DNA of 64,000 nt, from the NCBI RefSeq assembly GCF_031181555.1, contig NZ_JAPSKQ010000007.1, forward strand, positions 1 to 64,000, given 5' to 3'. This DNA is from Streptomyces sp. (GTDB lineage Bacteria > Actinomycetota > Actinomycetes > Streptomycetales > Streptomycetaceae). Position 1 is the stretch's first letter; each line of letters starts with the position of its first letter. The notes under the pieces are model-generated. The model was not told the DNA's origin. It did no database searches and was given only the letters and a program-made list of their open reading frames with translations. Shown piece by piece: positions 1 through 64,000 of the stretch. Position numbers and translations under genes: made by a program.

Positions 1-574
1 CCTGGAAGAAGTAGCGGGTGTTGTTGTCGTCGTTGGAGCCGGCGAACAGCTCGATGTTGAACGGGCCCTTCTCGCTGCCGTCCTTCAGGCCGAGCTTCTC
101 GACGATGTAGGTGCCCTGGAGCTCGCCGACCTTCTCGTTGTCGAAGGAGGCGTAGTAGTCGACGTTCTCGGTGCCGAGGATGAGGCGGTCGTAGGAGATG
201 ACCGGGATGTCGGCTTCCTTGGCCTGCTGCAGGACGTTGTTCATCGACTTGTTGTCGATGGCCGCGACGATCAGGGCCTCCACGCCCTGCGTGATCAGGT
301 TCTCGATCTGCGAGACCTGCTGGTCCGGGTCGTCCTCGCCGTAGACCAGCTTGGTCTCGTAACCCCTGGCCTCCAGGTCCTTCTTGACGTTGTTGCCGTC
401 GGCGATCCAGCGCTCGGAGGACTTGGTCGGCATCGCGATGCCGATGGTGGCCCCCTCGGAACCCCCCTTGTCCTCCTCGCTGCCGCCCTCGCTGTTCTGG
501 CCGCAGGCGGTCAGGGTGAGGGCGAGGGAGGCGGCTCCGGCGATGGCGGCGAGTGCGGCTCTGCGGTTACGCAT
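1..574 (-). CDS. Sugar ABC transporter substrate-binding lipoprotein, partial (C-terminus off the left edge)
   Basis: This is a periplasmic-binding-protein-type sugar receptor of the ChvE/XylF kind, anchored as a lipoprotein outside the membrane. Only the first 191 codons are in the window and no stop is reached. The N-terminus has a basic start, a hydrophobic stretch and a lipobox ending in Cys24 (LTAC), followed by an acidic Gly/Ser linker. The mature part has typical family segments ([32 protein letters not shown]). Three in-frame ATGs are close together (583, 580, 574); 574 was chosen because AAGGA lies 8 bases upstream. It sits downstream of the sugar-acid catabolic genes in the same direction. 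The ATPase and permease would be expected to the left, outside the window. Confidence 0.9.
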
Positions 575-713
575 GGTCATCATCCTTGATGTGTGCGGGG
601 TCGGTCGAGGGGTGCGAAGTCGCTTCCGGGAGTGGGGCCAGGAGGGACCGAGAAGGGGTGTGTGGGATTGTGCGCGGCTGTGTCTGCTTCTGTGAAGCCG
701 AGTTTCCGGAACG

Positions 714-1682
714 TTATGACGAGATTTCGAACCGGCTCAGATCGCCCGGAAGCCGCGAACCGAGCGGCGCCATGTCGCCGTCCGCGCCGTGGCGCGCCAG
801 CAGGTCGAGCGCGAGCCGGCCGCGCCGCACCCGCTCCTTGGCGGTCGCCAGGGTCAGCTCCCGCAGATGGTGGCCGTACGGGTAGATCCCGGGTGCCTTG
901 GACAGGCCGAACTTCAGGTACAGCGGTGCGCCGCGCCGGATGAGCTCGGCCACCTCGTACATCCGCACATAGCCGCCGAGGTCGTCGGGCGCCTCGATGT
1001 ACATGTCCATCGGGGTGGCCGAAACCCGCCGTATCTCGGTGAGGTGGGCGGGCGTCAGGTCGCTCGGCACGTTGATCGAGTCGGCGCCGAGCCGCTCGTA
1101 CACCGCGTACGAGGCCGGGTTGACCGGTCCGATGAGCGCCGAGACCTTCAGCGTGGTGTCGGCCGGGAGGATGCCGGCCGCCCGCGCCCGGTGCAGCGTC
1201 CACAGCACGCCCTCGTCGGCGACGAGCAGGCACTTGACGCCCAGCTCCGTGGCCCGCACGGCGTCTTCGACGCACCCGGCGACCGCGTCGTGGCCCCGGG
1301 CGCGCAGTCCGGCGCCGCGGGAGTCGGTGCGGGTCGAACCGCCGATGTCCCAGGTGCCGCGCGGGCCGGTGAACAGGCACAGCTCGATGTCCCGTTCGGC
1401 GGTGGCCTCGACCATCTCGGTGATCTCGGCATCGGTCAGCATCCACACGCCGCTGCCCTGGCTGATCCGGTGGATCGGCACGTCGAGGCGCGAGGCCTCC
1501 TTCAGTACCACCGCCAGCGCTTCCGGTCCCTCGCAGGAGGGGATCTCGGTGCGCCAGCGGCCGCCGCCGGGGAAGGAGTGCGGCGAGGCGTCGGCGGGGT
1601 CGAGGGCGGGCGCGCCCAGGCCGAGGGCGGTGAGCGCCTGCTCACCGGGCCTGCGGGCTGCCTTGGCGGAAGCGTCGGTCAC
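714..1682 (-). CDS. U32-peptidase-like TIM-barrel protein of the sugar-utilisation cluster
   Basis: A 322-aa soluble protein that resembles the U32 'peptidase' TIM-barrel group, though the actual activity of such relatives in sugar clusters is unknown. Conserved-looking barrel segments are [13 protein letters not shown] near residue 70, an [14 protein letters not shown] segment near 100 and an [10 protein letters not shown] segment near 205. There is no signal peptide. The GTG start at 1682 is preceded by AAAGGA at a spacing of 6. It lies between a zinc alcohol dehydrogenase and a sugar-binding lipoprotein and shares their direction, so a role in handling a sugar or sugar-acid intermediate is inferred. 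A strong hairpin upstream (1798-1842) suggests it has its own promoter. The family assignment is moderate and the substrate unknown. Confidence 0.65.
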
Positions 1683-1797
1683 AAGGTGTCCTTTGATGTT
1701 CGGTATGTCGGACGAAGTTCGCGGATCTGGGTGCGGGCCGGGCGGTGCGGTGGCCGGGGCGGGGCGGGCGGGGTGAGGGCTCGGACGAGGACTGGAT

Positions 1798-1842
1798 GTA
1801 CGCCGGTACGGGGACCGTCAGGTCGCCCCCGTACCGGCGTAC
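1798..1842 (-). terminator. Strong hairpin after the zinc alcohol dehydrogenase gene
   Basis: A perfect 16-bp stem (1798-1813 with 1827-1842) and a 13-base loop lie 14 bases past the stop of the alcohol dehydrogenase gene and before the U32-like gene. There is no T-run, as is usual in this GC context. It probably ends or attenuates the dehydratase/dehydrogenase transcript. Confidence 0.7.
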
Positions 1843-1855
1843 GACCGGGCGCGCC

Positions 1856-2860
1856 CTAGGGGCGCAGCAGGACCTTGCCCACCTTCGGGTCGCCGGATCC
1901 CACCAGCTCGATGGCGTGCGGGAACTCGGCGAGCGGCAGCTCGTGCGTCACCAGCGGCAGCGGGTCGAGGAGCCCGGCGGCGAACACCCGCACCGTGTGC
2001 GCCCAGGCGTCCGGCGGCGCCCCGAAGACGGTGTGCACCTCCAGCTGCCGTACGACCAGGTCCGTCGGGTCGAGCCCGTGGGCCCCCGGGGCCGGGATGC
2101 CGGTCAGGACCAGCCGCCCGCCGCGCCGGAGCAGCGAGGCCGCCGTGCGGGCCGCGTCGGCGGACCCGGCGGTCTCGACCACGACGTCGAAGTCGTCCGG
2201 GAGCTCCCGGTCCTTGGTGCGGAAGTCGGTCGCGCCGTACTGCCGCGACAGCGCCTCCCGGTCGTCCCGGGTGCCGACGACCAGCAGCTCGGCCGGGGAG
2301 TTCGCCTTCAGGAACTGCACGGCGAACATGCCGAGGGTGCCGGTGCCGACCACGGCCACCCGCTCGCCGGGCAGGGCGTTCGCCTTGAGCGCGGCGGCGG
2401 CGATGCAGGCCGCCGGCTCCAGCAGCGCGGCGGCGCCGAGGTCGGCGTCGTCCGGCAGCACGTGCAGCAGCCGGGCCGGGAGGGTCAGCGTGCCGGCCAT
2501 GGCTCCCGGCTGGGTGAACCCGGTCTCCTCGTAGCCCGCCGAGCACAGCGTCGTCTCGCCGGCGTGGCAGCGGTCGCAGACCTGGCAGTTGCGGAAGCCC
2601 TCCCCGACCACCTTGCGGCCGACGAGCGAGGCGGGCACTCCCGCGCCCACCCCCTGCACGGTCCCGGACCACTCGTGGCCCGGCGTGAGCGGGTACCGGA
2701 CGTACCCCTCGGGCCGGTTGCCCTGGTACACCTCGCGGTCGCTGCCGCAGATGCCGGCGGCGTGGACCCGGATCAGGGCCTCGCCGGGGCCGGGTTCGCG
2801 CGGCTCGTGCGGGACGAGGCGGTGCTCACCGGGCCCCTCGATGACGACGGCGGTGCTCAT
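1856..2860 (-). CDS. Zinc-dependent alcohol (polyol/sugar) dehydrogenase
   Basis: A 334-aa medium-chain dehydrogenase of the zinc-binding, threonine/sorbitol-type class, expected to oxidise a sugar alcohol or sugar acid with NAD(P). Catalytic zinc ligands are visible as Cys38 (GICGSD) and His62-Glu63 (GHEW). A structural zinc lobe with four cysteines is present at residues 92, 95, 98 and 106. The Rossmann fold glycine motif VGTGTLG lies near 171-177, and Glu149 fits the third catalytic ligand. It is 37 bases downstream of the dehydratase gene in the same direction, so the two are probably co-transcribed. The substrate cannot be told from sequence. Confidence 0.88.
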   Translation of the reverse strand: MSTAVVIEGPGEHRLVPHEPREPGPGEALIRVHAAGICGSDREVYQGNRPEGYVRYPLTPGHEWSGTVQGVGAGVPASLVGRKVVGEGFRNCQVCDRCHAGETTLCSAGYEETGFTQPGAMAGTLTLPARLLHVLPDDADLGAAALLEPAACIAAAALKANALPGERVAVVGTGTLGMFAVQFLKANSPAELLVVGTRDDREALSRQYGATDFRTKDRELPDDFDVVVETAGSADAARTAASLLRRGGRLVLTGIPAPGAHGLDPTDLVVRQLEVHTVFGAPPDAWAHTVRVFAAGLLDPLPLVTHELPLAEFPHAIELVGSGDPKVGKVLLRP

Positions 2861-2897
2861 CGCGCCTCCCCGGGGCGGCGGGGGCGGTCCGGCGCGG

Positions 2898-4061
2898 TCA
2901 CTTCGTGCCCTTCGGCCTGCGCTGTTCCCAGCCCTCGGCCCACAGGTCGAACCGGGCCTGCTGCTGCGGGAACTCGGCCGCCGCGTCGACGTCCAGCTCC
3001 ACGCCGAGGCCGGGGGCGTCGGACAGGTGGAAGCAGCCGTCCTCCGGGTTCACCTGGGGCGCGCCCTTGACGACCTTCTTGATCTCCGCGTCCGCGAAGT
3101 CGTTGAAGTGCTCCAGGATCTTGAAGTTCGGCGAGGTGAAGCCGACCTGGAGGGAGGCGGCGGTCAGGACGGAGCCGCCGACGTTGTGCGGCGCGACCAG
3201 CATGTAGTGGGTCTCGGCGGTCGCCGCCAGCTTGCGGGTCTCCCAGATGCCGCCGATGTGGCCGACGTCCGGCTGGAGGATGTCGACCGCCTGGTTCTCG
3301 AACAGCTCGCGGAACTCGATGCGGTCGTGGATGCGTTCACCGGTGGCCACCGGCATGTCGACCTTCGCGGCGACCTTCTCCAGCGCCTTGAGGTTCTCCG
3401 GCGGGACCGGCTCCTCCAGCCAGGCCGGCTTGAAGGGCGCGAGCTCCTTGGCCAGGCGGACGGCGGTGGCGGGGGAGAAGCGGCCGTGCATCTCCAGCAT
3501 CAGCTCGGCGTCGGGGCCGATGGCGTCGCGGACCGCCTCGATCAGGGAGACGGCGTACAGGGTCTGCTGGTGGTCGAGTTCGAAGTGGCCGGTGCCGAAG
3601 GGGTCGATCTTCAGCGCCCGGTAGCCGCGCTCCATCACGGCCTGCGCGGCCTTGTGGTACGCCTCCGGGGTGCGCTCGGTGGTGTACCAGCCGTTGGCGT
3701 ACGCCTTGACCTTGTCGGTGACCTTGCCGCCGAGCAGCTGCCAGACGGGGACGCCGAGGGCCTTGCCCTTGATGTCCCAGCAGGCCATCTCGACGACGGC
3801 GATACCGGACATCACGATCTCGCCGGCGCGGCCGTAGTCGCCGTACTTCATGCGGCGGACGAGGTCCTCGACAGCGAACGGGTCGGAGCCGAGAATGTGG
3901 TTGACCTCGGCTTCCTTCAGGTAGCCCAGGAGTGCGTCGGTGTGGCCCAGCATCCGGGTCTCACCGACTCCGGTGATCCCCTCGTCGGTGTGCACCTGGA
4001 CGTACGTCAGGTTGCGCCACGGCGTCCCGACCACGTGTGTGCTGATTCCGGTGATGCGCAC
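2898..4061 (-). CDS. Enolase-superfamily sugar-acid dehydratase, galactonate/gluconate dehydratase-like
   Basis: A 387-aa mandelate racemase/muconate-lactonising family enzyme, expected to dehydrate an aldonic acid to a 2-keto-3-deoxy acid. The capping domain is followed by a barrel with Lys151 (LKIDP), the metal ligands Glu190, Glu216 and Glu242 (LEMHGR, LEEP, ATGER), His192, and His292 (APHNVGG). E. coli DgoD has Asp-x-His at the first metal site where this protein has Glu-x-His, so the exact substrate may differ. The GTG at 4061 was chosen because GAGGGG lies 8 bases upstream. A longer in-frame ATG at 4181 lies inside the promoter/operator region and was rejected. It is the first gene of the leftward cluster. 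Confidence 0.88.
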   Translation of the reverse strand: MRITGISTHVVGTPWRNLTYVQVHTDEGITGVGETRMLGHTDALLGYLKEAEVNHILGSDPFAVEDLVRRMKYGDYGRAGEIVMSGIAVVEMACWDIKGKALGVPVWQLLGGKVTDKVKAYANGWYTTERTPEAYHKAAQAVMERGYRALKIDPFGTGHFELDHQQTLYAVSLIEAVRDAIGPDAELMLEMHGRFSPATAVRLAKELAPFKPAWLEEPVPPENLKALEKVAAKVDMPVATGERIHDRIEFRELFENQAVDILQPDVGHIGGIWETRKLAATAETHYMLVAPHNVGGSVLTAASLQVGFTSPNFKILEHFNDFADAEIKKVVKGAPQVNPEDGCFHLSDAPGLGVELDVDAAAEFPQQQARFDLWAEGWEQRRPKGTK

Positions 4062-4090
4062 GGCAGTTGCCCCTCGTATTATCGGTTCAG

Positions 4091-4124
4091 TTCGACGTGT
4101 TCGATATTTCGGCACACGTTCGAA
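4091..4124 (-). promoter_or_regulatory. Candidate operator in the 5' leader of the sugar-acid cluster
   Basis: A near-perfect inverted repeat has arms TTCGACGTGT (4091-4100) and ACACGTTCGAA (4114-4124). It lies just downstream of the predicted -10 at 4136-4141, where a repressor would block initiation. The regulator (LacI, GntR or IclR type?) is not encoded nearby in the window. Confidence 0.5.
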
Positions 4125-4135
4125 ATGCTGGCGTG

Positions 4136-4165
4136 ACAGTAAGGAGGGCATGGCGGGAGTGTCAA
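4136..4165 (-). promoter_or_regulatory. Strong vegetative-type promoter of the sugar-acid cluster
   Basis: On the minus strand a consensus -35 TTGACA (4160-4165) is followed after 18 bases by TACTGT (4136-4141). The predicted start is near 4129, giving a leader of about 68 bases to the GTG at 4061. Such a perfect -35 is uncommon in this window. Confidence 0.65.
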
Positions 4166-4182
4166 TGGGTCGCGCGGACAAC

Positions 4183-4203
4183 GGTTTCGGCAGGTTCGAA
4201 ACC
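4183..4203. promoter_or_regulatory. Second candidate operator upstream of the -35
   Basis: An inverted repeat GGTTTCG-N7-CGAAACC contains the core GGTTCGAA that resembles the right arm of the 4091-4124 repeat. It is 18 bases upstream of the -35 element. Two operators flanking a promoter suggest looping or dual control, but this is inference. Confidence 0.4.
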
Positions 4204-4281
4204 TATGGGGCTTGGTCCCTACCAAACCTTCACGGCCAGGCCTAGGAACCCGACCCGAGCGGAACCTAGTCTTCCCGCGTC

Positions 4282-5082
4282 ATGGATTACTGTCACCCGT
4301 GCCGACGGCACCTCAACGGCGCCCTCGCGTGCCCCGGGTGCGGCACCCCCGTCGAGACGCTCCGTGCCCACGCCGCGGAACCCGCCGAGCCCGCGGGGCC
4401 TTCGGAGTACGGGGGGGAGCCGGCGCCGGCGGGCGCCGCCGGCGGCGACGCGTACGAGGGCGGCGGCGATGGCGGCGACGGCCAGGAGCCGGAGCCCGAG
4501 CCCCGGGGCCGGACGGCCCGGCGGCGCGGCCGCGGGCCGGACGGGAACCGGGCGGGCGGAGGCAGCCGGCGTGACCGCAAGGCCGCGGCGCACCGGCGGC
4601 GACGGCGCCGGACGCTGCTGGTCGCGGCGGGCTTCGTGCTGGCCGCCGGCGGACTGAGCCTGGCCGAACTCGGCACGGACGCGCCGGGACCGCCGCCGGA
4701 GCCCGCCGCGGCGGGCGAGGAGTCGCCCGACGGCGGCGCGGCGGAGCTGGAACCGGCGGAGTCGCCGAGCGGTGACCCGGGGGCGGGAGCCCCGGCGAGG
4801 CCCGCGTCCCCCACGGCCTCCGGTTCCCCGTCGGCTTCGGAGTCCCCCGAGGACGAGGAGTCGGAGGAGGCCGAGGACGAGGAGGCCGAGGACGGGGCCG
4901 GGGCGGACGCGTCGTCCGCGCCCGCGGACGCGCCGTCGGCCCGGCCGACGGGGGCTCCGCCGCCGGCGCCCCCGTCCGCACCGGAGACCCCGGAGCCGGA
5001 CCCGACCACGAAGCGGCCCGAGCCCGAGCCGGAACCGGAACCCACCGAGACCTGCGACCGGTTCCTGTGGTGGTGCACCTGA
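4282..5082 (+). CDS. SCO2400-family zinc-ribbon single-pass membrane protein
   Basis: A 266-aa protein matching the architecture of the SCO2400 family of unknown function. It has an N-terminal zinc ribbon formed by Cys4/Cys7 and Cys17/Cys20, a Gly/Glu/Arg-rich cytoplasmic linker with a polybasic run at about 97-110, and one transmembrane helix at about 111-127. The outside is a long Pro/Ala/Glu/Ser low-complexity region, and a short C-terminal motif carries two cysteines (Cys258 and Cys265, flanking DRFLWW). The likely topology is zinc ribbon inside, acidic stalk outside. It is divergent from the dehydratase gene. The long minus-strand reading frame over it is a compositional shadow. Confidence 0.8.
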   Translation: MDYCHPCRRHLNGALACPGCGTPVETLRAHAAEPAEPAGPSEYGGEPAPAGAAGGDAYEGGGDGGDGQEPEPEPRGRTARRRGRGPDGNRAGGGSRRDRKAAAHRRRRRRTLLVAAGFVLAAGGLSLAELGTDAPGPPPEPAAAGEESPDGGAAELEPAESPSGDPGAGAPARPASPTASGSPSASESPEDEESEEAEDEEAEDGAGADASSAPADAPSARPTGAPPPAPPSAPETPEPDPTTKRPEPEPEPEPTETCDRFLWWCT

Positions 5083-5091
5083 TCCCCGGGA

Positions 5092-5117
5092 TGATCCGCT
5101 GAGGTGATCCGCTGAGG
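5092..5117. repeat. Exact 13-bp tandem duplication
   Basis: TGATCCGCTGAGG occurs twice back to back, 10 bases after the stop codon of the SCO2400-family gene. It looks like a simple slippage duplication; no function is evident. Confidence 0.6.
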
Positions 5118-5152
5118 CGGGGGCGGCCGGCCCGGTCCGGCCCGGTGCCCGC

Positions 5153-5611
5153 TCAGTCCTCCCGCAGCATCCTCCGCAGGGCGTCCCGCAGGGCCACCCG
5201 CTCCTCCTCCGACAGCCCCGCCAGCGGTTCGCGCGCGAAGCGCAGGGACTCCTGCAGGCTCCGGGCCACCCGCCGCCCCTCGGCCGTCGCCGCGGCCAGC
5301 TTCACCCGGCGGTCCACCGGGTCCGGGCGGCGTTCCACCAGGCCCCGGGACTCCAGGCGGTCGACGATGCCGGTGACGTTCGACGGCTCGCACTTCAGTC
5401 GCTGGGCCAGCTTCCGCATGGGCAGCGGCTCCAGCGACAGCAGGCTCAGCAGCCTGGCCTGCGCGCCCGTCAGCGTGTGACCGGCGGCGGCCTCCTCGTA
5501 CTCCTCGTGGTAGCGGGCCACGACCGCGCCGATCAGCTCGACGACTTCCAGGGTCAGGGCGTCGGGGCGGCGGGCGGTGCGGGAGGTGGCCATGCCCTCC
5601 AGGGTACCCAC
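5153..5611 (-). CDS. MarR-family transcriptional regulator
   Basis: A 152-aa winged-helix regulator. The recognition helix region reads LAQRLKCEPSNVTGIVDRLE, and the wing contains the classic DPVDRR signature. The GTG at 5611 was taken because the alternative ATG at 5593 has GGAGG only two bases away; the start is uncertain by six codons. It is divergent from an NADP-dependent oxidoreductase with an 85-base shared promoter region containing a perfect inverted repeat, so it probably represses that gene and itself. The only cysteine is in the recognition helix. The N-terminal sensing Cys of OhrR is absent, so a thiol-peroxide switch of the OhrR kind is unlikely even though an Ohr-like gene is close by. 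Confidence 0.88.
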   Translation of the reverse strand: MGTLEGMATSRTARRPDALTLEVVELIGAVVARYHEEYEEAAAGHTLTGAQARLLSLLSLEPLPMRKLAQRLKCEPSNVTGIVDRLESRGLVERRPDPVDRRVKLAAATAEGRRVARSLQESLRFAREPLAGLSEEERVALRDALRRMLRED

Positions 5612-5615
5612 TTGC

Positions 5616-5669
5616 TTGACATTCTGAAATATTCAGGCGCATGGTTGTTTCAGGTAGTGAAGTATTCCG
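5616..5669 (+). promoter_or_regulatory. MarR operator and promoter of the NADP oxidoreductase gene
   Basis: A -35 TTGACA lies at 5616-5621. A perfect inverted repeat CTGAA-ATA-TTCAG (5624-5636) follows it within the presumed spacer, and a partial copy (TGAAGTATTCC) sits near 5658-5668 downstream. The -10 is poorly defined (about 5640-5645). The position fits repression by the divergent MarR protein. Confidence 0.55.
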
Positions 5670-5696
5670 AGGAAACCCGAGGAAAGGTGCCAGGTC

Positions 5697-6719
5697 ATGT
5701 CCGACGCCCCCACGCTCCCCACCGCCGGCCGCGAGTGGCATCTGCTGAGCCGTCCCGTCGGCTGGCCGAAGCCCGAGGACTTCGCCCTCGTCGAGGCCGA
5801 GGTCTCCGCGCCCGGTGAGGGCCAGGTGCTGGTGCGGAACAAGTACCTCTCCGTCGACCCGTACATGCGCGGCCGGATGAGTGCCGCCAAGTCCTACGTC
5901 GCCCCCTTCGAGCTCGGCAAGGTCATGCAGGGCGGTGCCGTCGGCGAGGTCGTCGCCTCCAACGCCGAGGGGATCGCCGTCGGCGACCACGTCCTGCACT
6001 TCTTCGGCTGGCGCGAGTACGCCGTCGTGGCCGCCGAGAACGCCGTCAAGGTGGACCCCGGGGCCGCGCCGCTGTCGGCGTACCTCGGCGTGCTGGGGAT
6101 GACCGGGCTCACCGCCTACGCGGGGCTGCTGCGCACCGCCGCCTTCAAGGAGGGCGACTGCGTCTTCGTGTCCGGTGCCGCGGGGGCCGTCGGCAGCCAG
6201 GTCGGGCAGATCGCGAAGCTCAAGGGGGCCTCGCGGGTGATCGGGTCCGCCGGGTCCGACGAGAAGGTCAAGCTCCTCGTCGAGGAGTACGGCTTCGACG
6301 CCGCCTTCAACTACAAGAACGGCCCCGTGGGCGAGCAGTTGCGCGCCGCCGCCCCGGACGGGATCGACGTCTACTTCGACAACGTGGGCGGCGACCACCT
6401 GGAGGCGGCCATCGGGTCGCTCAACCGGGGCGGCCGGATCGCCGTCTGCGGGATGATCTCCGTCTACAACAACACCGAGCCCGCGCCCGGCCCGAAGAAC
6501 CTCGCCCGCCTGATCCAGACCCGCGGGCGCATCGAGGGCTTCCTGGTCGGTGACCACTACGACCTCCAGCCGCAGTTCGTCCAGGAGGTCGGGCCCTGGG
6601 TGCGGTCCGGCGAACTCAAGTACCGGGAGACCGTCGTCGAGGGCGTCGAGAACACCCTCGAGGCGTTCCTCGGGGTCCTGCGCGGCGACAACACCGGGAA
6701 GATGATCGTCAAGCTCTGA
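5697..6719 (+). CDS. Zinc-independent NADP-dependent oxidoreductase (MDR family)
   Basis: A 340-aa medium-chain reductase of the leukotriene B4 dehydrogenase/curcumin reductase group, expected to reduce alpha,beta-unsaturated carbonyls with NADPH. Family segments include a PYMRGRM motif near residues 54-60 and a nucleotide-binding loop SGAAGAVGSQVGQIAKLKG near 157-175. The FDNVGGDHLEAA segment follows near 225-236. No zinc-binding cysteines are present. A GGAAAGG sequence lies about 10 bases before the ATG. Divergent pairing with a MarR regulator and a following Ohr-like gene suggests induction by reactive electrophiles. Confidence 0.9.
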   Translation: MSDAPTLPTAGREWHLLSRPVGWPKPEDFALVEAEVSAPGEGQVLVRNKYLSVDPYMRGRMSAAKSYVAPFELGKVMQGGAVGEVVASNAEGIAVGDHVLHFFGWREYAVVAAENAVKVDPGAAPLSAYLGVLGMTGLTAYAGLLRTAAFKEGDCVFVSGAAGAVGSQVGQIAKLKGASRVIGSAGSDEKVKLLVEEYGFDAAFNYKNGPVGEQLRAAAPDGIDVYFDNVGGDHLEAAIGSLNRGGRIAVCGMISVYNNTEPAPGPKNLARLIQTRGRIEGFLVGDHYDLQPQFVQEVGPWVRSGELKYRETVVEGVENTLEAFLGVLRGDNTGKMIVKL

Positions 6720-6819
6720 CGCGGACGGCTTCACTGAATTTCCGGCATGCGGTAGCTTCTTTCCGAAATCGTCGTGATCGTGGGCGCGAGTCACGGCGGA
6801 CCGAGGAGGAACGCACCGC

Positions 6820-7239
6820 ATGCCCATTCAGCAGTCAGACGTCCTGTACACCGCCGTCGCCACCGCCGAGAACGGCCGCGACGGACGCGTGGCCACCGAC
6901 GACGGCACGCTCGACCTGGTCGTCAACCCGCCCAAGGAGATGGGCGGCAGCGGCACCGGCACCAACCCGGAGCAGCTGTTCGCCGCCGGTTACAGCGCCT
7001 GCTTCCAGGGCGCCCTCGGCGTGGTCGCCCGCCAGGAGGGCGCCGACGTCTCCGGCTCGACGGTCACCGCCAAGGTCGGCCTCGGCAAGAACGAGGACGG
7101 CTTCGGCATCATCGTCGAGATCGCGGCGGACATCCCGAACGTGGACGCCGACACCGCGCGCTCGCTCGTCGAGAAGGCCCACCAGGTGTGCCCGTACTCG
7201 AAGGCGACCCGCGGCAACATCACCGTGACGCTGGCCTGA
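6820..7239 (+). CDS. ohr: OsmC/Ohr-family organic hydroperoxide resistance protein
   Basis: A 139-aa homodimeric thiol peroxidase of the Ohr type, detoxifying organic hydroperoxides in the cytoplasm. The two redox cysteines are in place: Cys61 (GYSACFQGAL) and Cys124 (HQVCPYSKATRGN). Arg20 and Glu51, expected in the active-site network, are also present. GAGGAGG lies 10 bases before the ATG. A weak promoter candidate (TTCACT at 6730, TAGCTT at 6753, 17-base spacer) lies in the 100-base gap after the oxidoreductase gene, so it may be transcribed alone or by read-through. The gene ends at a strong bidirectional terminator. Confidence 0.9.
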   Translation: MPIQQSDVLYTAVATAENGRDGRVATDDGTLDLVVNPPKEMGGSGTGTNPEQLFAAGYSACFQGALGVVARQEGADVSGSTVTAKVGLGKNEDGFGIIVEIAADIPNVDADTARSLVEKAHQVCPYSKATRGNITVTLA

Positions 7240-7258
7240 CACGGTCGTTGCGTACGGT

Positions 7259-7293
7259 GGGGGCCGCACCCTTGGACGTGGGGTGCGGCCCCC
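7259..7293. terminator. Bidirectional terminator between convergent genes
   Basis: A perfect 13-bp GC stem (7259-7271 with 7281-7293) with a 9-base loop lies between the Ohr gene and the convergent hypothetical gene. Confidence 0.8.
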
Positions 7294-7317
7294 GTCCGTG
7301 GGTGCGCCCGGACGTCC

Positions 7318-7923
7318 TCAGCCGCCCCAGAGGTCCAGGAGGTCACTCAGGTCCAGTCGGCTCAGGAAGCGCCCGGGCCAGGAGCAGAGCGCGCCGCCGA
7401 AGGACAGGTTCCGCGTGTAGACGCCCTCCAGCAGGATCGCGAGACCGAGGTCCAGGGCGTCCGCCTCCCCCTGCGAGACACCGGAAACGGTCTGCGGCCA
7501 CCGCCACTGCGACCGGGTCGTCGTCACGACGGCTCCCTCGCGCCGCAGCTCGTGCCTGAGCCTGCCGCCCAGCACCCGGTACCGGTAGGAGCGTCCGGCG
7601 ACCTCGATGTGCAGGGCGCGGCCTTGCTGCGTCACCGCCAGGTGGCGGCGGCGCAGCCGCGCCGTCCGTCCGTCGGCGGTGAGGGTCGCCCTGGCCATGC
7701 GCGGGAGGTTGCGAAAGCCGATGCCGCGGAAGGACACCGGCGGGACCGCCTGGCCCGTCACCCGGGCGGTCAGCTTGTCCCGGCCGCGATCCTCCGCCAC
7801 GGGGCACACCAGCTCGACCGGCCCGAGGCCGGGCAGCGTCCCGGTCCAGGTGTGCGTGGCCCGTTTGAACAGCCGTCCGCGAACGGAAGCCGTACGCGTG
7901 AGACGGAACCGGACAGCGGTCAT
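7318..7923 (-). CDS. Conserved hypothetical protein, beta-rich
   Basis: A 201-aa protein not assigned to any family. It is rich in Arg and short beta-type segments, has no signal peptide or membrane helix, and ends in a short hydrophobic, aromatic-containing region (LEGVYTRNLSFGGALCSWPG near 165-185). The ATG has GGGGGAAG three bases upstream. It is convergent with the Ohr gene and divergent from the EI24 gene. Coding character (third-position GC) supports it as real; its function cannot be proposed. Confidence 0.7.
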   Translation of the reverse strand: MTAVRFRLTRTASVRGRLFKRATHTWTGTLPGLGPVELVCPVAEDRGRDKLTARVTGQAVPPVSFRGIGFRNLPRMARATLTADGRTARLRRRHLAVTQQGRALHIEVAGRSYRYRVLGGRLRHELRREGAVVTTTRSQWRWPQTVSGVSQGEADALDLGLAILLEGVYTRNLSFGGALCSWPGRFLSRLDLSDLLDLWGG

Positions 7924-7988
7924 GTGCTTCCCCCGTTGATCGATGCGGGGGTGAGGCTACCTGGCGGTGCCCCGATACAGTCTTCCCC

Positions 7989-8783
7989 ATGCGCGATCTT
8001 GGGGCGGGTTTCCGGTATCTCCTGAAGGGCCAGCGGTGGGTGGCCCGGCACGGCAAGCAGTTCGGGTTCGGGCTGCTGCCGGGGCTGATCACCCTCGTGC
8101 TGTACGCGGCGGCGCTCGTCGCGCTGGCGCTGTGGGGGGAGGACTTCGTCGCCTGGGCGACGCCGTTCGCCGACGACTGGTCCAGCCCCTGGCCCGGACT
8201 GTTCCGCGGGTTCCTCACCGTCGTCCTGTTCGCGCTCGGACTGCTGCTGTCCGTGCTCACCTTCACCGCGGTGACGCTGCTCGTCGGGGATCCCTTCTAC
8301 GAGAGCCTCTCCGAGAAGGTCGACCGGGACGTGTCCCCCGACGGCACCGCGCCCGAGTCGGACCTGCCGCTGTGGCGGGAGCTGTGGATCTCCGGCCGGG
8401 ACAGCCTCCGGATCGTCGTGCGGGCCCTCGTCTGGGCCGTGCTGCTCTTCGCGCTCGGTTTCGTCCCGGTCCTCGGGCAGACCGCCGTACCGGTGATCGG
8501 CTTCTTCGTCACCGGGTTCTTCCTCACCGAGGAACTCACCGCCGTCGCGCTCCAGCGCCGCGGGGTCCGGCTGCGCGAGCGGCTCCGCCTGCTGCGGTCC
8601 CGCAAGACCCTCGTCTGGGGCTTCGGCACGCCCCTGGCGCTGGCCTTCCTCGTCCCGTTCGTCGCGGTGTTCCTGATGCCGGGCGCGGTCGCCGGTGCCA
8701 CCCTCATGGCGCGCGAGCTGCTCGGTGAGGAGACCGCCGGGGACGGTGCCGAGGAGTCCGAGGAGGAGGGCGTCACGTCATGA
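7989..8783 (+). CDS. EI24/CysZ-like integral membrane protein
   Basis: A 264-aa multi-span membrane protein of the EI24 domain family; CysZ, a sulfate transporter, is one characterised member. Hydrophobic segments lie at about 26-48, 73-95, 137-160 and 220-240, with the family-like GLLPGLITLVLY near the N-terminus. The acidic C-terminus overlaps the following lysE-family gene by four bases (ATGA), so the two form an operon. A TACAGT hexamer lies exactly seven bases before the ATG and no ribosome binding site is visible, suggesting a leaderless mRNA. The transported substrate, if any, is unknown. Confidence 0.8.
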   Translation: MRDLGAGFRYLLKGQRWVARHGKQFGFGLLPGLITLVLYAAALVALALWGEDFVAWATPFADDWSSPWPGLFRGFLTVVLFALGLLLSVLTFTAVTLLVGDPFYESLSEKVDRDVSPDGTAPESDLPLWRELWISGRDSLRIVVRALVWAVLLFALGFVPVLGQTAVPVIGFFVTGFFLTEELTAVALQRRGVRLRERLRLLRSRKTLVWGFGTPLALAFLVPFVAVFLMPGAVAGATLMARELLGEETAGDGAEESEEEGVTS

Positions 8784-9394
8784 CCGAGGTGCTCGCCGTC
8801 GCCGTCGTCACCGTCCTGGCCGTGATCGCCCCGGGCGCCGACTTCGCGATGGTGGTGCGGGGCAGCTACCTCTACGGCCGCCGCACCGGGCTGCTCGGCG
8901 CGGTCGGCGTCGCCGCCGGCGTGCTGGTGCACGTCGCCTACACGATGCTCGGCGTGGGCCTGCTGATCGCCTCCTCCACCTTCCTGTTCACGGTCGTCAA
9001 GCTGGTCGGCGCGGCCTATCTCGTGTACGTCGGGATCCGCACCTTCCGTACCCGCACCGAGGTCACCGTCGACCTGGGGAACAAGACGGGGCTCACCCCG
9101 TTCGCGGCCCTGCGCACCGGCTTCCTGACCAACGTCCTCAACCCGAAGACGACCCTCTTCGTCGTCTCCACCTTCGCCCAGGTCGTCAGCCCCGGCACCC
9201 CGGTCGTCCAGCAGGTGGGCTACGGCCTGTTCATGTCGCTGGCCCACCTGCTGTGGTTCGGCGTCGTCGCGTTGTTCTTCTCCCACGACCGGATGCGCAC
9301 CCTGATGCTGCGCGGCCAGAAGGTCCTCAACAAGGTCATCGGGTCCGTCCTGGCCGGCCTCGGCGTCAGTCTCGCGTTCGCTCCGTCGCACTGA
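8780..9394 (+). CDS. LysE/RhtB-family exporter
   Basis: A 204-aa protein with about six transmembrane helices of the LysE/RhtB amino-acid efflux family. The N-terminal APGADFAMVVRGSYLYGRRTGLL segment and the LNPKTTLFV motif near 115-123 are characteristic. It is translationally coupled to the EI24 gene by a four-base overlap. Its 3' end overlaps the convergent C15-like gene by 29 bases. It probably exports a small amino acid or metabolite; the substrate is not predictable. Confidence 0.88.
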   Translation: MTEVLAVAVVTVLAVIAPGADFAMVVRGSYLYGRRTGLLGAVGVAAGVLVHVAYTMLGVGLLIASSTFLFTVVKLVGAAYLVYVGIRTFRTRTEVTVDLGNKTGLTPFAALRTGFLTNVLNPKTTLFVVSTFAQVVSPGTPVVQQVGYGLFMSLAHLLWFGVVALFFSHDRMRTLMLRGQKVLNKVIGSVLAGLGVSLAFAPSH

Positions 9395-10631
9395 GCGCCA
9401 CGGTCACGATCGACCGCACCTGGTCGATGATGTCCAGCCGGTTCCGCACGAACGCCGGATCCGTGACCGCCCCCGTCGCCGGGTCGGTGTTCCCGGGGCC
9501 GAACTGCAGGACCGGGGTGTGGACATGGCCGCCCGGCAGCGTGTCGCGCAGGCCGAGACGGTCGCGCAGCAGGGTGGCCCGGTAGGCGATCTCGTTGGAG
9601 AGGTAGTCGCCGCCGCCGCCCGCGCGGGCCGTCGAGCCGGGCGTGGGCCCGTCCGGCCGCACGACGGGTTCGGTGCCCCCGGCCGGGATCTCGGTCACGG
9701 ACGTGTTGTCGTACACCGGGAACCGCCCGGTGTCCGCGGCCACGACGGCGTCGTACGGCAGGGTGGTCGTCGTCCACTGCGGCTGCGAGGCCGGGTCGGC
9801 GACCGGGACGGTCTCCGTCCGGCCGATGTTCTCGTTGTCCCCGAACCCGCCCCGCCAGGCCCCGTTGGTCCGCTCGATGTCGAACCGGCCCACCCGGCCC
9901 TGGCTCACCGTGGCGAACAGGTCCACCTCGGGCAGGTGCGGCCGCAGCGCCCGCTCCACCGTGCCCTCCGTGAAGTCCTGCCAGCGCACCGGGAACACGG
10001 CCGTCTCGACGCGCGCCGGGCCGTCCGCGGTCTCGATCACCGTGCCGTCCAGGGCGAGCGCGACCGCGCCGGACGGGTTGGAGATGCGCACGTCCCGGTC
10101 CAGGGTGAACGGATCGAACCCGGTCACCAGGATCCGCCCGACGCCCTCGCCGCGCGGATAGCGGATCGCGCTCTGTCCCCGCGAGGTCCGCTCCAGTTCG
10201 CCGAGCAGCCGCGCCCGCTGCTCCCCGGTCAGGCCGAACCCCGGCTCCCAGGAGCGCAGTTCGCGGGACATGCCGAGCCGCGCCCAGTACAGCGGCCGGT
10301 CGTCGTCCCGGCTGAGGTCACCGCCCGCCGGGCCGCGCCCCTGCGCCCGGTCGACGGCCCTGCGCCACAGCGCCGTCCCCTCGCGCGCGACGGTACGGCG
10401 GGCCTGCGCGTAGGAGCGCGCGCGGTCGAGGGCGCGGGCGAACTCCGGTGCCACGGTGCCGAACCCGGAACGGCGCAGTATCTCCTGCGGGGCCGCTCTG
10501 TCCAGGCGCCGTTCCTCGACGGTGGGGGAGGGGGCCGCGGACTCGGCGGCGGTCGCGGTCGTGGGGGCGGTGAGGCCGGCGGTCAGCAGGGCGAGGCCGA
10601 GGACGGCGACGCGAACGCGTAGGGGATTCAA
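9366..10631 (-). CDS. Secreted pyroglutamyl-peptidase (C15)-like protein with Cys replaced by Ser
   Basis: A 421-aa exported protein. The first 29 residues form a signal peptide (hydrophobic core 7-21). Residues about 30-160 are an Arg/Ala-rich N-terminal extension, and a C15-like domain begins with ILVTGFDPF at 167. The expected triad is Glu-Cys-His. Glu253 (FDIERTN) and His371 (GHVHTP) are present, but the nucleophile position in the Gly-x-Tyr-x-Cys-Asn motif reads GDYLSN, so Ser345 replaces Cys. It may therefore be inactive or a serine variant. The TTG at 10631 was selected because GGAAGG lies 10 bases upstream and it gives a proper signal peptide; upstream extension lacks support. Confidence 0.75.
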   Translation of the reverse strand: MNPLRVRVAVLGLALLTAGLTAPTTATAAESAAPSPTVEERRLDRAAPQEILRRSGFGTVAPEFARALDRARSYAQARRTVAREGTALWRRAVDRAQGRGPAGGDLSRDDDRPLYWARLGMSRELRSWEPGFGLTGEQRARLLGELERTSRGQSAIRYPRGEGVGRILVTGFDPFTLDRDVRISNPSGAVALALDGTVIETADGPARVETAVFPVRWQDFTEGTVERALRPHLPEVDLFATVSQGRVGRFDIERTNGAWRGGFGDNENIGRTETVPVADPASQPQWTTTTLPYDAVVAADTGRFPVYDNTSVTEIPAGGTEPVVRPDGPTPGSTARAGGGGDYLSNEIAYRATLLRDRLGLRDTLPGGHVHTPVLQFGPGNTDPATGAVTDPAFVRNRLDIIDQVRSIVTVALSATERTRD

Positions 10632-10948
10632 GGGGGCTGGGCCTTCCGTTCGTCGTGGGGCACGCGGGATGCCGAAGGCCGCAGTATCGCGTGACCGGAA
10701 GAGCCACGCCACGGGGCGGGGAACCGGGCGGGAATCCGCGCCCCCGCCTCGCGCGGCGCGCCGGCCTGCCATTTGTGAAGGGTTCGTACGGGATCCGGCC
10801 CGGGCACTCGATCGCGGACCGCGGGATCGGCGCGACGGTTAACGTCTGATCCGGGCGGTACCCGTATGAGCAGCCCCGGTCCGGGACCCTGACCCCGGGC
10901 CGGGGCTCGGGGACGCCGACCGCCCCGTCGCCCCGTCGTACGGGCGGC
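10632..10948. other. Intergenic region, 317 bases
   Basis: It holds the presumed promoter of the C15-like gene, with no clear -35/-10 pair, and the galM terminator hairpin at 10872-10907. No further gene, RNA or repeat was recognised. Confidence 0.5.
10872..10907 (-). terminator. galM terminator
   Basis: A 14-bp stem with one mismatch (10872-10885 with 10894-10907) and an 8-base loop lies 42 bases past the galM stop codon. Confidence 0.65.
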
Positions 10949-11920
10949 CTACCGCACCGAGAAGCCGTACACCGTCTCCGAGCGGAACACCTCGCCCGGC
11001 CGCAGGACGGTGCCCGGGAACTCCGGACGGTTCGGGGAGTCGGGGAAGTGCTGGGTCTCCAGCGCGATGCCGTCACCGGGGGCGAAGGGCTCGCCGATGT
11101 GGTCCGCGGTGTACAGCTGCATCCCGGGCTCGGTGGTCGCCACCGTCAGCACCCGGCCCGACCCCGGGTCGTACAGCTCGGCGACCTCCACGGGCGCCGG
11201 CGTCACGCCCTTGTCGAGCACGAGGTTGTGGTCGTACCCGGTGCCGGTCGCGCGTGCCTCGCGGAAGTCGAAGCGGGTGCCGGTCACGTCGGCGAGCTCT
11301 CCCGTCGGAATCAGGTCCGCGTCGACCGGCGTGAACCGGGAGGCCGCCAGCCGCAGTTCGTGCCCGGCCGCGCTGCCGGAGCCGGCCAGGTTCCAGTACG
11401 AGTGGTTCGTCAGGTTCACCGGGGTCGGCGCGTCCGTCACCGCCTCGTAGGCGATGCCCAGCGCGCCCCGCTCGTCCAGCGTGTACGTCACCGAGACCTC
11501 CAGGCGGCCCGGGAAGCCCTCCTCGCCGTGCGGGCTGACCCGGGTGAGGCGCAGACCGTGCTCGACCGCCGTCACGTCCCACACCCGCTTGTCGAAGCCC
11601 CGCTCCCCGCCGTGCAGCGAGTTCGGCCCGTTGTTCGGGGCGAGCGCGTAGGTGATCCCGTCCAGCGAGAAGCGGGCGCCCGCGATCCGGTTGGCGTACC
11701 GGCCGATCAGGGCGCCCAGGAAGGGCTCGGGACGGGCGAGATAGCCGTCCAGGCCGGGGAACCCCAGCACCACGTCCCCGGCCGTCCCCTCCCGGTCCGG
11801 CACCTCCACGCTCTGCACGATCCCGCCGTACGACAGGACCCGCACCCGTACGCCTGCCCGCTGAAGCGTCCAGCGGTGCACCGGGGTGCCGTCGGGGAGG
11901 GTGCCGAAGAGTTCGTTCAT
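10949..11920 (-). CDS. galM: Aldose 1-epimerase (mutarotase)
   Basis: A 323-aa mutarotase that interconverts alpha and beta anomers of aldoses such as galactose or glucose. Substrate and catalytic residues are recognisable: Arg74 and Asn77 (GRYANR), His103 (SLHGG), His173 (NLTNHSYWNL) and the general base Glu288 (ALETQHFPDSPN). There is no signal peptide, so it is cytoplasmic. TATCGT lies exactly seven bases before the ATG and no Shine-Dalgarno sequence is present, suggesting leaderless translation. It is not adjacent to other galactose genes here. Confidence 0.92.
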   Translation of the reverse strand: MNELFGTLPDGTPVHRWTLQRAGVRVRVLSYGGIVQSVEVPDREGTAGDVVLGFPGLDGYLARPEPFLGALIGRYANRIAGARFSLDGITYALAPNNGPNSLHGGERGFDKRVWDVTAVEHGLRLTRVSPHGEEGFPGRLEVSVTYTLDERGALGIAYEAVTDAPTPVNLTNHSYWNLAGSGSAAGHELRLAASRFTPVDADLIPTGELADVTGTRFDFREARATGTGYDHNLVLDKGVTPAPVEVAELYDPGSGRVLTVATTEPGMQLYTADHIGEPFAPGDGIALETQHFPDSPNRPEFPGTVLRPGEVFRSETVYGFSVR

Positions 11921-11954
11921 GCGCGAAACGATAAGTCACGGCCTCCTCGTCAGG

Positions 11955-12854
11955 TCACGGCCGCTTCGCCGTGACCGTCCGGTAGGCGATCTCCGCCAGT
12001 CTGGCCTGCCCGTCGACACTGGGGTGGAACCAGTCCCAGCGGCTCAACTGCTCGGTGCCGAAGCGGTACGCGTGCACCGCGCCGCCGTCGTAGCGGCACC
12101 GGCGGTCCGCGGCGCAGACCTCCTCCAGCACCTTGTTGTAGTCCTCCACCCGTTTGTGCACCGTCTCGCGCCGCTGCGTCGCCGCCGCGTCCAGCGCGTC
12201 CGCGTCGCCCAGCATCGACGGGCAGATGCCCAGCTTCCAGATCTGCTTGCCCAGGGCGTTGGTCCGCCCCTGCGACCACAGCCGCTTCAGGTTCGGCACG
12301 CTCGCCACGTACACCTGGGTCCGGGGCAGCGCCTCGCGCAGGGTGTTCATCGCCTCCTGGAAGTCGGCACGGAAGTCGGCCACCGGCGTCATCGCCGACG
12401 CCGTGTCCCGGCAGGCGTCGTTCGCCCCGGCCATCACCGCCACCAGCTGCGGGGCGCGCCGCACCGCCCGCGCCATCTGGCCCGGCAGATCCGCCATCCG
12501 GGCCCCGGTCACCGCGTAGTTCCAGCTCCGCTCGGCCGCACCGGCCTTCCCCAGCAGCCGGACCGCGAGACTGTCGACCTTGTCGCTGCTGCCCGTCGCC
12601 CACGACACCTCGGGGCAGTCCGCCAGCACCGTGCAGGCGTCGAAGCCGGTGGTGATGGAGTCACCGACGGCGGCGACGGAGGAGGGACTGGTGTCCCACA
12701 CGGGTGTGGGCCTCGGGGACGGCCCGCCCTCCTTCGCGCCCGGACCGGACTCACCGCCGACGGCGTCGCAGCCGGCCGCGCCCAGGGCGGCGGCCGTCAC
12801 CACGGCGAGGACGGTCCGTGAGCGGCGCCGCCGCCTGTGCGTCGTCCGGTCCAA
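11955..12854 (-). CDS. SGNH/GDSL-family hydrolase lipoprotein
   Basis: A 299-aa exported esterase/lipase-like protein. A polybasic start (RRRRRSR) precedes a hydrophobic helix and a lipobox ending in Cys29 (GAAGC), followed by a Pro/Gly linker. Block I (VGDSITTG) gives nucleophile Ser66, a GANDACRD block supplies the oxyanion Asn, and DWFHPS near the C-terminus provides the Asp and His. The TTG at 12854 was chosen because GGGGAGG lies 8 bases upstream; an N-terminal extension would bury the signal peptide. Substrate unknown. Confidence 0.85.
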   Translation of the reverse strand: MDRTTHRRRRRSRTVLAVVTAAALGAAGCDAVGGESGPGAKEGGPSPRPTPVWDTSPSSVAAVGDSITTGFDACTVLADCPEVSWATGSSDKVDSLAVRLLGKAGAAERSWNYAVTGARMADLPGQMARAVRRAPQLVAVMAGANDACRDTASAMTPVADFRADFQEAMNTLREALPRTQVYVASVPNLKRLWSQGRTNALGKQIWKLGICPSMLGDADALDAAATQRRETVHKRVEDYNKVLEEVCAADRRCRYDGGAVHAYRFGTEQLSRWDWFHPSVDGQARLAEIAYRTVTAKRP

Positions 12855-13113
12855 TTCCGTCGCCTCCCCGCGTGTCGTGGTGTCGCCGTCCCCCAACCCA
12901 TAACAACGCACGAGGGTTCCCGCCCGGCGGGTGGCAACGTCCCGCACCCGTACAGGCGTCCTGCCGGGTGAATGGTGGATGTTTCCCGGCAGCAGGACCG
13001 ACGGTACGTCACACTCCTTGCGCCGTCGCACGGTAGCCTCGCCATCAACGCGGCCCGCCGGGCCGCGGCCGTTCCACCCGTTCCAAGATGTCCCGCTCTG
13101 CCCGGAGGTTCCG

Positions 13114-13608
13114 GTGACGACTCGTGGAGTTCTGTACGTGCACTCCGCGCCGCGCGCGCTGTGCCCGCACGTCGAGTGGGCCGTCGCCGGGGTGCTCGGC
13201 ACGCGCGTCAGCCTGGACTGGATCCGCCAGCCCGCCGCCCCCGGCACCTGGCGCTCGGAGTTCTCCTGGCAGGGCCAGGCCGGCACCGCCTCCAAACTCG
13301 CCTCCGCGCTGCGCGGCTGGCAGATGCTGCGCTTCGAGGTCACCGCGGAGCCCTGCCCCACCGCCGAGGGCGAGCGCTACAGCTGCACCCCCGACCTCGG
13401 CATCTTCCACGCCGTCACCGGCATGCACGGCGACATCCTGATCCCCGAGGACCGGCTGCGCGCCGCCCTGGTCCGCTCCCGAAGCGGCGAGACCGACCTG
13501 GAGGCGGAGATCGCCAAGCTCCTGGGCAAGCCCTGGGACGACGAACTGGAGCCCTTCCGCTACGCCGGCGAGGGCGCCCCGGTGCGCTGGCTGCACCAGG
13601 TGGTCTGA
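13114..13608 (+). CDS. DUF3145 family protein
   Basis: A 164-aa soluble actinobacterial protein of the DUF3145 family, function unknown. Recognisable segments are GVLYVHSAPRALCPHVEWAV at the N-terminus, SEFSWQGQAG near 47-56 and YSCTPDLGIFHAV near 90-102. The GTG at 13114 has GGAGG about five bases upstream. It stands next to and convergent with the fatty-acid synthase operon, an arrangement I recall being conserved in Streptomyces, which hints at a housekeeping role but does not prove a link to lipid synthesis. Confidence 0.85.
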   Translation: MTTRGVLYVHSAPRALCPHVEWAVAGVLGTRVSLDWIRQPAAPGTWRSEFSWQGQAGTASKLASALRGWQMLRFEVTAEPCPTAEGERYSCTPDLGIFHAVTGMHGDILIPEDRLRAALVRSRSGETDLEAEIAKLLGKPWDDELEPFRYAGEGAPVRWLHQVV

Positions 13609-13646
13609 CCGGGCTCCCGGGGCGGTACGCGTAAGGCCCACCGGCA

Positions 13647-13687
13647 CGCGCGAGGGCCCCCACCGTCACGGTGGGGGCCCTCGCGCG
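13647..13687. terminator. Strong bidirectional terminator between DUF3145 gene and fabF
   Basis: A perfect 19-bp stem (13647-13665 with 13669-13687) with a 3-base loop separates the convergent genes. It ends the fatty-acid synthase operon. Confidence 0.88.
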
Positions 13688-13720
13688 CACAGGCGACGAC
13701 GTGTTGCGTACCGGCGGCGG

Positions 13721-14992
13721 TCAGACCGTCCGGAACGCCAGCACCACGTTGTGGCCGCCGAACCCGAACGAGTCGTTCAGCGCGGCGATGCGGCCCTCGG
13801 CGGGAAGCTTGCGCGCCTCGCCGCGGACCACGTCCGCGTGCGCCTCGGCCTCGGGGTCGAGGTTCTCGATGTTGATGGTCGGCGGGGCCACCCGGTGGTA
13901 CAGCGCGAGCACCGTCGCCACCGACTCCACGCCGCCGGCGCCGCCGAGCAGGTGACCGGTCATCGACTTGGTGGCGGAGACCGCCATGTGGTCGGTGTCG
14001 TCGCCGAAGACCTTGCGCAGCGCCTTCAGTTCGGCGATGTCACCGGCCGGCGTCGAGGTGGCGTGCGCGTTGACGTGCACGATCTCGGCCGGGTCCAGGT
14101 CGGTGCGGTCCAGCAGGTTCTGCAGGGCGTGCGAGATGCCGCGGCCCTCCGGCTCCGGCTGCACGATGTCGTGGGAGTCGGCGGAGACGCCCTGGCCGAC
14201 CGCCTCCGCGTAGACGCGGGCGCCGCGCGCCGCGGCGTGCTCGGCGGACTCCAGGACGATCACGCCCGCGCCCTCGCCGAGGACGAAGCCGTCACGGGCG
14301 GCGTCGTAGGGACGCGAGGCGCCCTCGGGGTCGTCGTTGTTCTTGGACATCGCCATCATGTTGCCGAACGCGGCGATCGGCAGCGGGTGGATCGCCGCCT
14401 CCGTGCCGCCCGCGACGACGACGTCGGCACGGCCGGTGCGGATCATCTCGATGGCGTAGCCGATGGCCTCCGCGCCCGAGGCGCAGGCCGAGACCGGGGT
14501 GTGCACGCCCGCGCGGGCGCCCACGGCCAGGCCCACGTTCGCCGAGGGGCCGTTCGGCATCAGCATGGGGACGGTGTGCGGGGAGACGCGGCGGACGCCC
14601 TTCTCCTTCAGCACGTCGTACTGGTCCAGCAGGGTCGTCACGCCGCCGATGCCGGAGGCGATGACCGCGCCGAGCCGGTCCGGGTCGACGTTCGGGTCCT
14701 CACCGGCCTTGCCCTCGAAACCGGCGTCGGCCCACGCCTCCTTGGCCGCGACCAGCGCGAACTGCGCCGAGCGGTCCAGCCGGCGGGCCTGCGGCCGGGG
14801 AATGACCTCGGTGGGTTCCACGGCCACCGGGGCCGCGATGCGGACCGCCTGCTCGGCGGCCCATTCCTGCTCCAGGGGCTTGACGCCGGAGCGTCCGGCG
14901 ACCAGTCCCTCCCAGGTAGAGGCTGCGTCGCCACCCAGCGGTGTGGTTGCGCCGATACCGGTGACGACCACGGTGCGATTGGTCGGGCTCAC
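13721..14992 (-). CDS. fabF: Beta-ketoacyl-ACP synthase II (KAS II)
   Basis: A 423-aa condensing enzyme that elongates acyl-ACP with malonyl-ACP in type II fatty-acid synthesis. The catalytic Cys170 lies in VSACASGAEA. His310 (NAHATSTPAGD), Lys342 and His347 (ATKSMTGHLLGG) complete the active site. The GTG at 14992 has GGAGAAAG seven bases upstream. It is the last gene of fabD-fabH-acpP-fabF and is followed by a strong terminator. It belongs to primary metabolism: the order and the linked fasR distinguish it from a polyketide ketosynthase. Confidence 0.96.
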   Translation of the reverse strand: MSPTNRTVVVTGIGATTPLGGDAASTWEGLVAGRSGVKPLEQEWAAEQAVRIAAPVAVEPTEVIPRPQARRLDRSAQFALVAAKEAWADAGFEGKAGEDPNVDPDRLGAVIASGIGGVTTLLDQYDVLKEKGVRRVSPHTVPMLMPNGPSANVGLAVGARAGVHTPVSACASGAEAIGYAIEMIRTGRADVVVAGGTEAAIHPLPIAAFGNMMAMSKNNDDPEGASRPYDAARDGFVLGEGAGVIVLESAEHAAARGARVYAEAVGQGVSADSHDIVQPEPEGRGISHALQNLLDRTDLDPAEIVHVNAHATSTPAGDIAELKALRKVFGDDTDHMAVSATKSMTGHLLGGAGGVESVATVLALYHRVAPPTINIENLDPEAEAHADVVRGEARKLPAEGRIAALNDSFGFGGHNVVLAFRTV

Positions 14993-15096
14993 GGGAATTC
15001 TTTCTCCAGCGGATTCGAGGAGGACAACCCCCGCTCGAGGCGGGGACAACGGCGCCACCGCCGGGTGGCGGGGCCGGGCTCCGGCCCGAGCAGGGC

Positions 15097-15345
15097 TCAG
15101 GCCTGGTGCTTGAGGATGTAGTCGGTCGCGTCGCCGACGGTCTTGAGGTTCTTGACGTCGTCGTCCGGGATCTTGACGTCGAAGCGCTCTTCGGCGGCGA
15201 CGACGACCTCGACCATGGACAGCGAGTCGACGTCCAGGTCGTCGGTGAAGGACTTGTCCAGCTGGACGTCCTCAACCGGGATGCCGGCGATCTCGTTCAC
15301 GATCTCCGCGAGACCGGCGACGATCTCTTCCTGAGTGGCGGCCAT
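15097..15345 (-). CDS. acpP: Acyl carrier protein of fatty-acid synthesis
   Basis: An 82-aa acidic four-helix carrier protein. Ser41 in DVDSLSMVE is the site for the 4'-phosphopantetheine arm that carries the growing acyl chain. The ATG is preceded by GGAGCG. It lies between fabH and fabF with gaps of about 100 bases on each side, wide for an operon, which could hold processing or secondary promoter sites that allow higher ACP levels. Confidence 0.97.
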   Translation of the reverse strand: MAATQEEIVAGLAEIVNEIAGIPVEDVQLDKSFTDDLDVDSLSMVEVVVAAEERFDVKIPDDDVKNLKTVGDATDYILKHQA

Positions 15346-15447
15346 GGTGGCGCTCCTTCGTTGTGATTTCAGAGGGTGTGGCGCCCGCCGCGTCAGCGGC
15401 AGGTGTTGCGGTACCCGTGCCGGACCGGATGATCCGGCACGGAGTGC

Positions 15448-16449
15448 CTAGGGGAGGGTAACGACCGTGGCGGCGTAGACGAGACCCGCCCCGAAGCCGA
15501 TGACGAGCGCGGTGTCGCCGCTCTTCGCCTCGCCGGTCGCCAGGAGCCGCTCCATCGCGAGCGGAATCGAGGCGGCCGAGGTGTTGCCGGTGGTGCGGAT
15601 GTCACGGGCGACCGTGACGTGCTCCGGCAGTCTGAGGGTCTTCACCATCGAGTCGATGATCCGCACATTGGCCTGGTGCGGGATGAAGACGTCCAGGTCG
15701 TCCGGGGTGATCCCGGCCGCGTCCAGCGCCTGCTGCGCGACCTTCGCCATCTCGAACACGGCCCAGCGGAACACCGCCTGGCCCTCCTGCGTGATCGCGG
15801 GGAACTTCTCGACCGTCCCGTCGCGGTAGTCCGTCCACGGCACGGTCTGCTTGATGGTCTCGGACTTGTCGCCCTCCGAGCCCCACACGGTCGGGCCGAT
15901 CGCGGGCTCCCGGGACGGGCCGACGACCACCGCGCCGGCGCCGTCGCCGAACAGGAAGGCGGTCGCCCGGTCCTCCAGGTCGGTCAGGTCGCTCAGCCGC
16001 TCCACGCCGATGACGAGGACGTACTCCGCCGAACCCTCGACGACCATGCCCTTGGCGAGGGTGAGGCCGTAGCCGAAGCCCGCGCAGCCGGCCGAGATGT
16101 CGAAGGCGGCGGCCTTGTCCGTGCCCAGCCTGTCGGCGATCTCGGTGGCGATGGCCGGGGTCTGGCTGAAGTGCGACACGGTCGACACGACGACGGCGCC
16201 GATCTGCGCGGCGTCGACCCCGGCGTCCGCGATCGCCTTGCCGGAGGCCTCGAGCGACATCGCCGCGACGGTCTCCTCGGGCGACGCCCAGTGCCGGGTC
16301 TCGATGCCGGAGCGCGAACGGATCCACTCGTCGGAGGAGTCGATCGTCTCGAGGATCACCTCGTTCGGCACGACCCGGGTGGGCCGGTAGCCGCCCACGC
16401 CGAGGATGCGCGCGTACGGGGCGCCCTTGCTGGGCTTGATCTTCGCCAT
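15448..16449 (-). CDS. fabH: Beta-ketoacyl-ACP synthase III (KAS III)
   Basis: A 333-aa initiating condensing enzyme joining an acyl-CoA primer (in Streptomyces usually branched or short chain) to malonyl-ACP. The triad is Cys122 (SAGCAGFGY), His258 (IPHQAN) and Asn289 (TTGNTSAASIP). It follows fabD by 22 bases. The N-terminal MAKIKPSKGAPYARILGVG is typical of Streptomyces FabH. Confidence 0.96.
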   Translation of the reverse strand: MAKIKPSKGAPYARILGVGGYRPTRVVPNEVILETIDSSDEWIRSRSGIETRHWASPEETVAAMSLEASGKAIADAGVDAAQIGAVVVSTVSHFSQTPAIATEIADRLGTDKAAAFDISAGCAGFGYGLTLAKGMVVEGSAEYVLVIGVERLSDLTDLEDRATAFLFGDGAGAVVVGPSREPAIGPTVWGSEGDKSETIKQTVPWTDYRDGTVEKFPAITQEGQAVFRWAVFEMAKVAQQALDAAGITPDDLDVFIPHQANVRIIDSMVKTLRLPEHVTVARDIRTTGNTSAASIPLAMERLLATGEAKSGDTALVIGFGAGLVYAATVVTLP

Positions 16450-16471
16450 GCGGGTGGGCTCCTTAAGGCGA

Positions 16472-17395
16472 TCAGGCGGCGTGTTCGGCGATGAGCTCGC
16501 GGGCCGCGTCGAGGTCGGCGGGGGTCTTCAGGGCCAGCGTCCTGACGCCGGGCAGGGCGCGCTTGGCGAGTCCGGTCAGGGTGCCGCCGGGGCAGACCTC
16601 CAGCAGGGCGGTCGCGCCGAGTTCCTCGAAGGTCTCCATGCACAGGTCCCAGCGGACCGGGTTCGCGACCTGGCCGACCAGGCGCTGAAGCACCTCGGCA
16701 CCGGTCGCGACGGTCCGGCCGTCCTTGTTCGACACGTAGGTGACCTTCGGGTCGCCCGGCGTCAGGTCCGCGGCGGCCTTCGCCAGCGTGTCGACCGCGG
16801 GAGCCATGTGGGAGGTGTGGAAGGCGCCGGCGACCTTGAGCGCGACGACCTTGCGCACGCCCTCGGGCTTGTCCGCCTCGAGCGCGGCGAGCTGTTCCTT
16901 GGTGCCGGCCGCCACGATCTGGCCCGCGCCGTTGATGTTCGCCGGGGTCAGGCCCAGCTTCTCCAGGTGCTCCAGGGTCACCTCGGGGTCGCCGCCGAGC
17001 AGCGCCGCCATGCCGGTCTCGGTGACGGCGGCGGCGTCGGCCATGGCCAGACCCCGCGTGCGGACGAGCCCCAGCGCGGCGGTGTCGTCCAGGACGCCCG
17101 CGAAGGCGGCGGCGGTGATCTCGCCGACGCTGTGACCGGCGACCGCGCCGGGCGCGATGTCCGCCATGTCACCCAGTGCCGCAGCGGACAGCAGCCCGGC
17201 CGCGACCAGCAGCGGCTGGGCGACGGCCGTGTCGCGGATCGCGTCCGCGTCGGCCCGCGTGCCGTAGTGGGCGAGGTCGAGTCCGATGGCGTCGGACCAG
17301 GCGGCGACGCGGTCCGCGGCACCGGGGAGTTCGAGCCATTCAGTCAGGAAGCCGGGCGTCTGGGCGCCCTGGCCGGGAGCGACGAGTACGAGCAC
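16472..17395 (-). CDS. fabD: Malonyl-CoA:ACP acyltransferase
   Basis: A 307-aa transferase loading malonyl groups onto ACP. The nucleophile Ser89 lies in GHSVGE, His196 in the AFHTSHM segment, and the N-terminal APGQGAQ supplies the oxyanion-hole Gln. The GTG at 17395 gives the usual N-terminus (LVLVAPGQG); another GTG two codons upstream (17401) is equally possible and the Shine-Dalgarno is weak. As the first gene of the operon, it lies 89 bases after fasR in the same direction, with a palindrome in the gap. Confidence 0.95.
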   Translation of the reverse strand: MLVLVAPGQGAQTPGFLTEWLELPGAADRVAAWSDAIGLDLAHYGTRADADAIRDTAVAQPLLVAAGLLSAAALGDMADIAPGAVAGHSVGEITAAAFAGVLDDTAALGLVRTRGLAMADAAAVTETGMAALLGGDPEVTLEHLEKLGLTPANINGAGQIVAAGTKEQLAALEADKPEGVRKVVALKVAGAFHTSHMAPAVDTLAKAAADLTPGDPKVTYVSNKDGRTVATGAEVLQRLVGQVANPVRWDLCMETFEELGATALLEVCPGGTLTGLAKRALPGVRTLALKTPADLDAARELIAEHAA

Positions 17396-17461
17396 TCTCA
17401 CACTCTCTCTTGGGGACGGGCACGGCCGCCCGTGAGGACAGGGACGAAGAACACGAGGGCC

Positions 17462-17482
17462 TTTTGTGGGGCCCCGACAAAA
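17462..17482. promoter_or_regulatory. Candidate FasR operator in the fasR-fabD gap
   Basis: A palindromic site has arms TTTTGT and ACAAAA around a GGGGCCCC core. The arms are AT-rich in an otherwise GC-rich region. FasR is known in S. coelicolor to activate fabDHPF by binding the fabD promoter region. That this palindrome is the binding site is inferred from its position between fasR and fabD. Confidence 0.6.
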
Positions 17483-17484
17483 CG

Positions 17485-18690
17485 CTAGGGCTGAAGATCG
17501 CCATCGACCAGACGCCCCAGGATCAGCGCGATCCGCAGCGTGAACGCCGAGCGTACATCGGAGGGCGACCATCCGGTGACGTCAGTCACACGTCGGAGCC
17601 GGTAGCGAACGGTGTTGGGATGCACGAACAGCATCCGCGCCGCGCCCTCGAGACTGCTCGCCTGTTCGAGATAGACGCTGAGCGTCTCCAGCAGCGCGGC
17701 CCCGGCCTCCTCCAGCGGTCTGTAGATCTCCTCCACCAACTGCTCGCGGGCCGAGGGGTCTCCGGCTATCGCCCGCTCCGGGAGCAGATCGTCCGCCAGC
17801 ACCGGGCGCGGCGCGTCCTGCCAGGCGGAACACGCCTTGAGCCCGGCCGCGGCGGCCTGCGCGGACCGGGTCGCGGCCAGCAGGTCCGGCACCACCGGGC
17901 CCGCCACCACCGGTCCCGGCGCGTACGGCCCGATCAGCGACTTGGCGACGGCCAGCGGATTGTCGCTGCCGCCCGCGATCACCACGAGCCGGTCCCCGAG
18001 CACCCCGGTCAGCACCTGGAGCTTGGCGTGCCGGGCGGCGCGCCGGATCGCCTCCACGGTCAGCTCGGAATCACCGTCGGGCGCGGTGCCCAGCACCACG
18101 CACACGTGCTCGGGCGAGTTCCACCCGAGGGCGGCGGCCCGGGACACGGCCCCCTCGTCGGCCTCACCGCTGAGCACGGCGTTCACGACCAGCGACTCCA
18201 GGCGCGCGTCCCAGGCACCCCGTGCCTCGGCCGCCTGCGCGTACACCTGGGCGGTGGCGAAGGCGATCTCCCGGGCGTAGACGAGGAGGGCCTCGCGCAG
18301 CACGGACTCGTCGCCCGGCGCCGCCACCTCGTCGATGGCCGTCTCCATGACCTCGATGGTGGTGCGCACCATCTCCACGGTCTGCCGCAGCGTGATCGCC
18401 CGGGTCAGCTCGCGCGGCGCGGTGCCGAAGACGTCGGTGGAGATGGCCTGCGGGGCGTCGGGGTGCCGGAACCACTCGGTGAAGGCGGCGATGCCCGCCT
18501 GGGCCACCAGACCGATCCAGGAACGGTTCTCCGGGGGCATGGCCCGGTACCAGGGCAGCGTCTCGTCCATCCGTGCGATGGCCTGCGCGGCGAGGCTGCC
18601 GGACGACTTCTCCAGCCGCTTCAGCGTCGCGGAGTGCGGATGGGCGGGACGTACTGCGGCTTCGATGGTGCTGGTTTCGGGTTCGGGCAC
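17485..18690 (-). CDS. fasR: Fatty-acid synthesis activator FasR (PucR/CdaR-type HTH)
   Basis: A 401-aa regulator. The long N-terminal and middle parts are a GGDEF-like/CdaR-type sensory region, and the C-terminal 60 residues form a PucR-type helix-turn-helix (AARMLFVHPNTVRYRLRRV near 345-363). In S. coelicolor the orthologue activates the fabDHPF operon, matching its position immediately upstream of fabD. The start is GTG at 18690. The gene ends only three bases before the candidate operator, so read-through into fabD and autoregulation are both conceivable. Confidence 0.92.
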   Translation of the reverse strand: MPEPETSTIEAAVRPAHPHSATLKRLEKSSGSLAAQAIARMDETLPWYRAMPPENRSWIGLVAQAGIAAFTEWFRHPDAPQAISTDVFGTAPRELTRAITLRQTVEMVRTTIEVMETAIDEVAAPGDESVLREALLVYAREIAFATAQVYAQAAEARGAWDARLESLVVNAVLSGEADEGAVSRAAALGWNSPEHVCVVLGTAPDGDSELTVEAIRRAARHAKLQVLTGVLGDRLVVIAGGSDNPLAVAKSLIGPYAPGPVVAGPVVPDLLAATRSAQAAAAGLKACSAWQDAPRPVLADDLLPERAIAGDPSAREQLVEEIYRPLEEAGAALLETLSVYLEQASSLEGAARMLFVHPNTVRYRLRRVTDVTGWSPSDVRSAFTLRIALILGRLVDGDLQP

Positions 18691-18773
18691 GGGGACAAGA
18701 CTGCCTTATCCGGACGGGAGGGTGTGCCGCCGGGTCGGTACCCGGCCCGCGGGCAGGGCCTACGGTGGACGGC

Positions 18774-19448
18774 GTGATGGACGTACGACGCGCGCACGAG
18801 CGCTACCGGGGCGGTGATCCGGCGGCCGGGATCGAGACGTGGCACGCCTTCTCCTTCGGCCCCCACTACGACCCCGGCAACCTCCGCTTCGGCGCGGTCA
18901 TCGCCTGCAACGAGGAGCACCTGGCCCCCGGCGCGGGCTTCGACGAGCACCCGCACAGCCACACCGAGATCGTGACCTGGGTGGTGGAGGGCGAGCTGAC
19001 CCACCGGGACTCCACGGGGCGGGAGACGGTGGTCCGCCCCGGCGACGTGCAGCGCCTGAGCGCGGCGTCCGGGGTGCGGCACGTGGAGCGCAACGACGGC
19101 CCGGCCCCCCTGGTCTTCCTCCAGATGTGGCTGGCCCCGCACGAGCCCGGGGGCGACCCCCGCTACGAGGTCGTCCGCGGGGTGGCCGACTCGACCCCGT
19201 ACGCCCTCCCGGAGGCGGGCGCGCTGCTCCACGTGCGCCGTCTCGCGGCGGGCGAGCGGACCGCCGTCCCCGACGCCGCGCACGTGTACGCCCACGTGGT
19301 GCGCGGCGAGGTCCTGCTGGACGGGGAACGGCTGGGGCCGGGCGACGCGGCGCGGATCACGGACGCCGAGGACGTCGAGGCGGCCGCCGTGAGCGCGACG
19401 GCCGAGCTGCTGCTGTGGGAGATGCGCCCGCCGCCGGACGGGAACTAG
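18774..19448 (+). CDS. Pirin-family bicupin protein
   Basis: A 224-aa cupin of the pirin family; bacterial relatives act as iron-dependent quercetinases or as regulatory proteins. The metal-binding motifs are EHPHSHTEIVTW near 58-69 and VRHVERN near 102-108. TACGGT lies seven bases before a GTG (18774) immediately followed by ATG (18777), so the mRNA is probably leaderless; either codon could be used. The TAG stop forms part of the CTAG sequence into which a MITE has inserted. Confidence 0.88.
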   Translation: MMDVRRAHERYRGGDPAAGIETWHAFSFGPHYDPGNLRFGAVIACNEEHLAPGAGFDEHPHSHTEIVTWVVEGELTHRDSTGRETVVRPGDVQRLSAASGVRHVERNDGPAPLVFLQMWLAPHEPGGDPRYEVVRGVADSTPYALPEAGALLHVRRLAAGERTAVPDAAHVYAHVVRGEVLLDGERLGPGDAARITDAEDVEAAAVSATAELLLWEMRPPPDGN

Positions 19449-19650
19449 GCCCTGTCGTCGGACTCCCGTCCGCCTCGCGACGCCGTGCACGCGCTCTCGC
19501 CGCACCGGGCCCCGACCCGGGTACGTCCGGTACGAGGCTCAGGGCCCGGCACTCCCAGGCCCTTCGAGCAGGGGGATCCCCGGAGAGCGCGCCTGACGCC
19601 GCATGGCCCGCCCTCCGGGCGGACCACGCGAGTTCGACGACAGGGCCTAG
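19445..19650. mobile_element. 198-bp MITE with CTAG target duplication (IS5-family-like ends)
   Basis: The element spans 19449-19646. Its ends are inverted repeats beginning GCCCTGTCGTCG (19449-19460) and ending CGACGACAGGGC (19635-19646), with weaker similarity continuing inward (ACTC-CGT, CCGCC). A four-base target duplication CTAG flanks it on both sides (19445-19448 and 19647-19650). It carries no transposase reading frame of its own and has internal GC hairpins. GCCCTGTCGT ends and CTAG targets fit IS5-family-related non-autonomous elements known from Streptomyces. Each copy of CTAG supplies the TAG stop of the adjoining gene. Confidence 0.85.
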
Positions 19651-20462
19651 AGCTCGGCGAGCACCGCGTCGGTGAACGGCGGCCACGCCTCGATCGCCCA
19701 GGGGCCGAAGGCGCGGTCGGTGAGCGCCACGCACGCGGCCCGCGCGTCCGGGTCGACCCACAGGAACGTGCCCGACTGCCCGAAGTGGCCGAAGGTGCGC
19801 GGCGAGGACGAACCGCCCGTCCAGTGCGGGGACTTGGAGTCGCGGATCTCGAAGCCGAGGCCCCAGTCGTTGGGGTTCTGGTGGCCGTAGCCCGGCAGGA
19901 CGCCCTTGGTGCCCGGGTACTGGACCGTCATCGCCTCGGCGACCGTGCGGGGGTCGAGGAGGCGCGGGGCCTGGACCTCGGCGGCGAAGCGCAGCAGGTC
20001 CTCCACCGTGGACACGCCGTCCTTGGCGGGGGAGCCCTCCAGCGACGTCGACGTCATGCCGAGCGGCTGAAGCACCGCCTGCCGCAGGTACTCCGCGAAC
20101 GGGATCTCCGTCGCCTTCGCGACGTGGTCCCCCAGCTGCTCGAACCCGGCGTTCGAGTACAGCCGCCGCTCCCCGGGCGCCGAGGTCACCCGGTGCTCGT
20201 CGAAGGCCAGCCCCGAGGTGTGCGCGAGCAGGTGCCGGACGGTGGAGCCCTCGGGGCCCGCCGGCTCGTCCAGCTCGATCGCGCCCTCCTCGTACGCCAC
20301 GAGCACCGCGTAGGCGGCGAGCGGCTTGGTGACCGAGGCCAGCGGGAAGCGGTGGCCGGCCGGCCCGTGGGTGCCCAAGGCGGTGCCGTCCGCACGCACG
20401 ACACCCGCCGCGGCGGTGGGAACCGGCCAGTTCTCGATCAACGCGAGGCTCTTCAGCGACAT
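19647..20462 (-). CDS. Serine hydrolase, beta-lactamase/esterase (class C) family
   Basis: A 271-aa penicillin-binding-protein-fold hydrolase. The nucleophile motif is Ser43-x-x-Lys46 (LASVTK), the tyrosine motif is Tyr102-Ser-Asn (LYSNAGF), and HFGQSG near 245-250 replaces the KTG triad, as is common in esterase-like members. There is no signal peptide, so it is probably a cytoplasmic esterase or D-amino peptidase rather than a resistance enzyme. TAGGCT lies seven bases before the ATG at 20462 (leaderless). Its stop codon lies in the right-hand CTAG copy of the MITE target. Confidence 0.85.
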   Translation of the reverse strand: MSLKSLALIENWPVPTAAAGVVRADGTALGTHGPAGHRFPLASVTKPLAAYAVLVAYEEGAIELDEPAGPEGSTVRHLLAHTSGLAFDEHRVTSAPGERRLYSNAGFEQLGDHVAKATEIPFAEYLRQAVLQPLGMTSTSLEGSPAKDGVSTVEDLLRFAAEVQAPRLLDPRTVAEAMTVQYPGTKGVLPGYGHQNPNDWGLGFEIRDSKSPHWTGGSSSPRTFGHFGQSGTFLWVDPDARAACVALTDRAFGPWAIEAWPPFTDAVLAEL

Positions 20463-20559
20463 GCCGTCGAGCCTAAGCGTTCGCGGGACGGTGCGGGCAG
20501 AGGGGCCGGACCCGGGCCCGCGGCCCGGCGGGGCATTCCGCCGATCCCGCCGCGCGTGC

Positions 20560-20590
20560 TTGCCTGGAGTGCACTCCAGCGTTCTAGCGT
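20560..20590 (+). promoter_or_regulatory. MerR-type promoter with 19-base spacer and 16-bp palindrome
   Basis: The -35 TTGCCT (20560-20565) and -10 TAGCGT (20585-20590) are separated by 19 bases, the over-long spacing typical of MerR-activated promoters. A perfect palindrome CTGGAGTG-CACTCCAG (20564-20579) lies in the spacer. The predicted start coincides with the ATG of the MerR gene at 20598. Confidence 0.75.
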
Positions 20591-20597
20591 GGGGCCC

Positions 20598-21065
20598 ATG
20601 ACGGTGACGGAGACCACGGACACCAGGACCACCGACACCTGCGCCGGGCCGCCGCAGGGGAACCGGCGGCCGGACGGCGAGGACACGTACACGATCAGCG
20701 AGGTCGCCGCCCTCACCGGGCTGACGGCGCACACCCTGCGCTGGTACGAGCGCATCGGGCTGATGCCGCACATCGACCGGTCCCACACCGGCCAGCGCCG
20801 CTACAGCAACCGCGACCTCGACTGGCTCGCCCTCGTCGGCAAGCTCCGCCTGACCGGGATGCCGGTCGCGGACATGGTGCGGTACGCGGAACTGGTCCGC
20901 GCCGGGGACCACACGTACACCGAGCGTTTCGAACTGCTCAAGGAGACCCGCGAGGACGTGCTGGCCCGGATCGCCGAGCTCCAGGGCACCCTCGCCGTAC
21001 TCGACCGGAAGATCAGCTTCTACGCGGACGCCGGGCGCGCCCTGGCGTCGGAGAGGACGCGATGA
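20598..21065 (+). CDS. MerR-family transcriptional regulator
   Basis: A 155-aa regulator with a 30-residue flexible N-terminal tail, a winged helix (YTISEVAALTGLTAHTLRWYERIGL starting near residue 31) and a C-terminal dimerisation coiled coil ending near 150. No metal-binding cysteines are visible in the C-terminal part, so it is probably not a metal sensor. The ATG lies seven bases after the -10, indicating a leaderless message. It overlaps the aldo/keto reductase gene by four bases and sits behind a MerR-type promoter, so it very likely activates its own operon. Confidence 0.92.
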   Translation: MTVTETTDTRTTDTCAGPPQGNRRPDGEDTYTISEVAALTGLTAHTLRWYERIGLMPHIDRSHTGQRRYSNRDLDWLALVGKLRLTGMPVADMVRYAELVRAGDHTYTERFELLKETREDVLARIAELQGTLAVLDRKISFYADAGRALASERTR

Positions 21066-22078
21066 CGAACGACAGGATCGCGACGGCGGCACTGGGCGAC
21101 GGCGGCCCCGAGGTGGGCGTGCAGGGCCTCGGCTGCATGGGGATGAGCTTCGCCTACGGCCCCGCCGACGCGGAGGCCTCCCGGGCCACCCTGGAGCGGG
21201 CGCTGGAACTCGGCGTCACGCTCTACGACACGGCGGACGCGTACGGGGCGGGGGAGAACGAGCGGTTCCTGTCCCCCTTCTTCGCGGCGCACCGGGACGA
21301 GGTGGTCATCGCGACCAAGTTCGCCCTGTCGATCCCGCCGGACGACCCGACCCGGCGGATCATCCGCAACGACGCGCCGTACGTCCGCCGGGCCGTCGAG
21401 GCGAGCCTGAAGCGCCTGGACGTCGACGTGATCGACCTCTACTACATGCACCGGCGCGATGTGAACGTGCCGATCGAGGAGACCGTCGGCGTCATGGCCG
21501 AGCTGGTCCGCGAGGGCAAGGTCAAGCAGCTGGGCCTGAGCGAGGTCACGGCCGGTGAGCTCCGCGCCGCGCACGCCGTGCACCCGATCGCCGCCGTGCA
21601 GTCGGAGTGGTCGCTGTTCAGCCGGGACATCGAGGCGAAGGTGGTACCGGCCGCCCGCGAGCTGGGCGTGACGCTCGTGCCGTACTCGCCGCTCGGGCGG
21701 GGCTTTCTGACCGGCTCCTTCGCCGACGCCGACCAGGACCTCACGGCCGACGACTTCCGCCGTCGGATGCCCCGGTTCACCGGGGAGAACGCGGCGGCCA
21801 ACGCGGCCCTGCTCGAGCCGGTCCGTGCGATCGCCGAGGCCCACGACGCCACCCCGGGCCAGATCGCCCTGGCCTGGGTCCACCAGCAGGCCGCCGTCCA
21901 CGGCCTCCCGGTCGTCCCGATCCCCGGCACGCGCAAGCCGGCCCGGGTGGAGGAGAACACGGCGGCGACGCGGATCGTCCTCACGGACGAGGAACTGGCC
22001 CGGCTGGACCCGATCGCGGGCAAGGTGGCCGGCGACCGCTACGCGGACATGGCGTTCACCTCCGCGGGCAGGGAGTGA
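21062..22078 (+). CDS. Aldo/keto reductase
   Basis: A 338-aa NADPH-dependent reductase with a TIM barrel. The catalytic tetrad is recognisable: Asp and Tyr in DTADAYGAGENE near 55-66, Lys in IATKF near 86, and His in the YYMHRRD segment near 130. It is co-transcribed with the MerR regulator through an ATGA overlap, so expression is probably induced by the regulator's unknown ligand, perhaps a reactive carbonyl or lipophilic drug. Confidence 0.92.
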   Translation: MTNDRIATAALGDGGPEVGVQGLGCMGMSFAYGPADAEASRATLERALELGVTLYDTADAYGAGENERFLSPFFAAHRDEVVIATKFALSIPPDDPTRRIIRNDAPYVRRAVEASLKRLDVDVIDLYYMHRRDVNVPIEETVGVMAELVREGKVKQLGLSEVTAGELRAAHAVHPIAAVQSEWSLFSRDIEAKVVPAARELGVTLVPYSPLGRGFLTGSFADADQDLTADDFRRRMPRFTGENAAANAALLEPVRAIAEAHDATPGQIALAWVHQQAAVHGLPVVPIPGTRKPARVEENTAATRIVLTDEELARLDPIAGKVAGDRYADMAFTSAGRE

Positions 22079-22090
22079 ACCCGGCGGACG

Positions 22091-22936
22091 CTACAGCTCC
22101 GCCAGCAACTCCGCCTTCTTCACGGAGAACTCCTCGTCCGTCACCAGCCCCGCCTGATGAAGTTCCCCCAGGTGGCGGATGCGGTCGGCGATGTCCGCGG
22201 GGTCGCGGCGCGGTGCCGCGGCCACCGCGGGCACCGGCTCGCAGGTGCGCACCGCCGCCAGCACGGCGGCGGCGAACGGCAGTGACTCGTGCACCGGTCC
22301 GTAGCCGAGCCCGAACACCACGGCCGCCGGGTCCTGGTCGGCCTGCGCGGGAGGCGCCCCCGCGTCCCGGCGCAGCAGCCGCAGGTGTCCCTCGAACACC
22401 TCGGGCGACCGCCACTCCACGCCGCTCAGCTCGCCGATGGGGAAGCGCTGGTCGCCGGCCTTCCACTTGGCCGACGAGGCGCCCGTCCAGAACCAGCGGA
22501 AGGACACCGACGTCCCGTCGAAGGACGCCTTCCCGTCGTACGCCTTGAACTGGCGCGGCGTTTCGGGTGCCGCCACCAGATGACGTTCGGCCGGTCCGGA
22601 CTCGGTGAGCAGGCCGCGCAGTTCGTCGGCGTAGTACTCGGCGAGCGTCTCGCGCTCGGCGGGCAGCACCAGCCGGTACGGGTCGGAGCTCTCCTTCAGC
22701 TGCCCGGCGGCCGCCTCCATGAGCGGATCGGCACCGGGCCGTGGTGCGACGCGCAGGACCACGGTGCCGCGCTTGCCGGGGGCCAGGGTCACCCCCTCGA
22801 TCGCCTCGAGGGGTATGCGTCGTTCCCCGAGTGCCTGGAACAGCTTGGGTGTTCGAATCCCCCGTTCGTAACGGATGAGCACGGAGTCGGACTCGAACTC
22901 CCAGGCGGCATGAAATCCGGCCAGTACGTCACCCAT
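22091..22936 (-). CDS. DUF4429/SHOCT domain protein
   Basis: A 281-aa cytoplasmic protein. Two PH-like DUF4429 units appear as DSVLIRYERG...LPLEAI near 17-50 and GTSVSFRWFWTG...FPIGELSGVEW near 130-165. A C-terminal SHOCT helical hairpin follows (IADRIRHLGELHQAGLVTDEEF...KKAELLAEL). SHOCT domains mediate oligomerisation or membrane association; the function of the whole protein is unknown. TACGAT lies seven bases before the ATG at 22936, and no ribosome binding site is present. It is convergent with the aldo/keto reductase gene, 12 bases apart. Confidence 0.85.
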   Translation of the reverse strand: MGDVLAGFHAAWEFESDSVLIRYERGIRTPKLFQALGERRIPLEAIEGVTLAPGKRGTVVLRVAPRPGADPLMEAAAGQLKESSDPYRLVLPAERETLAEYYADELRGLLTESGPAERHLVAAPETPRQFKAYDGKASFDGTSVSFRWFWTGASSAKWKAGDQRFPIGELSGVEWRSPEVFEGHLRLLRRDAGAPPAQADQDPAAVVFGLGYGPVHESLPFAAAVLAAVRTCEPVPAVAAAPRRDPADIADRIRHLGELHQAGLVTDEEFSVKKAELLAEL

Positions 22937-23002
22937 GCGGCTCATCGTATGCGGCACGAGCTTCTTCGTCCTCTCCCCGCGCATACCGCAGTTTCTCCGC
23001 CT

Positions 23003-24220
23003 CTACGCGCGTCCGGTGGCCGCCGTGCCGGACAAACCCGCCCGGCAGACGTCGTCCTCGTGGGCGCAGGACACCGCGCGGTACGCGCCGACACCGATCC
23101 CGGCGAAGTTCCGCAGGCTGTCCGTGCCCGGTTCGAAGTACCCGCTGTGCCCCTGCGCCTCCCGCGCCGACAGCACCCGCGCCCCGAACCCCGCGGCCAC
23201 CGGATCGGCTCCGTGTCCCAGGCCGCCGAGTTCCAGGTACGGCACGTCCTGGATCCAGTCGTCGGCGTCCCGCATCGCCCACACCCGCGCGGAGGTGTCC
23301 AGCTGGGAGGCCTTCTCGACCCGCATCCCGGGACTGCCGGCCACCGCTATGTCGGCCACCCGGCCCGGCAGCGCGGGCGCGGCGAGCCCGCACACCACGG
23401 AGCCGTAGCTGTGGCAGAACAGCGAGACCGGGGTCTTCCCGGGCAGCCCGCGCAGCATCGCGTTCAGCCGCACCGCGCCGTCCTCGGCGCGCATCGCCGT
23501 GGCCGCGTCCATGCCCAGCCCGCTGGGGGCGGTGTAGTCGGCCCAGGCGATCACGGCGGTACGGGTCGTGGGGGCGGCCTCGCGCTCGGCCGCGTACAGG
23601 GACCTGGCCATGCCGACGGGCGCCGCGTACCTGCGGTCCGCACGCTGGAAGGTGAGCAGGTCCGTGTCGGAGCCGGGGACGACGACCGAGACCCGGTCGG
23701 CCGTGCGCAGGTCACCGAAGACCTCGGCGACCCGGCCCGGGCCCGACGGGTCGAAGGCGAGGATGCGGCGGCCGGGGCGCATCAGCGCCTCGAAGCGGTC
23801 CGTCCGGCGGGCCGCCTGCTGCTGCCCCGCGGGCGTGAGGCGGCTGTCGCGCACGCGTTTCAGCTCGACCTCGCGGGCCTGGGCCAGCGCGATGCGGTTG
23901 GCGCGGTAGCGCAGGGCGACCGGTGCGCCGTTCATGTTGCCGACCGCGAGCGGATAACGGCGGGCGAGGGCCGCCCGCTGCCCCTCGGTGAGGGAGGCGA
24001 AGAACCGGGCCAGCCGCGAGGGCGCCGACTGCGGGTCCGGCAGCCGGTGACCGGCTATGCGGCCCTTCCCCCAGGCGCTGAGCGACGCCTGGAGAGGGGG
24101 CACCTCCCGCTGGCTGCGCAGTGCCGTCCAGCCGGTGGTCGCCAGCATCACGAAGACGACGGCGAACACGAGCAGCGCGCGCCAGACGTTCAGTTGCGGA
24201 GAGGTGTCGAAGGAAGTCAC
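23003..24220 (-). CDS. Alpha/beta hydrolase (DUF1023 type) with N-terminal membrane anchor
   Basis: A 405-aa protein with one membrane helix at about 14-33 and an extracytoplasmic alpha/beta hydrolase domain. The nucleophile elbow is CHSYGS near 270. The catalytic His is probably in QGHSGYFEPG near 365, and a DADDW segment near 317 may supply the acid. The gene starts at GTG 24220. It is a lipase/esterase-type hydrolase of unknown substrate. TAGTGT lies nine bases upstream, and there is no Shine-Dalgarno sequence. Confidence 0.85.
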   Translation of the reverse strand: MTSFDTSPQLNVWRALLVFAVVFVMLATTGWTALRSQREVPPLQASLSAWGKGRIAGHRLPDPQSAPSRLARFFASLTEGQRAALARRYPLAVGNMNGAPVALRYRANRIALAQAREVELKRVRDSRLTPAGQQQAARRTDRFEALMRPGRRILAFDPSGPGRVAEVFGDLRTADRVSVVVPGSDTDLLTFQRADRRYAAPVGMARSLYAAEREAAPTTRTAVIAWADYTAPSGLGMDAATAMRAEDGAVRLNAMLRGLPGKTPVSLFCHSYGSVVCGLAAPALPGRVADIAVAGSPGMRVEKASQLDTSARVWAMRDADDWIQDVPYLELGGLGHGADPVAAGFGARVLSAREAQGHSGYFEPGTDSLRNFAGIGVGAYRAVSCAHEDDVCRAGLSGTAATGRA

Positions 24221-24274
24221 TGAAAGGACACACTAGGAGAACGGGAGGGTCTCGCGTGCGCCAAGTGACCGGTC

Positions 24275-24964
24275 TCACGTTTCAGTGCGCCGATCCGGGG
24301 CTCGGTCCGTACGCCAGTTCTCCGCGAGCGCCGGCCCCAGCCGGTCCAGGTAGGCCGCCATCAGGTCGTGCATGGCGGCGACGCTGATGTCGTCCCCGGC
24401 CGACCACAGCCGTTCCGTCACCCGGATCACCCCGCCGAAGGCGGCCACCAGGACCCGCGGCCGGGGATCGGCGTCCAGGTCCAGCCCCTCGCGCTCGGCG
24501 ATGATGCGCGCCAGCTCCTCCTCCAGCTCCGTCGCGCGCCGCAGATGGGCGGCGAGCAGCGCCGGTGTCGACTCGATCACCCGGTAGACCCGCAGGTGCA
24601 GGTCGAGGGGCACGAGCTGCTCGATGGTCGCGTGGATGTCGTCCCAGCTGTCCAGGACGGCCCGGCGCAGCGTCTCCAGCGGCGCCTCGCCCGGCGGACG
24701 CCCGCGCACGGCCTCGACGACGTGCGACTCGGCGAGCCGCGGGACGAAGAACGTCACCTCCTCCTTGCTGGCGAAGTAGCGGAAGAAGGTGCGCTGCGAG
24801 ACGTCGGCGGCCGCGGCGATGTCGTCGACGGTCGTGCCCTCGTACCCGCGCGTGGCGAACAGCTCCAGTGCGGCCCGGACCAGCGCGTCCCGGGTGCGCT
24901 GCTTCTTGCGCTCCCGCAGACCCGGTCGCGGCACCGCACCCGTGACGGTCCCGGCCCTCCTCAT
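24275..24964 (-). CDS. TetR-family repressor of the divergent MFS exporter
   Basis: A 229-aa regulator. The N-terminal helix-turn-helix reads GTTVDDIAAAADVSQRTFFRYF near residues 43-62; the rest is a ligand-binding helical domain. The ATG at 24964 has GAGGAGG four bases upstream. It is divergent from a 14-helix drug exporter with inverted repeats over the exporter promoter, the classical layout of an efflux pump under its own TetR repressor. Confidence 0.92.
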   Translation of the reverse strand: MRRAGTVTGAVPRPGLRERKKQRTRDALVRAALELFATRGYEGTTVDDIAAAADVSQRTFFRYFASKEEVTFFVPRLAESHVVEAVRGRPPGEAPLETLRRAVLDSWDDIHATIEQLVPLDLHLRVYRVIESTPALLAAHLRRATELEEELARIIAEREGLDLDADPRPRVLVAAFGGVIRVTERLWSAGDDISVAAMHDLMAAYLDRLGPALAENWRTDRAPDRRTET

Positions 24965-25013
24965 TGGTCCTCCTCGCACTGTTTCTCCAGCTCAGGCTAT
25001 ACGCGAGTGTCCT

Positions 25014-25068
25014 GTCAGTTACTGACTGGTGAATTGGTTTGTCAAGTGTCAGCGGCTGTCACTAGCCT
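25014..25068 (+). promoter_or_regulatory. MFS exporter promoter with two TetR operator candidates
   Basis: The -35 TTGTCA (25039-25044) and -10 TAGCCT (25063-25068) have an 18-base spacer. One perfect inverted repeat, GTCAGT-T-ACTGAC, lies upstream (25014-25026). A second, AGTGTCAG-CGG-CTGTCACT (25045-25063, one mismatched pair), fills the spacer exactly. Binding there would block RNA polymerase. Confidence 0.7.
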
Positions 25069-25075
25069 CGAACAC

Positions 25076-26695
25076 ATGACTAGTCAGACCACCATCGACA
25101 CGACGGGGCCGGGGGACGAGGCACCGGCTGCCCCGTCGGGCGCGACACCGGGCAGAGGGCTGCGCGGGCACTCCTGGTTCACCCTGATCACCGTCGCCGT
25201 GGGGGTCATGATGGTGGCCCTCGACGGCACCATCGTGGCCATCGCGAACCCGGCCATCGGTGACGATCTGGGCGCCACCCTGTCGGAGCTCCAGTGGATC
25301 ACCAACGCCTACTTCCTCGCCCTCGCGGTCTCCCTGATCACCGCGGGCAAGCTCGGTGACCGCTTCGGCCACCGGCAGACCTTCCTCATAGGCGTCGTGG
25401 GCTTCGCCGCCGCCTCGGGTGCCATCGGCCTGTCCGACAGCATCGCGATGGTCGTCGTCTTCCGCGTGTTCCAGGGCCTGTTCGGCGCGCTGCTGATGCC
25501 GGCCGCGCTCGGTCTGCTGCGGGCCACCTTCCCGGCCGAGAAGCTCAACATGGCCATCGGCATCTGGGGCATGGTCATCGGTGCCTCCACCGCGGGCGGT
25601 CCGATCCTCGGCGGTGTGCTCGTCGAGCACGTCAACTGGCAGTCGGTGTTCTTCATCAACGTGCCGGTCGGCGTCCTCGCCGTCGCCCTCGGCGTGTGGA
25701 TCCTGCTGGACCACCGCGCGGAGAACGCCCCGCGCTCCTTCGACATCCCCGGCATCGCCCTGCTGTCCGGCGCGATGTTCTGTCTCGTCTGGGCCCTGAT
25801 CAAGGCCCCCGAGTGGGGCTGGGGCGACGGCAAGACCTGGGCGTTCGTCTTCGCCTCGATCGTCGGCTTCGGGCTCTTCTCCTTCTGGGAGACGAAGGTC
25901 AAGGAGCCGCTGATCCCGCTGGCCCTGTTCCGCTCCGTCCCGCTGTCCGCGGGTGTCGTGCTGATGATCCTGATGGCCATCGCCTTCATGGGCGGCCTGT
26001 TCTTCGTCACCTTCTACCTGCAGAACGTGCACGGCCTGGGCCCGGTCGACGCCGGTCTGCACCTGCTGCCGCTCACCGGCATGATGATCGTCGGCTCGCC
26101 GCTCGCCGGTGCGGTGATCACCAAGGTCGGCCCGCGCATCCCGCTGGCCGGCGGCATGGCCCTCACCGCGCTCGCCATGTACGGCATGTCGACGCTGGAC
26201 AAGGGGACCGGCAGCGCCGTGATGTCGCTCTGGTTCGCCCTGCTGGGCCTCGGCCTCGCCCCCGTCATGGTCGGCGCCACCGAGGTCATCGTCGGCAACG
26301 CGCCGATGGAGCTCTCCGGTGTCGCCGGCGGTCTCCAGCAGGCCGCCATGCAGATCGGCGGCAGCCTCGGTACGGCCGTGCTGGGCGCCGTGATGGCCTC
26401 GAAGGTCGACAGCGACCTCGAGGGCAACTGGGCGGACGCCGGGCTTCCGCCGCTCACCCCGGAACAGGCCGACCAGGCCGCCGAGGCCGTCCAGGTCGGT
26501 GCGGCGCCGGTGGCCGAGGGCACGCCCGAGGCGGTCGCCGCGAAGATCACCGACGTCGCGCACGACACCTTCCTCTCCGGCATGAGCCTGGCGTCCCTGG
26601 TCGCCGCCGGAGTCGCCGCCGTGGCGGTGCTGGTCGCGTTCCTCACCAAGCGCGGTGAGAACGCGGAGGCCGGCGCGGGCGTCGGCCACATCTGA
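25076..26695 (+). CDS. DHA2-family (EmrB/QacA) MFS drug exporter
   Basis: A 539-aa exporter with about 14 transmembrane helices. Motif A is seen as GKLGDRFGHRQ near 85-95, motif C-like glycines are in the ASTAGGPILGG region near 170-180, and DGTIVAIANPAIG near 43-55 is the usual D1 motif. Proton-driven efflux of a lipophilic compound is expected. TAGCCT lies seven bases before the ATG at 25076, so the message is probably leaderless. It is controlled by the divergent TetR gene. Confidence 0.92.
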   Translation: MTSQTTIDTTGPGDEAPAAPSGATPGRGLRGHSWFTLITVAVGVMMVALDGTIVAIANPAIGDDLGATLSELQWITNAYFLALAVSLITAGKLGDRFGHRQTFLIGVVGFAAASGAIGLSDSIAMVVVFRVFQGLFGALLMPAALGLLRATFPAEKLNMAIGIWGMVIGASTAGGPILGGVLVEHVNWQSVFFINVPVGVLAVALGVWILLDHRAENAPRSFDIPGIALLSGAMFCLVWALIKAPEWGWGDGKTWAFVFASIVGFGLFSFWETKVKEPLIPLALFRSVPLSAGVVLMILMAIAFMGGLFFVTFYLQNVHGLGPVDAGLHLLPLTGMMIVGSPLAGAVITKVGPRIPLAGGMALTALAMYGMSTLDKGTGSAVMSLWFALLGLGLAPVMVGATEVIVGNAPMELSGVAGGLQQAAMQIGGSLGTAVLGAVMASKVDSDLEGNWADAGLPPLTPEQADQAAEAVQVGAAPVAEGTPEAVAAKITDVAHDTFLSGMSLASLVAAGVAAVAVLVAFLTKRGENAEAGAGVGHI

Positions 26696-26741
26696 CGCGA
26701 CGTCCGACGCACACGGGGCCGAATTCGCCTATCAGGGCGAA

Positions 26742-26780
26742 CCCGCGCGGTGATCCCTCCCCCGGGGAGGGCACCGCGGG
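26742..26780 (+). terminator. Terminator of the MFS exporter gene
   Basis: A nearly perfect long GC hairpin (26742-26780) lies 46 bases past the stop codon. Confidence 0.75.
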
Positions 26781-26796
26781 TCACAGTGGGTCACGT

Positions 26797-26850
26797 CCTC
26801 CGCAGGGCAGGGAGGACGGCGGTTGCGGCGCGCTGCCGGAGGGGGGCGGC
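26797..26850. other. Structured intergenic region upstream of the DUF4190 gene
   Basis: A GTCCTCC/GGAGGAC stem (26797-26817) is followed by a second nested structure. Its outer GACGGC/GCCGTC arms enclose GGCGCGC/GCGCGCC. The area (26696-26960) is otherwise without a gene. It may be a structured leader of the DUF4190 mRNA, but no known riboswitch was recognised. Confidence 0.35.
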
Positions 26851-26960
26851 GCGCCTACTGCCGTCCGTACCACGTGAATTCACGGCCGAAGCGGGGGTAC
26901 CCGCCATGACGACGAACCCCGGAACCACCCCAGTCGACCAAGGGGTTCAGGGAGTTGACG

Positions 26961-27263
26961 ATGGCGAGCTTCGGACACGGAACGCGCAGGCACCCCCGCT
27001 CACGTGGCCGGACGGGGCTACGGACCGGGCCGGATCGCGCGACGCTCGGGATCGTCGGAGTCATCTGCGCGGTCGCCGGATTCTTCGTGCTGGGGATCGT
27101 CCTCGGCCCCGCGGCGATCGTCTGCGGCTGGCTCGCCATGGGCCGCAGCTGGGCGGGTTCCCGCCCGGTACCGGCCGTGGTCGCCGTCGTCCTGGGCGCC
27201 ATCGACACGCTCCTGGCCGTCATCTGGCTGGCCGGAGCGACCCCCGGGTACGGCATGTTCTGA
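26961..27263 (+). CDS. Small DUF4190-like membrane protein
   Basis: A 100-aa protein with a basic N-terminus (residues 1-27) and two membrane helices at about 29-58 and 70-92. The Gly-rich first helix ending in GPAAIVCGWLAMGR is the DUF4190 pattern. AGGGAG lies six bases upstream of the ATG at 26961. Function unknown; such proteins are often linked to cell-envelope secretion or antigen-like proteins. Confidence 0.75.
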   Translation: MASFGHGTRRHPRSRGRTGLRTGPDRATLGIVGVICAVAGFFVLGIVLGPAAIVCGWLAMGRSWAGSRPVPAVVAVVLGAIDTLLAVIWLAGATPGYGMF

Positions 27264-27272
27264 CCCGGGTGC

Positions 27273-27311
27273 GAGCGAGGGTCTCCGGTGGGGCGCCGGG
27301 GGCCCTCGCTC
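27273..27311. terminator. Hairpin between convergent DUF4190 and potassium channel genes
   Basis: A 9-bp perfect stem, GAGCGAGGG with CCCTCGCTC, has a 21-base loop and touches the stop codon of the channel gene. Confidence 0.55.
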
Positions 27312-28074
27312 ATGCCGGTCCGCGCGGTGCTCCGGTACCCCGGCCCGCCGCCGACTCCCGCAGCGTCGCGACCTCTCCCCGCAGGGCCCGGACCTCCTCC
27401 GTCAGCGCCTCGATGGCCGCCGTCTGCCGGCGCTCCTCCGCGTCGTCCATCTCGAACCGCGCGATGAACCAGGCCGCGATGTTCGCGGTGACGACACCGA
27501 GCAGCGCGATCCCGGAGAGCATCAGCCCGATCGCCAGCATCCGCCCCAGCCCGGTGGTCGGTGCCATGTCGCCGTACCCCACGGTGGTCATCGTCGTGAA
27601 CGCCCACCACACCGCGTCCCCCAGCGTGTGGATGGACGCCCCGGGCTCGCCCCGCTCCACCTCCAGCACGGCCAGCGCGCCGAAGACCAGCAGCCCCAGG
27701 CAGCAGCCCGCGACATACGTCGTGACCCGGATCTGCGACGCCAGACGCGCCCGCTGCCCGGCGAGCAGCAGCAGCGACACCAGCCGGAGCAGCCGCAGCG
27801 GCTGCACCAGCGGCAGGACGACCGCGAGCAGCGCCAACGGGTTGCCGCGCACGAAACGCATCCGGTCCTCGCTCAGCCACAGCCGGGCGGCGTAGTCGAC
27901 GGTGAACGCGCCCCACACCCCCCAGTTCACGGCGTGGCAGGCGGTCCGCAGGGCCCGCGGAGCGTCCGGGTCCACGATCGGGAGGGCGTAGGCGACCGCG
28001 AAGAGGACGGCCAGCGCCATCAGGGGGCCCTGGGTACGCCGCTCCCAGCGGTCCAGTGCAGTGGGTTCGGGCAT
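27310..28074 (-). CDS. Voltage-gated-type potassium channel
   Basis: A 254-aa channel subunit with six predicted helices. The selectivity filter TTVGYGD lies near 162-168, preceded by a pore helix. An S4-like segment with periodic Arg (LRLLRLVSLL, near 94-103) suggests voltage-sensor ancestry. A C-terminal coiled coil (about 208-240, heptad-like EALTEEVRALRGEVATL) probably holds the tetramer together. TACGAT lies seven bases before the ATG at 28074 (leaderless). A GTG or ATG slightly upstream (28083) is less likely. Confidence 0.9.
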   Translation of the reverse strand: MPEPTALDRWERRTQGPLMALAVLFAVAYALPIVDPDAPRALRTACHAVNWGVWGAFTVDYAARLWLSEDRMRFVRGNPLALLAVVLPLVQPLRLLRLVSLLLLAGQRARLASQIRVTTYVAGCCLGLLVFGALAVLEVERGEPGASIHTLGDAVWWAFTTMTTVGYGDMAPTTGLGRMLAIGLMLSGIALLGVVTANIAAWFIARFEMDDAEERRQTAAIEALTEEVRALRGEVATLRESAAGRGTGAPRGPA

Positions 28075-28091
28075 GGGGGGCATCGTAGGGA

Positions 28092-28129
28092 ACGACGGAC
28101 GGCGGCCCGCGGGGGCCGCCGTCCGTCGT
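28092..28129 (-). terminator. aceE terminator
   Basis: A perfect 17-bp stem (28092-28108 with 28113-28129) and 4-base loop lies 22 bases past the aceE stop codon and before the start of the potassium channel gene. Confidence 0.85.
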
Positions 28130-28150
28130 CGCTCCGTGACCCGTGACGCC

Positions 28151-30898
<2,748 letters not shown>

Positions 30899-31359
30899 GC
30901 TGTTCCTTACCTGTCAGAGGGCCGTGAGAGGGTTGCTGGGTCGCTGATGCAGCCGGGTTTGCGCCGCTCCCATGGTCCACCTCGGGACCGCAAACGTCAT
31001 CTCTACCGAGAGGTAACCCGGATGCGGTCCGGGTGGGGGACCGGCTCGGTGGCGCGGGGATGGTGCGGGGGGCGAATGTCTTCGTGTGTTTCCGGGTCCC
31101 GTACCCGCAGACGTACATTCGACTCCCGTCCCCGCAGACGGTTCCCAAACGCCCAAAAAGGGCACAAAGGTGTGGTGTGCGTCACTGTGGACCATGATGG
31201 TGTGCCTGGAGTTGCGGTGACCCGGTCGGGATCGTCACCGTTTCGGCGGTCTGGACGGCCGGGTACTTGCGCGATCCGTCCCGCCCGTGTGGACTACGGC
31301 CAATGCTTCGCGCACGCGCGTGGCTGAGTTATTCCCAAGACATGATCAGGAGGCAACCC
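30899..31359. other. Long divergent regulatory region between aceE and the DUF3052 gene
   Basis: It contains several repeat structures. One is ACCCGGA-N5-TCCGGGT (31016-31034). Another is a pair of direct repeats CCCGCAGACG (31104-31113 and 31131-31140). A short GCCC-A5-GGGC hairpin lies near 31151-31163. A large inverted repeat with CGGTGAC/GTCACCG arms lies at 31215-31240. Promoters for both genes must lie here, but no unambiguous -35/-10 pair was found. No RNA gene was recognised. Confidence 0.45.
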
Positions 31360-31797
31360 GTGAGCGCGACCGCGGACCACGCGGAGGAGCGGACGAACCC
31401 TGCCGCCAGGCTGGGGTTCCAGCCCGGGCAGGTGGTCCAGGAGATCGGCTACGACGACGACGTCGACCAGGAGCTCCGCGAGGCCATTGAGGGCGTCATC
31501 GAGAGTGACCTGGTCGACGAGGAGTACGACGACGTGGCCGACGCCGTTGTGCTGTGGTTCCGCGACGACGACGGCGACCTGACGGATGCGCTGGTGGATG
31601 CCACCACGTATATCGAAGAGGGCGGCGCGATCCTGCTGCTCACGCCGAAGACCGGCCGTTCGGGATATGTGGAGCCGAGTGACATCTCGGAAGCCGCCAC
31701 CACGGCAGGCCTGACGGCGTCCAAGAGCGTCAGCGTGGGCAAGGACTGGAGCGGCAGCCGCCTGGCGACACCGAAGGCCGCGAAGTCCAAGCGGTAG
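31360..31797 (+). CDS. DUF3052 family protein
   Basis: A 145-aa acidic soluble protein of the actinobacterial DUF3052 family, function unknown. The segment RLGFQPGQVVQEIGYDDDVD near 16-35 and the GGAILLLTPKTGR segment near 88-100 are characteristic. The GTG at 31360 has AGGAGG six bases upstream, a near-perfect site. It is always-on looking and conserved next to aceE in my recollection of Streptomyces genomes. Confidence 0.85.
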   Translation: MSATADHAEERTNPAARLGFQPGQVVQEIGYDDDVDQELREAIEGVIESDLVDEEYDDVADAVVLWFRDDDGDLTDALVDATTYIEEGGAILLLTPKTGRSGYVEPSDISEAATTAGLTASKSVSVGKDWSGSRLATPKAAKSKR

Positions 31798-31909
31798 ATC
31801 ACGCCACGGACGGGCCGGCCACCTCGTGCGTCAGCCCGTCCGTCGGCCTGTCGTGCTCCCTGCGTAGGGTGTTCCGAGCGAACCACCCTCCGAAGGGATG
31901 AACACGACG

Positions 31910-32368
31910 ATGGCGATCCAGGTCGGCGACCAGGCCCCCGACTTCGAACTCAGGGACAACCACGGTGCCACCGTGAAGTTGTCCGACTTCCGGGGACGGA
32001 AGAACGTGGTGGTGCTCTTCTACCCGTTCGCCTTCACCGGCGTGTGCACCGGCGAGCTGTGCGAGGTCCGCGACAACCTGCCGCAGTTCTCCGACCGCGA
32101 CACCCAGGTGCTCGCCGTCTCCAACGACTCCATTCACACCCTGCGCGTCTTCGCCGAGCAGGAGGGCCTGGAGTACCCGCTGCTCAGCGACTTCTGGCCG
32201 CACGGCAACGTCTCGCGCGCGTACGGCGTCTTCGACGAGGACAAGGGGTGCGCCGTGCGCGGGACCTTCATCATCGACAAGGAGGGGGTCGTGCGCTGGA
32301 CCGTCGTCAACGGTCTGCCGGACGCCCGTGACCTGAGCGAGTACGTGAAGGCGCTCGACACCCTGTGA
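31910..32368 (+). CDS. Peroxiredoxin, AhpE-like (AhpC/TSA family)
   Basis: A 152-aa thiol peroxidase. Peroxidatic Cys46 is in [14 protein letters not shown], and a second Cys51 four residues on could act as an intrahelical resolving residue. The last codons and stop lie in an 18-bp tandem duplication. The start is uncertain: ATG 31910 gives the usual N-terminus ([12 protein letters not shown]), while ATG 31898 adds four residues; neither has an ideal ribosome binding site. It probably removes hydroperoxides or peroxynitrite in the cytoplasm, as AhpE does in Mycobacterium. Confidence 0.9.
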
Positions 32369-32390
32369 CCGTTCGACACCCCGTGACCGT
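32355..32390 (+). repeat. 18-bp tandem duplication spanning the peroxiredoxin stop codon
   Basis: TCGACACCCTGTGACCGT (32355-32372) is repeated immediately with a single T-to-C change (32373-32390). The first unit contains the TGA stop in frame. The second copy lies in the untranslated region. Confidence 0.7.
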
Positions 32391-32414
32391 TCGCCTCCAG
32401 GGCCTGCGAGGGCC

Positions 32415-32442
32415 GGGAACCCCTCACTAGGATCGACTCGTT
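32415..32442 (+). promoter_or_regulatory. ECF-sigma-like promoter candidate of the first terD
   Basis: GGGAAC (32415-32420), 18 bases, then CGTT (32439-32442) resembles promoters read by extracytoplasmic-function sigma factors. A vegetative -10-like TAGGAT (32428-32433) overlaps. The leader would be about 50 bases. The same arrangement occurs before the lyase gene at 36964. Confidence 0.4.
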
Positions 32443-32499
32443 GATCCGACATCCAACGCACTACGGGGCACCCCGCCCCCGGACACCAAGGGAGGACTC

Positions 32500-33075
32500 G
32501 TGGGAGTCAGCCTCAGCAAGGGCGGCAACGTATCGCTGACCAAGGAGGCGCCGGGCCTGACCGCGGTCATCGTCGGACTGGGGTGGGACGTCCGCACCAC
32601 GACCGGCACCGACTTCGACCTGGACGCCAGCGCGCTGCTGCTGAACAACTCGGGCAAGGTCGCCAGCGACCAGCACTTCATCTTCTTCAACAACCTCAAG
32701 AGCCCGGACGGCTCGGTGGAGCACACCGGTGACAACCTCACCGGTGAGGGCGAGGGCGACGACGAGCAGATCAAGGTCAACCTCGCGACCGTCCCGGCCG
32801 ACGTCGAGAAGATCGTCTTCCCGGTCTCGATCTACGACGCCGAGAACCGCCAGCAGTCCTTCGGCCAGGTGCGCAACGCGTTCATCCGCGTCGTCAACCA
32901 GGACGGCGGCGCCGAGATCGCGCGCTACGACCTCTCGGAGGACGCGTCCACCGAGACCGCCATGGTCTTCGGTGAGCTGTACCGGCACGGCGCGGAGTGG
33001 AAGTTCCGCGCCATCGGCCAGGGCTACGCCTCCGGCCTGCGCGGCATCGCGCAGGACTTCGGCGTGAACGTCTGA
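32500..33075 (+). CDS. terD: TerD-family calcium-binding stress protein (copy 1)
   Basis: A 191-aa TerD protein. The N-terminal [13 protein letters not shown] and the aspartate-rich calcium sites ([11 protein letters not shown] near 43-53 and [12 protein letters not shown] near 79-90) are intact. The C-terminal [24 protein letters not shown] is the family end. TerD proteins bind calcium and act with TerC in resistance to tellurite and other envelope stress. The GTG has GGGAGG upstream. It shares about two thirds of its residues with the next terD copy, so they are tandem paralogues. Confidence 0.95.
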
Positions 33076-33130
33076 GACGGTCACGTCCCGGGCGGGCGCG
33101 CCCGAGCCCGGTCGTCCGGCACGACCGCAC

Positions 33131-33167
33131 CGTCCGGCGCCGCACGGTTTACGTGCGGCGCCGGACG
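33131..33167 (+). terminator. Hairpin between the two terD copies
   Basis: A perfect 16-bp stem (33131-33146 with 33152-33167) with a GTTTA loop lies 55 bases after the first terD. It could terminate or attenuate so that copy 1 is made in excess. Confidence 0.75.
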
Positions 33168-33211
33168 CGCAGGACCACCTGAGAAACTTCACCCGGGGAG
33201 GGACCAGCATC

Positions 33212-33787
33212 ATGGGCGTCACGCTCGCCAAGGGAGGCAACGTCTCCCTGTCCAAGGCCGCACCGAACCTCACGCAGGTGATGATCGGGCTCGGCTGGGA
33301 CGCGCGCTCCACCACCGGAGCCCCCTTCGACCTCGACGCCAGCGCACTGATGTGCAGCGGCGGCCGGGTCATGGGCGACGAATGGTTCGTCTTCTACAAC
33401 CAGCTCAAGAGTCCGGACGGCTCGGTGGAGCACACCGGTGACAACCTCACCGGCGAGGGCGACGGCGACGACGAGTCCCTGCTGGTCGACCTCTCCAAGG
33501 TGCCGGCCCAGTGCGACAAGATCATCTTTCCGGTCTCCATCCACATGGCCGACGAGCGCGGCCAGACCTTCGGCCAGGTCAGCAACGCCTTCATCCGCGT
33601 GGTCAACCAGGCGGACGGCCAGGAACTCGCCCGGTACGACCTGTCGGAGGACGCCTCCACCGAAACCGCGATGATCTTCGGCGAGCTCTACCGTTACCAG
33701 GGTGAGTGGAAGTTCCGTGCGGTGGGACAGGGGTACGCGTCGGGGCTGCGAGGCATCGCTCTAGACTTCGGAGTCAACGTTTCGTAA
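33212..33787 (+). CDS. terD: TerD-family calcium-binding stress protein (copy 2)
   Basis: A 191-aa paralogue of the preceding gene with the same calcium-site pattern (FDLDASALM near 44-52 and [12 protein letters not shown] near 79-90) and the same C-terminal motif ending FGVNVS. The ATG has GGGGAGGGA nine bases upstream. It is 50 bases upstream of the TerC-like gene with no terminator between, so terD2 and the terC-like gene are probably co-transcribed. Confidence 0.95.
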
Positions 33788-33837
33788 AGCCGATCACGGC
33801 AGCGGGGGAGACCCGTACACACACCATGGGGTAGCCA

Positions 33838-34977
33838 GTGGTTCTGAAAACCTTCGGCTGGTCGTTCGCGGTCACCGCGCTCGGCCTGGTCGCAGCGGTC
33901 CTTTTCGGGGGGTGGACCGCCTTCGGTATCGTGGCGATTCTCTCCATCCTCGAGATCTCGCTGTCCTTCGACAACGCGGTGGTCAACGCCGGCATCCTGA
34001 AGAAGATGAATGCCTTCTGGCAGAAGATCTTCCTCACCATCGGCATTCTGATCGCCGTCTTCGGCATGCGGCTGGTCTTCCCCGTCGTCATCGTCGCCGT
34101 CAGCGCCCAGCTCGGTCCGATCGAGGCCGTCGACCTCGCGCTCAGCGACAAGGACCGTTACCAGGAACTCGTCACCGACGCCCACCCGGCGATCGCCGCG
34201 TTCGGTGGCATGTTCCTGCTGATGATCTTCCTCGACTTCATCTTCGAGGACCGGGAGATCAAGTGGCTGGGCTGGCTGGAGCGCCCGCTGGCCAAGCTCG
34301 GCAAGGTCGACATGCTGTCGGTGTGCATCGCGCTGATCGTGCTGATGATCTCCGCCATGGCGTTCGCGACGCACGCCCACCAGCACGGCGGGGCGCACGT
34401 CGACAAGTCGTCCACGGTCCTGCTCTCCGGCGTCGCCGGTCTGATCACCTACCTGATCGTGGGCGGCCTGTCCGGCTTCTTCGAGGACAAGCTCGAAGAG
34501 GAGGAGGAGCGCGAGCACGAGGAGGAGGAGAAGGCCGCGCGCGAGGGCAAGCCCCGCTCGGCGGTCGCCCTGGCCGGCAAGGCCGCGTTCTTCATGTTCC
34601 TCTACCTCGAGGTCCTGGACGCGTCCTTCTCCTTCGACGGCGTGATCGGTGCCTTCGCCATCACCAACGACATCGTCCTGATGGCCCTGGGTCTGGGCAT
34701 CGGCGCCATGTACGTCCGTTCGCTCACGGTCTACCTGGTCCGCCAGGGCACCCTGGACGAGTACGTCTACCTCGAGCACGGCGCGCACTACGCCATCGGC
34801 GCCCTGGCGATGATCCTGCTCGTCACCATCCGGTACGAGATCCACGAGCTCATCACCGGCTCCATCGGCGTCATCCTGATCGGCGCCTCCTTCTGGTCCT
34901 CCGTCCGCCGCAACAGGAGGCTGGCGGCGGCCGAGGGAAGCGCGGGCACGAAGACCGAGGTCTCCTCCGGGGTGTGA
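33838..34977 (+). CDS. TerC-superfamily integral membrane protein (DUF475 type)
   Basis: A 379-aa membrane protein with about nine helices. TerC signature segments are SLSFDNAVVNAGIL near 40-53 and SFSFDGVIGAF near 262-272, each with the helix-embedded Asp thought to bind metal. A large charged cytoplasmic loop rich in Glu/Arg occupies about 217-240. It belongs to the DUF475 branch rather than classical TerC. TerC-family relatives export manganese or partner with TerD at the membrane. The GTG start follows terD2 by 50 bases. Confidence 0.9.
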   Translation: MVLKTFGWSFAVTALGLVAAVLFGGWTAFGIVAILSILEISLSFDNAVVNAGILKKMNAFWQKIFLTIGILIAVFGMRLVFPVVIVAVSAQLGPIEAVDLALSDKDRYQELVTDAHPAIAAFGGMFLLMIFLDFIFEDREIKWLGWLERPLAKLGKVDMLSVCIALIVLMISAMAFATHAHQHGGAHVDKSSTVLLSGVAGLITYLIVGGLSGFFEDKLEEEEEREHEEEEKAAREGKPRSAVALAGKAAFFMFLYLEVLDASFSFDGVIGAFAITNDIVLMALGLGIGAMYVRSLTVYLVRQGTLDEYVYLEHGAHYAIGALAMILLVTIRYEIHELITGSIGVILIGASFWSSVRRNRRLAAAEGSAGTKTEVSSGV

Positions 34978-35123
34978 CAGCCCTCCGGGTGAGGAACGCT
35001 CTCGACGGGGCGGCCACCGAGGACCACTCCTCGGGGCCGCCCCGTCGGCCGTCCGGGACCGGTGGGTACCGGACGGCCGGAACGGGGGTGTGGCGGGGTT
35101 CGACGACTGGACTTGGGGCGGGA

Positions 35124-35861
35124 ATGGGTTTCCTGGACGGACTGCGGCGCGGACGCGAGAGTGCCTTCGACTCGGGCAACGCGGCCACCAACGCCATCGA
35201 GCTGACCAAGCGGCACGCGCAGGTGTCCCTGACCAAGCAGGGTGCGGCCACCGGCCATCTGCGGATCAACCTGAGCTGGCGGATGCGCACCTCCGACCTG
35301 GGCGGCTCCCAGCGCGAGAGCCTGCTGCGCCACCCCTTCAAGGCGCTCAAGCCGCCGGAGGTCGTCGGCCACAGCCAGAGCATGGTCAACGTGGACCTCG
35401 ACCTCGGCTGCCTGTACGAGCTCCAGGACGGCACCAAGGGCGTCGTCCAGCCCCTCGGCGGCTTCCTCGGCGACGTCAACGCGCCGCCGTACGTCAAGCT
35501 CAGCGGCGACGACCGGTTCGGCTCGGGCTCCGGGGAGACGATCTACGTCAACCTGGACCACCGCGAGAACATCAAACGCCTGCTGGTCTTCGCCTACATC
35601 TACGACCAGACACCCGCGTTCGACCGCACCCAGGCCATGGTCACGCTCTACCCCGGCAACGGCCCGCGGATCGAGATCAGCCTCGACGAACGCCATCCGC
35701 AGGCCCGCTCCTGCGCGGTGGTGATGATCGAGAACGTCAAGAACGAGATCGTCGTCCGCCGCGAGGTGAAGTTCGTGTACGGGTTCCAGGCGGAGCTGGA
35801 CCGGCTGTACGGGTGGGGGCTGCAGTGGGGCAGGGGCTACAAGACGAAGGCCGGGCGGTGA
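35124..35861 (+). CDS. TerD-domain protein, divergent (TerA-like)
   Basis: A 245-aa protein with an N-terminal extension (MGFLDGLRRGRE) and a divergent TerD fold. VDLDLGCLYEL near 90-100 matches the first calcium site, and SGDDRFGSGSGE near 124-135 replaces the second. The segment RLLVFAYIYDQTPAFDRTQAMVTLY is typical of larger TerD/TerA members. The ATG at 35124 lacks a good Shine-Dalgarno, and an upstream in-frame GTG near 35088 is possible. It follows the TerC-like gene by 146 bases and probably belongs to the same stress module. Confidence 0.85.
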   Translation: MGFLDGLRRGRESAFDSGNAATNAIELTKRHAQVSLTKQGAATGHLRINLSWRMRTSDLGGSQRESLLRHPFKALKPPEVVGHSQSMVNVDLDLGCLYELQDGTKGVVQPLGGFLGDVNAPPYVKLSGDDRFGSGSGETIYVNLDHRENIKRLLVFAYIYDQTPAFDRTQAMVTLYPGNGPRIEISLDERHPQARSCAVVMIENVKNEIVVRREVKFVYGFQAELDRLYGWGLQWGRGYKTKAGR

Positions 35862-35924
35862 GGGGCCGCGGCCGCCCGCCGGGCCGGACGCCGGACGGGA
35901 CGGACGCCGGACGGGACGGACCCG

Positions 35925-36875
35925 CTACCGCCCGATGAACTGCGGCCCCTGCGGCGGGAGCCGGAAGTCGGGGTCCGGGGCGGAGGCGGCCGGCGGCGGG
36001 AAGCCGTACCCGGACGGCGCGCCCGCCGCGGCGGCCGTGGCCGGCGCCTGCGGGTAGCCGTAGGCGGGCTGACCGGCCGGGTGCGGATAGCCGTAGGCCG
36101 GCCGGGCCGCCGCGGGCTGCTGCGGCGGGTAGCCGTACGCGGGCTGTGCGGGCACCCCCGCCGGCTGCTCGGGCGGCAGGGGCCGGGACACCTCGGGGGC
36201 CGGCGGCACGACCGGGGCGTGCGGCTGGGTCGGCGCCTCCGGAGGGGTCCGGTCCGGAGCCTGGACCTGCGTCTGCGCCGTTGCGGGCGCCTGCTGGGTG
36301 GTGTCGGCGGCCTCGGGCTCCTGCGCGGCCTCCGACTCGTCCACCGAGATGCCGAAGTCGGTCGCCAGGCCCTTCAGCCCGTTCGAATAGCCCTCGCCGA
36401 GCGCCCGGAACTTCCAGCCGTCCCCGCGCCGGTACAGCTCACCGCAGATCAGCGCGGTCTCCTGGCCCGTCTCCGGCGTGATGTCGAAGTGGGCCAGCGC
36501 CTCCCCGTCGGCCGCCTGCGCGTCGTACAGCAGAATGCGCAGCGCCCGTACGCGGTCGAACGTGGCGCCGTCCGCCGACGCGACCAGGAGGATCCGGCCC
36601 ACGCCGGACTCGACACCGGCGAGATCTGTCTGGATCGTGTCGGTCAGGCCCTCGGCGACGCGTTTCTTGCCGAGCCGCCACACCTTCCCGGAGGGGTGCC
36701 GGGGCTGGTTGTAGAAGACGAAGTCCTCGTCGGAGCGCACACGATCGTCGGGGCCGAGGAGCAGCGCGGAGGCGTCGACGTCCGGCACCCCCTGCCCGGG
36801 CGACCAGCGCAGCACGGCACGTACCGTGGTGGCTTCCAGAGGGATGTTCGACCCCTTCAGCATCGCGTGCGTCAT
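35925..36875 (-). CDS. TerD-family protein with Pro/Tyr-rich repeat tail
   Basis: A 316-aa protein. Residues 1-180 are a TerD domain (VDASALLL near 33-40, [24 protein letters not shown] near 154-177). Residues 190-316 are a disordered Pro/Ala/Gln tail with several PAYGYP repeats and one SGYGFP. The second calcium loop found in the other TerD copies (DNLTGEG-x-GDDE) is replaced by a [10 protein letters not shown] sequence, so metal binding is probably altered. It is divergent from the lyase gene of the biosynthetic module. The tail could mediate condensate formation or partner binding; that is inference. Confidence 0.9.
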
Positions 36876-36963
36876 ACGGTCATCCTGCCTTCTCCGTCCT
36901 GGTCACGACAATGCGGGGGGTGTGGGGGCGACACAGCAGGGTTACCTGACGTTCACGGTCCGC

Positions 36964-36991
36964 GGGAACCTCCGACACCGATCTCTACGTA
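36964..36991 (+). promoter_or_regulatory. ECF-sigma-like promoter candidate of the Ter biosynthetic module
   Basis: GGGAAC (36964-36969), 18 bases, then CGTA (36988-36991) mirrors the GGGAAC-N18-CGTT site before the first terD. The leader to the ATG at 37053 would be about 55 bases. Confidence 0.4.
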
Positions 36992-37052
36992 CTATTACCG
37001 GCCACCTTCCTCCTACCTTCCACAGGCCACCCAGAAGCCACAGGGGAGTTCA

Positions 37053-38219
37053 ATGCGTCATTTCGGGCACGTCGCCCCTGAGGTGCGGAAACGTCTTTTC
37101 TACCGGGAGCCCGGCGTGTTCACGCAGGACTCCCCGGCCCGGCTGCTCTCCGCGGCCCTCGGCGCCACCCTCTACAGCCCCGCGACCCGGCCCCGGCTCG
37201 CCGACGACGTCGTCAAGCAGGGCGGACGCGGCGTGGTCTCGATGGTGCTGTGCCTGGAGGACTCCATCGACGACGCGGACGTGGGCGCCGGTGAGGAGAA
37301 CCTCGTACGCCAGTTCACGGACCTGGCCGGACGGCCCGGAGCGGATCTGCCGCTGCTGTTCATACGGGTCCGCGTCCCCGAGCAGATCCCCGACCTGGTC
37401 CGGCGCCTCGGCCCCGCCGTCCGGCTGCTGTCCGGATTCGTCCTGCCGAAGTTCACCGCCGAACGCGGCCTGCCCTTCCTGGAGGCGCTGACCACCGCCG
37501 AGGCCGGCAGCGGCCACCGGCTCTTCGCCATGCCGGTGCTGGAGTCGCCCGACCTGCTCTACCGCGAGTCGCGCGTGGCGACCCTGGAGGGCATCTACCG
37601 CACGGTCGACAAATTCCGTGACCGGGTCCTCGCGCTGCGCCTCGGCGTGACCGACTTCTGCTCCTCCTACGGGCTGCGCAGGGGCCCCGACATGACGGCG
37701 TACGACATCCAGGTCGTCGCCTCGGTGATCGCCGACGTGGTGAACATGCTGGGCCGGGCCGACGGCACCGGATTCACCGTGACCGGGCCGGTCTGGGAGT
37801 ACTTCCGGGTCCAGGAGCGCATGTTCAAGCCGCTGCTGCGGCAGAGCCCCTTCCTGGAGGTGCAGGCCGTGGCGCTGCGCGAGACGCTGATCGAGCACGC
37901 CATGGACGGTCTGCTGCGCGAGATCTCCCTCGACCAGGCCAACGGCCTGCTGGGCAAGACCTGCATCCATCCCTCCCACGTGCTGCCGGTGCACGCGCTG
38001 TCCGTCGTCAGCCACGAGGAGTTCAGCGACGCCCAGGACATCCTGCGGCCGGAACGCGGCGGTGGGGGTGTACTGAGGTCGGCCTACACCAACAAGATGA
38101 ACGAGGTGAAGCCGCACCGCGCCTGGGCCGAGCGGATCCTGCTGCGTGCCGAGGTCTTCGGCGTGGCGAACGAGGACATCGGCTTCGTGGAACTGCTCGC
38201 GGCGGGCCTGACGGAGTGA
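37053..38219 (+). CDS. CitE/HpcH-HpaI-like lyase of the Ter biosynthetic module
   Basis: A 388-aa TIM-barrel protein of the HpcH/HpaI aldolase-citrate lyase beta family. Barrel landmarks are VVSMVLCLEDSIDDADV near 60-76 (metal and carboxylate binding), PLLFIRVR near 98-105 and a LRLGVTDFCSSYGLRRGPD segment near 196-214. The ATG at 37053 has GGGGAG five bases upstream. It starts a three-gene operon with the phosphoribosyltransferase fusion and a HAD phosphatase. This set matches the Ter-linked module proposed from comparative genomics to make a nucleoside-like compound; the lyase substrate is unknown. Confidence 0.88.
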   Translation: MRHFGHVAPEVRKRLFYREPGVFTQDSPARLLSAALGATLYSPATRPRLADDVVKQGGRGVVSMVLCLEDSIDDADVGAGEENLVRQFTDLAGRPGADLPLLFIRVRVPEQIPDLVRRLGPAVRLLSGFVLPKFTAERGLPFLEALTTAEAGSGHRLFAMPVLESPDLLYRESRVATLEGIYRTVDKFRDRVLALRLGVTDFCSSYGLRRGPDMTAYDIQVVASVIADVVNMLGRADGTGFTVTGPVWEYFRVQERMFKPLLRQSPFLEVQAVALRETLIEHAMDGLLREISLDQANGLLGKTCIHPSHVLPVHALSVVSHEEFSDAQDILRPERGGGGVLRSAYTNKMNEVKPHRAWAERILLRAEVFGVANEDIGFVELLAAGLTE

Positions 38220-38256
38220 CCACGACCGTACGAACCGGACCGACCGCAGGGAATCC

Positions 38257-40794
38257 ATGGAGAAGGCAGTGAACGAGGGGGAGCGGCGAACGGTGCGCCA
38301 CGGAGCGGCACGGACCGGCGGTGACGTCTGGTCCGGGAGCTGGGTCGCACAGCGGCTCGGGGTCGAGCTGGTCGGGGACGACCGGCTCACCGAGCTGCTG
38401 GGGCTGGCGCTGCGCCGCAACCCGAAGCGGGCGCACCTGCTGGTGTCCCACGTCCTCGGCAAGCACGTGCCCCAGTCGCCGTCCGTCGTGTACGGCCACG
38501 GCTTCGCGCTCGGTCGCCGGGTGCGCGAACTGCTGGGCGACGAGGCGGGCCGGGCGGTCGTCCTCGGGTACGCGGAGACCGCGACCGGCCTCGGCCACTC
38601 GGTCGCCGACGGCCTGGGCCTCGCCCCCTACCTGCACTCCACCCGCCGCCCGGTCCCCGGGGTCGCCGCCGCCGGCGGCTTCGAGGAGTCCCACTCCCAC
38701 GCGACCTCCCACCTGCTGCTCCCGGAGGACCCGGAGCTGCTGGCCGGGGACGGCCCGCTGGTCCTGGTCGACGACGAGTTCTCCACCGGGAACACGGTGC
38801 TGAACACCATCCGTGACCTGCACGCCCGCTATCCGCGACGCCGCTACGTCGTGGTCGCCCTGGTCGACGTGCGCTCGCCCGCCGACGCCGGCCGCCTGCA
38901 GGACTTCGCCCGTGGGATCGGCGCCCGCGTCGACCTGGTGACGACCGCCTCGGGCACGGTCCGGCTGCCGGAGGGCGTGCTGGAGAAGGGGCGGGAGCTG
39001 GTGGCCCGGCACGAGGCGGAGTCCGGTGCCGGTGCGGGGGCGGCCGAGTCCGCCGCCGCTGCCGCCGGGGCCGGGCGGATCACGCGGGTCGGGCTGGGGT
39101 GGCCCCGCGGGCTGCCCGACGGCGGACGGCACGGATTCACGCCCGCCCACCGCGCCCGCCTGGAGAGCGCCCTGCCCGCCATGGCCGCCCGGATCGCCGA
39201 GGCACTGCCCGACGGTGTCCGCCGGGTGCTCGTCCTCGGCTTCGAGGAGCTGATGTACGCGCCGCTCCGTCTCGCCCGTGAGCTGGAACTGGTGACCGGC
39301 ACCGAGGTGCGCTTCTCCACCACCACCCGCTCGCCCGTCCTCGCCGTGGACGACCCCGGCTACGCGATACGCACCCGGCTGGTCTTCCCCGCCCACGACG
39401 ACCCCGCCGACGGCCCCGGCGAGCGCTACGCCTACAACGTCGCCGGTGCCGGCTTCGACGCCGTCGTCGCCGTCGTCGACTCGGCCGCCGACACCCCCGC
39501 ACTGCACGCGCCCGGGGGCCTGCTCGCCCGGCTCGCCGCGCACACCCCTCAGGTCCTCCTCGCGGTCGTACCGTCGTACGCACCCGCCCCCTCGAACGCA
39601 CCGGTCGCACCGGACGCCCCCGAAAGGCCCGCCACCATGCTGCCCGAGCCCCTCAGAGGCCCCGCCTTCTCCTCGTACCCGCCCGAGGAGGTCGGCTGGC
39701 TGCTGCAGGACCTCTCGGACGTGACGCTGGAGGCGCCGACCGAGGAGCGCGAGGAGGCCATCCAGAGCGGCGGCGCCCACTACGCGGAGTCGCTGCCGGT
39801 GGAGTACCAGCCGAGCGAGCAGTACCAGGAGCTGTTCCGCGCGGCCCTGGACGCCTCGGCGGCCCGCCTCGCCCACGCGGTGGGCGTGGTCACCGAGACG
39901 GTGCTCACCGAACGGTCCCCCCGCCCGGTGCTCGTCTCCCTGGCCCGCGCGGGCACCCCCGTCGGCATCCTGATGCGCCGCTGGGCCCGGTACCGGCACG
40001 GCCTCGACCTCCCCCACTACGCCGTCTCCATCGTCCGCGGCCGGGGCATCGACACCAACGCGCTGCGCTGGCTGGCCGCCCACCACGACCCCCGGGACGT
40101 CGTCTTCGTCGACGGCTGGACCGGCAAGGGCGCCATCACCCGCGAACTCGCCCAGGCGGTCGCCGAGTTCGAGAAGGCCGAGGGCATCACCGGCTTCGAC
40201 CCGGAGATCGCGGTCCTGGCCGACCCCGGCTCCTGCGTCCGCACCTACGGCACCCGCGAGGACTACCTGATCCCCTCCGCCTGCCTCAACTCGACGGTCT
40301 CCGGACTGGTCTCGCGCACCGTGCTCCGCGCCGACCTGGTCGGCCCGCACGACTTCCACGGCGCCAAGTTCTACCGCGAACTCGCCGACGCGGACGTCTC
40401 CGTGGCCTTCCTGGACGCCGTCTCCGACCGCTTCCCGGAGGTCGCGGACGCGGCCTGCGCCCAGGCCAAGGAACTGCTCGCCACCGACCGCACCCCCACC
40501 TGGGAGGGCTGGGCCGCGGTCGAACGCATCAGCGAGGAGTACGGCATCCACGACGTGAACCTCGTCAAGCCCGGCGTCGGCGAGACCACCCGGGTGCTGC
40601 TGCGCCGCGTGCCCTGGAAGGTGCTGGCGCGGGCCGGAGCCGGCAGCGACCTCGACCACGTACGCCTCCTCGCCGAGCAGCGGGGCGTCCCCGTCGAGGA
40701 GGTCGCCGACCTGCCCTACACCTGCGTCGGACTGATCCACCCCCGGTTCACCCGGGGCGCGACCGGCGCCGACGGCAAGGCGGTGACGCTCTGA
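38257..40794 (+). CDS. Ter-module fusion: phosphoribosyltransferase-TRSP-StiP-PELOTA
   Basis: An 845-aa multidomain protein. Residues about 30-235 are an orotate-type phosphoribosyltransferase with the PRPP loop VDDEFSTGNT (171-180). Residues about 275-460 are the TRSP domain, showing its name motif TTRSP (356-360). Residues about 475-745 resemble the StiP domain (PRTase-like or cysteine-protease-like), with the conserved ACLNSTVSGL. The last 90 residues resemble the PELOTA-like RNA-binding domain. In many bacteria the PRTase-TRSP and StiP-PELOTA halves are separate genes, so this is a fusion. ATG 38257 was used; GTG 38269 with GGAGAAG upstream is an alternative. Its stop overlaps the HAD start (TGATG). 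Confidence 0.85.
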   Translation: MEKAVNEGERRTVRHGAARTGGDVWSGSWVAQRLGVELVGDDRLTELLGLALRRNPKRAHLLVSHVLGKHVPQSPSVVYGHGFALGRRVRELLGDEAGRAVVLGYAETATGLGHSVADGLGLAPYLHSTRRPVPGVAAAGGFEESHSHATSHLLLPEDPELLAGDGPLVLVDDEFSTGNTVLNTIRDLHARYPRRRYVVVALVDVRSPADAGRLQDFARGIGARVDLVTTASGTVRLPEGVLEKGRELVARHEAESGAGAGAAESAAAAAGAGRITRVGLGWPRGLPDGGRHGFTPAHRARLESALPAMAARIAEALPDGVRRVLVLGFEELMYAPLRLARELELVTGTEVRFSTTTRSPVLAVDDPGYAIRTRLVFPAHDDPADGPGERYAYNVAGAGFDAVVAVVDSAADTPALHAPGGLLARLAAHTPQVLLAVVPSYAPAPSNAPVAPDAPERPATMLPEPLRGPAFSSYPPEEVGWLLQDLSDVTLEAPTEEREEAIQSGGAHYAESLPVEYQPSEQYQELFRAALDASAARLAHAVGVVTETVLTERSPRPVLVSLARAGTPVGILMRRWARYRHGLDLPHYAVSIVRGRGIDTNALRWLAAHHDPRDVVFVDGWTGKGAITRELAQAVAEFEKAEGITGFDPEIAVLADPGSCVRTYGTREDYLIPSACLNSTVSGLVSRTVLRADLVGPHDFHGAKFYRELADADVSVAFLDAVSDRFPEVADAACAQAKELLATDRTPTWEGWAAVERISEEYGIHDVNLVKPGVGETTRVLLRRVPWKVLARAGAGSDLDHVRLLAEQRGVPVEEVADLPYTCVGLIHPRFTRGATGADGKAVTL

Positions 40795-41606
40795 TGCCCG
40801 TCCTCGTCGCCAGTGACCTCGACCGCACGCTCATCTACTCCGCCGCCGCCCTGGCCCTGACCATGCCGGACGCTCGGGCGCCCCGGCTGCTGTGCGTGGA
40901 GGTCCACGAGAGCAGACCCCTGTCCTACATGACGGAGACGGCGGCCGGACTCCTCACCGATCTCGGTGACACGGCCGTGTTCGTCCCCACGACGACCCGC
41001 ACCCGCAAGCAGTACCAGCGCATCAACCTCCCCGGCCCGGCGCCGACCTACGCGATCTGCGCCAACGGCGGCCACCTCCTGGTCGACGGCGTGTCCGACC
41101 GGGACTGGCACGCGCGGGTGCTCGCCCGCCTGGCCGACGAGTGCGCCCCGCTGTCCGAGGTGCAGGAGCATCTGCTGCGGACCGCCGACCCGGTCTGGGT
41201 GCGCAAGCACCGCGTCGCCGAGGACCTCTTCGCCTACCTCGTCGTCGAGCGGGAACTGCTGCGCGAGGAGTGGGTGAAGGAGCTCGCGGTGTGGGCGGAG
41301 AACCGCGGCTGGACGGTGTCCCTGCAGGGCCGCAAGATCTACGCTGTGCCGGGGCCCCTCACCAAGAGCGCGGCTATGCACGAGGTGGCCCGCCGCACCG
41401 GCGCCGACCTCACCCTCGCCGCCGGCGACTCCCTCCTGGACGCCGATCTGCTCCTCGCCGCGGACCAGGGCTGGCGCCCCGGCCACGGCGAACTGGCCGA
41501 CGCCGACTGGACGGCCCCCTCGATCAGGGCACTGCCCGAACGCGGCGTCCTGGCCGGCGAGCGGATCCTGCGCGAGTTCCTGCGGACGGTGCGCTCGGCC
41601 CACTGA
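40794..41606 (+). CDS. HAD-superfamily phosphatase of the Ter module
   Basis: A 270-aa HAD hydrolase. Motif I is SDLDRTLIYS with nucleophile Asp8 and acid Asp10. TTTRTRKQY near 66-74 covers motif II, Lys in PLTKSAAM near 190 gives motif III, and AAGDSLLDADLLLAAD near 204-219 gives motif IV. It is translationally coupled to the phosphoribosyltransferase fusion, suggesting that it dephosphorylates the ribosylated product. Confidence 0.9.
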   Translation: MPVLVASDLDRTLIYSAAALALTMPDARAPRLLCVEVHESRPLSYMTETAAGLLTDLGDTAVFVPTTTRTRKQYQRINLPGPAPTYAICANGGHLLVDGVSDRDWHARVLARLADECAPLSEVQEHLLRTADPVWVRKHRVAEDLFAYLVVERELLREEWVKELAVWAENRGWTVSLQGRKIYAVPGPLTKSAAMHEVARRTGADLTLAAGDSLLDADLLLAADQGWRPGHGELADADWTAPSIRALPERGVLAGERILREFLRTVRSAH

Positions 41607-41670
41607 CCGAGGGAGACCCCGGTGCGCCCCGCCCGGGAGGCGGGGCGGCGTCACCGTCGGCGATCCGCTC

Positions 41671-42465
41671 TCAGGGACTCCGCCTCCGGTCGGTGAGCTC
41701 GTACGGGTCCGTGACGCGGAGCCGGCGGGTGGGGTGGTCCTCCTCGGAGAAGTCCGACGGCCGTGCCTCCTCCGGACGCGTCCCCTCCGTGTTCCCCCGC
41801 CCGTCGCGCCGCCGGCGCCCGGCCCCCGGCCGCCGCAGCCGCATGACCACGAACACCAGCACCGCCAGCGCGGCCGCACCGAGGACCACCTTCGAGTACG
41901 CCGAGACGACGGTCGTGACCCGCTCCCAGTTGTCGCCCAGGACATAGCCCGCCAGCACGAACGCGGTGTTCCAGATGGCGCTGCCCAGCGTGGTCAGACC
42001 GAGGAACACCGGCAGCCGCATGCGCTCCACACCGGCCGGCACCGATATGAGACTGCGGAAGATCGGGATCATCCGGCCGAAGAACACCGCCTTGGTCCCG
42101 TGCCGCAGGAACCAGGCCTCCGTCCGCTCGATGTCCGCGACCTTCACCAGCGGCAGCCGCCCCGCGATCGCCACCGTCCGGTCCCGGCCGAGCAGCGCAC
42201 CCACCCCGTACAGCGCGAGCGCGCCGATCACCGACCCCGCCGTCGTCCACAGCAGCACGGCGAGCAGACTCATCCGCCCGCTGCTCGCGGCGAACCCCGC
42301 CAGCGGCAGGATCACCTCGCTGGGCAGGGGTGGGAAGAGGTTCTCCAGCGCGATGGCGAGGCCGGCCCCAGGGGCGCCCATGGTGTCCATGAGGTCGTTG
42401 ACCCACTGCGGCCCGGCGCTCCCGTCCGCGGCCGCCGTGATCGTGTGCGCTGCGATGGCTGTCAT
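41671..42465 (-). CDS. DedA-family membrane protein
   Basis: A 264-aa DedA/VTT protein with about five membrane segments. Family motifs are ENLFPPLPSEVILPLAGF near 41-58 and FFGRMIPIFRSLISVPAGVERM near 118-139. A charged, probably disordered cytoplasmic tail occupies 215-264. DedA proteins flip undecaprenyl phosphate or other polar lipids. TAGCGT lies seven bases before the ATG at 42465, so the mRNA is probably leaderless. Confidence 0.9.
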   Translation of the reverse strand: MTAIAAHTITAAADGSAGPQWVNDLMDTMGAPGAGLAIALENLFPPLPSEVILPLAGFAASSGRMSLLAVLLWTTAGSVIGALALYGVGALLGRDRTVAIAGRLPLVKVADIERTEAWFLRHGTKAVFFGRMIPIFRSLISVPAGVERMRLPVFLGLTTLGSAIWNTAFVLAGYVLGDNWERVTTVVSAYSKVVLGAAALAVLVFVVMRLRRPGAGRRRRDGRGNTEGTRPEEARPSDFSEEDHPTRRLRVTDPYELTDRRRSP

Positions 42466-42545
42466 GCCGACCACGCTAGAAAACCGGAGCTGAAGGGACC
42501 CTGAGGAGAACCGCACGATGCGCTGTGGGCTTCCGCAGCCGGAAT

Positions 42546-42559
42546 TGCGGTTTTCCGCA
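42546..42559. promoter_or_regulatory. Small inverted repeat upstream of the two-component system
   Basis: TGCGG-TTTT-CCGCA is a perfect inverted repeat (42546-42559) about 25 bases upstream of the -10 TAGCCT (42584-42589). It could be a response-regulator site; this is speculative. Confidence 0.3.
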
Positions 42560-42596
42560 GTGCGCGCCGGTGCCGCGCCCGGCTAGCCTCGCGATC

Positions 42597-43739
42597 ATGC
42601 GAGACACGGTGCGGCGCGTGGTGCGGTGTGCGGTGGGCCTGATGTGGGGCGCCGCCACCGCCGTCGTCGAGCTGCTCTGCGCAGTCCTGGCCGGTCTGCT
42701 CCTGCTGCCCGTCGCGGCCTGGCCGCACGGTCGTCGCGCCGTGCTCCGACCGGTCCTCGCGGGTGCGCGAGGACTGACGGAACTGGAGCGCGCCCGGCTG
42801 CGGATCTGGCTGAGGGCGCACACCTCTCCCGTCTACGAGGACACCCAGGCCCTGGCCTACCTCGCCTGCCGCTGGGCGCTGGGTGTCCTGGGCGCGGTGG
42901 TGATGCTCTCGGTGGCGATCGGCCTCGGGTACGGCACGTCCTGGACGTACCTCTGGCTGCTGGTCGACGACGTACGGAACACCACAGTGATCGTCTACAC
43001 GTCCCTCGGCGGACTCTTCCTGCTCTTCCTCGCCGTACAGGGGATAGTCGGCGTGGCCGAACTGGAGGGGAAGCTGGCCCTCCGGCTGCTCGGCCCCAGC
43101 CACCAGCACGCGCTGGAGCGGCGCATCGCCGAGCTGTCCGCGAGCCGCGCGGCCGTGGTCGACGCGGTGAACGACGAACGGCGCCGCATCGAGCGGGACC
43201 TGCACGACGGGGTGCAGCAACGCCTGGTCGCGCTCGGCATGCTGCTCGGCCGCGCCCTGCGCAGCGAGGACCCCGACCGCGCGGACCGGCTGCTGCGCCA
43301 GGCCCACGAGGAGAGCCGGCAGGCCCTGGACGACCTGCGCGAAGTGGCGTGGCGGATCTATCCCACCTCCCTGGACGAGGCGGGACTGCGGGCGGCGCTG
43401 GAGACGGTCGCCGAGCGGGCCTCCGTGCCGGTACGAGTGGAGTACGGGCTCACCGGGGAGCCCGGGCGGGCCGTGGCGACCGTCGCCTACTTCGTCGTCT
43501 GCGAGGCCGTCACCAACGCGGTGAAGCATGCGGCACCGACCCGGATAGTCGTCGCGGTCGGAGCGGAGAAGGGAGTGGTGCACGTGAGCGTGGAGGACGA
43601 CGGCCGGGGCGGGGCGAACGCGTCGGGCAGCGGGCTGTTCGGGCTGGCCCGGCGGGTCGCGGCCCTCGACGGACGCCTGGAGGTGCGCAGTCCGCCGGGC
43701 GGACCGACCCTGGTGACCGCGGAGCTGCCATGCGCGTGA
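42597..43739 (+). CDS. Sensor histidine kinase, NarL-type (HisKA_3)
   Basis: A 380-aa membrane kinase. N-terminal hydrophobic segments lie at about 13-43, 88-112 and 128-155. The dimerisation and phosphoacceptor motif is ERDLHDGVQQRL with His203. The ATPase domain has an AVTNAVKHA N-box near 305 and the Gly-rich GSGLFGLARRV loop near 345. TAGCCT lies seven bases before the ATG at 42597 (leaderless). It overlaps the response-regulator gene by ten bases. The signal is unknown. Confidence 0.92.
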   Translation: MRDTVRRVVRCAVGLMWGAATAVVELLCAVLAGLLLLPVAAWPHGRRAVLRPVLAGARGLTELERARLRIWLRAHTSPVYEDTQALAYLACRWALGVLGAVVMLSVAIGLGYGTSWTYLWLLVDDVRNTTVIVYTSLGGLFLLFLAVQGIVGVAELEGKLALRLLGPSHQHALERRIAELSASRAAVVDAVNDERRRIERDLHDGVQQRLVALGMLLGRALRSEDPDRADRLLRQAHEESRQALDDLREVAWRIYPTSLDEAGLRAALETVAERASVPVRVEYGLTGEPGRAVATVAYFVVCEAVTNAVKHAAPTRIVVAVGAEKGVVHVSVEDDGRGGANASGSGLFGLARRVAALDGRLEVRSPPGGPTLVTAELPCA

Positions 43740-44377
43740 TCCTGGCCGAGGACTCCACCCTGCTGAGAGAGGGCCTGGTGCGGCTGCTGGCGGAGGAGGG
43801 GCACGAGGTGCTCGCCGCCGTCGGCAACGCGGAACTGCTGCTGAAGGCCGTCGCCGAGGATCCGCCGGACGTGGTGGTCGCCGATGTGCGGATGCCGCCC
43901 ACCCACACCGACGAAGGGCTGCGCGCGGCCCTGGAGATCCGCCGTCGCCGGCCGGAGGTGGGGGTGCTGGTGCTCTCGCAGTACGTGGAGAAGCGGTACG
44001 CGACGGAGCTGCTGACCGGCGAGTCGGAAGGGGTCGGCTATCTGCTCAAGGACCGTGTCGTCCAGGTCGACGAGTTCCTGGACGCCCTGGAGCGGGTGGC
44101 CGGCGGACGCGCCGCCTTCGACCCGGAGGTCGTCCGGCAACTGCTCGGCCGCACGACCCACACCGACCCGCTCGCCCGCCTCACCGCACGGGAGCACGCG
44201 GTCCTGGCCGAGATGGCGCAGGGGCACACCAACGCGGCCATCGCGCGGCGGCTGCACATCTCGCAGAGCGCGGTGGAGAAGCACACCAACGCGATCTTCG
44301 ACAAGCTCGGGCTGGCAGGCGGAGGTGAGGGCTACTCCCGCAGAGTGCTGGCGGTGCTGCGCTACCTGGGGAGCTGA
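43730..44377 (+). CDS. Response regulator, NarL/LuxR family
   Basis: A 215-aa regulator. The receiver has Asp7/Asp8-type acidic residues (ILAEDS) and phosphoacceptor Asp52 (VVADVRMP). The C-terminal LuxR helix-turn-helix is LTAREHAVLAEMAQGHTNAAIARRL followed by SQSAVEKHTNAIFDKLGL. It is translationally coupled to the kinase, its evident partner. Likely targets are not visible; the adjacent genes do not share an obvious operator. Confidence 0.93.
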   Translation: MRVILAEDSTLLREGLVRLLAEEGHEVLAAVGNAELLLKAVAEDPPDVVVADVRMPPTHTDEGLRAALEIRRRRPEVGVLVLSQYVEKRYATELLTGESEGVGYLLKDRVVQVDEFLDALERVAGGRAAFDPEVVRQLLGRTTHTDPLARLTAREHAVLAEMAQGHTNAAIARRLHISQSAVEKHTNAIFDKLGLAGGGEGYSRRVLAVLRYLGS

Positions 44378-44401
44378 CCTGCCGGTCGGCGGCTTTGGGC
44401 G

Positions 44402-44623
44402 TCAGCCGCAGCAGCCCCCGCCGCAGCAGCCGCCGCCACCGCCGCTCGCGCGGGGAGCCGGGGCCGGGGCGGAGCCGGTGCCGGCCACCGCGACCGTGGA
44501 CAGGAGCTTCACCGTGTCGTCGTGGCCCGCCGGGCAGGTCGCGGGGGCGGAGGACTCGGCCATGGGACGGCTCAGTTCGAAGGTGTCGCCGCAGGTCCGG
44601 CAGCGGTACTCGTAACGAGGCAT
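44402..44623 (-). CDS. FmdB-family zinc-ribbon protein
   Basis: A 73-aa protein. The N-terminal RYEYRCRTCGDTFELSRPM motif and a second Cys (ATCPAGH) form the FmdB zinc ribbon. The C-terminus is a Gly/Cys tail with CC-GGG-CC spacing. TAACCT lies six bases before the ATG at 44623, and a GTG two codons upstream is possible. Function unknown; FmdB ribbons are proposed to be regulatory. It is convergent with the response-regulator gene, 24 bases apart. Confidence 0.8.
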   Translation of the reverse strand: MPRYEYRCRTCGDTFELSRPMAESSAPATCPAGHDDTVKLLSTVAVAGTGSAPAPAPRASGGGGGCCGGGCCG

Positions 44624-44650
44624 GGGCACAGGTTAACCGGCCGGTGACGG

Positions 44651-46087
44651 TCAGTGGGCGGCTGCGCCCCGTTCCTCCCGGATGAGCGCCACCACACGGC
44701 TCACCGTCGCGCGTACCGCCTCCGTCTCCGTCAGGAAGTGCCAGTAGTCGGGGTGGCGGCCCTCCAGGCCCGCGACGGCGCGTTCCAGGCGGGCCACGGC
44801 GTCGTCCAGGGGGCGGGCGTGGCGCGGGTCGGGGGTGTTGCGGCCGGCCATGGCCAGGCGCTGGGCGTCGCGGATGGCGAAGCGGGTGCGTTCGACCTCC
44901 TGCTCCGGGTCCTTCTGCACCGCGTTCAGGCGCCGCAGACGGTCACCGGCGGCGGACACGGCCTCGTCGGTCGTGTTCAGCAGCGCCCGCACGGTCGACA
45001 GCAGGGCGGTCGCGTCCGCCCACCGCTGTTCCTCGCGGGCGGCCCTGGCCTCGGCGAGCCGGGCTTCGGCCTGGCGCACGTTCTCCGTGGCCAGGTCGGG
45101 GACGTGTTGCAGGTCCTGCCAGCAGGCGGCGGTGAAGCGGCGGCGCAGTTCGCTGAGCACCGGTTCGACCTGCTCCGAGCGGGTGGTGAGGGCTTGGGCG
45201 CGGGTGCGCAGGGAGACCAGCCGGCGGTCGATCTCGGCGGCCCGTTCCGGCAGCCGTTCGGCTTCGGCGCGGACGGCCTCGGCCTCGCGGGTGACCCGTT
45301 CGGCCCGCTCCAGGGTCTGCGGTACGCCGTGCTGCCCGGCGCCCTGGTTCAGCTTGGTCAGCTCCGGGGAGAGGGCGGCGAGCCGGGCGGCGAGGTCGTC
45401 GGCCCTCAGTCCCGACCCGCGTGCGGTGTCGAGGGCGTTCGAGGCGGCGAGCAGCGCCTGCCGGGCGCGTTCGACGGCGGGCGCCAGCCGGGCCAGCTGG
45501 GTCTCGGCCTTGCCGAGGAGCGGGCCGAGCCCGTCGGCGAAGCGGTCCAGCTCCTGCTTGACCCGCCCGAGCTCGTCCTTGGCGGTGGTCAGCTCGGCGC
45601 GGGCGCGGGAGGCGGACGAGGCCTCCAGGTCGTCGCGGTCGAGGTCGTGGGCGTCGACGGCGTTGATGTAGCGGTGGCTGGCCTCGTCGATGCGCCGGCT
45701 GAGGGCCTCGAAATCGGCGACGGCGCGGCGGGCGGCGGGGGAGTCGTCGACGGCGGTGATCGTCTCGATGGAGATCCGCAGGTCGCGCTGGGCGGTGTCG
45801 AGCTCGTAGAACGCGGCCGCCGCCGCGTCCTTGGCGGCCTGGGCCTCGGCCCGCTGGTTCTCGGCCCGTCCGCCGAACCAGCGCCGGGTGCCGCCGCCGG
45901 CGAAGGCGGCGGGCAGCGCCAGCGCGGCGACCAGCGGCAGCCCCGCGAGGGCGAGCGCGTCCCGGAGCGGGCCGGGCGCTCCGCGCCCCCGGCGGGGGCG
46001 CGGCCGTGGGAGGGGAGACGGAAGACGGCGCGTGCGGGGCACGCGCGGCACCGACGGCGAGTACGGCTGCGCTGGTGTCGCCGTCAC
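44651..46087 (-). CDS. Membrane-anchored coiled-coil protein, unknown function
   Basis: A 478-aa protein. A basic, Pro-rich N-terminus (1-38) precedes one hydrophobic helix at about 43-63. The remaining 400 residues are strongly helical with Ala/Glu/Arg-Leu heptads, interrupted near residue 265. There are no enzymatic motifs. This EzrA-like plan (membrane anchor plus long coiled coils) suggests a scaffold near the membrane, but no homology to EzrA is claimed. It is followed by the FmdB gene 28 bases downstream in the same direction. Confidence 0.7.
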   Translation of the reverse strand: MTATPAQPYSPSVPRVPRTRRLPSPLPRPRPRRGRGAPGPLRDALALAGLPLVAALALPAAFAGGGTRRWFGGRAENQRAEAQAAKDAAAAAFYELDTAQRDLRISIETITAVDDSPAARRAVADFEALSRRIDEASHRYINAVDAHDLDRDDLEASSASRARAELTTAKDELGRVKQELDRFADGLGPLLGKAETQLARLAPAVERARQALLAASNALDTARGSGLRADDLAARLAALSPELTKLNQGAGQHGVPQTLERAERVTREAEAVRAEAERLPERAAEIDRRLVSLRTRAQALTTRSEQVEPVLSELRRRFTAACWQDLQHVPDLATENVRQAEARLAEARAAREEQRWADATALLSTVRALLNTTDEAVSAAGDRLRRLNAVQKDPEQEVERTRFAIRDAQRLAMAGRNTPDPRHARPLDDAVARLERAVAGLEGRHPDYWHFLTETEAVRATVSRVVALIREERGAAAH

Positions 46088-46161
46088 ATCCCTCTCCCGT
46101 ACTGTCGTTCGCCCTGCCCGGTGTCATTCTCCCACCGGTAAGAGACGAACACACGGGCCGG

Positions 46162-46986
46162 TCAGTTCGCCGTGCGGACGGTGAGTTTGCCGTCGCCGGT
46201 GCGGGCGGTCACCACGTGGGAGCTGGAGTCGTCGCGGGGCACGGACACGTCCTCGGCGCCGTCACCGGTTCCGGTGTCCACGCGGTAGGCGGCCCGGGGC
46301 AGGTCGATGGTCAGGGAACCGTCGCCGCTGCGGGACTCCACCAGGTCGGGCACGGCCTGGAACCGGAGACGGACCGAGCCGTCGCCGGTGTGGGTGCGCA
46401 CCGTGCGGGAGGCGACCTCCGCGCGCACGGACCCGTCACCGGTGCGCAGCTTAAGGGGGCCCGTGGAGTCCGTGACGCGGACCGAGCCGTCCGTCGTACG
46501 GATGCTCAGCGCGTCGCGGAAACCCCGTGCCCGCACGCTGCCGTCCTTCTCCTCGACCTTGACGGCGACCCCGCGGGGCACCTCGATGCGGTGCTTGGCG
46601 GAGCAGTCGGCGACGACGCCGGTGCACTCCATGCGCAGCACCAGCCGGTCGCCGTCCATGGACCAGGTGACCTCCGGGTCCCTGCCGAAGGCGACCGAGC
46701 CCTGGAACCACCGGGTGACCCGGACCTCGCCCGACGGGTGCCCGTCCGCGGCGACGATCTCGAGGGCGGAGTCGTCGGAGTCGATGGTGAGGGTGCTGCC
46801 GGGCAGGTCGAAGGACCGGTGGTCGGGATCGTCGTCGTCCCCGGCCGACGCCCCGCAGGCACTCAGGCCGGCGACGAGCGCCACGGCCGCCCCGGCGAGG
46901 GCGAGGGCGCGCGTCCGCGCGGTGCGGCCGGGACCGCCGGCGTGCGCGGAACCGGTGGTTCGGTGGGTGCCGGTGGCACGGGTCAT
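46162..46986 (-). CDS. DUF4097-type beta-repeat lipoprotein
   Basis: A 274-aa exported protein. A basic start and hydrophobic helix end in a lipobox Cys near 45 (GLSACG), followed by an Asp-rich linker. The body is a right-handed beta-type repeat with recurring (T/S)GDGSV or DGSVR turns every 15-20 residues, the DUF4097 adhesin-like pattern. GGGGGAG lies before the ATG at 46986; a longer in-frame reading to 47082 lacks support. Probably a surface-exposed structural protein. Confidence 0.85.
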   Translation of the reverse strand: MTRATGTHRTTGSAHAGGPGRTARTRALALAGAAVALVAGLSACGASAGDDDDPDHRSFDLPGSTLTIDSDDSALEIVAADGHPSGEVRVTRWFQGSVAFGRDPEVTWSMDGDRLVLRMECTGVVADCSAKHRIEVPRGVAVKVEEKDGSVRARGFRDALSIRTTDGSVRVTDSTGPLKLRTGDGSVRAEVASRTVRTHTGDGSVRLRFQAVPDLVESRSGDGSLTIDLPRAAYRVDTGTGDGAEDVSVPRDDSSSHVVTARTGDGKLTVRTAN

Positions 46987-47183
46987 GACGGTCTCCCCCT
47001 GGGACGGACGGTGGCGCTCTCCAGCGTTCTCCAGCGCTCTTCGACCGTACGGATCCGCGGCCCGGCGGGGGATCCGGGCCACTACCGGATCGGAGGTGGG
47101 GATAACCCCCGGTGGAGGTTTTCCGGACCCTGCCCCGGGCCATGTAGGCTGTCCACCCGACCCGGGCGCGCAGTCCGGGCCGC

Positions 47184-47255
<72 letters not shown>

Positions 47256-47294
47256 CCGCGATCGTCGGCGAACGCCGGCCCGCATCGGCGCACA

Positions 47295-47321
47295 GGGCCT
47301 CCGGACACGTTCCGGAGGCCC
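47295..47321 (+). terminator. tRNA-Val terminator
   Basis: A perfect 11-bp stem, GGGCCTCCGGA with TCCGGAGGCCC, and a 5-base loop are followed by a T-rich stretch (TTTCGTCTT), the clearest intrinsic terminator in the window. Confidence 0.85.
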
Positions 47322-47381
47322 TTTCGTCTTCCCGTCTTCTCCCGTGCTCCCGCCTTCGCGGGCTCCTGCGCGCCGCGCGTC

Positions 47382-47741
47382 CTACGGGGACTTCTCCGTG
47401 TGCTCCGGCGGAGCGCCCTCGCCCACGACGTGCTTGAGCCGGGAGCGGGCGTGCATCCGGTCGGCGCCGGTGAGTTCGTTCCAGTAGCGGTGGGTGCTGA
47501 CGAACACCGCGAGCTCGTGCTCCCGCCGCCGGAGCTTCTCCACCTCGGCCTGTTCGTCATCGGTCCAGCCGGGCGAGGCGGGACGCTCGACCTTGCGCCA
47601 GCCGTTGTCGTCGCTGAAGCCGTCGAGGGGTTCGACCGACCAGGGGAGCCGCTTCAGCAGGGCCGACAACTCGGCCCGGACCTGGTGCAGTTCCTCCTGA
47701 CCGGCGAGGAGGTCACTCGGAAAGTCATAGGTCGCAGCCAC
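47382..47741 (-). CDS. Conserved hypothetical protein
   Basis: A 119-aa soluble, charged protein starting at GTG (47741). It has a Trp-rich central part (LPWSVEPLDGF near 32-42, GWRKVERPASPGW near 47-59) followed by a helix with EVEKLRRREHELAVF. No domain was recognised. TATCAT lies six bases before the GTG, consistent with a leaderless transcript. It may be related to a family of small ORFs next to tRNA genes, but this is not established. Confidence 0.7.
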   Translation of the reverse strand: MAATYDFPSDLLAGQEELHQVRAELSALLKRLPWSVEPLDGFSDDNGWRKVERPASPGWTDDEQAEVEKLRRREHELAVFVSTHRYWNELTGADRMHARSRLKHVVGEGAPPEHTEKSP

Positions 47742-48070
47742 GGCCCGATGATACGCCTGTTCGATTTCGGGGGGCGAGTTGCCGGGGGCCCGCCCCGGAG
47801 TTCACCCGATCGTGGAACCGCCGCCCCGGTCGACGGCCGGACCCGGTCGCACGGACCGGCCGGGCGGCCCGGGCCACCGCAACGCCGGGCGAGGCCGGGG
47901 CCGTTGCGGCACGGTGCGGGTCAACTCCCGTACCCCGCGGGCGATCACGGGAGCCGGTGCGCCCCGGGAACTCCTCCCGTCGGCCGGCCCCCGGACGGTG
48001 GCCGCCTGTCGGGACCGTCGCAGTCGACGATTCCGTGGCCGGCGCGGCCCCGGGGCGTCAGACTGGGGGC
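47742..48070. other. Intergenic region, 329 bases
   Basis: It lies between the divergent hypothetical gene and the DUF2277 gene. It is uniformly GC-rich with no recognisable gene, RNA or convincing promoter. Short GC palindromes occur, as expected by composition. Confidence 0.45.
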
Positions 48071-48301
48071 ATGTGCCGGAGTATCAAGACCCTGCGTCCG
48101 CCCGCGCTGCCCGAGGAGGCCACGGAGGAGGACATCCGGGCCGCCGCCCTGCAGTACGTGAGGAAGGTGTCCGGCTTCCGGGCACCGGCCGCCCACAACC
48201 GCGAGGTCTTCGACCGGGCCGTGGACGCGATCGCCGAGGCCACCGCCGAGCTGCTGGACGGCCTGGAGGTGCGGGGCGCCGCGGCCCGGCAGGCGGGGTA
48301 G
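48071..48301 (+). CDS. DUF2277 family protein
   Basis: A 76-aa protein with the family-defining start MCRSIKTLRPP, followed by two helices (EEDIRAAALQYVRKVSGFRAP near 19-39). The Cys2 next to the initiator is conserved in relatives. Function unknown. No ribosome binding site is visible. Confidence 0.85.
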   Translation: MCRSIKTLRPPALPEEATEEDIRAAALQYVRKVSGFRAPAAHNREVFDRAVDAIAEATAELLDGLEVRGAAARQAG

Positions 48302-48382
48302 CGCACCGGTGGAGCGCCGGATCCGCGGGCAGGCGGGGACAGGGGCCTGCCGCACGGCCCTGCGGGGCCCACGGCCCCATCC

Positions 48383-48985
48383 CTACGAGGCCTCCGAGGG
48401 GCGGGGCCGCCTCCGCACCAGGAACGCCGCCCCCGCCCCCGCCCCGAACAGCGCGCCCACCGACACCGCCGTCGCCAGCCAGGTCGCGCCGAGCCAGTGG
48501 GCGCCGAAGTAGCCGAGGGCCACGCTGTACGCGGCCCAGGACAGGCCGGCCAGGGCCGACCAGGGGAGGAAGTCACGGGCGCGGTGGCGCGCGGCGCCGG
48601 CCCCGAGGGAGACGAGCGAGCGGCCTGCCGGGGCGAAGCGGGCGAGGACGACGAGGGCGCCGCCGCCCCGGACCAGCGCCGCGCCGAGTCGTTCCTGCGC
48701 GCGGGTCAGCCGCCGGGAGCGGGCGATCGCCCGGTCCAGGCGGGGGCCGCCGCGCCAGGCGAGGCGGTAGGCGACCAGGTCGCCCAGGACGGAGGCGGTG
48801 GCGGCGCAGAGCGTCAGCACCAGGATGTCGGGCACGTCGGCCGCCGTGCCCGCGGCCGCCGCCGTGGCCGCGGTGATCACCAGGACCCCGCTGGGCAGGA
48901 CCGGCAGGAACACGTCGAGCAGTACCGAGAGGGCCACCACCGCGTAGATCCATGGGCTGCCGATCAGCGACCCGAAACTCTCCAC
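48383..48985 (-). CDS. DedA/VTT-like membrane protein
   Basis: A 200-aa membrane protein with about five helices. The reentrant-type segments LDVFLPVLPSGVLVITAA near 23-40 and VVLARFAPAGRSLVSLGAG near 110-128 match the DedA (VTT) fold, distantly. It is shorter than the DedA at 41671. The GTG at 48985 has GGGGAG six bases upstream. A second polar-lipid scramblase or flippase is plausible. Confidence 0.85.
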   Translation of the reverse strand: MESFGSLIGSPWIYAVVALSVLLDVFLPVLPSGVLVITAATAAAAGTAADVPDILVLTLCAATASVLGDLVAYRLAWRGGPRLDRAIARSRRLTRAQERLGAALVRGGGALVVLARFAPAGRSLVSLGAGAARHRARDFLPWSALAGLSWAAYSVALGYFGAHWLGATWLATAVSVGALFGAGAGAAFLVRRRPRPSEAS

Positions 48986-49179
48986 CCGAACTCCCCGTGG
49001 CTCCCCCGTGGGCCAGACCGTGCCGCGATGTCGCGGGGGGAGCGGCAGGAGTGGCCGTTGACAGCCATACAGCGTACGCGTGATGTGTGACGGAAGGGTC
49101 ACGAGGGGTTCATGCGTGCGGCACCGGGAGTTCGCCGTCGTCCCGCAGGTGTCCGGAGTCCACCGTTCCGGCACGTGGC

Positions 49180-49217
49180 GGAGGGTGTCCTTCCCGGGCC
49201 CGGGAAGGACACCCTCC
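49180..49217 (-). terminator. DoxX gene terminator
   Basis: A perfect 38-base palindrome (49180-49198 with 49199-49217) lies 9 bases after the doxX stop codon. Confidence 0.85.
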
Positions 49218-49225
49218 GGCGCCGG

Positions 49226-49678
49226 TCAGGCGGCCACGGGGGCCTGGCCCGCCGTCTGCTCGCCCTCCGCCGGCGAGCGCCTGGCGAACAGCCGGTCCAG
49301 GCCGAACGCTCCGGAGCCGGTGAACACCAGCAGGAACATGGCCCAGCAGTACAGGGCCGCGCCCTCGCCGTTGTTCTCGATCGGCCACAGGGCCTCGGGC
49401 TGGTGGACCTTGAAGTACGCGTACGCCATCGCGCCGGACGACAGGAACGCGGCGGCACGGGTGCCGAGGCCGAGCAGGACCAGACCACCGCAGACGAGCT
49501 CGATCAGAGCCGCGTACCAGTTGGGCCAGGCGCCCGTCTCGACGGTGCCGCCGTTGCCGTCCACGCCGCCGAGCGCGCCGAGCAGGGAGACGGCGCCGTG
49601 GCAGGCGAACAGCAGGCCGACGACTATGCGGAACAGGCCCAGGGCGTACGGCTGGGCGCTGTTGAGGCGTCCGGTCAT
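49226..49678 (-). CDS. DoxX-family membrane protein
   Basis: A 150-aa protein with four membrane helices (about 12-34, 55-74, 78-92 and 108-124). It has the DoxX pattern GLFRIVVGLLFACHGAVSLLG. DoxX proteins are small quinone/thiosulfate-oxidase-related membrane proteins; in actinobacteria they act in redox or sodium-dependent stress complexes. The start ATG follows GGAGACCCCCC. Its promoter contains a perfect inverted repeat, suggesting repressor control. Confidence 0.88.
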   Translation of the reverse strand: MTGRLNSAQPYALGLFRIVVGLLFACHGAVSLLGALGGVDGNGGTVETGAWPNWYAALIELVCGGLVLLGLGTRAAAFLSSGAMAYAYFKVHQPEALWPIENNGEGAALYCWAMFLLVFTGSGAFGLDRLFARRSPAEGEQTAGQAPVAA

Positions 49679-49751
49679 GTGGGGGGTCTCCTTCGGTCAG
49701 GCCGACCCCGGGGCGGGGCCGGTCCGGGGACGGAACCGAGTCGACCCCCAC

Positions 49752-49780
49752 GTTAGGTGTCCCTAACTATTGCTTGCAAG
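49752..49780 (-). promoter_or_regulatory. doxX promoter with GTTAGG-N4-CCTAAC operator
   Basis: On the minus strand TTGCAA, 18 bases, then TAACGT form a promoter candidate. A perfect inverted repeat GTTAGG-N4-CCTAAC (49752-49767) lies within the spacer and -10. A similar repeat occurs before the O-methyltransferase gene (61276-61290). Confidence 0.55.
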
Positions 49781-49930
49781 TTCAACATTTGGCCATGGGT
49801 TCGCCTCGGCCTGCGGCGTTCGCGCGCCCGCCGCCGCACGTGAATACGGTCGCCACCCCGCCGTCATGTTCAACGACGTGACCGAATACACACCTCCTTG
49901 CACAGGCGGCTCACAGGTTTCCCGGCGGGC

Positions 49931-51577
49931 TCACCGGCTCAGCCGGGTCTCCATCACCGTCCTGAGGCGCGCCCCGGCCTCCTCCTCCTGCGTGTGCTCC
50001 AGCCGCAGCACCGCCGAACGCCCCCGGGTCGTCAGCGTCATGAGCTGGTTGCCGAACCACGGCCCGCCCGTCCTGCGCCAGGTGACCGGCGGCCGGGCGA
50101 GACCGGCGTGCCGCGCGAAGGCACGGCCGAACCGCCGGGCGGCGGCGCTCCAGCCGAAGCGGAAGCCGAGCCTTATCGACAGGGGAATGGAGTTGTGGAC
50201 GGGGGAGCAGGTCAGCTGCACCACGCGGGCGTCGGGCCCGGCGCGCCCCGGCCAGCTCGGCTCGGCGACATAGGCGTGGTGCACGTCACCGGAGAGCACG
50301 CACACCGTCGCCGGTGCCTCGGGTCCCGTACCGGCCTCGGCGATCAGCTCCGCCAGATCGGCGAAGGACTCCGGGAACGCCGCCCAGTGCTCCAGGTCCG
50401 CCCCGCGCCGCAGCCTCTCCCCGAGTCGCGCCCAGCGGGGGCCCTTGTCGCCCCGGCACAGCACGGAGCTCCATCCCTCGACGTCGTGCACCAGGTGCGG
50501 CAGCAGCCAGGGCAGGGACGTGCCGATCAGGAGGTGGTCGTAGGAACCGCGCTCGTCGAAGACCTGTTCGCGCAGCCAGGCGGCCTCGCCCGGGTCGAGC
50601 ATGGAGCGCTCGCCCTCCGCCAGGACGCGGGCCGCGCGGCTGTCCACCATCAGCAGCCGCACCCGGCCGAAGTCGCGCCGGTAGCTCCAGCGCACGGAGG
50701 CGGCGTCCGCCTCGGCCCCGGCGGCGAAGGCGCGCAGCGCCTCCGTGCCGTCGGGGCTCTCCCGCACGGCCGCGTACAGCGGGTCCGCCGCCAGCTCCGC
50801 CGGGGAGAGGTTGCCCAGGTGCTGGTACACCCAGTACGACATCAGGCCGCTGAGGACCCGCTCGCGCCACCACGAGGTGGCGCGCATGTCCTCCACCCAG
50901 GAGGCGGAGGTGTTCCAGTCGTCGATCACGTCGTGGTCGTCGAAGACCATGCAGGTGGGGACGGTGGACAGCAGCCAGCGCACCTGCGGGTCGAGCCAGG
51001 ACTCGTAGTAGAGGTGGGTGTACTCCTCGTAGTCCGCCACCTGGCTGCCCGGGGGGTCGTCCAGGTCGCGGCGGGCGGCGAGCCAGGCGCGGGTGGCGTC
51101 GGAGGTCTCGTCGGCGTACACCTGGTCGCCCAGGAGGAGCAGGACGTCGGGCCGTTCGCCGTCCGGGTCCGCGGCGATGCGCGCCGACAGGGTGTCCAGG
51201 GCGTCGGGGCCGACGGGATCGTGCTCCCCGGTGGGCGGTGAGGCCCAGCGGCAGGAGCCGAAGGCGATGCGCACGCGGCCGTCGGGGCCCGGGGTGGGGA
51301 TGACGGAGGGCGGCAGGGACGGGAAGGACTCCTCGGCCGGCGGCCACACCCGGGTGCCGTCCAGGAACACCTCGTACGGCGTGGCCGTGCCCGGGGTCAG
51401 GCCGGTCACCTGGACGAGCGCGTAGTGGTGCCCGGCGACCCGGAAGGTGCCGGCCGTCCCGCCGGACCCGTCCGCGCAGCGCACCTCGGCGGTGCCCGGA
51501 CGGCTCGTCTCGACCCAGACGGTCGCGGACGAACCGTCGACGTACCTCAGCAGCGGTCCGAGCCGCAGTCCGGTCAT
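49931..51577 (-). CDS. phoD: PhoD-type alkaline phosphatase/phosphodiesterase
   Basis: A 548-aa metallophosphatase of the PhoD class. An N-terminal beta domain (about 1-110) precedes the metal-binding core: FGSCRW near 117, LLLGDQVYAD near 160, a DDHDVIDDW metal ligand motif near 214, and the later GDVHHAYVAEP segment. There is no signal peptide at the chosen start, so secretion is not supported and it may be cytoplasmic. The ATG at 51577 is preceded by GGAAGGG. Phosphate regulation (PHO box) was not recognised. Confidence 0.87.
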   Translation of the reverse strand: MTGLRLGPLLRYVDGSSATVWVETSRPGTAEVRCADGSGGTAGTFRVAGHHYALVQVTGLTPGTATPYEVFLDGTRVWPPAEESFPSLPPSVIPTPGPDGRVRIAFGSCRWASPPTGEHDPVGPDALDTLSARIAADPDGERPDVLLLLGDQVYADETSDATRAWLAARRDLDDPPGSQVADYEEYTHLYYESWLDPQVRWLLSTVPTCMVFDDHDVIDDWNTSASWVEDMRATSWWRERVLSGLMSYWVYQHLGNLSPAELAADPLYAAVRESPDGTEALRAFAAGAEADAASVRWSYRRDFGRVRLLMVDSRAARVLAEGERSMLDPGEAAWLREQVFDERGSYDHLLIGTSLPWLLPHLVHDVEGWSSVLCRGDKGPRWARLGERLRRGADLEHWAAFPESFADLAELIAEAGTGPEAPATVCVLSGDVHHAYVAEPSWPGRAGPDARVVQLTCSPVHNSIPLSIRLGFRFGWSAAARRFGRAFARHAGLARPPVTWRRTGGPWFGNQLMTLTTRGRSAVLRLEHTQEEEAGARLRTVMETRLSR

Positions 51578-51644
51578 GGTGACCCCTTCCTCCGTCGCCC
51601 CGTACGGTACGCAGCGACGGAGGCCGGCGGGGGGATTCCGGCGC

Positions 51645-52289
51645 TCAGCAGTTCGCGAGGTGGCTCTGCAGGGCGGACTTCTCGGCCGAGTCGACCGACA
51701 GGCCGTAGTAGTACTTCACCTGGACCCAGGCGCGGACGTAGGTGCAGTGGTAGGCCGTGCGCGAGGGCATCCAGGTGGCCGGGTCCTGGTCGCCCTTGGC
51801 CTGGTTGACGTTGTCCGTGACGGCGAGGAGCTGCGGGCGGGTCAGGTCGTTGGCGAAGGCCTGCCGGCGCGAGGTGGTCCAGGAGCCGGCGCCGGAGTCC
51901 CAGGCCTCGGCGAGCGGAACGAGGTGGTCGATGTCGACGTCGGAGGCGGCGGACCAGGTCGCGCCGTCGTACGGGGAGTACCAGCTGCCGCTGGTGGCGG
52001 CGCAGGAGGAGTCGGTCCGCACGTTGGAGCCGTCGCGCTTGAGGACGGTCTCGCGGGTGTTGCAGGTGCCGCTGACGGTGATCCAGTGCGGGAACAGGTC
52101 CCGGTTGTAGCCGGTGCGGTTCTCGGTGCGCACGGGGAGGGTGGCGAGGTAGCTGCGGGCGGTGGCGGCGCTGACGGGGGTGGGGAGGGCGGCGGAGGCG
52201 GTCGGGCCGTTGAACAGGCCGGCGGAGGCTATGAGGCCGGTGAGCGCCGCGACTATGCTGAGCCGTCGACGCGCGTAGAACTTCGGCAT
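51645..52289 (-). CDS. Secreted HNH-like nuclease (DUF1524/GmrSD-type)
   Basis: A 214-aa exported protein. A signal peptide ends after about residue 33 (hydrophobic core 13-24, then ASA). The nuclease core has DVDIDHLVPLAEAWDSG near 116-132 and an NQAKGDQDP segment near 158-166, plus paired cysteines that could form a disulfide (C76 and C95). This type of extracellular nuclease is common in streptomycetes. The ATG has AAGGGAG upstream. Confidence 0.87.
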   Translation of the reverse strand: MPKFYARRRLSIVAALTGLIASAGLFNGPTASAALPTPVSAATARSYLATLPVRTENRTGYNRDLFPHWITVSGTCNTRETVLKRDGSNVRTDSSCAATSGSWYSPYDGATWSAASDVDIDHLVPLAEAWDSGAGSWTTSRRQAFANDLTRPQLLAVTDNVNQAKGDQDPATWMPSRTAYHCTYVRAWVQVKYYYGLSVDSAEKSALQSHLANC

Positions 52290-52465
52290 GCGAACTCCCT
52301 TGTGCGATGGGGGTGTTGGAGCGCGAGCAGGGCCATGCTCACCACTCCGCGTTGCGGGGAGGGGTGTGTCCGGTAAGAAGTTAGTGACGCGTTCATGACA
52401 CGTCTATGGTTCAGTTGTGAAACTTCCGCGTCCGGGATCGGCGGGGCCTCGCGTACCATGGACGG

Positions 52466-52578
52466 CGCAGAAGGGGAGTAGCTCTTCGCCGGACCGTCGA
52501 CACACTGCTCAGCCCGCCTGAGCCGGCGCCCGGAGGCGGACCTCGCGCGAGGTCGGCCAGCGAGACCTTCGGCAAGCA
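52466..52578 (+). ncRNA. yybP-ykoY manganese riboswitch
   Basis: Conserved blocks of the yybP-ykoY family occur in order: AAGGGGAGTAGC (52471-52482), GACCGTCGACACA (52492-52504), a middle GC hairpin, then CGAGACCTTCGGC (52561-52573). The terminal AGAAGG/CCTTC arms form P1. This RNA senses Mn2+ and typically activates expression of manganese transporters. It lies in the 5' region of a GDT1/UPF0016-family gene, a known target of this riboswitch class. A strong hairpin just downstream (52584-52607) could be the expression platform. Confidence 0.9.
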
Positions 52579-52583
52579 GTGCA

Positions 52584-52607
52584 CGCCCGTGCCGTACGGC
52601 ACGGGCG
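52584..52607 (+). promoter_or_regulatory. Expression-platform hairpin of the riboswitch
   Basis: A perfect 11-bp palindromic stem, CGCCCGTGCCG with CGGCACGGGCG, and a 2-base loop follow the riboswitch by about 10 bases. There is no strong T-run, so a Rho-independent terminator is unlikely; it may pair alternatively with the riboswitch 3' side or affect transcription pausing. Confidence 0.5.
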
Positions 52608-52688
52608 CCGTGTGCGCTGCCGTGCCGAGGTGTCCCGCGGAATCGCACAGCACTCTCGGTGGGGCAGCCCCGACCGATTGAGGAACCG

Positions 52689-53270
52689 TTGATCAGTCTG
52701 ACCGTGACGGCCGTCGTCTTCGGCGTCGTCTTCCTCGCCGAACTGCCGGACAAGACCGCCCTCGCCGGCCTCGTCCTCGGCACCCGTTACCGGGCCTCCT
52801 ACGTCTTCGCCGGCGTCGCCGCCGCCTTCGCCCTGCACGTCGCGCTGGCGGTGGCGGCCGGAAGCGTGCTCACGCTGCTGCCCCAGCAGCTCGTGCACGC
52901 GCTCACCGGTGTGCTCTTCCTGGGTGGCGCGGCGATGCTGCTGTTCAAGAGGGACGAGGGCGAGGAGGAGGTCCGCAAGCCGGAGGACCAGAGCTTCTGG
53001 AAGGTCTCCGGGGCGGGCTTCATGCTCATCCTCGTCGCCGAGTTCGGCGATCTGACCCAGATCATGACGGCCAACCTCGCCGCACGCTACGACGACCCGC
53101 TCTCCGTCGGCCTGGGCGCGGTGCTCGCGCTGTGGGCGGTGGCCGGGCTCGGCATCGTCGGCGGAAAGGCGCTGATGAAGCGGGTTCCGCTGCGGCTGAT
53201 CACGCAGATCGCGGCGCTGCTGATGCTGGGCCTCGGCGTGTGGAGCCTGTGGGAGGCGGTCACCGGGTGA
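52689..53270 (+). CDS. GDT1/TMEM165 (UPF0016) family cation transporter
   Basis: A 193-aa membrane protein with about six helices. Two copies of the family cation motif are seen: Glu18-Leu-Pro-Asp21-Lys-Thr (in the ELPDKT stretch) and Glu118-Phe-Gly-Asp121 (in the EFGDLT stretch). A charged cytoplasmic loop is at about 87-105. The TTG at 52689 has GAGGAACCG upstream and follows the manganese riboswitch, so Mn2+ (perhaps Ca2+) export is the likely job, raised when manganese is high. Confidence 0.9.
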   Translation: MISLTVTAVVFGVVFLAELPDKTALAGLVLGTRYRASYVFAGVAAAFALHVALAVAAGSVLTLLPQQLVHALTGVLFLGGAAMLLFKRDEGEEEVRKPEDQSFWKVSGAGFMLILVAEFGDLTQIMTANLAARYDDPLSVGLGAVLALWAVAGLGIVGGKALMKRVPLRLITQIAALLMLGLGVWSLWEAVTG

Positions 53271-53515
53271 CGGTCCGCCGCGCGGTCCGGCGGAGGCGGC
53301 GGGAAGCCGAAGTCCCGGTGAACGGTCGGCGGAGGCGGTGGCGGGATGCCGGGTTCGTTTTGTACCGTGGAGAAACAAAGTGGCTCCCGCCCGTTTTCCC
53401 TGACCGGCGGGCGGGGCCGCCTTGTACCTCCGGGCCCCGCGCCCTCTCGGGCCCCGCGCCCGACAGCCCTCGGGATCCCCGCCCGAGTCACTTCCTCCGC
53501 GCCTTGGAGCTGCCG

Positions 53516-54184
53516 ATGACGGCCACCGCCGTACTCACCGCCCGCGCCCTCCTGCTGGACATGGACGGCACCCTCGTCAACTCCGACGCCTCGGTCGAAC
53601 GCGTCTGGCGCCGCTGGGCCGAGCGGCACGGGCTCGACGGGGACGAGGTCATGAAGGTCGTGCACGGGCGCCAGGGGTACGCGTCGATGGCGCTGCTGCT
53701 GCCGGACCGGCCGATGAAGCAGAACCACGCGGACAACGCCCGCATGCTCGCCGAGGAGACGGCGGACACCGAGGGCGTCGTCGAGATCCCGGGCGCCCGC
53801 GCGTTCCTCGCCTCGCTGCACGGGCTGCCGCACGCGCTCGTGACCTCCGCCGACGTCGCCCTGTCCACCGCCCGGATGGCCGCCGCCGGGCTGGACCTGC
53901 CCGCGGTGCGGGTGACCGCGGAGTCCGTCGGCGCGAGCAAGCCGGACCCCGAGGGCTTCCTGAAGGGCGCGGCGGAACTGGGCGTCGACCCCGCCGACTG
54001 CGTGGTCTTCGAGGACTCCGGCGCCGGCATCGCCGCGGGCCGCGCCGCCGGGATGCGGGTCGTGGGCGTCGGCCCGCGGGCCGGCTTCCACGCGCCGGAC
54101 GTGGTCGTACGGGACCTGACCCAGGTGCGCGTGGAGGCCGGGGCCGACGGCACGATCCGACTGCACGTGACGGAATCCGCGTGA
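53516..54184 (+). CDS. HAD-IA sugar-phosphatase-like hydrolase
   Basis: A 222-aa HAD phosphatase. Motif I is LDMDGTLVNSD near 14-24 with a small alpha-helical cap, motif II is ALVTSADV near 110-117, motif III Lys is in GASKPDPEGF near 141-150, and motif IV is VVFEDSGAGIAAG near 161-173. The DOG1/YfbT-like layout suggests a sugar-phosphate or small phosphometabolite substrate. The ATG at 53516 follows GGAG. Confidence 0.9.
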   Translation: MTATAVLTARALLLDMDGTLVNSDASVERVWRRWAERHGLDGDEVMKVVHGRQGYASMALLLPDRPMKQNHADNARMLAEETADTEGVVEIPGARAFLASLHGLPHALVTSADVALSTARMAAAGLDLPAVRVTAESVGASKPDPEGFLKGAAELGVDPADCVVFEDSGAGIAAGRAAGMRVVGVGPRAGFHAPDVVVRDLTQVRVEAGADGTIRLHVTESA

Positions 54185-54255
54185 TCCCCGTGTCCGTGTG
54201 ATCCCCGTGACGGGAAACCGCGTGACGGAGCCCGGACGCGCGGGGCGTGACCCCG

Positions 54256-54306
54256 CAGGGGCCCGCCGGACCCGCCGGCACCGGGCCCCGGGCCTCCGGG
54301 CCCCTG
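54256..54306. terminator. Bidirectional terminator region between convergent genes
   Basis: CAGGGGCCCG (54256-54265) pairs with CGGGCCCCTG (54297-54306), with a smaller hairpin inside. It separates the HAD gene from the convergent zinc-ribbon gene. Confidence 0.55.
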
Positions 54307-54324
54307 GGACTCCCCGGGCAGGCC

Positions 54325-55512
54325 CTACGGCTCCCGGGTCTCCGACTCCAGCTGGGCGCGGGTCCTCGGGCCGTACACGCTCAGCTCGTCCTGGAGGCCG
54401 CGGGACCACTGGTAGTTGCGCAGGGCGTCCTCCACGCGGTGGGTGAACTGGCCGTTGATGTCGTCGTTGTACAGGTACAACTGGCGCAGGCGCAGCTGCA
54501 GTTCGGTGACCTCCGGGCCCCGGTCGCCGCGGCTCAGGACGGGTCCGGTGGCGTCGCGGTCGTCCTCGTCCCGCTCCTCGGGAGAGCCGGTGGGCGCGGT
54601 GGTCGTCGGGGCCGCGGACGGTTCGGCCGGCTTCGACGGGCTCGGCGTGGCGCTGGACGCCGAAGGCGAGGGAGAGGCCGACGGGCTCGCGCTCGCGGAC
54701 GGCGAGGCCGACGGGGAGGCGGAGGCCGGCGCGGTGACGGACGCGCTCGTCGCCGGTGCCGCGGACGGCGGGGCGGACGAGGGGGCCGGCACGCCCGCCC
54801 TGATGTCCTCCGGCAGCGCGCCGTCCCGGGACGGCGTCTCGTAGGAGAACAGCCCGCTCGCCCACCCGGCCGCGCCCACCACGGCGACGACGGCCCCGGT
54901 GATCGCGAGCAGGGTGGTACGGCGCCGCCGGCGCGGCGGAGCGGCGGGCCGGCCGGTGGTGTCGTCCGCGGCCGGGGCGGCTCCGGACGGGTGCGGGGGC
55001 CCGGTCTCGAACAGGTGCAGGTCCGCGGCGCTCGGCTCGGTGGCGGGCGGCGCGAGCGGCGTGGGGAGGACGGACGTGGGGGCCCCGGCGCCCGGTGCGT
55101 CAGGGGGGCCGGGCGCACCGGGAGTGTCCGGGGCGTCCGGGGCGACGGCGCGCAACGGCACGGTCGCGTCGGCCGCCTGCGGTGTCCCGGACTCCGGGGG
55201 GACGTCCTGCGCCCCCTGCGCACCCCCCGCCCCCGGCGCCTTCCCGGTTCCCCGCCCGCCGTCCGGCGCGCCCTCCGGTCCGCCGCCCGGCGCACGGCCC
55301 GGCGCGTCCGGCACACCCCCCGCCGTTTTGCCGTCCAGCTCGACGTACGGCCGTATGCGCAGCGGGTCGAAGTCCTCCGCCGCGGCCGCCTGAGCCGTGC
55401 GGGCGTCGCGGAGGGCGTCGGACGCGCGGAGGGTGCAGGTGCAGGACGGCGTGTTGTCCCTGTGTCTGGGCGCACCGCACTCCGGGCACGGGTTCCCGTT
55501 CGGCTGTTCCAC
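54325..55512 (-). CDS. Zinc-ribbon membrane protein with C-terminal peptidoglycan-binding domain
   Basis: A 395-aa protein. An N-terminal zinc ribbon (CPECGAPRH with a second CTC pair near 24-26) is followed by a long Gly/Pro/Ala low-complexity linker and one membrane helix at about 204-226. An outer Ser/Ala/Pro stalk comes next. The C-terminal PG_binding_1 domain is near 330-390 (RGPEVTELQLRLRQL, then NGQFTHRVEDALRNYQ). The plan suggests a sensor spanning the membrane, wall binding outside and metal binding inside. The GTG at 55512 has GGGAGGG upstream. Confidence 0.82.
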   Translation of the reverse strand: MEQPNGNPCPECGAPRHRDNTPSCTCTLRASDALRDARTAQAAAAEDFDPLRIRPYVELDGKTAGGVPDAPGRAPGGGPEGAPDGGRGTGKAPGAGGAQGAQDVPPESGTPQAADATVPLRAVAPDAPDTPGAPGPPDAPGAGAPTSVLPTPLAPPATEPSAADLHLFETGPPHPSGAAPAADDTTGRPAAPPRRRRRTTLLAITGAVVAVVGAAGWASGLFSYETPSRDGALPEDIRAGVPAPSSAPPSAAPATSASVTAPASASPSASPSASASPSASPSPSASSATPSPSKPAEPSAAPTTTAPTGSPEERDEDDRDATGPVLSRGDRGPEVTELQLRLRQLYLYNDDINGQFTHRVEDALRNYQWSRGLQDELSVYGPRTRAQLESETREP

Positions 55513-55648
55513 GTGTCGTCCCTCCCCTCGCGAACTCCAGAGATTATGCAGATCTTCTTCACAGCTCGGTCCGTGCGCCCCCGGAATGCAGACTTCCGTC
55601 AGAACTCAACAGGCCATAACGGGTCATACCGATCACGATGGAGGGTGA

Positions 55649-57778
<2,130 letters not shown>

Positions 57779-57789
57779 GGTGACGCCGG

Positions 57790-58281
57790 TCAGCCGAGTT
57801 CCTTGGCGAACCAGTGCTCGGCGTACGGGCCGGCGTTGTGCGGCTCGGTCTCCGCGTAGCCGAGCCGGGCGTACAGGGCCCGGGCCTCGACGAGGTCCCC
57901 GCGCGTGTCGAGGACCATCCGGGTGGCACCGCGGGCGCGGGCCGCGTCCTCGGCGGCCCGTACCAGCAGCGCCGCACCGCCCCTGCCCCGCATCCCCTCG
58001 TGGAGGAACACCCGGGTGAGTTCGGCGGCCGCGTCGTCCAGCAGCCGGACGCCCGCGCTGCCGGCCGGCTCCCCCGCGTACCGCGCGACCAGCAGCAGGC
58101 CCTTCGGCGGCGCGAGATCGCCGCCCGACTGCGCCGCGATCTCGCGCTCCAGTTCCCCGGGATCGGTCCGCCGCCCCTCGTGCAGCAGGTACCAGCGGTC
58201 GCTGACCTCCGTGTAGTACGCCCGCCAGAGCGCGGCGGCGACGGGGGAGTCGTGCGGTTCCGGGGCGACGGTCCAGGCCAT
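57790..58281 (-). CDS. GNAT-family N-acetyltransferase
   Basis: A 163-aa acetyltransferase. The acetyl-CoA loop is in VFLHEGMRGRGGAALLVRAAE near 91-111, and the ARALYARLGYAET segment near 132-144 completes motif B. The C-terminal AEHWFAKELG is typical. Substrate unknown. GAGAAT lies six bases before the ATG at 58281, a possible leaderless promoter. The longer frame to 59115 is an artefact of composition. Confidence 0.88.
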   Translation of the reverse strand: MAWTVAPEPHDSPVAAALWRAYYTEVSDRWYLLHEGRRTDPGELEREIAAQSGGDLAPPKGLLLVARYAGEPAGSAGVRLLDDAAAELTRVFLHEGMRGRGGAALLVRAAEDAARARGATRMVLDTRGDLVEARALYARLGYAETEPHNAGPYAEHWFAKELG

Positions 58282-58461
58282 GCCCGCATTCTCGGCGGGC
58301 CCCCCGGCGGGCGCGCAAGCGAATATGCCGCGCCTGTGCCCCGCCCGTGCCGCGCCGGTCCGGTGGGGGGCCGGAACTGTTTGCGGGTGAACCTTCGGGC
58401 AACCCGGTAGGCGAACCGGCTCGCGAGGAGTGCCGGCCTGGCCGAGAACCGGAAGGCATTC

Positions 58462-59133
58462 ATGTCCACTGGCCTGATCATTGCTTTGATCGTGATTGTC
58501 GCGCTCGTCGTCGTCGCGGCGGCCGTGGTGACCCTGAGGGCCCGCGGCCCGCGGCACGGCACGAACCTGAAGCGGCGCTTCGGACCCGAGTACGACCGGG
58601 CCGTCGCCCGGCACGACGGGGACGCCAAGGCCGCCGAGCGGGAGCTCGCCGAGCGCGTGGAGCGCCACGGCGACCTGCGGGAACGGCCGTTGGAGCCCGC
58701 CGAGCGGGAGCGGTACGAGGCGCGCTGGGCGGCCGTGCAGGAGCGGTTCGTCGACGCGCCGGGCGACGCGGTCGCCGAGGCGGACCGGCTGCTCGCCGAG
58801 CTGGCCGGCGCCAAGGGCTTCCCCGACGGCGGGCACTACGAGGACCAGCTCGCCGCGCTGTCCGTGCACCACGCGCACCACGTCGAGGGCTACCGGCGGG
58901 TGCACCGGGTGGCCCAGGCGCGCGCGAGGGGCGCGCACGACGGCGGCGCGGGCACCGAGGAGATGCGCGAGGCCCTGGTCGAGGCCCGCGCCCTGTTCGA
59001 CGAACTGGTCCGGCCGTCCGCCCACGACCGCGGCCGCCACCGCGCCGGCGCGGACGACGGGCACAGGTCCCCGGCCGGTCGCGGTCACCACACGCCGTCG
59101 GTGTTCCACCGGCACCAGACGAAGGAGAGCTGA
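58462..59133 (+). CDS. Membrane-anchored FVDAP-motif protein (copy 1)
   Basis: A 223-aa protein of unknown function. One membrane helix (about 4-26) is followed by a helical, charged domain. A motif of the form WAAVQERFVDAPGDAVAEAD (near 93-112) recurs in the next gene. The C-terminus is His/Arg/Gly rich. The ATG is preceded by GGAAGG. It is 5 bases upstream of the next gene, so the two form an operon. Confidence 0.75.
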   Translation: MSTGLIIALIVIVALVVVAAAVVTLRARGPRHGTNLKRRFGPEYDRAVARHDGDAKAAERELAERVERHGDLRERPLEPAERERYEARWAAVQERFVDAPGDAVAEADRLLAELAGAKGFPDGGHYEDQLAALSVHHAHHVEGYRRVHRVAQARARGAHDGGAGTEEMREALVEARALFDELVRPSAHDRGRHRAGADDGHRSPAGRGHHTPSVFHRHQTKES

Positions 59134-59138
59134 GCGAG

Positions 59139-59639
59139 ATGTCCGACGCGATCCGACGCCCCGGCGGGGAACCGCTCCCCGGAAGCACCGGCACCACCCC
59201 GGGCGCTCCCGCCGCGGGCGGGGAGGGCCCGCTGGTCGCCGCCCACCCGCAGGCCGGCGGCACGCCGGCCGGCGACACGGCGCGCCACGCCCCGGAGCGG
59301 ACCCCCGGTCCGGGCCGCGGGAACGAAGGAACCCCGGGCACCCGTCTCCTCCCGCGCGACGACGGCGACCGGTTCGCCGCTCAGCTGCAGCACGCCGTGG
59401 CCGGGTTCGTCGACGCGCCGCGGGACGCCGTCGAGGAGGCCGACCGCGTCCTGCAGGAGCTCACCGCGCGCGTCACGGACGCGGTGACCGAGCGGCGCCA
59501 CGCCCTGTGCCGGTCCTGGCGGGCCGCCGACACCGCCGACACCGGTGAGGCCGGGAACGCCGCGGCGACCGACACCGAGCAACTGCGCCTCGCCCTGCGG
59601 GACTACCGCGAGCTGGCGGAGCGGCTGCTACGCGTCTGA
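59139..59639 (+). CDS. FVDAP-motif soluble protein (copy 2)
   Basis: A 166-aa protein. A disordered Gly/Pro-rich N-terminus (1-70) precedes a helical domain with the motif HAVAGFVDAPRDAVEEADRV (near 84-103) that parallels the membrane-anchored copy upstream. A C-terminal LRDYRELAERLLRV helix follows. The ATG at 59139 has GGAG 12 bases upstream. Probably a soluble partner or paralogue of the membrane protein. It overlaps the convergent DUF1992 gene by 12 bases. Confidence 0.72.
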   Translation: MSDAIRRPGGEPLPGSTGTTPGAPAAGGEGPLVAAHPQAGGTPAGDTARHAPERTPGPGRGNEGTPGTRLLPRDDGDRFAAQLQHAVAGFVDAPRDAVEEADRVLQELTARVTDAVTERRHALCRSWRAADTADTGEAGNAAATDTEQLRLALRDYRELAERLLRV

Positions 59640-60050
59640 CCCGCCCGCCGCGGTCCGGCGCTCCCGCCACTGCCGTACGACGTCCTCGACGTCGTACGGC
59701 TTCTTGCCCAGCGGGGGGCCGGGCGGCGGCTTGAACATCATCTCGCGGATCCTGTCGTTGATCTCCGTGAGGATCCTCCGGACGATCCGCTCCGAGGGGG
59801 CCGCGAGGGCCGCCTGCAGCGCGTCCTCGGCCTCCTTGCGCAGGGCCAGCGCCGGCGGGAGCACGGAGAGGCCCTCGCGGGCCATCTTCCGTTTGACCCA
59901 CCACAGTTCGTCGTACGCGGTCTCCACGTCACGCGGGAGGGGTTTGCCCGCCCCCGGCAGCCGTTCGAACTCCCCGCGCGCCTCCGCGTCGCGGATCTGC
60001 TTGTCGACCCAGGACTCGAAGTCGACGCCGGGTGGCTTTCGCTCGGTCAT
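59628..60050 (-). CDS. DUF1992 (DnaJ-C28-like) family protein
   Basis: A 140-aa soluble protein of the DUF1992 family: VDFESWVDKQIRDAEARGEFERLPGAGKPLP near 9-39 is the signature of this family (DnaJ homologue subfamily C member 28 conserved domain). Function unknown. CACAAT lies six bases before the ATG at 60050, suggesting a leaderless mRNA. Confidence 0.88.
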   Translation of the reverse strand: MTERKPPGVDFESWVDKQIRDAEARGEFERLPGAGKPLPRDVETAYDELWWVKRKMAREGLSVLPPALALRKEAEDALQAALAAPSERIVRRILTEINDRIREMMFKPPPGPPLGKKPYDVEDVVRQWRERRTAAGGSDA

Positions 60051-60169
60051 GAGGCCATTGTGCCGGACACCGCGGAGCCGGGCGTTTTATCATGCGGCGG
60101 CGGTGAGCCGGTCCGGCCGCCGCCCGAGGCGGTTCCGGTCAGGGCCGTCCCGTTTCAGGAGGAGCGCAC

Positions 60170-60549
60170 GTGCTCGAACTCACCATGGCCGCCGTGTCCG
60201 CGGCGGAAGCGGGTGCCACGGCCGGCATGCTCATGGCCGACGCGCCCAGCGAGCCGGGCGCCGTGCTGCGGGTGGGCCGGGACAGGTCGGTGTGCCGGCT
60301 CTCCACGCCGGACGACTGGCTGTTCGTCTCCCGGGTCCACCTGGAGTTCCAGTGCCTGCGGGACGGCACCTGGCAGCTGACCTGGCTGCGCGGCTCGCTG
60401 CCCGAGCCCTCCTCCGAGGTCCGGCTGACCGTCGGGGAGCACACCCGCCCGGTCGCCTACGGCGGCACCGTGGCGGCAGCGGCGAGGTCGTCGTCCAGGA
60501 CCGCGCCGCCCCGCGCAGCGTCAACGTGGGCTTCTACCACGAGGTGTGA
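60170..60549 (+). pseudogene. FHA-domain protein with a frameshift near its 3' end
   Basis: An FHA domain is seen as LRVGRDRSVCRL...WLFVSRVHLEFQC near residues 33-62. The reading frame that begins at the ATG (60170) continues to a stop at 60574, but from about 60470 its sequence becomes low-quality (AAAARSSSRT). The neighbouring frame there reads GGSGEVVVQDRAAP and ends ...NVGFYHEV at a stop at 60549, which looks like a genuine beta-strand C-terminus. A single-base deletion near 60466-60478 (likely GTCGGC to GTGGC) would explain this. The alternatives are a sequencing error, a pseudogene or programmed slippage. GGAG lies upstream of the ATG. Confidence 0.65.
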
Positions 60550-60570
60550 GGCCCGCGGGCCGGGGTGCGC

Positions 60571-61251
60571 CTAGGCGAGCACCCGGGCCAGCGCGAAGCC
60601 GTCGTGGCCCTTGGCGCCGACCGTCTGGATCGCCGTGCCGCTCAGCCTCGGATGGCTGCCGATCATGTCGAGCGCGGCGCGGGTGCCGAGCACGTCCGGA
60701 TCGGTGGTGCCGGGGTCGGCCACCCGGCCGCCCCGTACGACGTTGTCCAGGACGATCAGGCTGCCCGTGCTGGTGAGCTTCAGGGCCCACTCCACGTAGT
60801 GCGGGTTGTTGGCCTTGTCCGCGTCGATGAAGACGAGGTCGAACGGGGGCGGGTTCTCGTCGGCCAGCCCGGGCAGCGACTCCAGCGCCGGACCCACCCG
60901 CACCTCGACCTGCCGGTCGAGTCCCGCGCGGGCGATGTTGCGGGTGGCGACCTCGGCGTGCCGGGGGTCGTACTCCAGGGAGACCAGCCGCCCGTCGGCC
61001 GGCAGGGCGCGGCCCAGCCAGATGGTGCTGTAGCCGCCGAGCGTGCCGATCTCCAGGATGTGCCGGGCGCCCTGCACCTGGGCGAGGAGCTGGAGCAGCT
61101 TGCCCTGGGCGGGCGACACGGCGATGGGCGGGAGGCCGGCGGCCTCGCTGTCGCGCAGGGCGGCCGTCAGGGCGTCGTCCTCCGGGGCGTCGGGCAGGAG
61201 ACGGGCGGTGAGGTAGTCGTCCACTTCCTGCCAGAGCCGCGACTCGCTCAT
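60571..61251 (-). CDS. Class I SAM-dependent O-methyltransferase
   Basis: A 226-aa catechol-O-methyltransferase-type enzyme. The SAM motif I is ILEIGTLGGYST near 64-75, DLVFIDADK near 135-143 binds the metal, and LIVLDNVVRGG near 163-173 is the third motif. GGAAGG lies nine bases before the ATG at 61251. An inverted repeat upstream resembles the doxX operator. The substrate (phenolic or caffeoyl-like) is unknown. Its 3' end overlaps the nominal end of the FHA reading frame. Confidence 0.9.
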   Translation of the reverse strand: MSESRLWQEVDDYLTARLLPDAPEDDALTAALRDSEAAGLPPIAVSPAQGKLLQLLAQVQGARHILEIGTLGGYSTIWLGRALPADGRLVSLEYDPRHAEVATRNIARAGLDRQVEVRVGPALESLPGLADENPPPFDLVFIDADKANNPHYVEWALKLTSTGSLIVLDNVVRGGRVADPGTTDPDVLGTRAALDMIGSHPRLSGTAIQTVGAKGHDGFALARVLA

Positions 61252-61275
61252 GCACCTGTACCTTCCGTACGGCTG

Positions 61276-61290
61276 GTTAGCCTGCCTAAC
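61276..61290 (-). promoter_or_regulatory. Candidate operator upstream of the O-methyltransferase gene
   Basis: GTTAG-N5-CTAAC is a perfect inverted repeat 25 bases upstream of the ATG and resembles the doxX site GTTAGG-N4-CCTAAC. It could overlap the -10 region. It does not fit the 19-bp iron-box consensus. Confidence 0.45.
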
Positions 61291-61354
61291 TAGTGGCGCT
61301 GACGAAGATACGTGGTGCACGGCTTCCCTGTCAGGGAATCACCGGTCGGCGCCC

Positions 61355-62758
61355 TCAGCGTGTCCCGGCCGCCTCCAGCGACGGAGCCGAACCCGGCAGC
61401 GGGCGTCCCGCCGACTCCGCCATGCGCCACACCGCGAACCCGCCGATCACGGCCGCCGCCATCATGTAGTAGGCGGGCATCATCACGTCGCCGGTCGCGC
61501 CGATCAGGGCCGTGATCACCAGCGGGGTCGTGCCGCCGAACAGCGACACCGAGACGTTGAAGCCGATCGACAGCGAGCCGTACCGCACGCGCGTCGGGAA
61601 CAGCGCCGGAAGCGCGGAGGGCATGGCCGCGGTGAAGCACACCAGCAGCAGGCCGAGGGCGCCCATGCCGACGGCGACCGCGAGCAGGCCGCCGTCGCGG
61701 ATCAGCAGCAGCGCCGGGACGGACAGCACCAGGAACCCGCCGCACCCGGCCGCGATCACCGGGCGGCGGCCGATCCGGTCGGTCAGCGCACCGGCGAACG
61801 GCTGGACGATCATCATCAGCACCATCACGCCGAGGACCACGAGCAGACCGTGCGTCGCGTCGTGGCCCAGCTCACCGGTGAGGTAGCTCGGCATGTACGA
61901 CAGCAGCATGTAGTCGGTGACGTTGAAGACCAGCACCAGACCCACGCACAGCAGCAGCGCGCGCCACTGGCCGGTGACCATCTCGCGCAGCGGCACCTTC
62001 GGGCGGCTGCTCTCCGCCTTCTCGACCTCGGCCGCGAACGCCGGCGTCTCCTCCAGGCGCATGCGCAGATAGAGGCCGATGACGCCCATCGGGCCCGCGA
62101 TCAGGAACGGGATGCGCCAGCCCCAGGACAGCAGGTCCTCCGAGGAGAGCAGCGCGGTCATCAGGGTGACCAGGCCCGCGCCGCCGATGTACCCGGCGAG
62201 CGTGCCGAACTCCAGCCAGCTGCCGAGGAAGCCGCGCCGCTTGTCGGGGGCGTACTCGGCGATGAAGGTGGACGCGCCGGCGTACTCGCCGCCGGTGGAG
62301 AAGCCCTGCACCAGGCGGGCGGCCAGCAGCAGGACCGGGGCGCCCACGCCGATCGCGGCGTAGGACGGGATGAGGCCGATGGCGAAGGTGCCCGCCGCCA
62401 TCATGATCATGGTGAGGGCGAGGACCTTCTGCCGCCCCACGCGGTCGCCGAGCGGGCCGAAGACCAGGCCGCCGAGCGGGCGGACCAGGAAGGCCGCGGC
62501 GAAGGCGCCGAACGTGGACAGCAGCTGGGCGGTGGGATCGCCCGAGGGGAAGAAGACCTTGCCCAGCGTGACCGCGATGTAGCTGTAGACACCGAAGTCG
62601 AACCATTCCATCGCGTTGCCGAGCGCCGCCGCCTTCACGGCGCGCCGGACGAGCGCGGGGTCGGTGACGGTGGGGGCGGTGGTGCCGGGCGCCTGTGCGG
62701 TGCCGGTCTTCTGCGACGGGTGCGAGGACGGGTGAGCGGCGACTGGGGCAGTCGACAA
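61355..62758 (-). CDS. proP: ProP-like MHS-family compatible-solute transporter
   Basis: A 467-aa MFS permease of the metabolite:H+ symporter family. The segment AAALGNAMEWFDFGVYSYIA near 39-58 and the FSTGGEYAGASTFIAEYAP stretch near 145-163 closely match E. coli ProP, an osmosensing proline/glycine-betaine symporter. The C-terminal coiled coil of E. coli ProP is absent (the protein ends soon after the last helix), so osmosensing may differ. TTG at 62758 was accepted. The gene is read leftward with a 388-base gap upstream. Confidence 0.87.
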   Translation of the reverse strand: MSTAPVAAHPSSHPSQKTGTAQAPGTTAPTVTDPALVRRAVKAAALGNAMEWFDFGVYSYIAVTLGKVFFPSGDPTAQLLSTFGAFAAAFLVRPLGGLVFGPLGDRVGRQKVLALTMIMMAAGTFAIGLIPSYAAIGVGAPVLLLAARLVQGFSTGGEYAGASTFIAEYAPDKRRGFLGSWLEFGTLAGYIGGAGLVTLMTALLSSEDLLSWGWRIPFLIAGPMGVIGLYLRMRLEETPAFAAEVEKAESSRPKVPLREMVTGQWRALLLCVGLVLVFNVTDYMLLSYMPSYLTGELGHDATHGLLVVLGVMVLMMIVQPFAGALTDRIGRRPVIAAGCGGFLVLSVPALLLIRDGGLLAVAVGMGALGLLLVCFTAAMPSALPALFPTRVRYGSLSIGFNVSVSLFGGTTPLVITALIGATGDVMMPAYYMMAAAVIGGFAVWRMAESAGRPLPGSAPSLEAAGTR

Positions 62759-63146
62759 GACTTCGCTCGCCTACCTTTCGACGGGGACAGGGACGGGTCC
62801 GCGCGGCGGCGCTGTCGGGCGGGCCGAAGAAGTGACGATAAGCGCCGTTGGTCCCTCTACGGACGGTACGCGTTCAGCTGCACAGGGCATCTAAATGCGG
62901 CGTGTGCAGGACCGCAGCCCCTCCCCGCGGCGCCCCGGCCGGCTGCTCGCTGTGATCCATGTCGCGCCGGCGGGAAGCGACCCGGTCCCCCCGGTCCGTC
63001 GTCATCCGGACAAAAGCGGGAGGGGCGTCAGGTGACGCGGGGGTTTCCTGCGTCTGTGCCCAGGGGCGGTGCGAGCCTCATAGGGTTCGCAGGGTGAACC
63101 CCACGCACGGGACGTGTGGGCGAGCGGGGCGGGAGGCCGACGAGGC
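62759..63146. other. Divergent intergenic region, 388 bases
   Basis: It separates proP (leftward) from the GT87-like gene (rightward). An inverted repeat GGGTTC-N7-GAACCC (63083-63101) with a TAGGGT -10-like hexamer (63081-63086) lies upstream of the rightward gene. A TTATCG hexamer near the proP side is a weak promoter candidate. No further feature was recognised. Confidence 0.45.
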
Positions 63147-64000
63147 GTGGCGAATGCGGAGCACAGCGGACGACCGGCGGAGGCGTTCGGGACGACGGCC
63201 GACGGCGCCCGGGCACGGCTGCGGGCGGCCCGACTCGGACTGTGGCTGCTCGCCGCCGTCCTCGCCGTACGACAGGTGGCCGTCGTCCTGAGCACCCCGC
63301 GCGGGGAACGGCTGACGGACCTGGAGACCTGGGTGGGCCCGGAGGGCGTGCTGCACGTCAGCGGCTCCCTCTACGACTCCACCCGCTTCACCGGCACCCC
63401 CTTCGGCGGGCTCGTCCTCAAGCCCCTCACCCGATCGGCCGAACAGGCCCTCGGCTGGGGCTGGACCTTCGGCACGCTGCTGCTGGTCGTCGCCCTCGGC
63501 GTGATCGCCGCCCGTGCCCTGCCCCGGCCGGTCGGCCGGCGCACCGCGCTGCTCGCCGCCCCGGTCGCCATCAGTCTGCTCATGCTGTCCCTGCCGGTGC
63601 GCAACACCCTGTGGCTCGGCCAGACCAGCATCATCCCGGTCCTCCTCGTCCTGCTGGGCTGCTTCGTCGCGCACGGTCAGCGGGCCGGCGGCGTCCTGGT
63701 CGGCGTCGCGGCGGCCCTCCAGCCCACCCTGCTGCTCTTCGCGCCGCTGCTGTGGTTCACCGGCCGCCGCCGGGCCGCCGCCGCCGCGGGCGTCACCTTC
63801 GCCGCGGCCACCGCGCTCGCCTGGGCCGCGATGCCGCAGGACTCCCACACCTACTGGGTGCACCACATGGCGGGCGTCGGCCTCGGCGGCCCCGCCGACG
63901 ACCTCGCCAACCAGTCCCTGCACGGCGCCCTGCTCCGGCTCGGCCTGGAAGGCCCCCTCGAGATCGGCCTCTTCCTGCTGCTCGGCGCCGCCGTCGTGGT
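63147..64000 (+). CDS. GT87-like (DUF2029) mannosyltransferase membrane protein, partial
   Basis: The first 284 codons of a multi-span membrane protein are in the window; the 3' end is outside. A basic N-terminus and about seven helices are seen (first at about 31-50). The luminal/extracellular segment TDLETWVGPEGVLHVSGSLYD near 57-77 carries the acidic residue pattern of GT-C/GT87 polyprenyl-phosphomannose-dependent mannosyltransferases such as PimE. The GTG at 63147 has GGGAGG ten bases upstream and is in frame without a stop to 64000. Expected role: lipoglycan or glycan mannosylation outside the membrane. Confidence 0.75.
   Translation, partial: MANAEHSGRPAEAFGTTADGARARLRAARLGLWLLAAVLAVRQVAVVLSTPRGERLTDLETWVGPEGVLHVSGSLYDSTRFTGTPFGGLVLKPLTRSAEQALGWGWTFGTLLLVVALGVIAARALPRPVGRRTALLAAPVAISLLMLSLPVRNTLWLGQTSIIPVLLVLLGCFVAHGQRAGGVLVGVAAALQPTLLLFAPLLWFTGRRRAAAAAGVTFAAATALAWAAMPQDSHTYWVHHMAGVGLGGPADDLANQSLHGALLRLGLEGPLEIGLFLLLGAAVV

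Follow-up and report, generated by a model that had tools for sequence, protein, structure and literature searches.

What does a Ter stress locus make, and does its StiP protein, annotated as a cysteine protease, take part in making it? The question is raised by a locus at positions 32500-41606 of the window, by which we mean the whole 64,000-nucleotide stretch of Streptomyces sp. DNA that was analysed (contig NZ_JAPSKQ010000007.1). Anantharaman, Iyer and Aravind reportedly proposed in 2012 that a Ter-linked module makes a nucleoside-like metabolite, and to our knowledge its product has not become known since that proposal. The preliminary description of the window had put the module forward as its best candidate for an undescribed chemistry; an earlier description was already in print, as cited in PMC7824862. 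What looks new here, going by a predicted structure, is the reading of StiP as a second ribose-transferring enzyme and not a cysteine protease.

The locus opens with two forward-strand TerD genes (32500-33075 and 33212-33787; PF02342, 298.7 and 276.9 bits), followed on the same strand by genes for a DUF475/TerC-family membrane protein (33838-34977; PF04332, 466.1 bits; PF03741, 76.9 bits) and for a divergent, TerA-like TerD protein (35124-35861), whose PF02342 score of 17.5 bits lies below the cut-off of 25.3. This TerA-like protein matches proteins of 387-396 aa in loci L025, L026 and L107 at 117 to 152 bits; these relatives come from ter clusters of plasmids and viruses, where a shorter TerD gene lies alongside, and those in L025 and L026 are annotated ‘TerD family’. 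A further TerD gene, encoding a proline-rich tail (35925-36875, reverse strand; PF02342, 152.2 bits), is divergent from the forward-strand gene of a CitE-like C-C bond lyase (37053-38219; PF15617 (C-C_Bond_Lyase), 399.5 bits), in which the LED, R, PK, PxLE and GxxD positions, which we take to be CitE-type motifs, are invariant among five aligned sequences. The fused PRTase_2-TRSP-StiP-PELOTA protein of 845 aa (38257-40794, forward) and a HAD phosphatase (40794-41606, forward) complete a set that the preliminary description had listed gene for gene, each in its place. A sigma-E-like promoter element (32204-32232, forward) lies within a peroxiredoxin ORF, 268 bp upstream of the first TerD start, and agrees with the sco2368 site given in PMC6767563 at all but one base; since it sits inside a coding sequence, its conservation is no independent evidence. 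We tentatively read the whole as a Ter stress locus whose module would be driven by PRPP, possibly controlled by envelope stress.

StiP was found in 147 of 150 Streptomyces genomes, and all nine genes, peroxiredoxin among them, were matched in 60 of the 62 Streptomyces loci with a full upstream flank, the other two lacking only the peroxiredoxin match. This conservation is far above chance, and the locus is near-core in the sampled Streptomyces. The gene order, which had been marked for comparison across the genus, recurs in the locus listing, and the link to TerD on which the preliminary description had staked its reading held in all 62 of these loci. TerD also lies beside the module in L024-L026, L107 and L112-L118, and by annotation in the ME3 phage, the exception being a lone second StiP copy (L119). 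In the window, TerD and TerC-type genes are linked to the components of the Ter-linked module, namely PRTase_2-TRSP, StiP-PELOTA, HAD and CitE-like lyase, with the difference that both PRPP-type proteins are on one chain. The fusion is no peculiarity of this genome but the usual state of the genus (one ORF in 73 of 80 loci, with five more cut by contig ends), while outside Streptomyces the module halves are fused or split, as in a Tsukamurella plasmid that carries the split form in unchanged order. Across the sampled phylum, StiP and PRTase_2 pass their cut-offs in the identical 14 of 296 genomes, a strict pairing, and in two of these 14 (G290 and G130) neither lyase nor HAD was detected beside StiP, which tells against the scheme proposed below.

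All four domains of the fusion, TRSP and StiP included, emerged far above their Pfam cut-offs from the profile searches that had been proposed as a check. The PRTase_2 domain (aa 47-233; 38395-38955, forward; 225 bits) carries the PRPP motif LVLVDDEFSTGNT, which aligns as VDDE-x-(S/T)TG in fused and split forms and as VEDE-x-TSG in the most divergent form, and its part of the model matches APRT (Z 12.9, 170 aligned, rmsd 3.0), so that by motif and predicted fold it is an APRT-like PRTase. TRSP (aa 288-422; 39118-39522, forward; 135.6 bits) is possibly a degenerate half-PRTase, as its hhalign score against PRTase_2 is 27.1 and 100 shuffles reach a maximum of 19.7. The StiP domain follows (aa 472-722; 39670-40422, forward; 357.6 bits), and the C-terminal PELOTA_1/L7Ae-like domain (aa 749-828; 40501-40740, forward; 120.7 bits) bears out the RNA-binding-like domain noticed earlier, by a sequence likeness to L7Ae at E 0.014; its E776 and R779 are invariant in 16 aligned sequences. 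We note that PELOTA hints at RNA, which counts against a scheme with a small acceptor.

The AlphaFold model of StiP alone has a pLDDT of 76.5 and a pTM of 0.83, with residues 192-215 below 50 nearly throughout. With one model and one aligner (VIA-align), its best match is the CriT part of Bcs3 (8a0c_A, chain 637-936; Z 12.6, 200 aligned, rmsd 4.0), followed by 8a0m_D (Z 11.4) and by PRTase rows including PyrR/HPRT (Z 9.2 to 7.5). The notes of VIA-align describe a best Z of 7 to 8 as usual where a model has no clear match, a level that the PyrR rows, at 9.2, exceed just slightly. Foldseek lends weak support: nothing passed E<=0.001, PyrR led the rows at 2.3e-3, PLP enzymes were interleaved and CriT was absent among the 50 matches listed. 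Sequence comparison, too, gives StiP as a PRTase little backing: profile searches of the PDB brought up no PRTase; hhalign of StiP against PRTase_2 stayed within the shuffle range (4 of 100 shuffles reach the score); and when five of the eight PRTase loci of the same genome were compared with StiP, only L122 and L127 (24 columns) beat all 50 shuffles. In the model, StiP is PRTase-like and CriT-like in fold, the CriT match coming from one model and one aligner, and we consider a PRTase-type fold very probable. The suggestion of two PRTase-like units on one chain thereby gains a second unit backed by fold and by motifs.

These motifs were found among 21 residues invariant in 16 aligned StiP sequences, 12 of which sit on four loops, picked by us from DSSP, that make up 31 of the 277 residues. 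The invariance of the PRPP-type loop residues suggests a catalytic role or, at the least, one in binding a ligand. D619-G620-W621 is present in all 16 sequences and places DG where PRTases have the vicinal acidic pair DD, so a type I PRPP motif with that pair is absent from the 16 StiPs. CriT likewise has no vicinal acidic pair, according to PMC10299916. The same paper describes CriT of Bcs3 as a PRPP-dependent O-ribofuranosyltransferase whose product is then dephosphorylated by CrpP, a HAD, and PMC12096443 gives the same transfer-then-dephosphorylation logic for Cj1432. The locus shares with CriT-CrpP (Bcs3 capsule polymerase, PDB 8a0c) the PRTase-like fold with flanking helices, a HAD partner and several enzymes per chain, whereas its HAD is encoded by a gene apart, the chain also holds PELOTA and an APRT-like PRTase, and, unlike in Bcs3, no capsule-type GT-B domain was found at the locus; CriT carries a helical insert of 80 residues (HB-2).

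The HAD gene begins within the stop codon of the fusion (TGATG: TGA 40792-40794, ATG 40794), and the 1-base overlap reported earlier is exact. In Pfam its product matches nothing at E<=0.1, and loosening the threshold to E<=10 brings in just two weak hits, both unrelated; the window protein alone finds PDB 6cj0/6d3v at E 6.5e-10. The DxDxT, T, K and GDxxxD positions are invariant in eight aligned sequences, the window included, and these motifs together with the PDB match confirm the protein as an intact HAD. It shares a lineage with the HAD of a Pseudomonas aeruginosa plasmid ter cluster (PDB 6cj0, 6d3v, 6d3w, ‘trehalose phosphatase’), although the two are distant (42 bits) and the Pseudomonas gene lies between those of PRTase_2 and StiP, that of the window after StiP. 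The Pseudomonas relative from a plasmid ter cluster matches 6d3v at 528 bits over 251 residues. That a related HAD is named for trehalose-6-phosphate counts against a ribosyl scheme.

CriT is partnered by a HAD phosphatase, and StiP is adjoined by one. We propose two PRPP-dependent steps followed by dephosphorylation. PRTase_2 would move the ribose-5-phosphate of PRPP onto a base or aglycone; StiP, acting as a second, CriT-like PRPP enzyme, would transfer ribose-5-phosphate onto an acceptor hydroxyl; and the HAD would then strip off the 5-phosphate, in the role that CrpP plays for CriT. The CitE-like lyase would shape the acceptor or aglycone, PELOTA may hold RNA or a nucleotide-like ligand, and the ribosylated, nucleoside-like product would be sensed or handled by TerD/TerC. 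The fusion would keep both PRPP steps on one chain, with the translational overlap coupling the phosphatase. A CriT-like O-transfer by StiP has, in our judgement, nearly an even chance of being right; the best explanation overall, that of a Ter stress locus housing a biosynthetic module driven by PRPP, is held tentatively and at somewhat below even probability, and the six steps taken together are rather doubtful. Reading StiP in this way tells which reaction to seek, and gives an idea of the small molecule made by the Ter system that is testable with proteins purified from a harmless genus.

StiP-PELOTA could instead act in the manner of PyrR, as an RNA-binding regulator of PRTase fold whose signal is PRPP or the product, leaving PRTase_2, lyase and HAD to make an ordinary N-nucleoside. 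PyrR chains are indeed the best small-protein matches and the first Foldseek row, PELOTA resembles L7Ae and StiP has no DD pair; StiP shares the core fold and PRPP-type loops with PyrR/HPRT type I phosphoribosyltransferases at Z about 9 and below, but has DGW for the acidic pair, extra helices and an RNA-binding-like partner domain, and the CriT match is better and covers more residues. With the invariant loops also pointing to catalysis or ligand binding, we regard such a regulator as unlikely, if worth keeping in view. Yeast Rit1 adds PRPP-derived ribose-5-phosphate to a 2'-OH on initiator tRNA, and StiP-PELOTA might similarly ribosylate RNA, with PELOTA positioning a structured RNA, StiP modifying its 2'-OH and the HAD trimming. 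The O-transfer fold of the model, the invariant E776 and R779 and the adjoining HAD gene would suit this, yet PRTase_2, the lyase and the ATP-grasp of two proteobacterial plasmid clusters resemble a small-molecule pathway, and 9 of 11 aligned StiPs have another residue in place of the L7Ae-motif Asn, so we think it improbable. Still more speculative, and decidedly improbable, is an RNA-based stress switch of a new kind, near-universal in Streptomyces, in which the Ter system would O-ribosylate structured cellular RNA under envelope or phage stress and the HAD would remove the 5-phosphate.

The protease reading, carried by Pfam and RefSeq naming and by plasmid annotations, might draw on C660 and C676, which are nearly invariant within Streptomyces. 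No Cys column, however, is kept in all 16 StiP sequences (the best reach 9/16 and 7/16), none is invariant in a 57-row alignment once two viral copies join, the fold matches are PRTase-like and one phage copy bears the annotation ‘phosphoribosyl transferase’, and we give a protease hardly any credence. A role, under stress, in the metabolism of trehalose or another sugar phosphate, prompted by the name of the solved HAD relative, is very unlikely as well: Pfam found no trehalose-phosphate synthase among the ten proteins in and around the locus, and the PRTase pair points to PRPP.

ATP-grasp is present in the proteobacterial plasmid clusters L025 and L026, the latter also with a second HAD after the lyase, whereas Pfam detected neither among the ten locus proteins scanned; away from the locus, the genome has three ATPgrasp_Ter matches, of which C163 holds the best, but the family also matches in 13 of 14 control genomes. 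Of the plasmid records in the collection searched, at least 2,564 carry StiP genes, a record being counted when a single place covers no less than 80% of a StiP query. Most are of Klebsiella, Escherichia, Enterobacter and Salmonella, which would give the chemistry an importance far outside Streptomyces.

The 845-residue fusion protein (window positions 38257-40794, plus strand) carries the four domains attributed to it in the preliminary description, with PRTase_2 at residues 47-233, TRSP at 288-422, StiP at 472-722 and PELOTA_1 at 749-828, each far above its Pfam cut-off. The genes named alongside it are present by translation and Pfam, and the HAD phosphatase (40794-41606, plus strand), missed by Pfam, is borne out by its motifs and a PDB match. 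Two TerD genes, the first at 32500-33075, lie on the plus strand, as do the DUF475/TerC gene, which encodes a membrane protein, and the TerA-like gene, and a minus-strand TerD gene with a proline-rich tail shares its upstream region with the plus-strand set of CitE-like lyase (37053-38219), fusion and HAD. The lyase and fusion are separated by 37 bases, and the fusion stop and the HAD start share one base within TGATG, as had been described. PADLOC gave no matches for seven locus proteins, NCBIfam placed the DUF475 protein alone above cut-off (the peroxiredoxin, DedA and lyase matches falling below), and the sole PHROGs match for four proteins was to a family of unknown function, for the TerA-like protein. 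Downstream of the HAD gene lie a DedA/VTT protein (41671-42516), a histidine kinase (42597-44377) and a response-regulator-like ORF, the kinase having been found in a minority of related loci.

Pfam labels StiP as a cysteine protease. Across 16 StiP sequences, no column is cysteine throughout, the best being C660 (9 of 16) and C676 (7 of 16), both nearly invariant within Streptomyces, and StiP is probably not a protease. The invariant residues of these 16 sequences include RxGxPxG, S-(5)-GxD, VDGW-(3)-G, V-x-x-D, D669 and S686-R687. A model of StiP alone, built with 56 relatives supplied, reached a pLDDT of 76.5 and a pTM of 0.83, and four loops at the ends of its parallel strands, together 31 of 277 residues, contain 12 of the 21 invariant residues; the associated p value of 7e-8 is a guide only, because the loop borders were set from DSSP after the alignment was known. 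In the model of the whole fusion (pLDDT 65.6), StiP and TRSP were too poorly predicted to be of use, and its fold matches are dominated by PRTase_2. PDB sequence searches returned no relative of the 845-residue protein and none for StiP alone, and StiP together with PELOTA retrieved essentially L7Ae-type domains. A PRTase-like view of StiP has some precedent, since the copy in one phage carries the annotation "phosphoribosyl transferase".

The top VIA-align match for the StiP model is the Haemophilus capsule protein Bcs3 (8a0c_A, Z 12.6, rmsd 4.0, 200 aligned residues), with model residues 56-275 lying over chain residues 637-936, followed by 8a0m_D (Z 11.4) and then by PyrR and HPRT from 9.2 downward. 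The matched region falls within CriT, described as Bcs3 residues 599-1036, a PRPP-driven enzyme with a PRTase-like catalytic domain that transfers O-linked ribofuranose-5-phosphate, does so without a vicinal DD motif, with D680 and E818 on separate loops, and is partnered by CrpP, a HAD phosphatase taking off the 5-phosphate (PMC10299916). PRPP transfer followed by a HAD step is likewise reported for Cj1432, demonstrated by enzymology (PMC12096443). Several observations count against a CriT-like reading: Foldseek retrieved nothing for StiP at E<=0.001 (PyrR reached 2.3e-3, with PLP enzymes interleaved), sequence profiles link StiP only weakly to known PRTases, and the VIA-align notes give a best Z of 7 to 8 as typical of models without a clear match. 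CriT is also absent among the 50 Foldseek matches listed for StiP. Against PRTases of the same genome (five of eight loci, three being excluded because their ORF did not show the expected motif pattern), StiP exceeded all 50 shuffles in two of five comparisons, one across 24 columns only, and its score with the PRTase_2 profile was matched by 4 of 100 shuffles. The PRTase-type fold is a fairly firm part of the mechanism, and for the reaction we infer a CriT-like one.

Unlike StiP, PRTase_2 finds its best fold match in APRT (Z 12.9, 170 aligned residues), with the motif VDDE-x-(S/T)TG, which becomes VEDE-x-TSG in the most divergent copy. The TRSP region (39118-39522) scores above all 100 shuffles against the first half of PRTase_2, with TTRSP aligned against STRRP, and this sequence likeness is suggestive of a third, degenerate PRTase. 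PELOTA resembles L7Ae at E 0.014; all 16 sequences compared share E776 and R779, but the Asn of the L7Ae motif is retained in 2 of 11 sequences only. One rival explanation would have the protein act as a PyrR-like RNA regulator, for which the PyrR rows in both structure searches may be weighed beside the higher Bcs3 scores in VIA-align; the other would have RNA itself ribosylated, for which the L7Ae likeness of PELOTA may be weighed beside the sparse retention of that Asn. In the preferred mechanism, PRTase_2 and StiP would provide two PRPP-using steps on a single chain, StiP acting as a CriT-like O-ribosyltransferase and the HAD protein as the phosphatase matching the StiP step. The lyase would furnish the skeleton of the acceptor, and the pathway would end in a nucleoside-like metabolite that is ribosylated and connected with TerD/TerC.

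All four HAD motifs are kept in eight aligned sequences, and the window protein alone matches PDB 6cj0/6d3v at E 6.5e-10. The HAD of a Pseudomonas aeruginosa plasmid ter cluster (locus L026, 9025-9783) matches the same entries, labelled "trehalose phosphatase", with 528 bits over 251 residues. We take these entries to be a P. aeruginosa trehalose-6-phosphate phosphatase termed "extrachromosomal", which from this match appears to be a ter-cluster protein. Judged by sequence, structures of an enzyme of the ter module thus seem to be in the PDB already with a different label. The "extrachromosomal" enzyme is described in PMC6838324. The lyase keeps LED, R, PK, PxLE and GxxD in five aligned sequences.

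These lyase positions correspond to CitE-type active-site motifs. An ATPgrasp_Ter protein encoded elsewhere in the window's own genome (contig C163, 6880-8043; locus L111) was weighed as the missing step and set aside, the family being broad and its two scanned neighbours an IclR regulator and a metallophosphoesterase. The module was reportedly already known in outline from a 2012 proposal, which PMC7824862 cites. Among the top-ranked open-licence papers listed by our searches, none connects StiP with ribosyl transfer in its title or in the opening of its abstract, and neither the CriT-HAD analogy nor the connection with the plasmid HAD of known structure was met there.

Within Streptomyces, StiP is present in 147 of 150 genomes. 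The related loci kept were the best 80 of 591, hence nearest relatives only, and all are from Streptomyces, the closest showing 95% identity over StiP. A full upstream flank (locus of at least 16,800 bases) is available for 62 of the 80, and phmmer matches (E<=1e-8) to all nine genes, named here in their order along the DNA as peroxiredoxin, TerD, TerD, DUF475, TerA-like, minus-strand TerD, lyase, fusion and HAD, occur in 60 of these, a count of presence; the other two lack the peroxiredoxin match only. The fusion is a single ORF in 73 of the 80 loci, with five of the others cut by contig ends and two (L034, L078) split, presumably by a frameshift or a sequencing fault. Between the window and 54 Streptomyces sequences, with the last two (viral) rows excluded, StiP-region differences number 3463 at codon position 3, 1007 at position 1 and 852 at position 2, and the third-position excess therefore indicates a protein under constraint. 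One comparison used 41 of 44 homologues chosen for diversity. A second StiP copy in one Streptomyces genome (G317; locus L119, 7714-9024) has no Ter, lyase or HAD gene detected within 16.8 kb.

In other members of the same class, the fusion recurs in loci L018 and L020, and its halves are adjacent genes in L019. The halves are also adjacent on a Tsukamurella plasmid, where the arrangement of genes agrees (TerD, TerD, DUF475, hypothetical, lyase, PRTase, StiP, HAD-like, TerD). In two proteobacterial plasmid clusters the halves are separate, an ATP-grasp gene is present and the HAD gene lies between PRTase_2 and StiP, and an Acinetobacter jumbo phage shares this PRTase, HAD, StiP order. Scans of viral contigs recovered StiP in two records only, and a phage collection holds three, two of them being one phage. 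Across a 296-genome sample of the phylum, StiP and PRTase_2 exceed the cut-off in the identical 14 genomes, representing fewer than 14 independent events because the genomes are related; below the cut-off, there is a weak StiP match in one more genome and weak PRTase_2 matches in 52 more. A strong lyase match adjoins the pair in 12 of the 14, and in the remaining pair of genomes (G290, G130) StiP has TerD and TerA-like genes close by and neither lyase nor HAD by phmmer at E<=1e-5, at which a distant HAD could escape.

A sigma-E-like sequence (32204-32232) lies within the ORF of the peroxiredoxin, 268 bp ahead of TerD gene 1, and its conservation proves little alone because it is coding sequence. 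It differs by one base from the sigma-E site of S. coelicolor sco2368 given in PMC6767563, where earlier proteomics is cited for an increase of the sco2368 product under vancomycin; we infer that the first TerD gene corresponds to sco2368. The site and the vancomycin response suggest envelope-stress control of the TerD end of the locus. SCO2362, an entry of a GlnR-mutant table, was left unused, its orthology to the fusion being drawn from gene order. In a Klebsiella study, a ter operon has been tied to envelope stability (PMC9933665).
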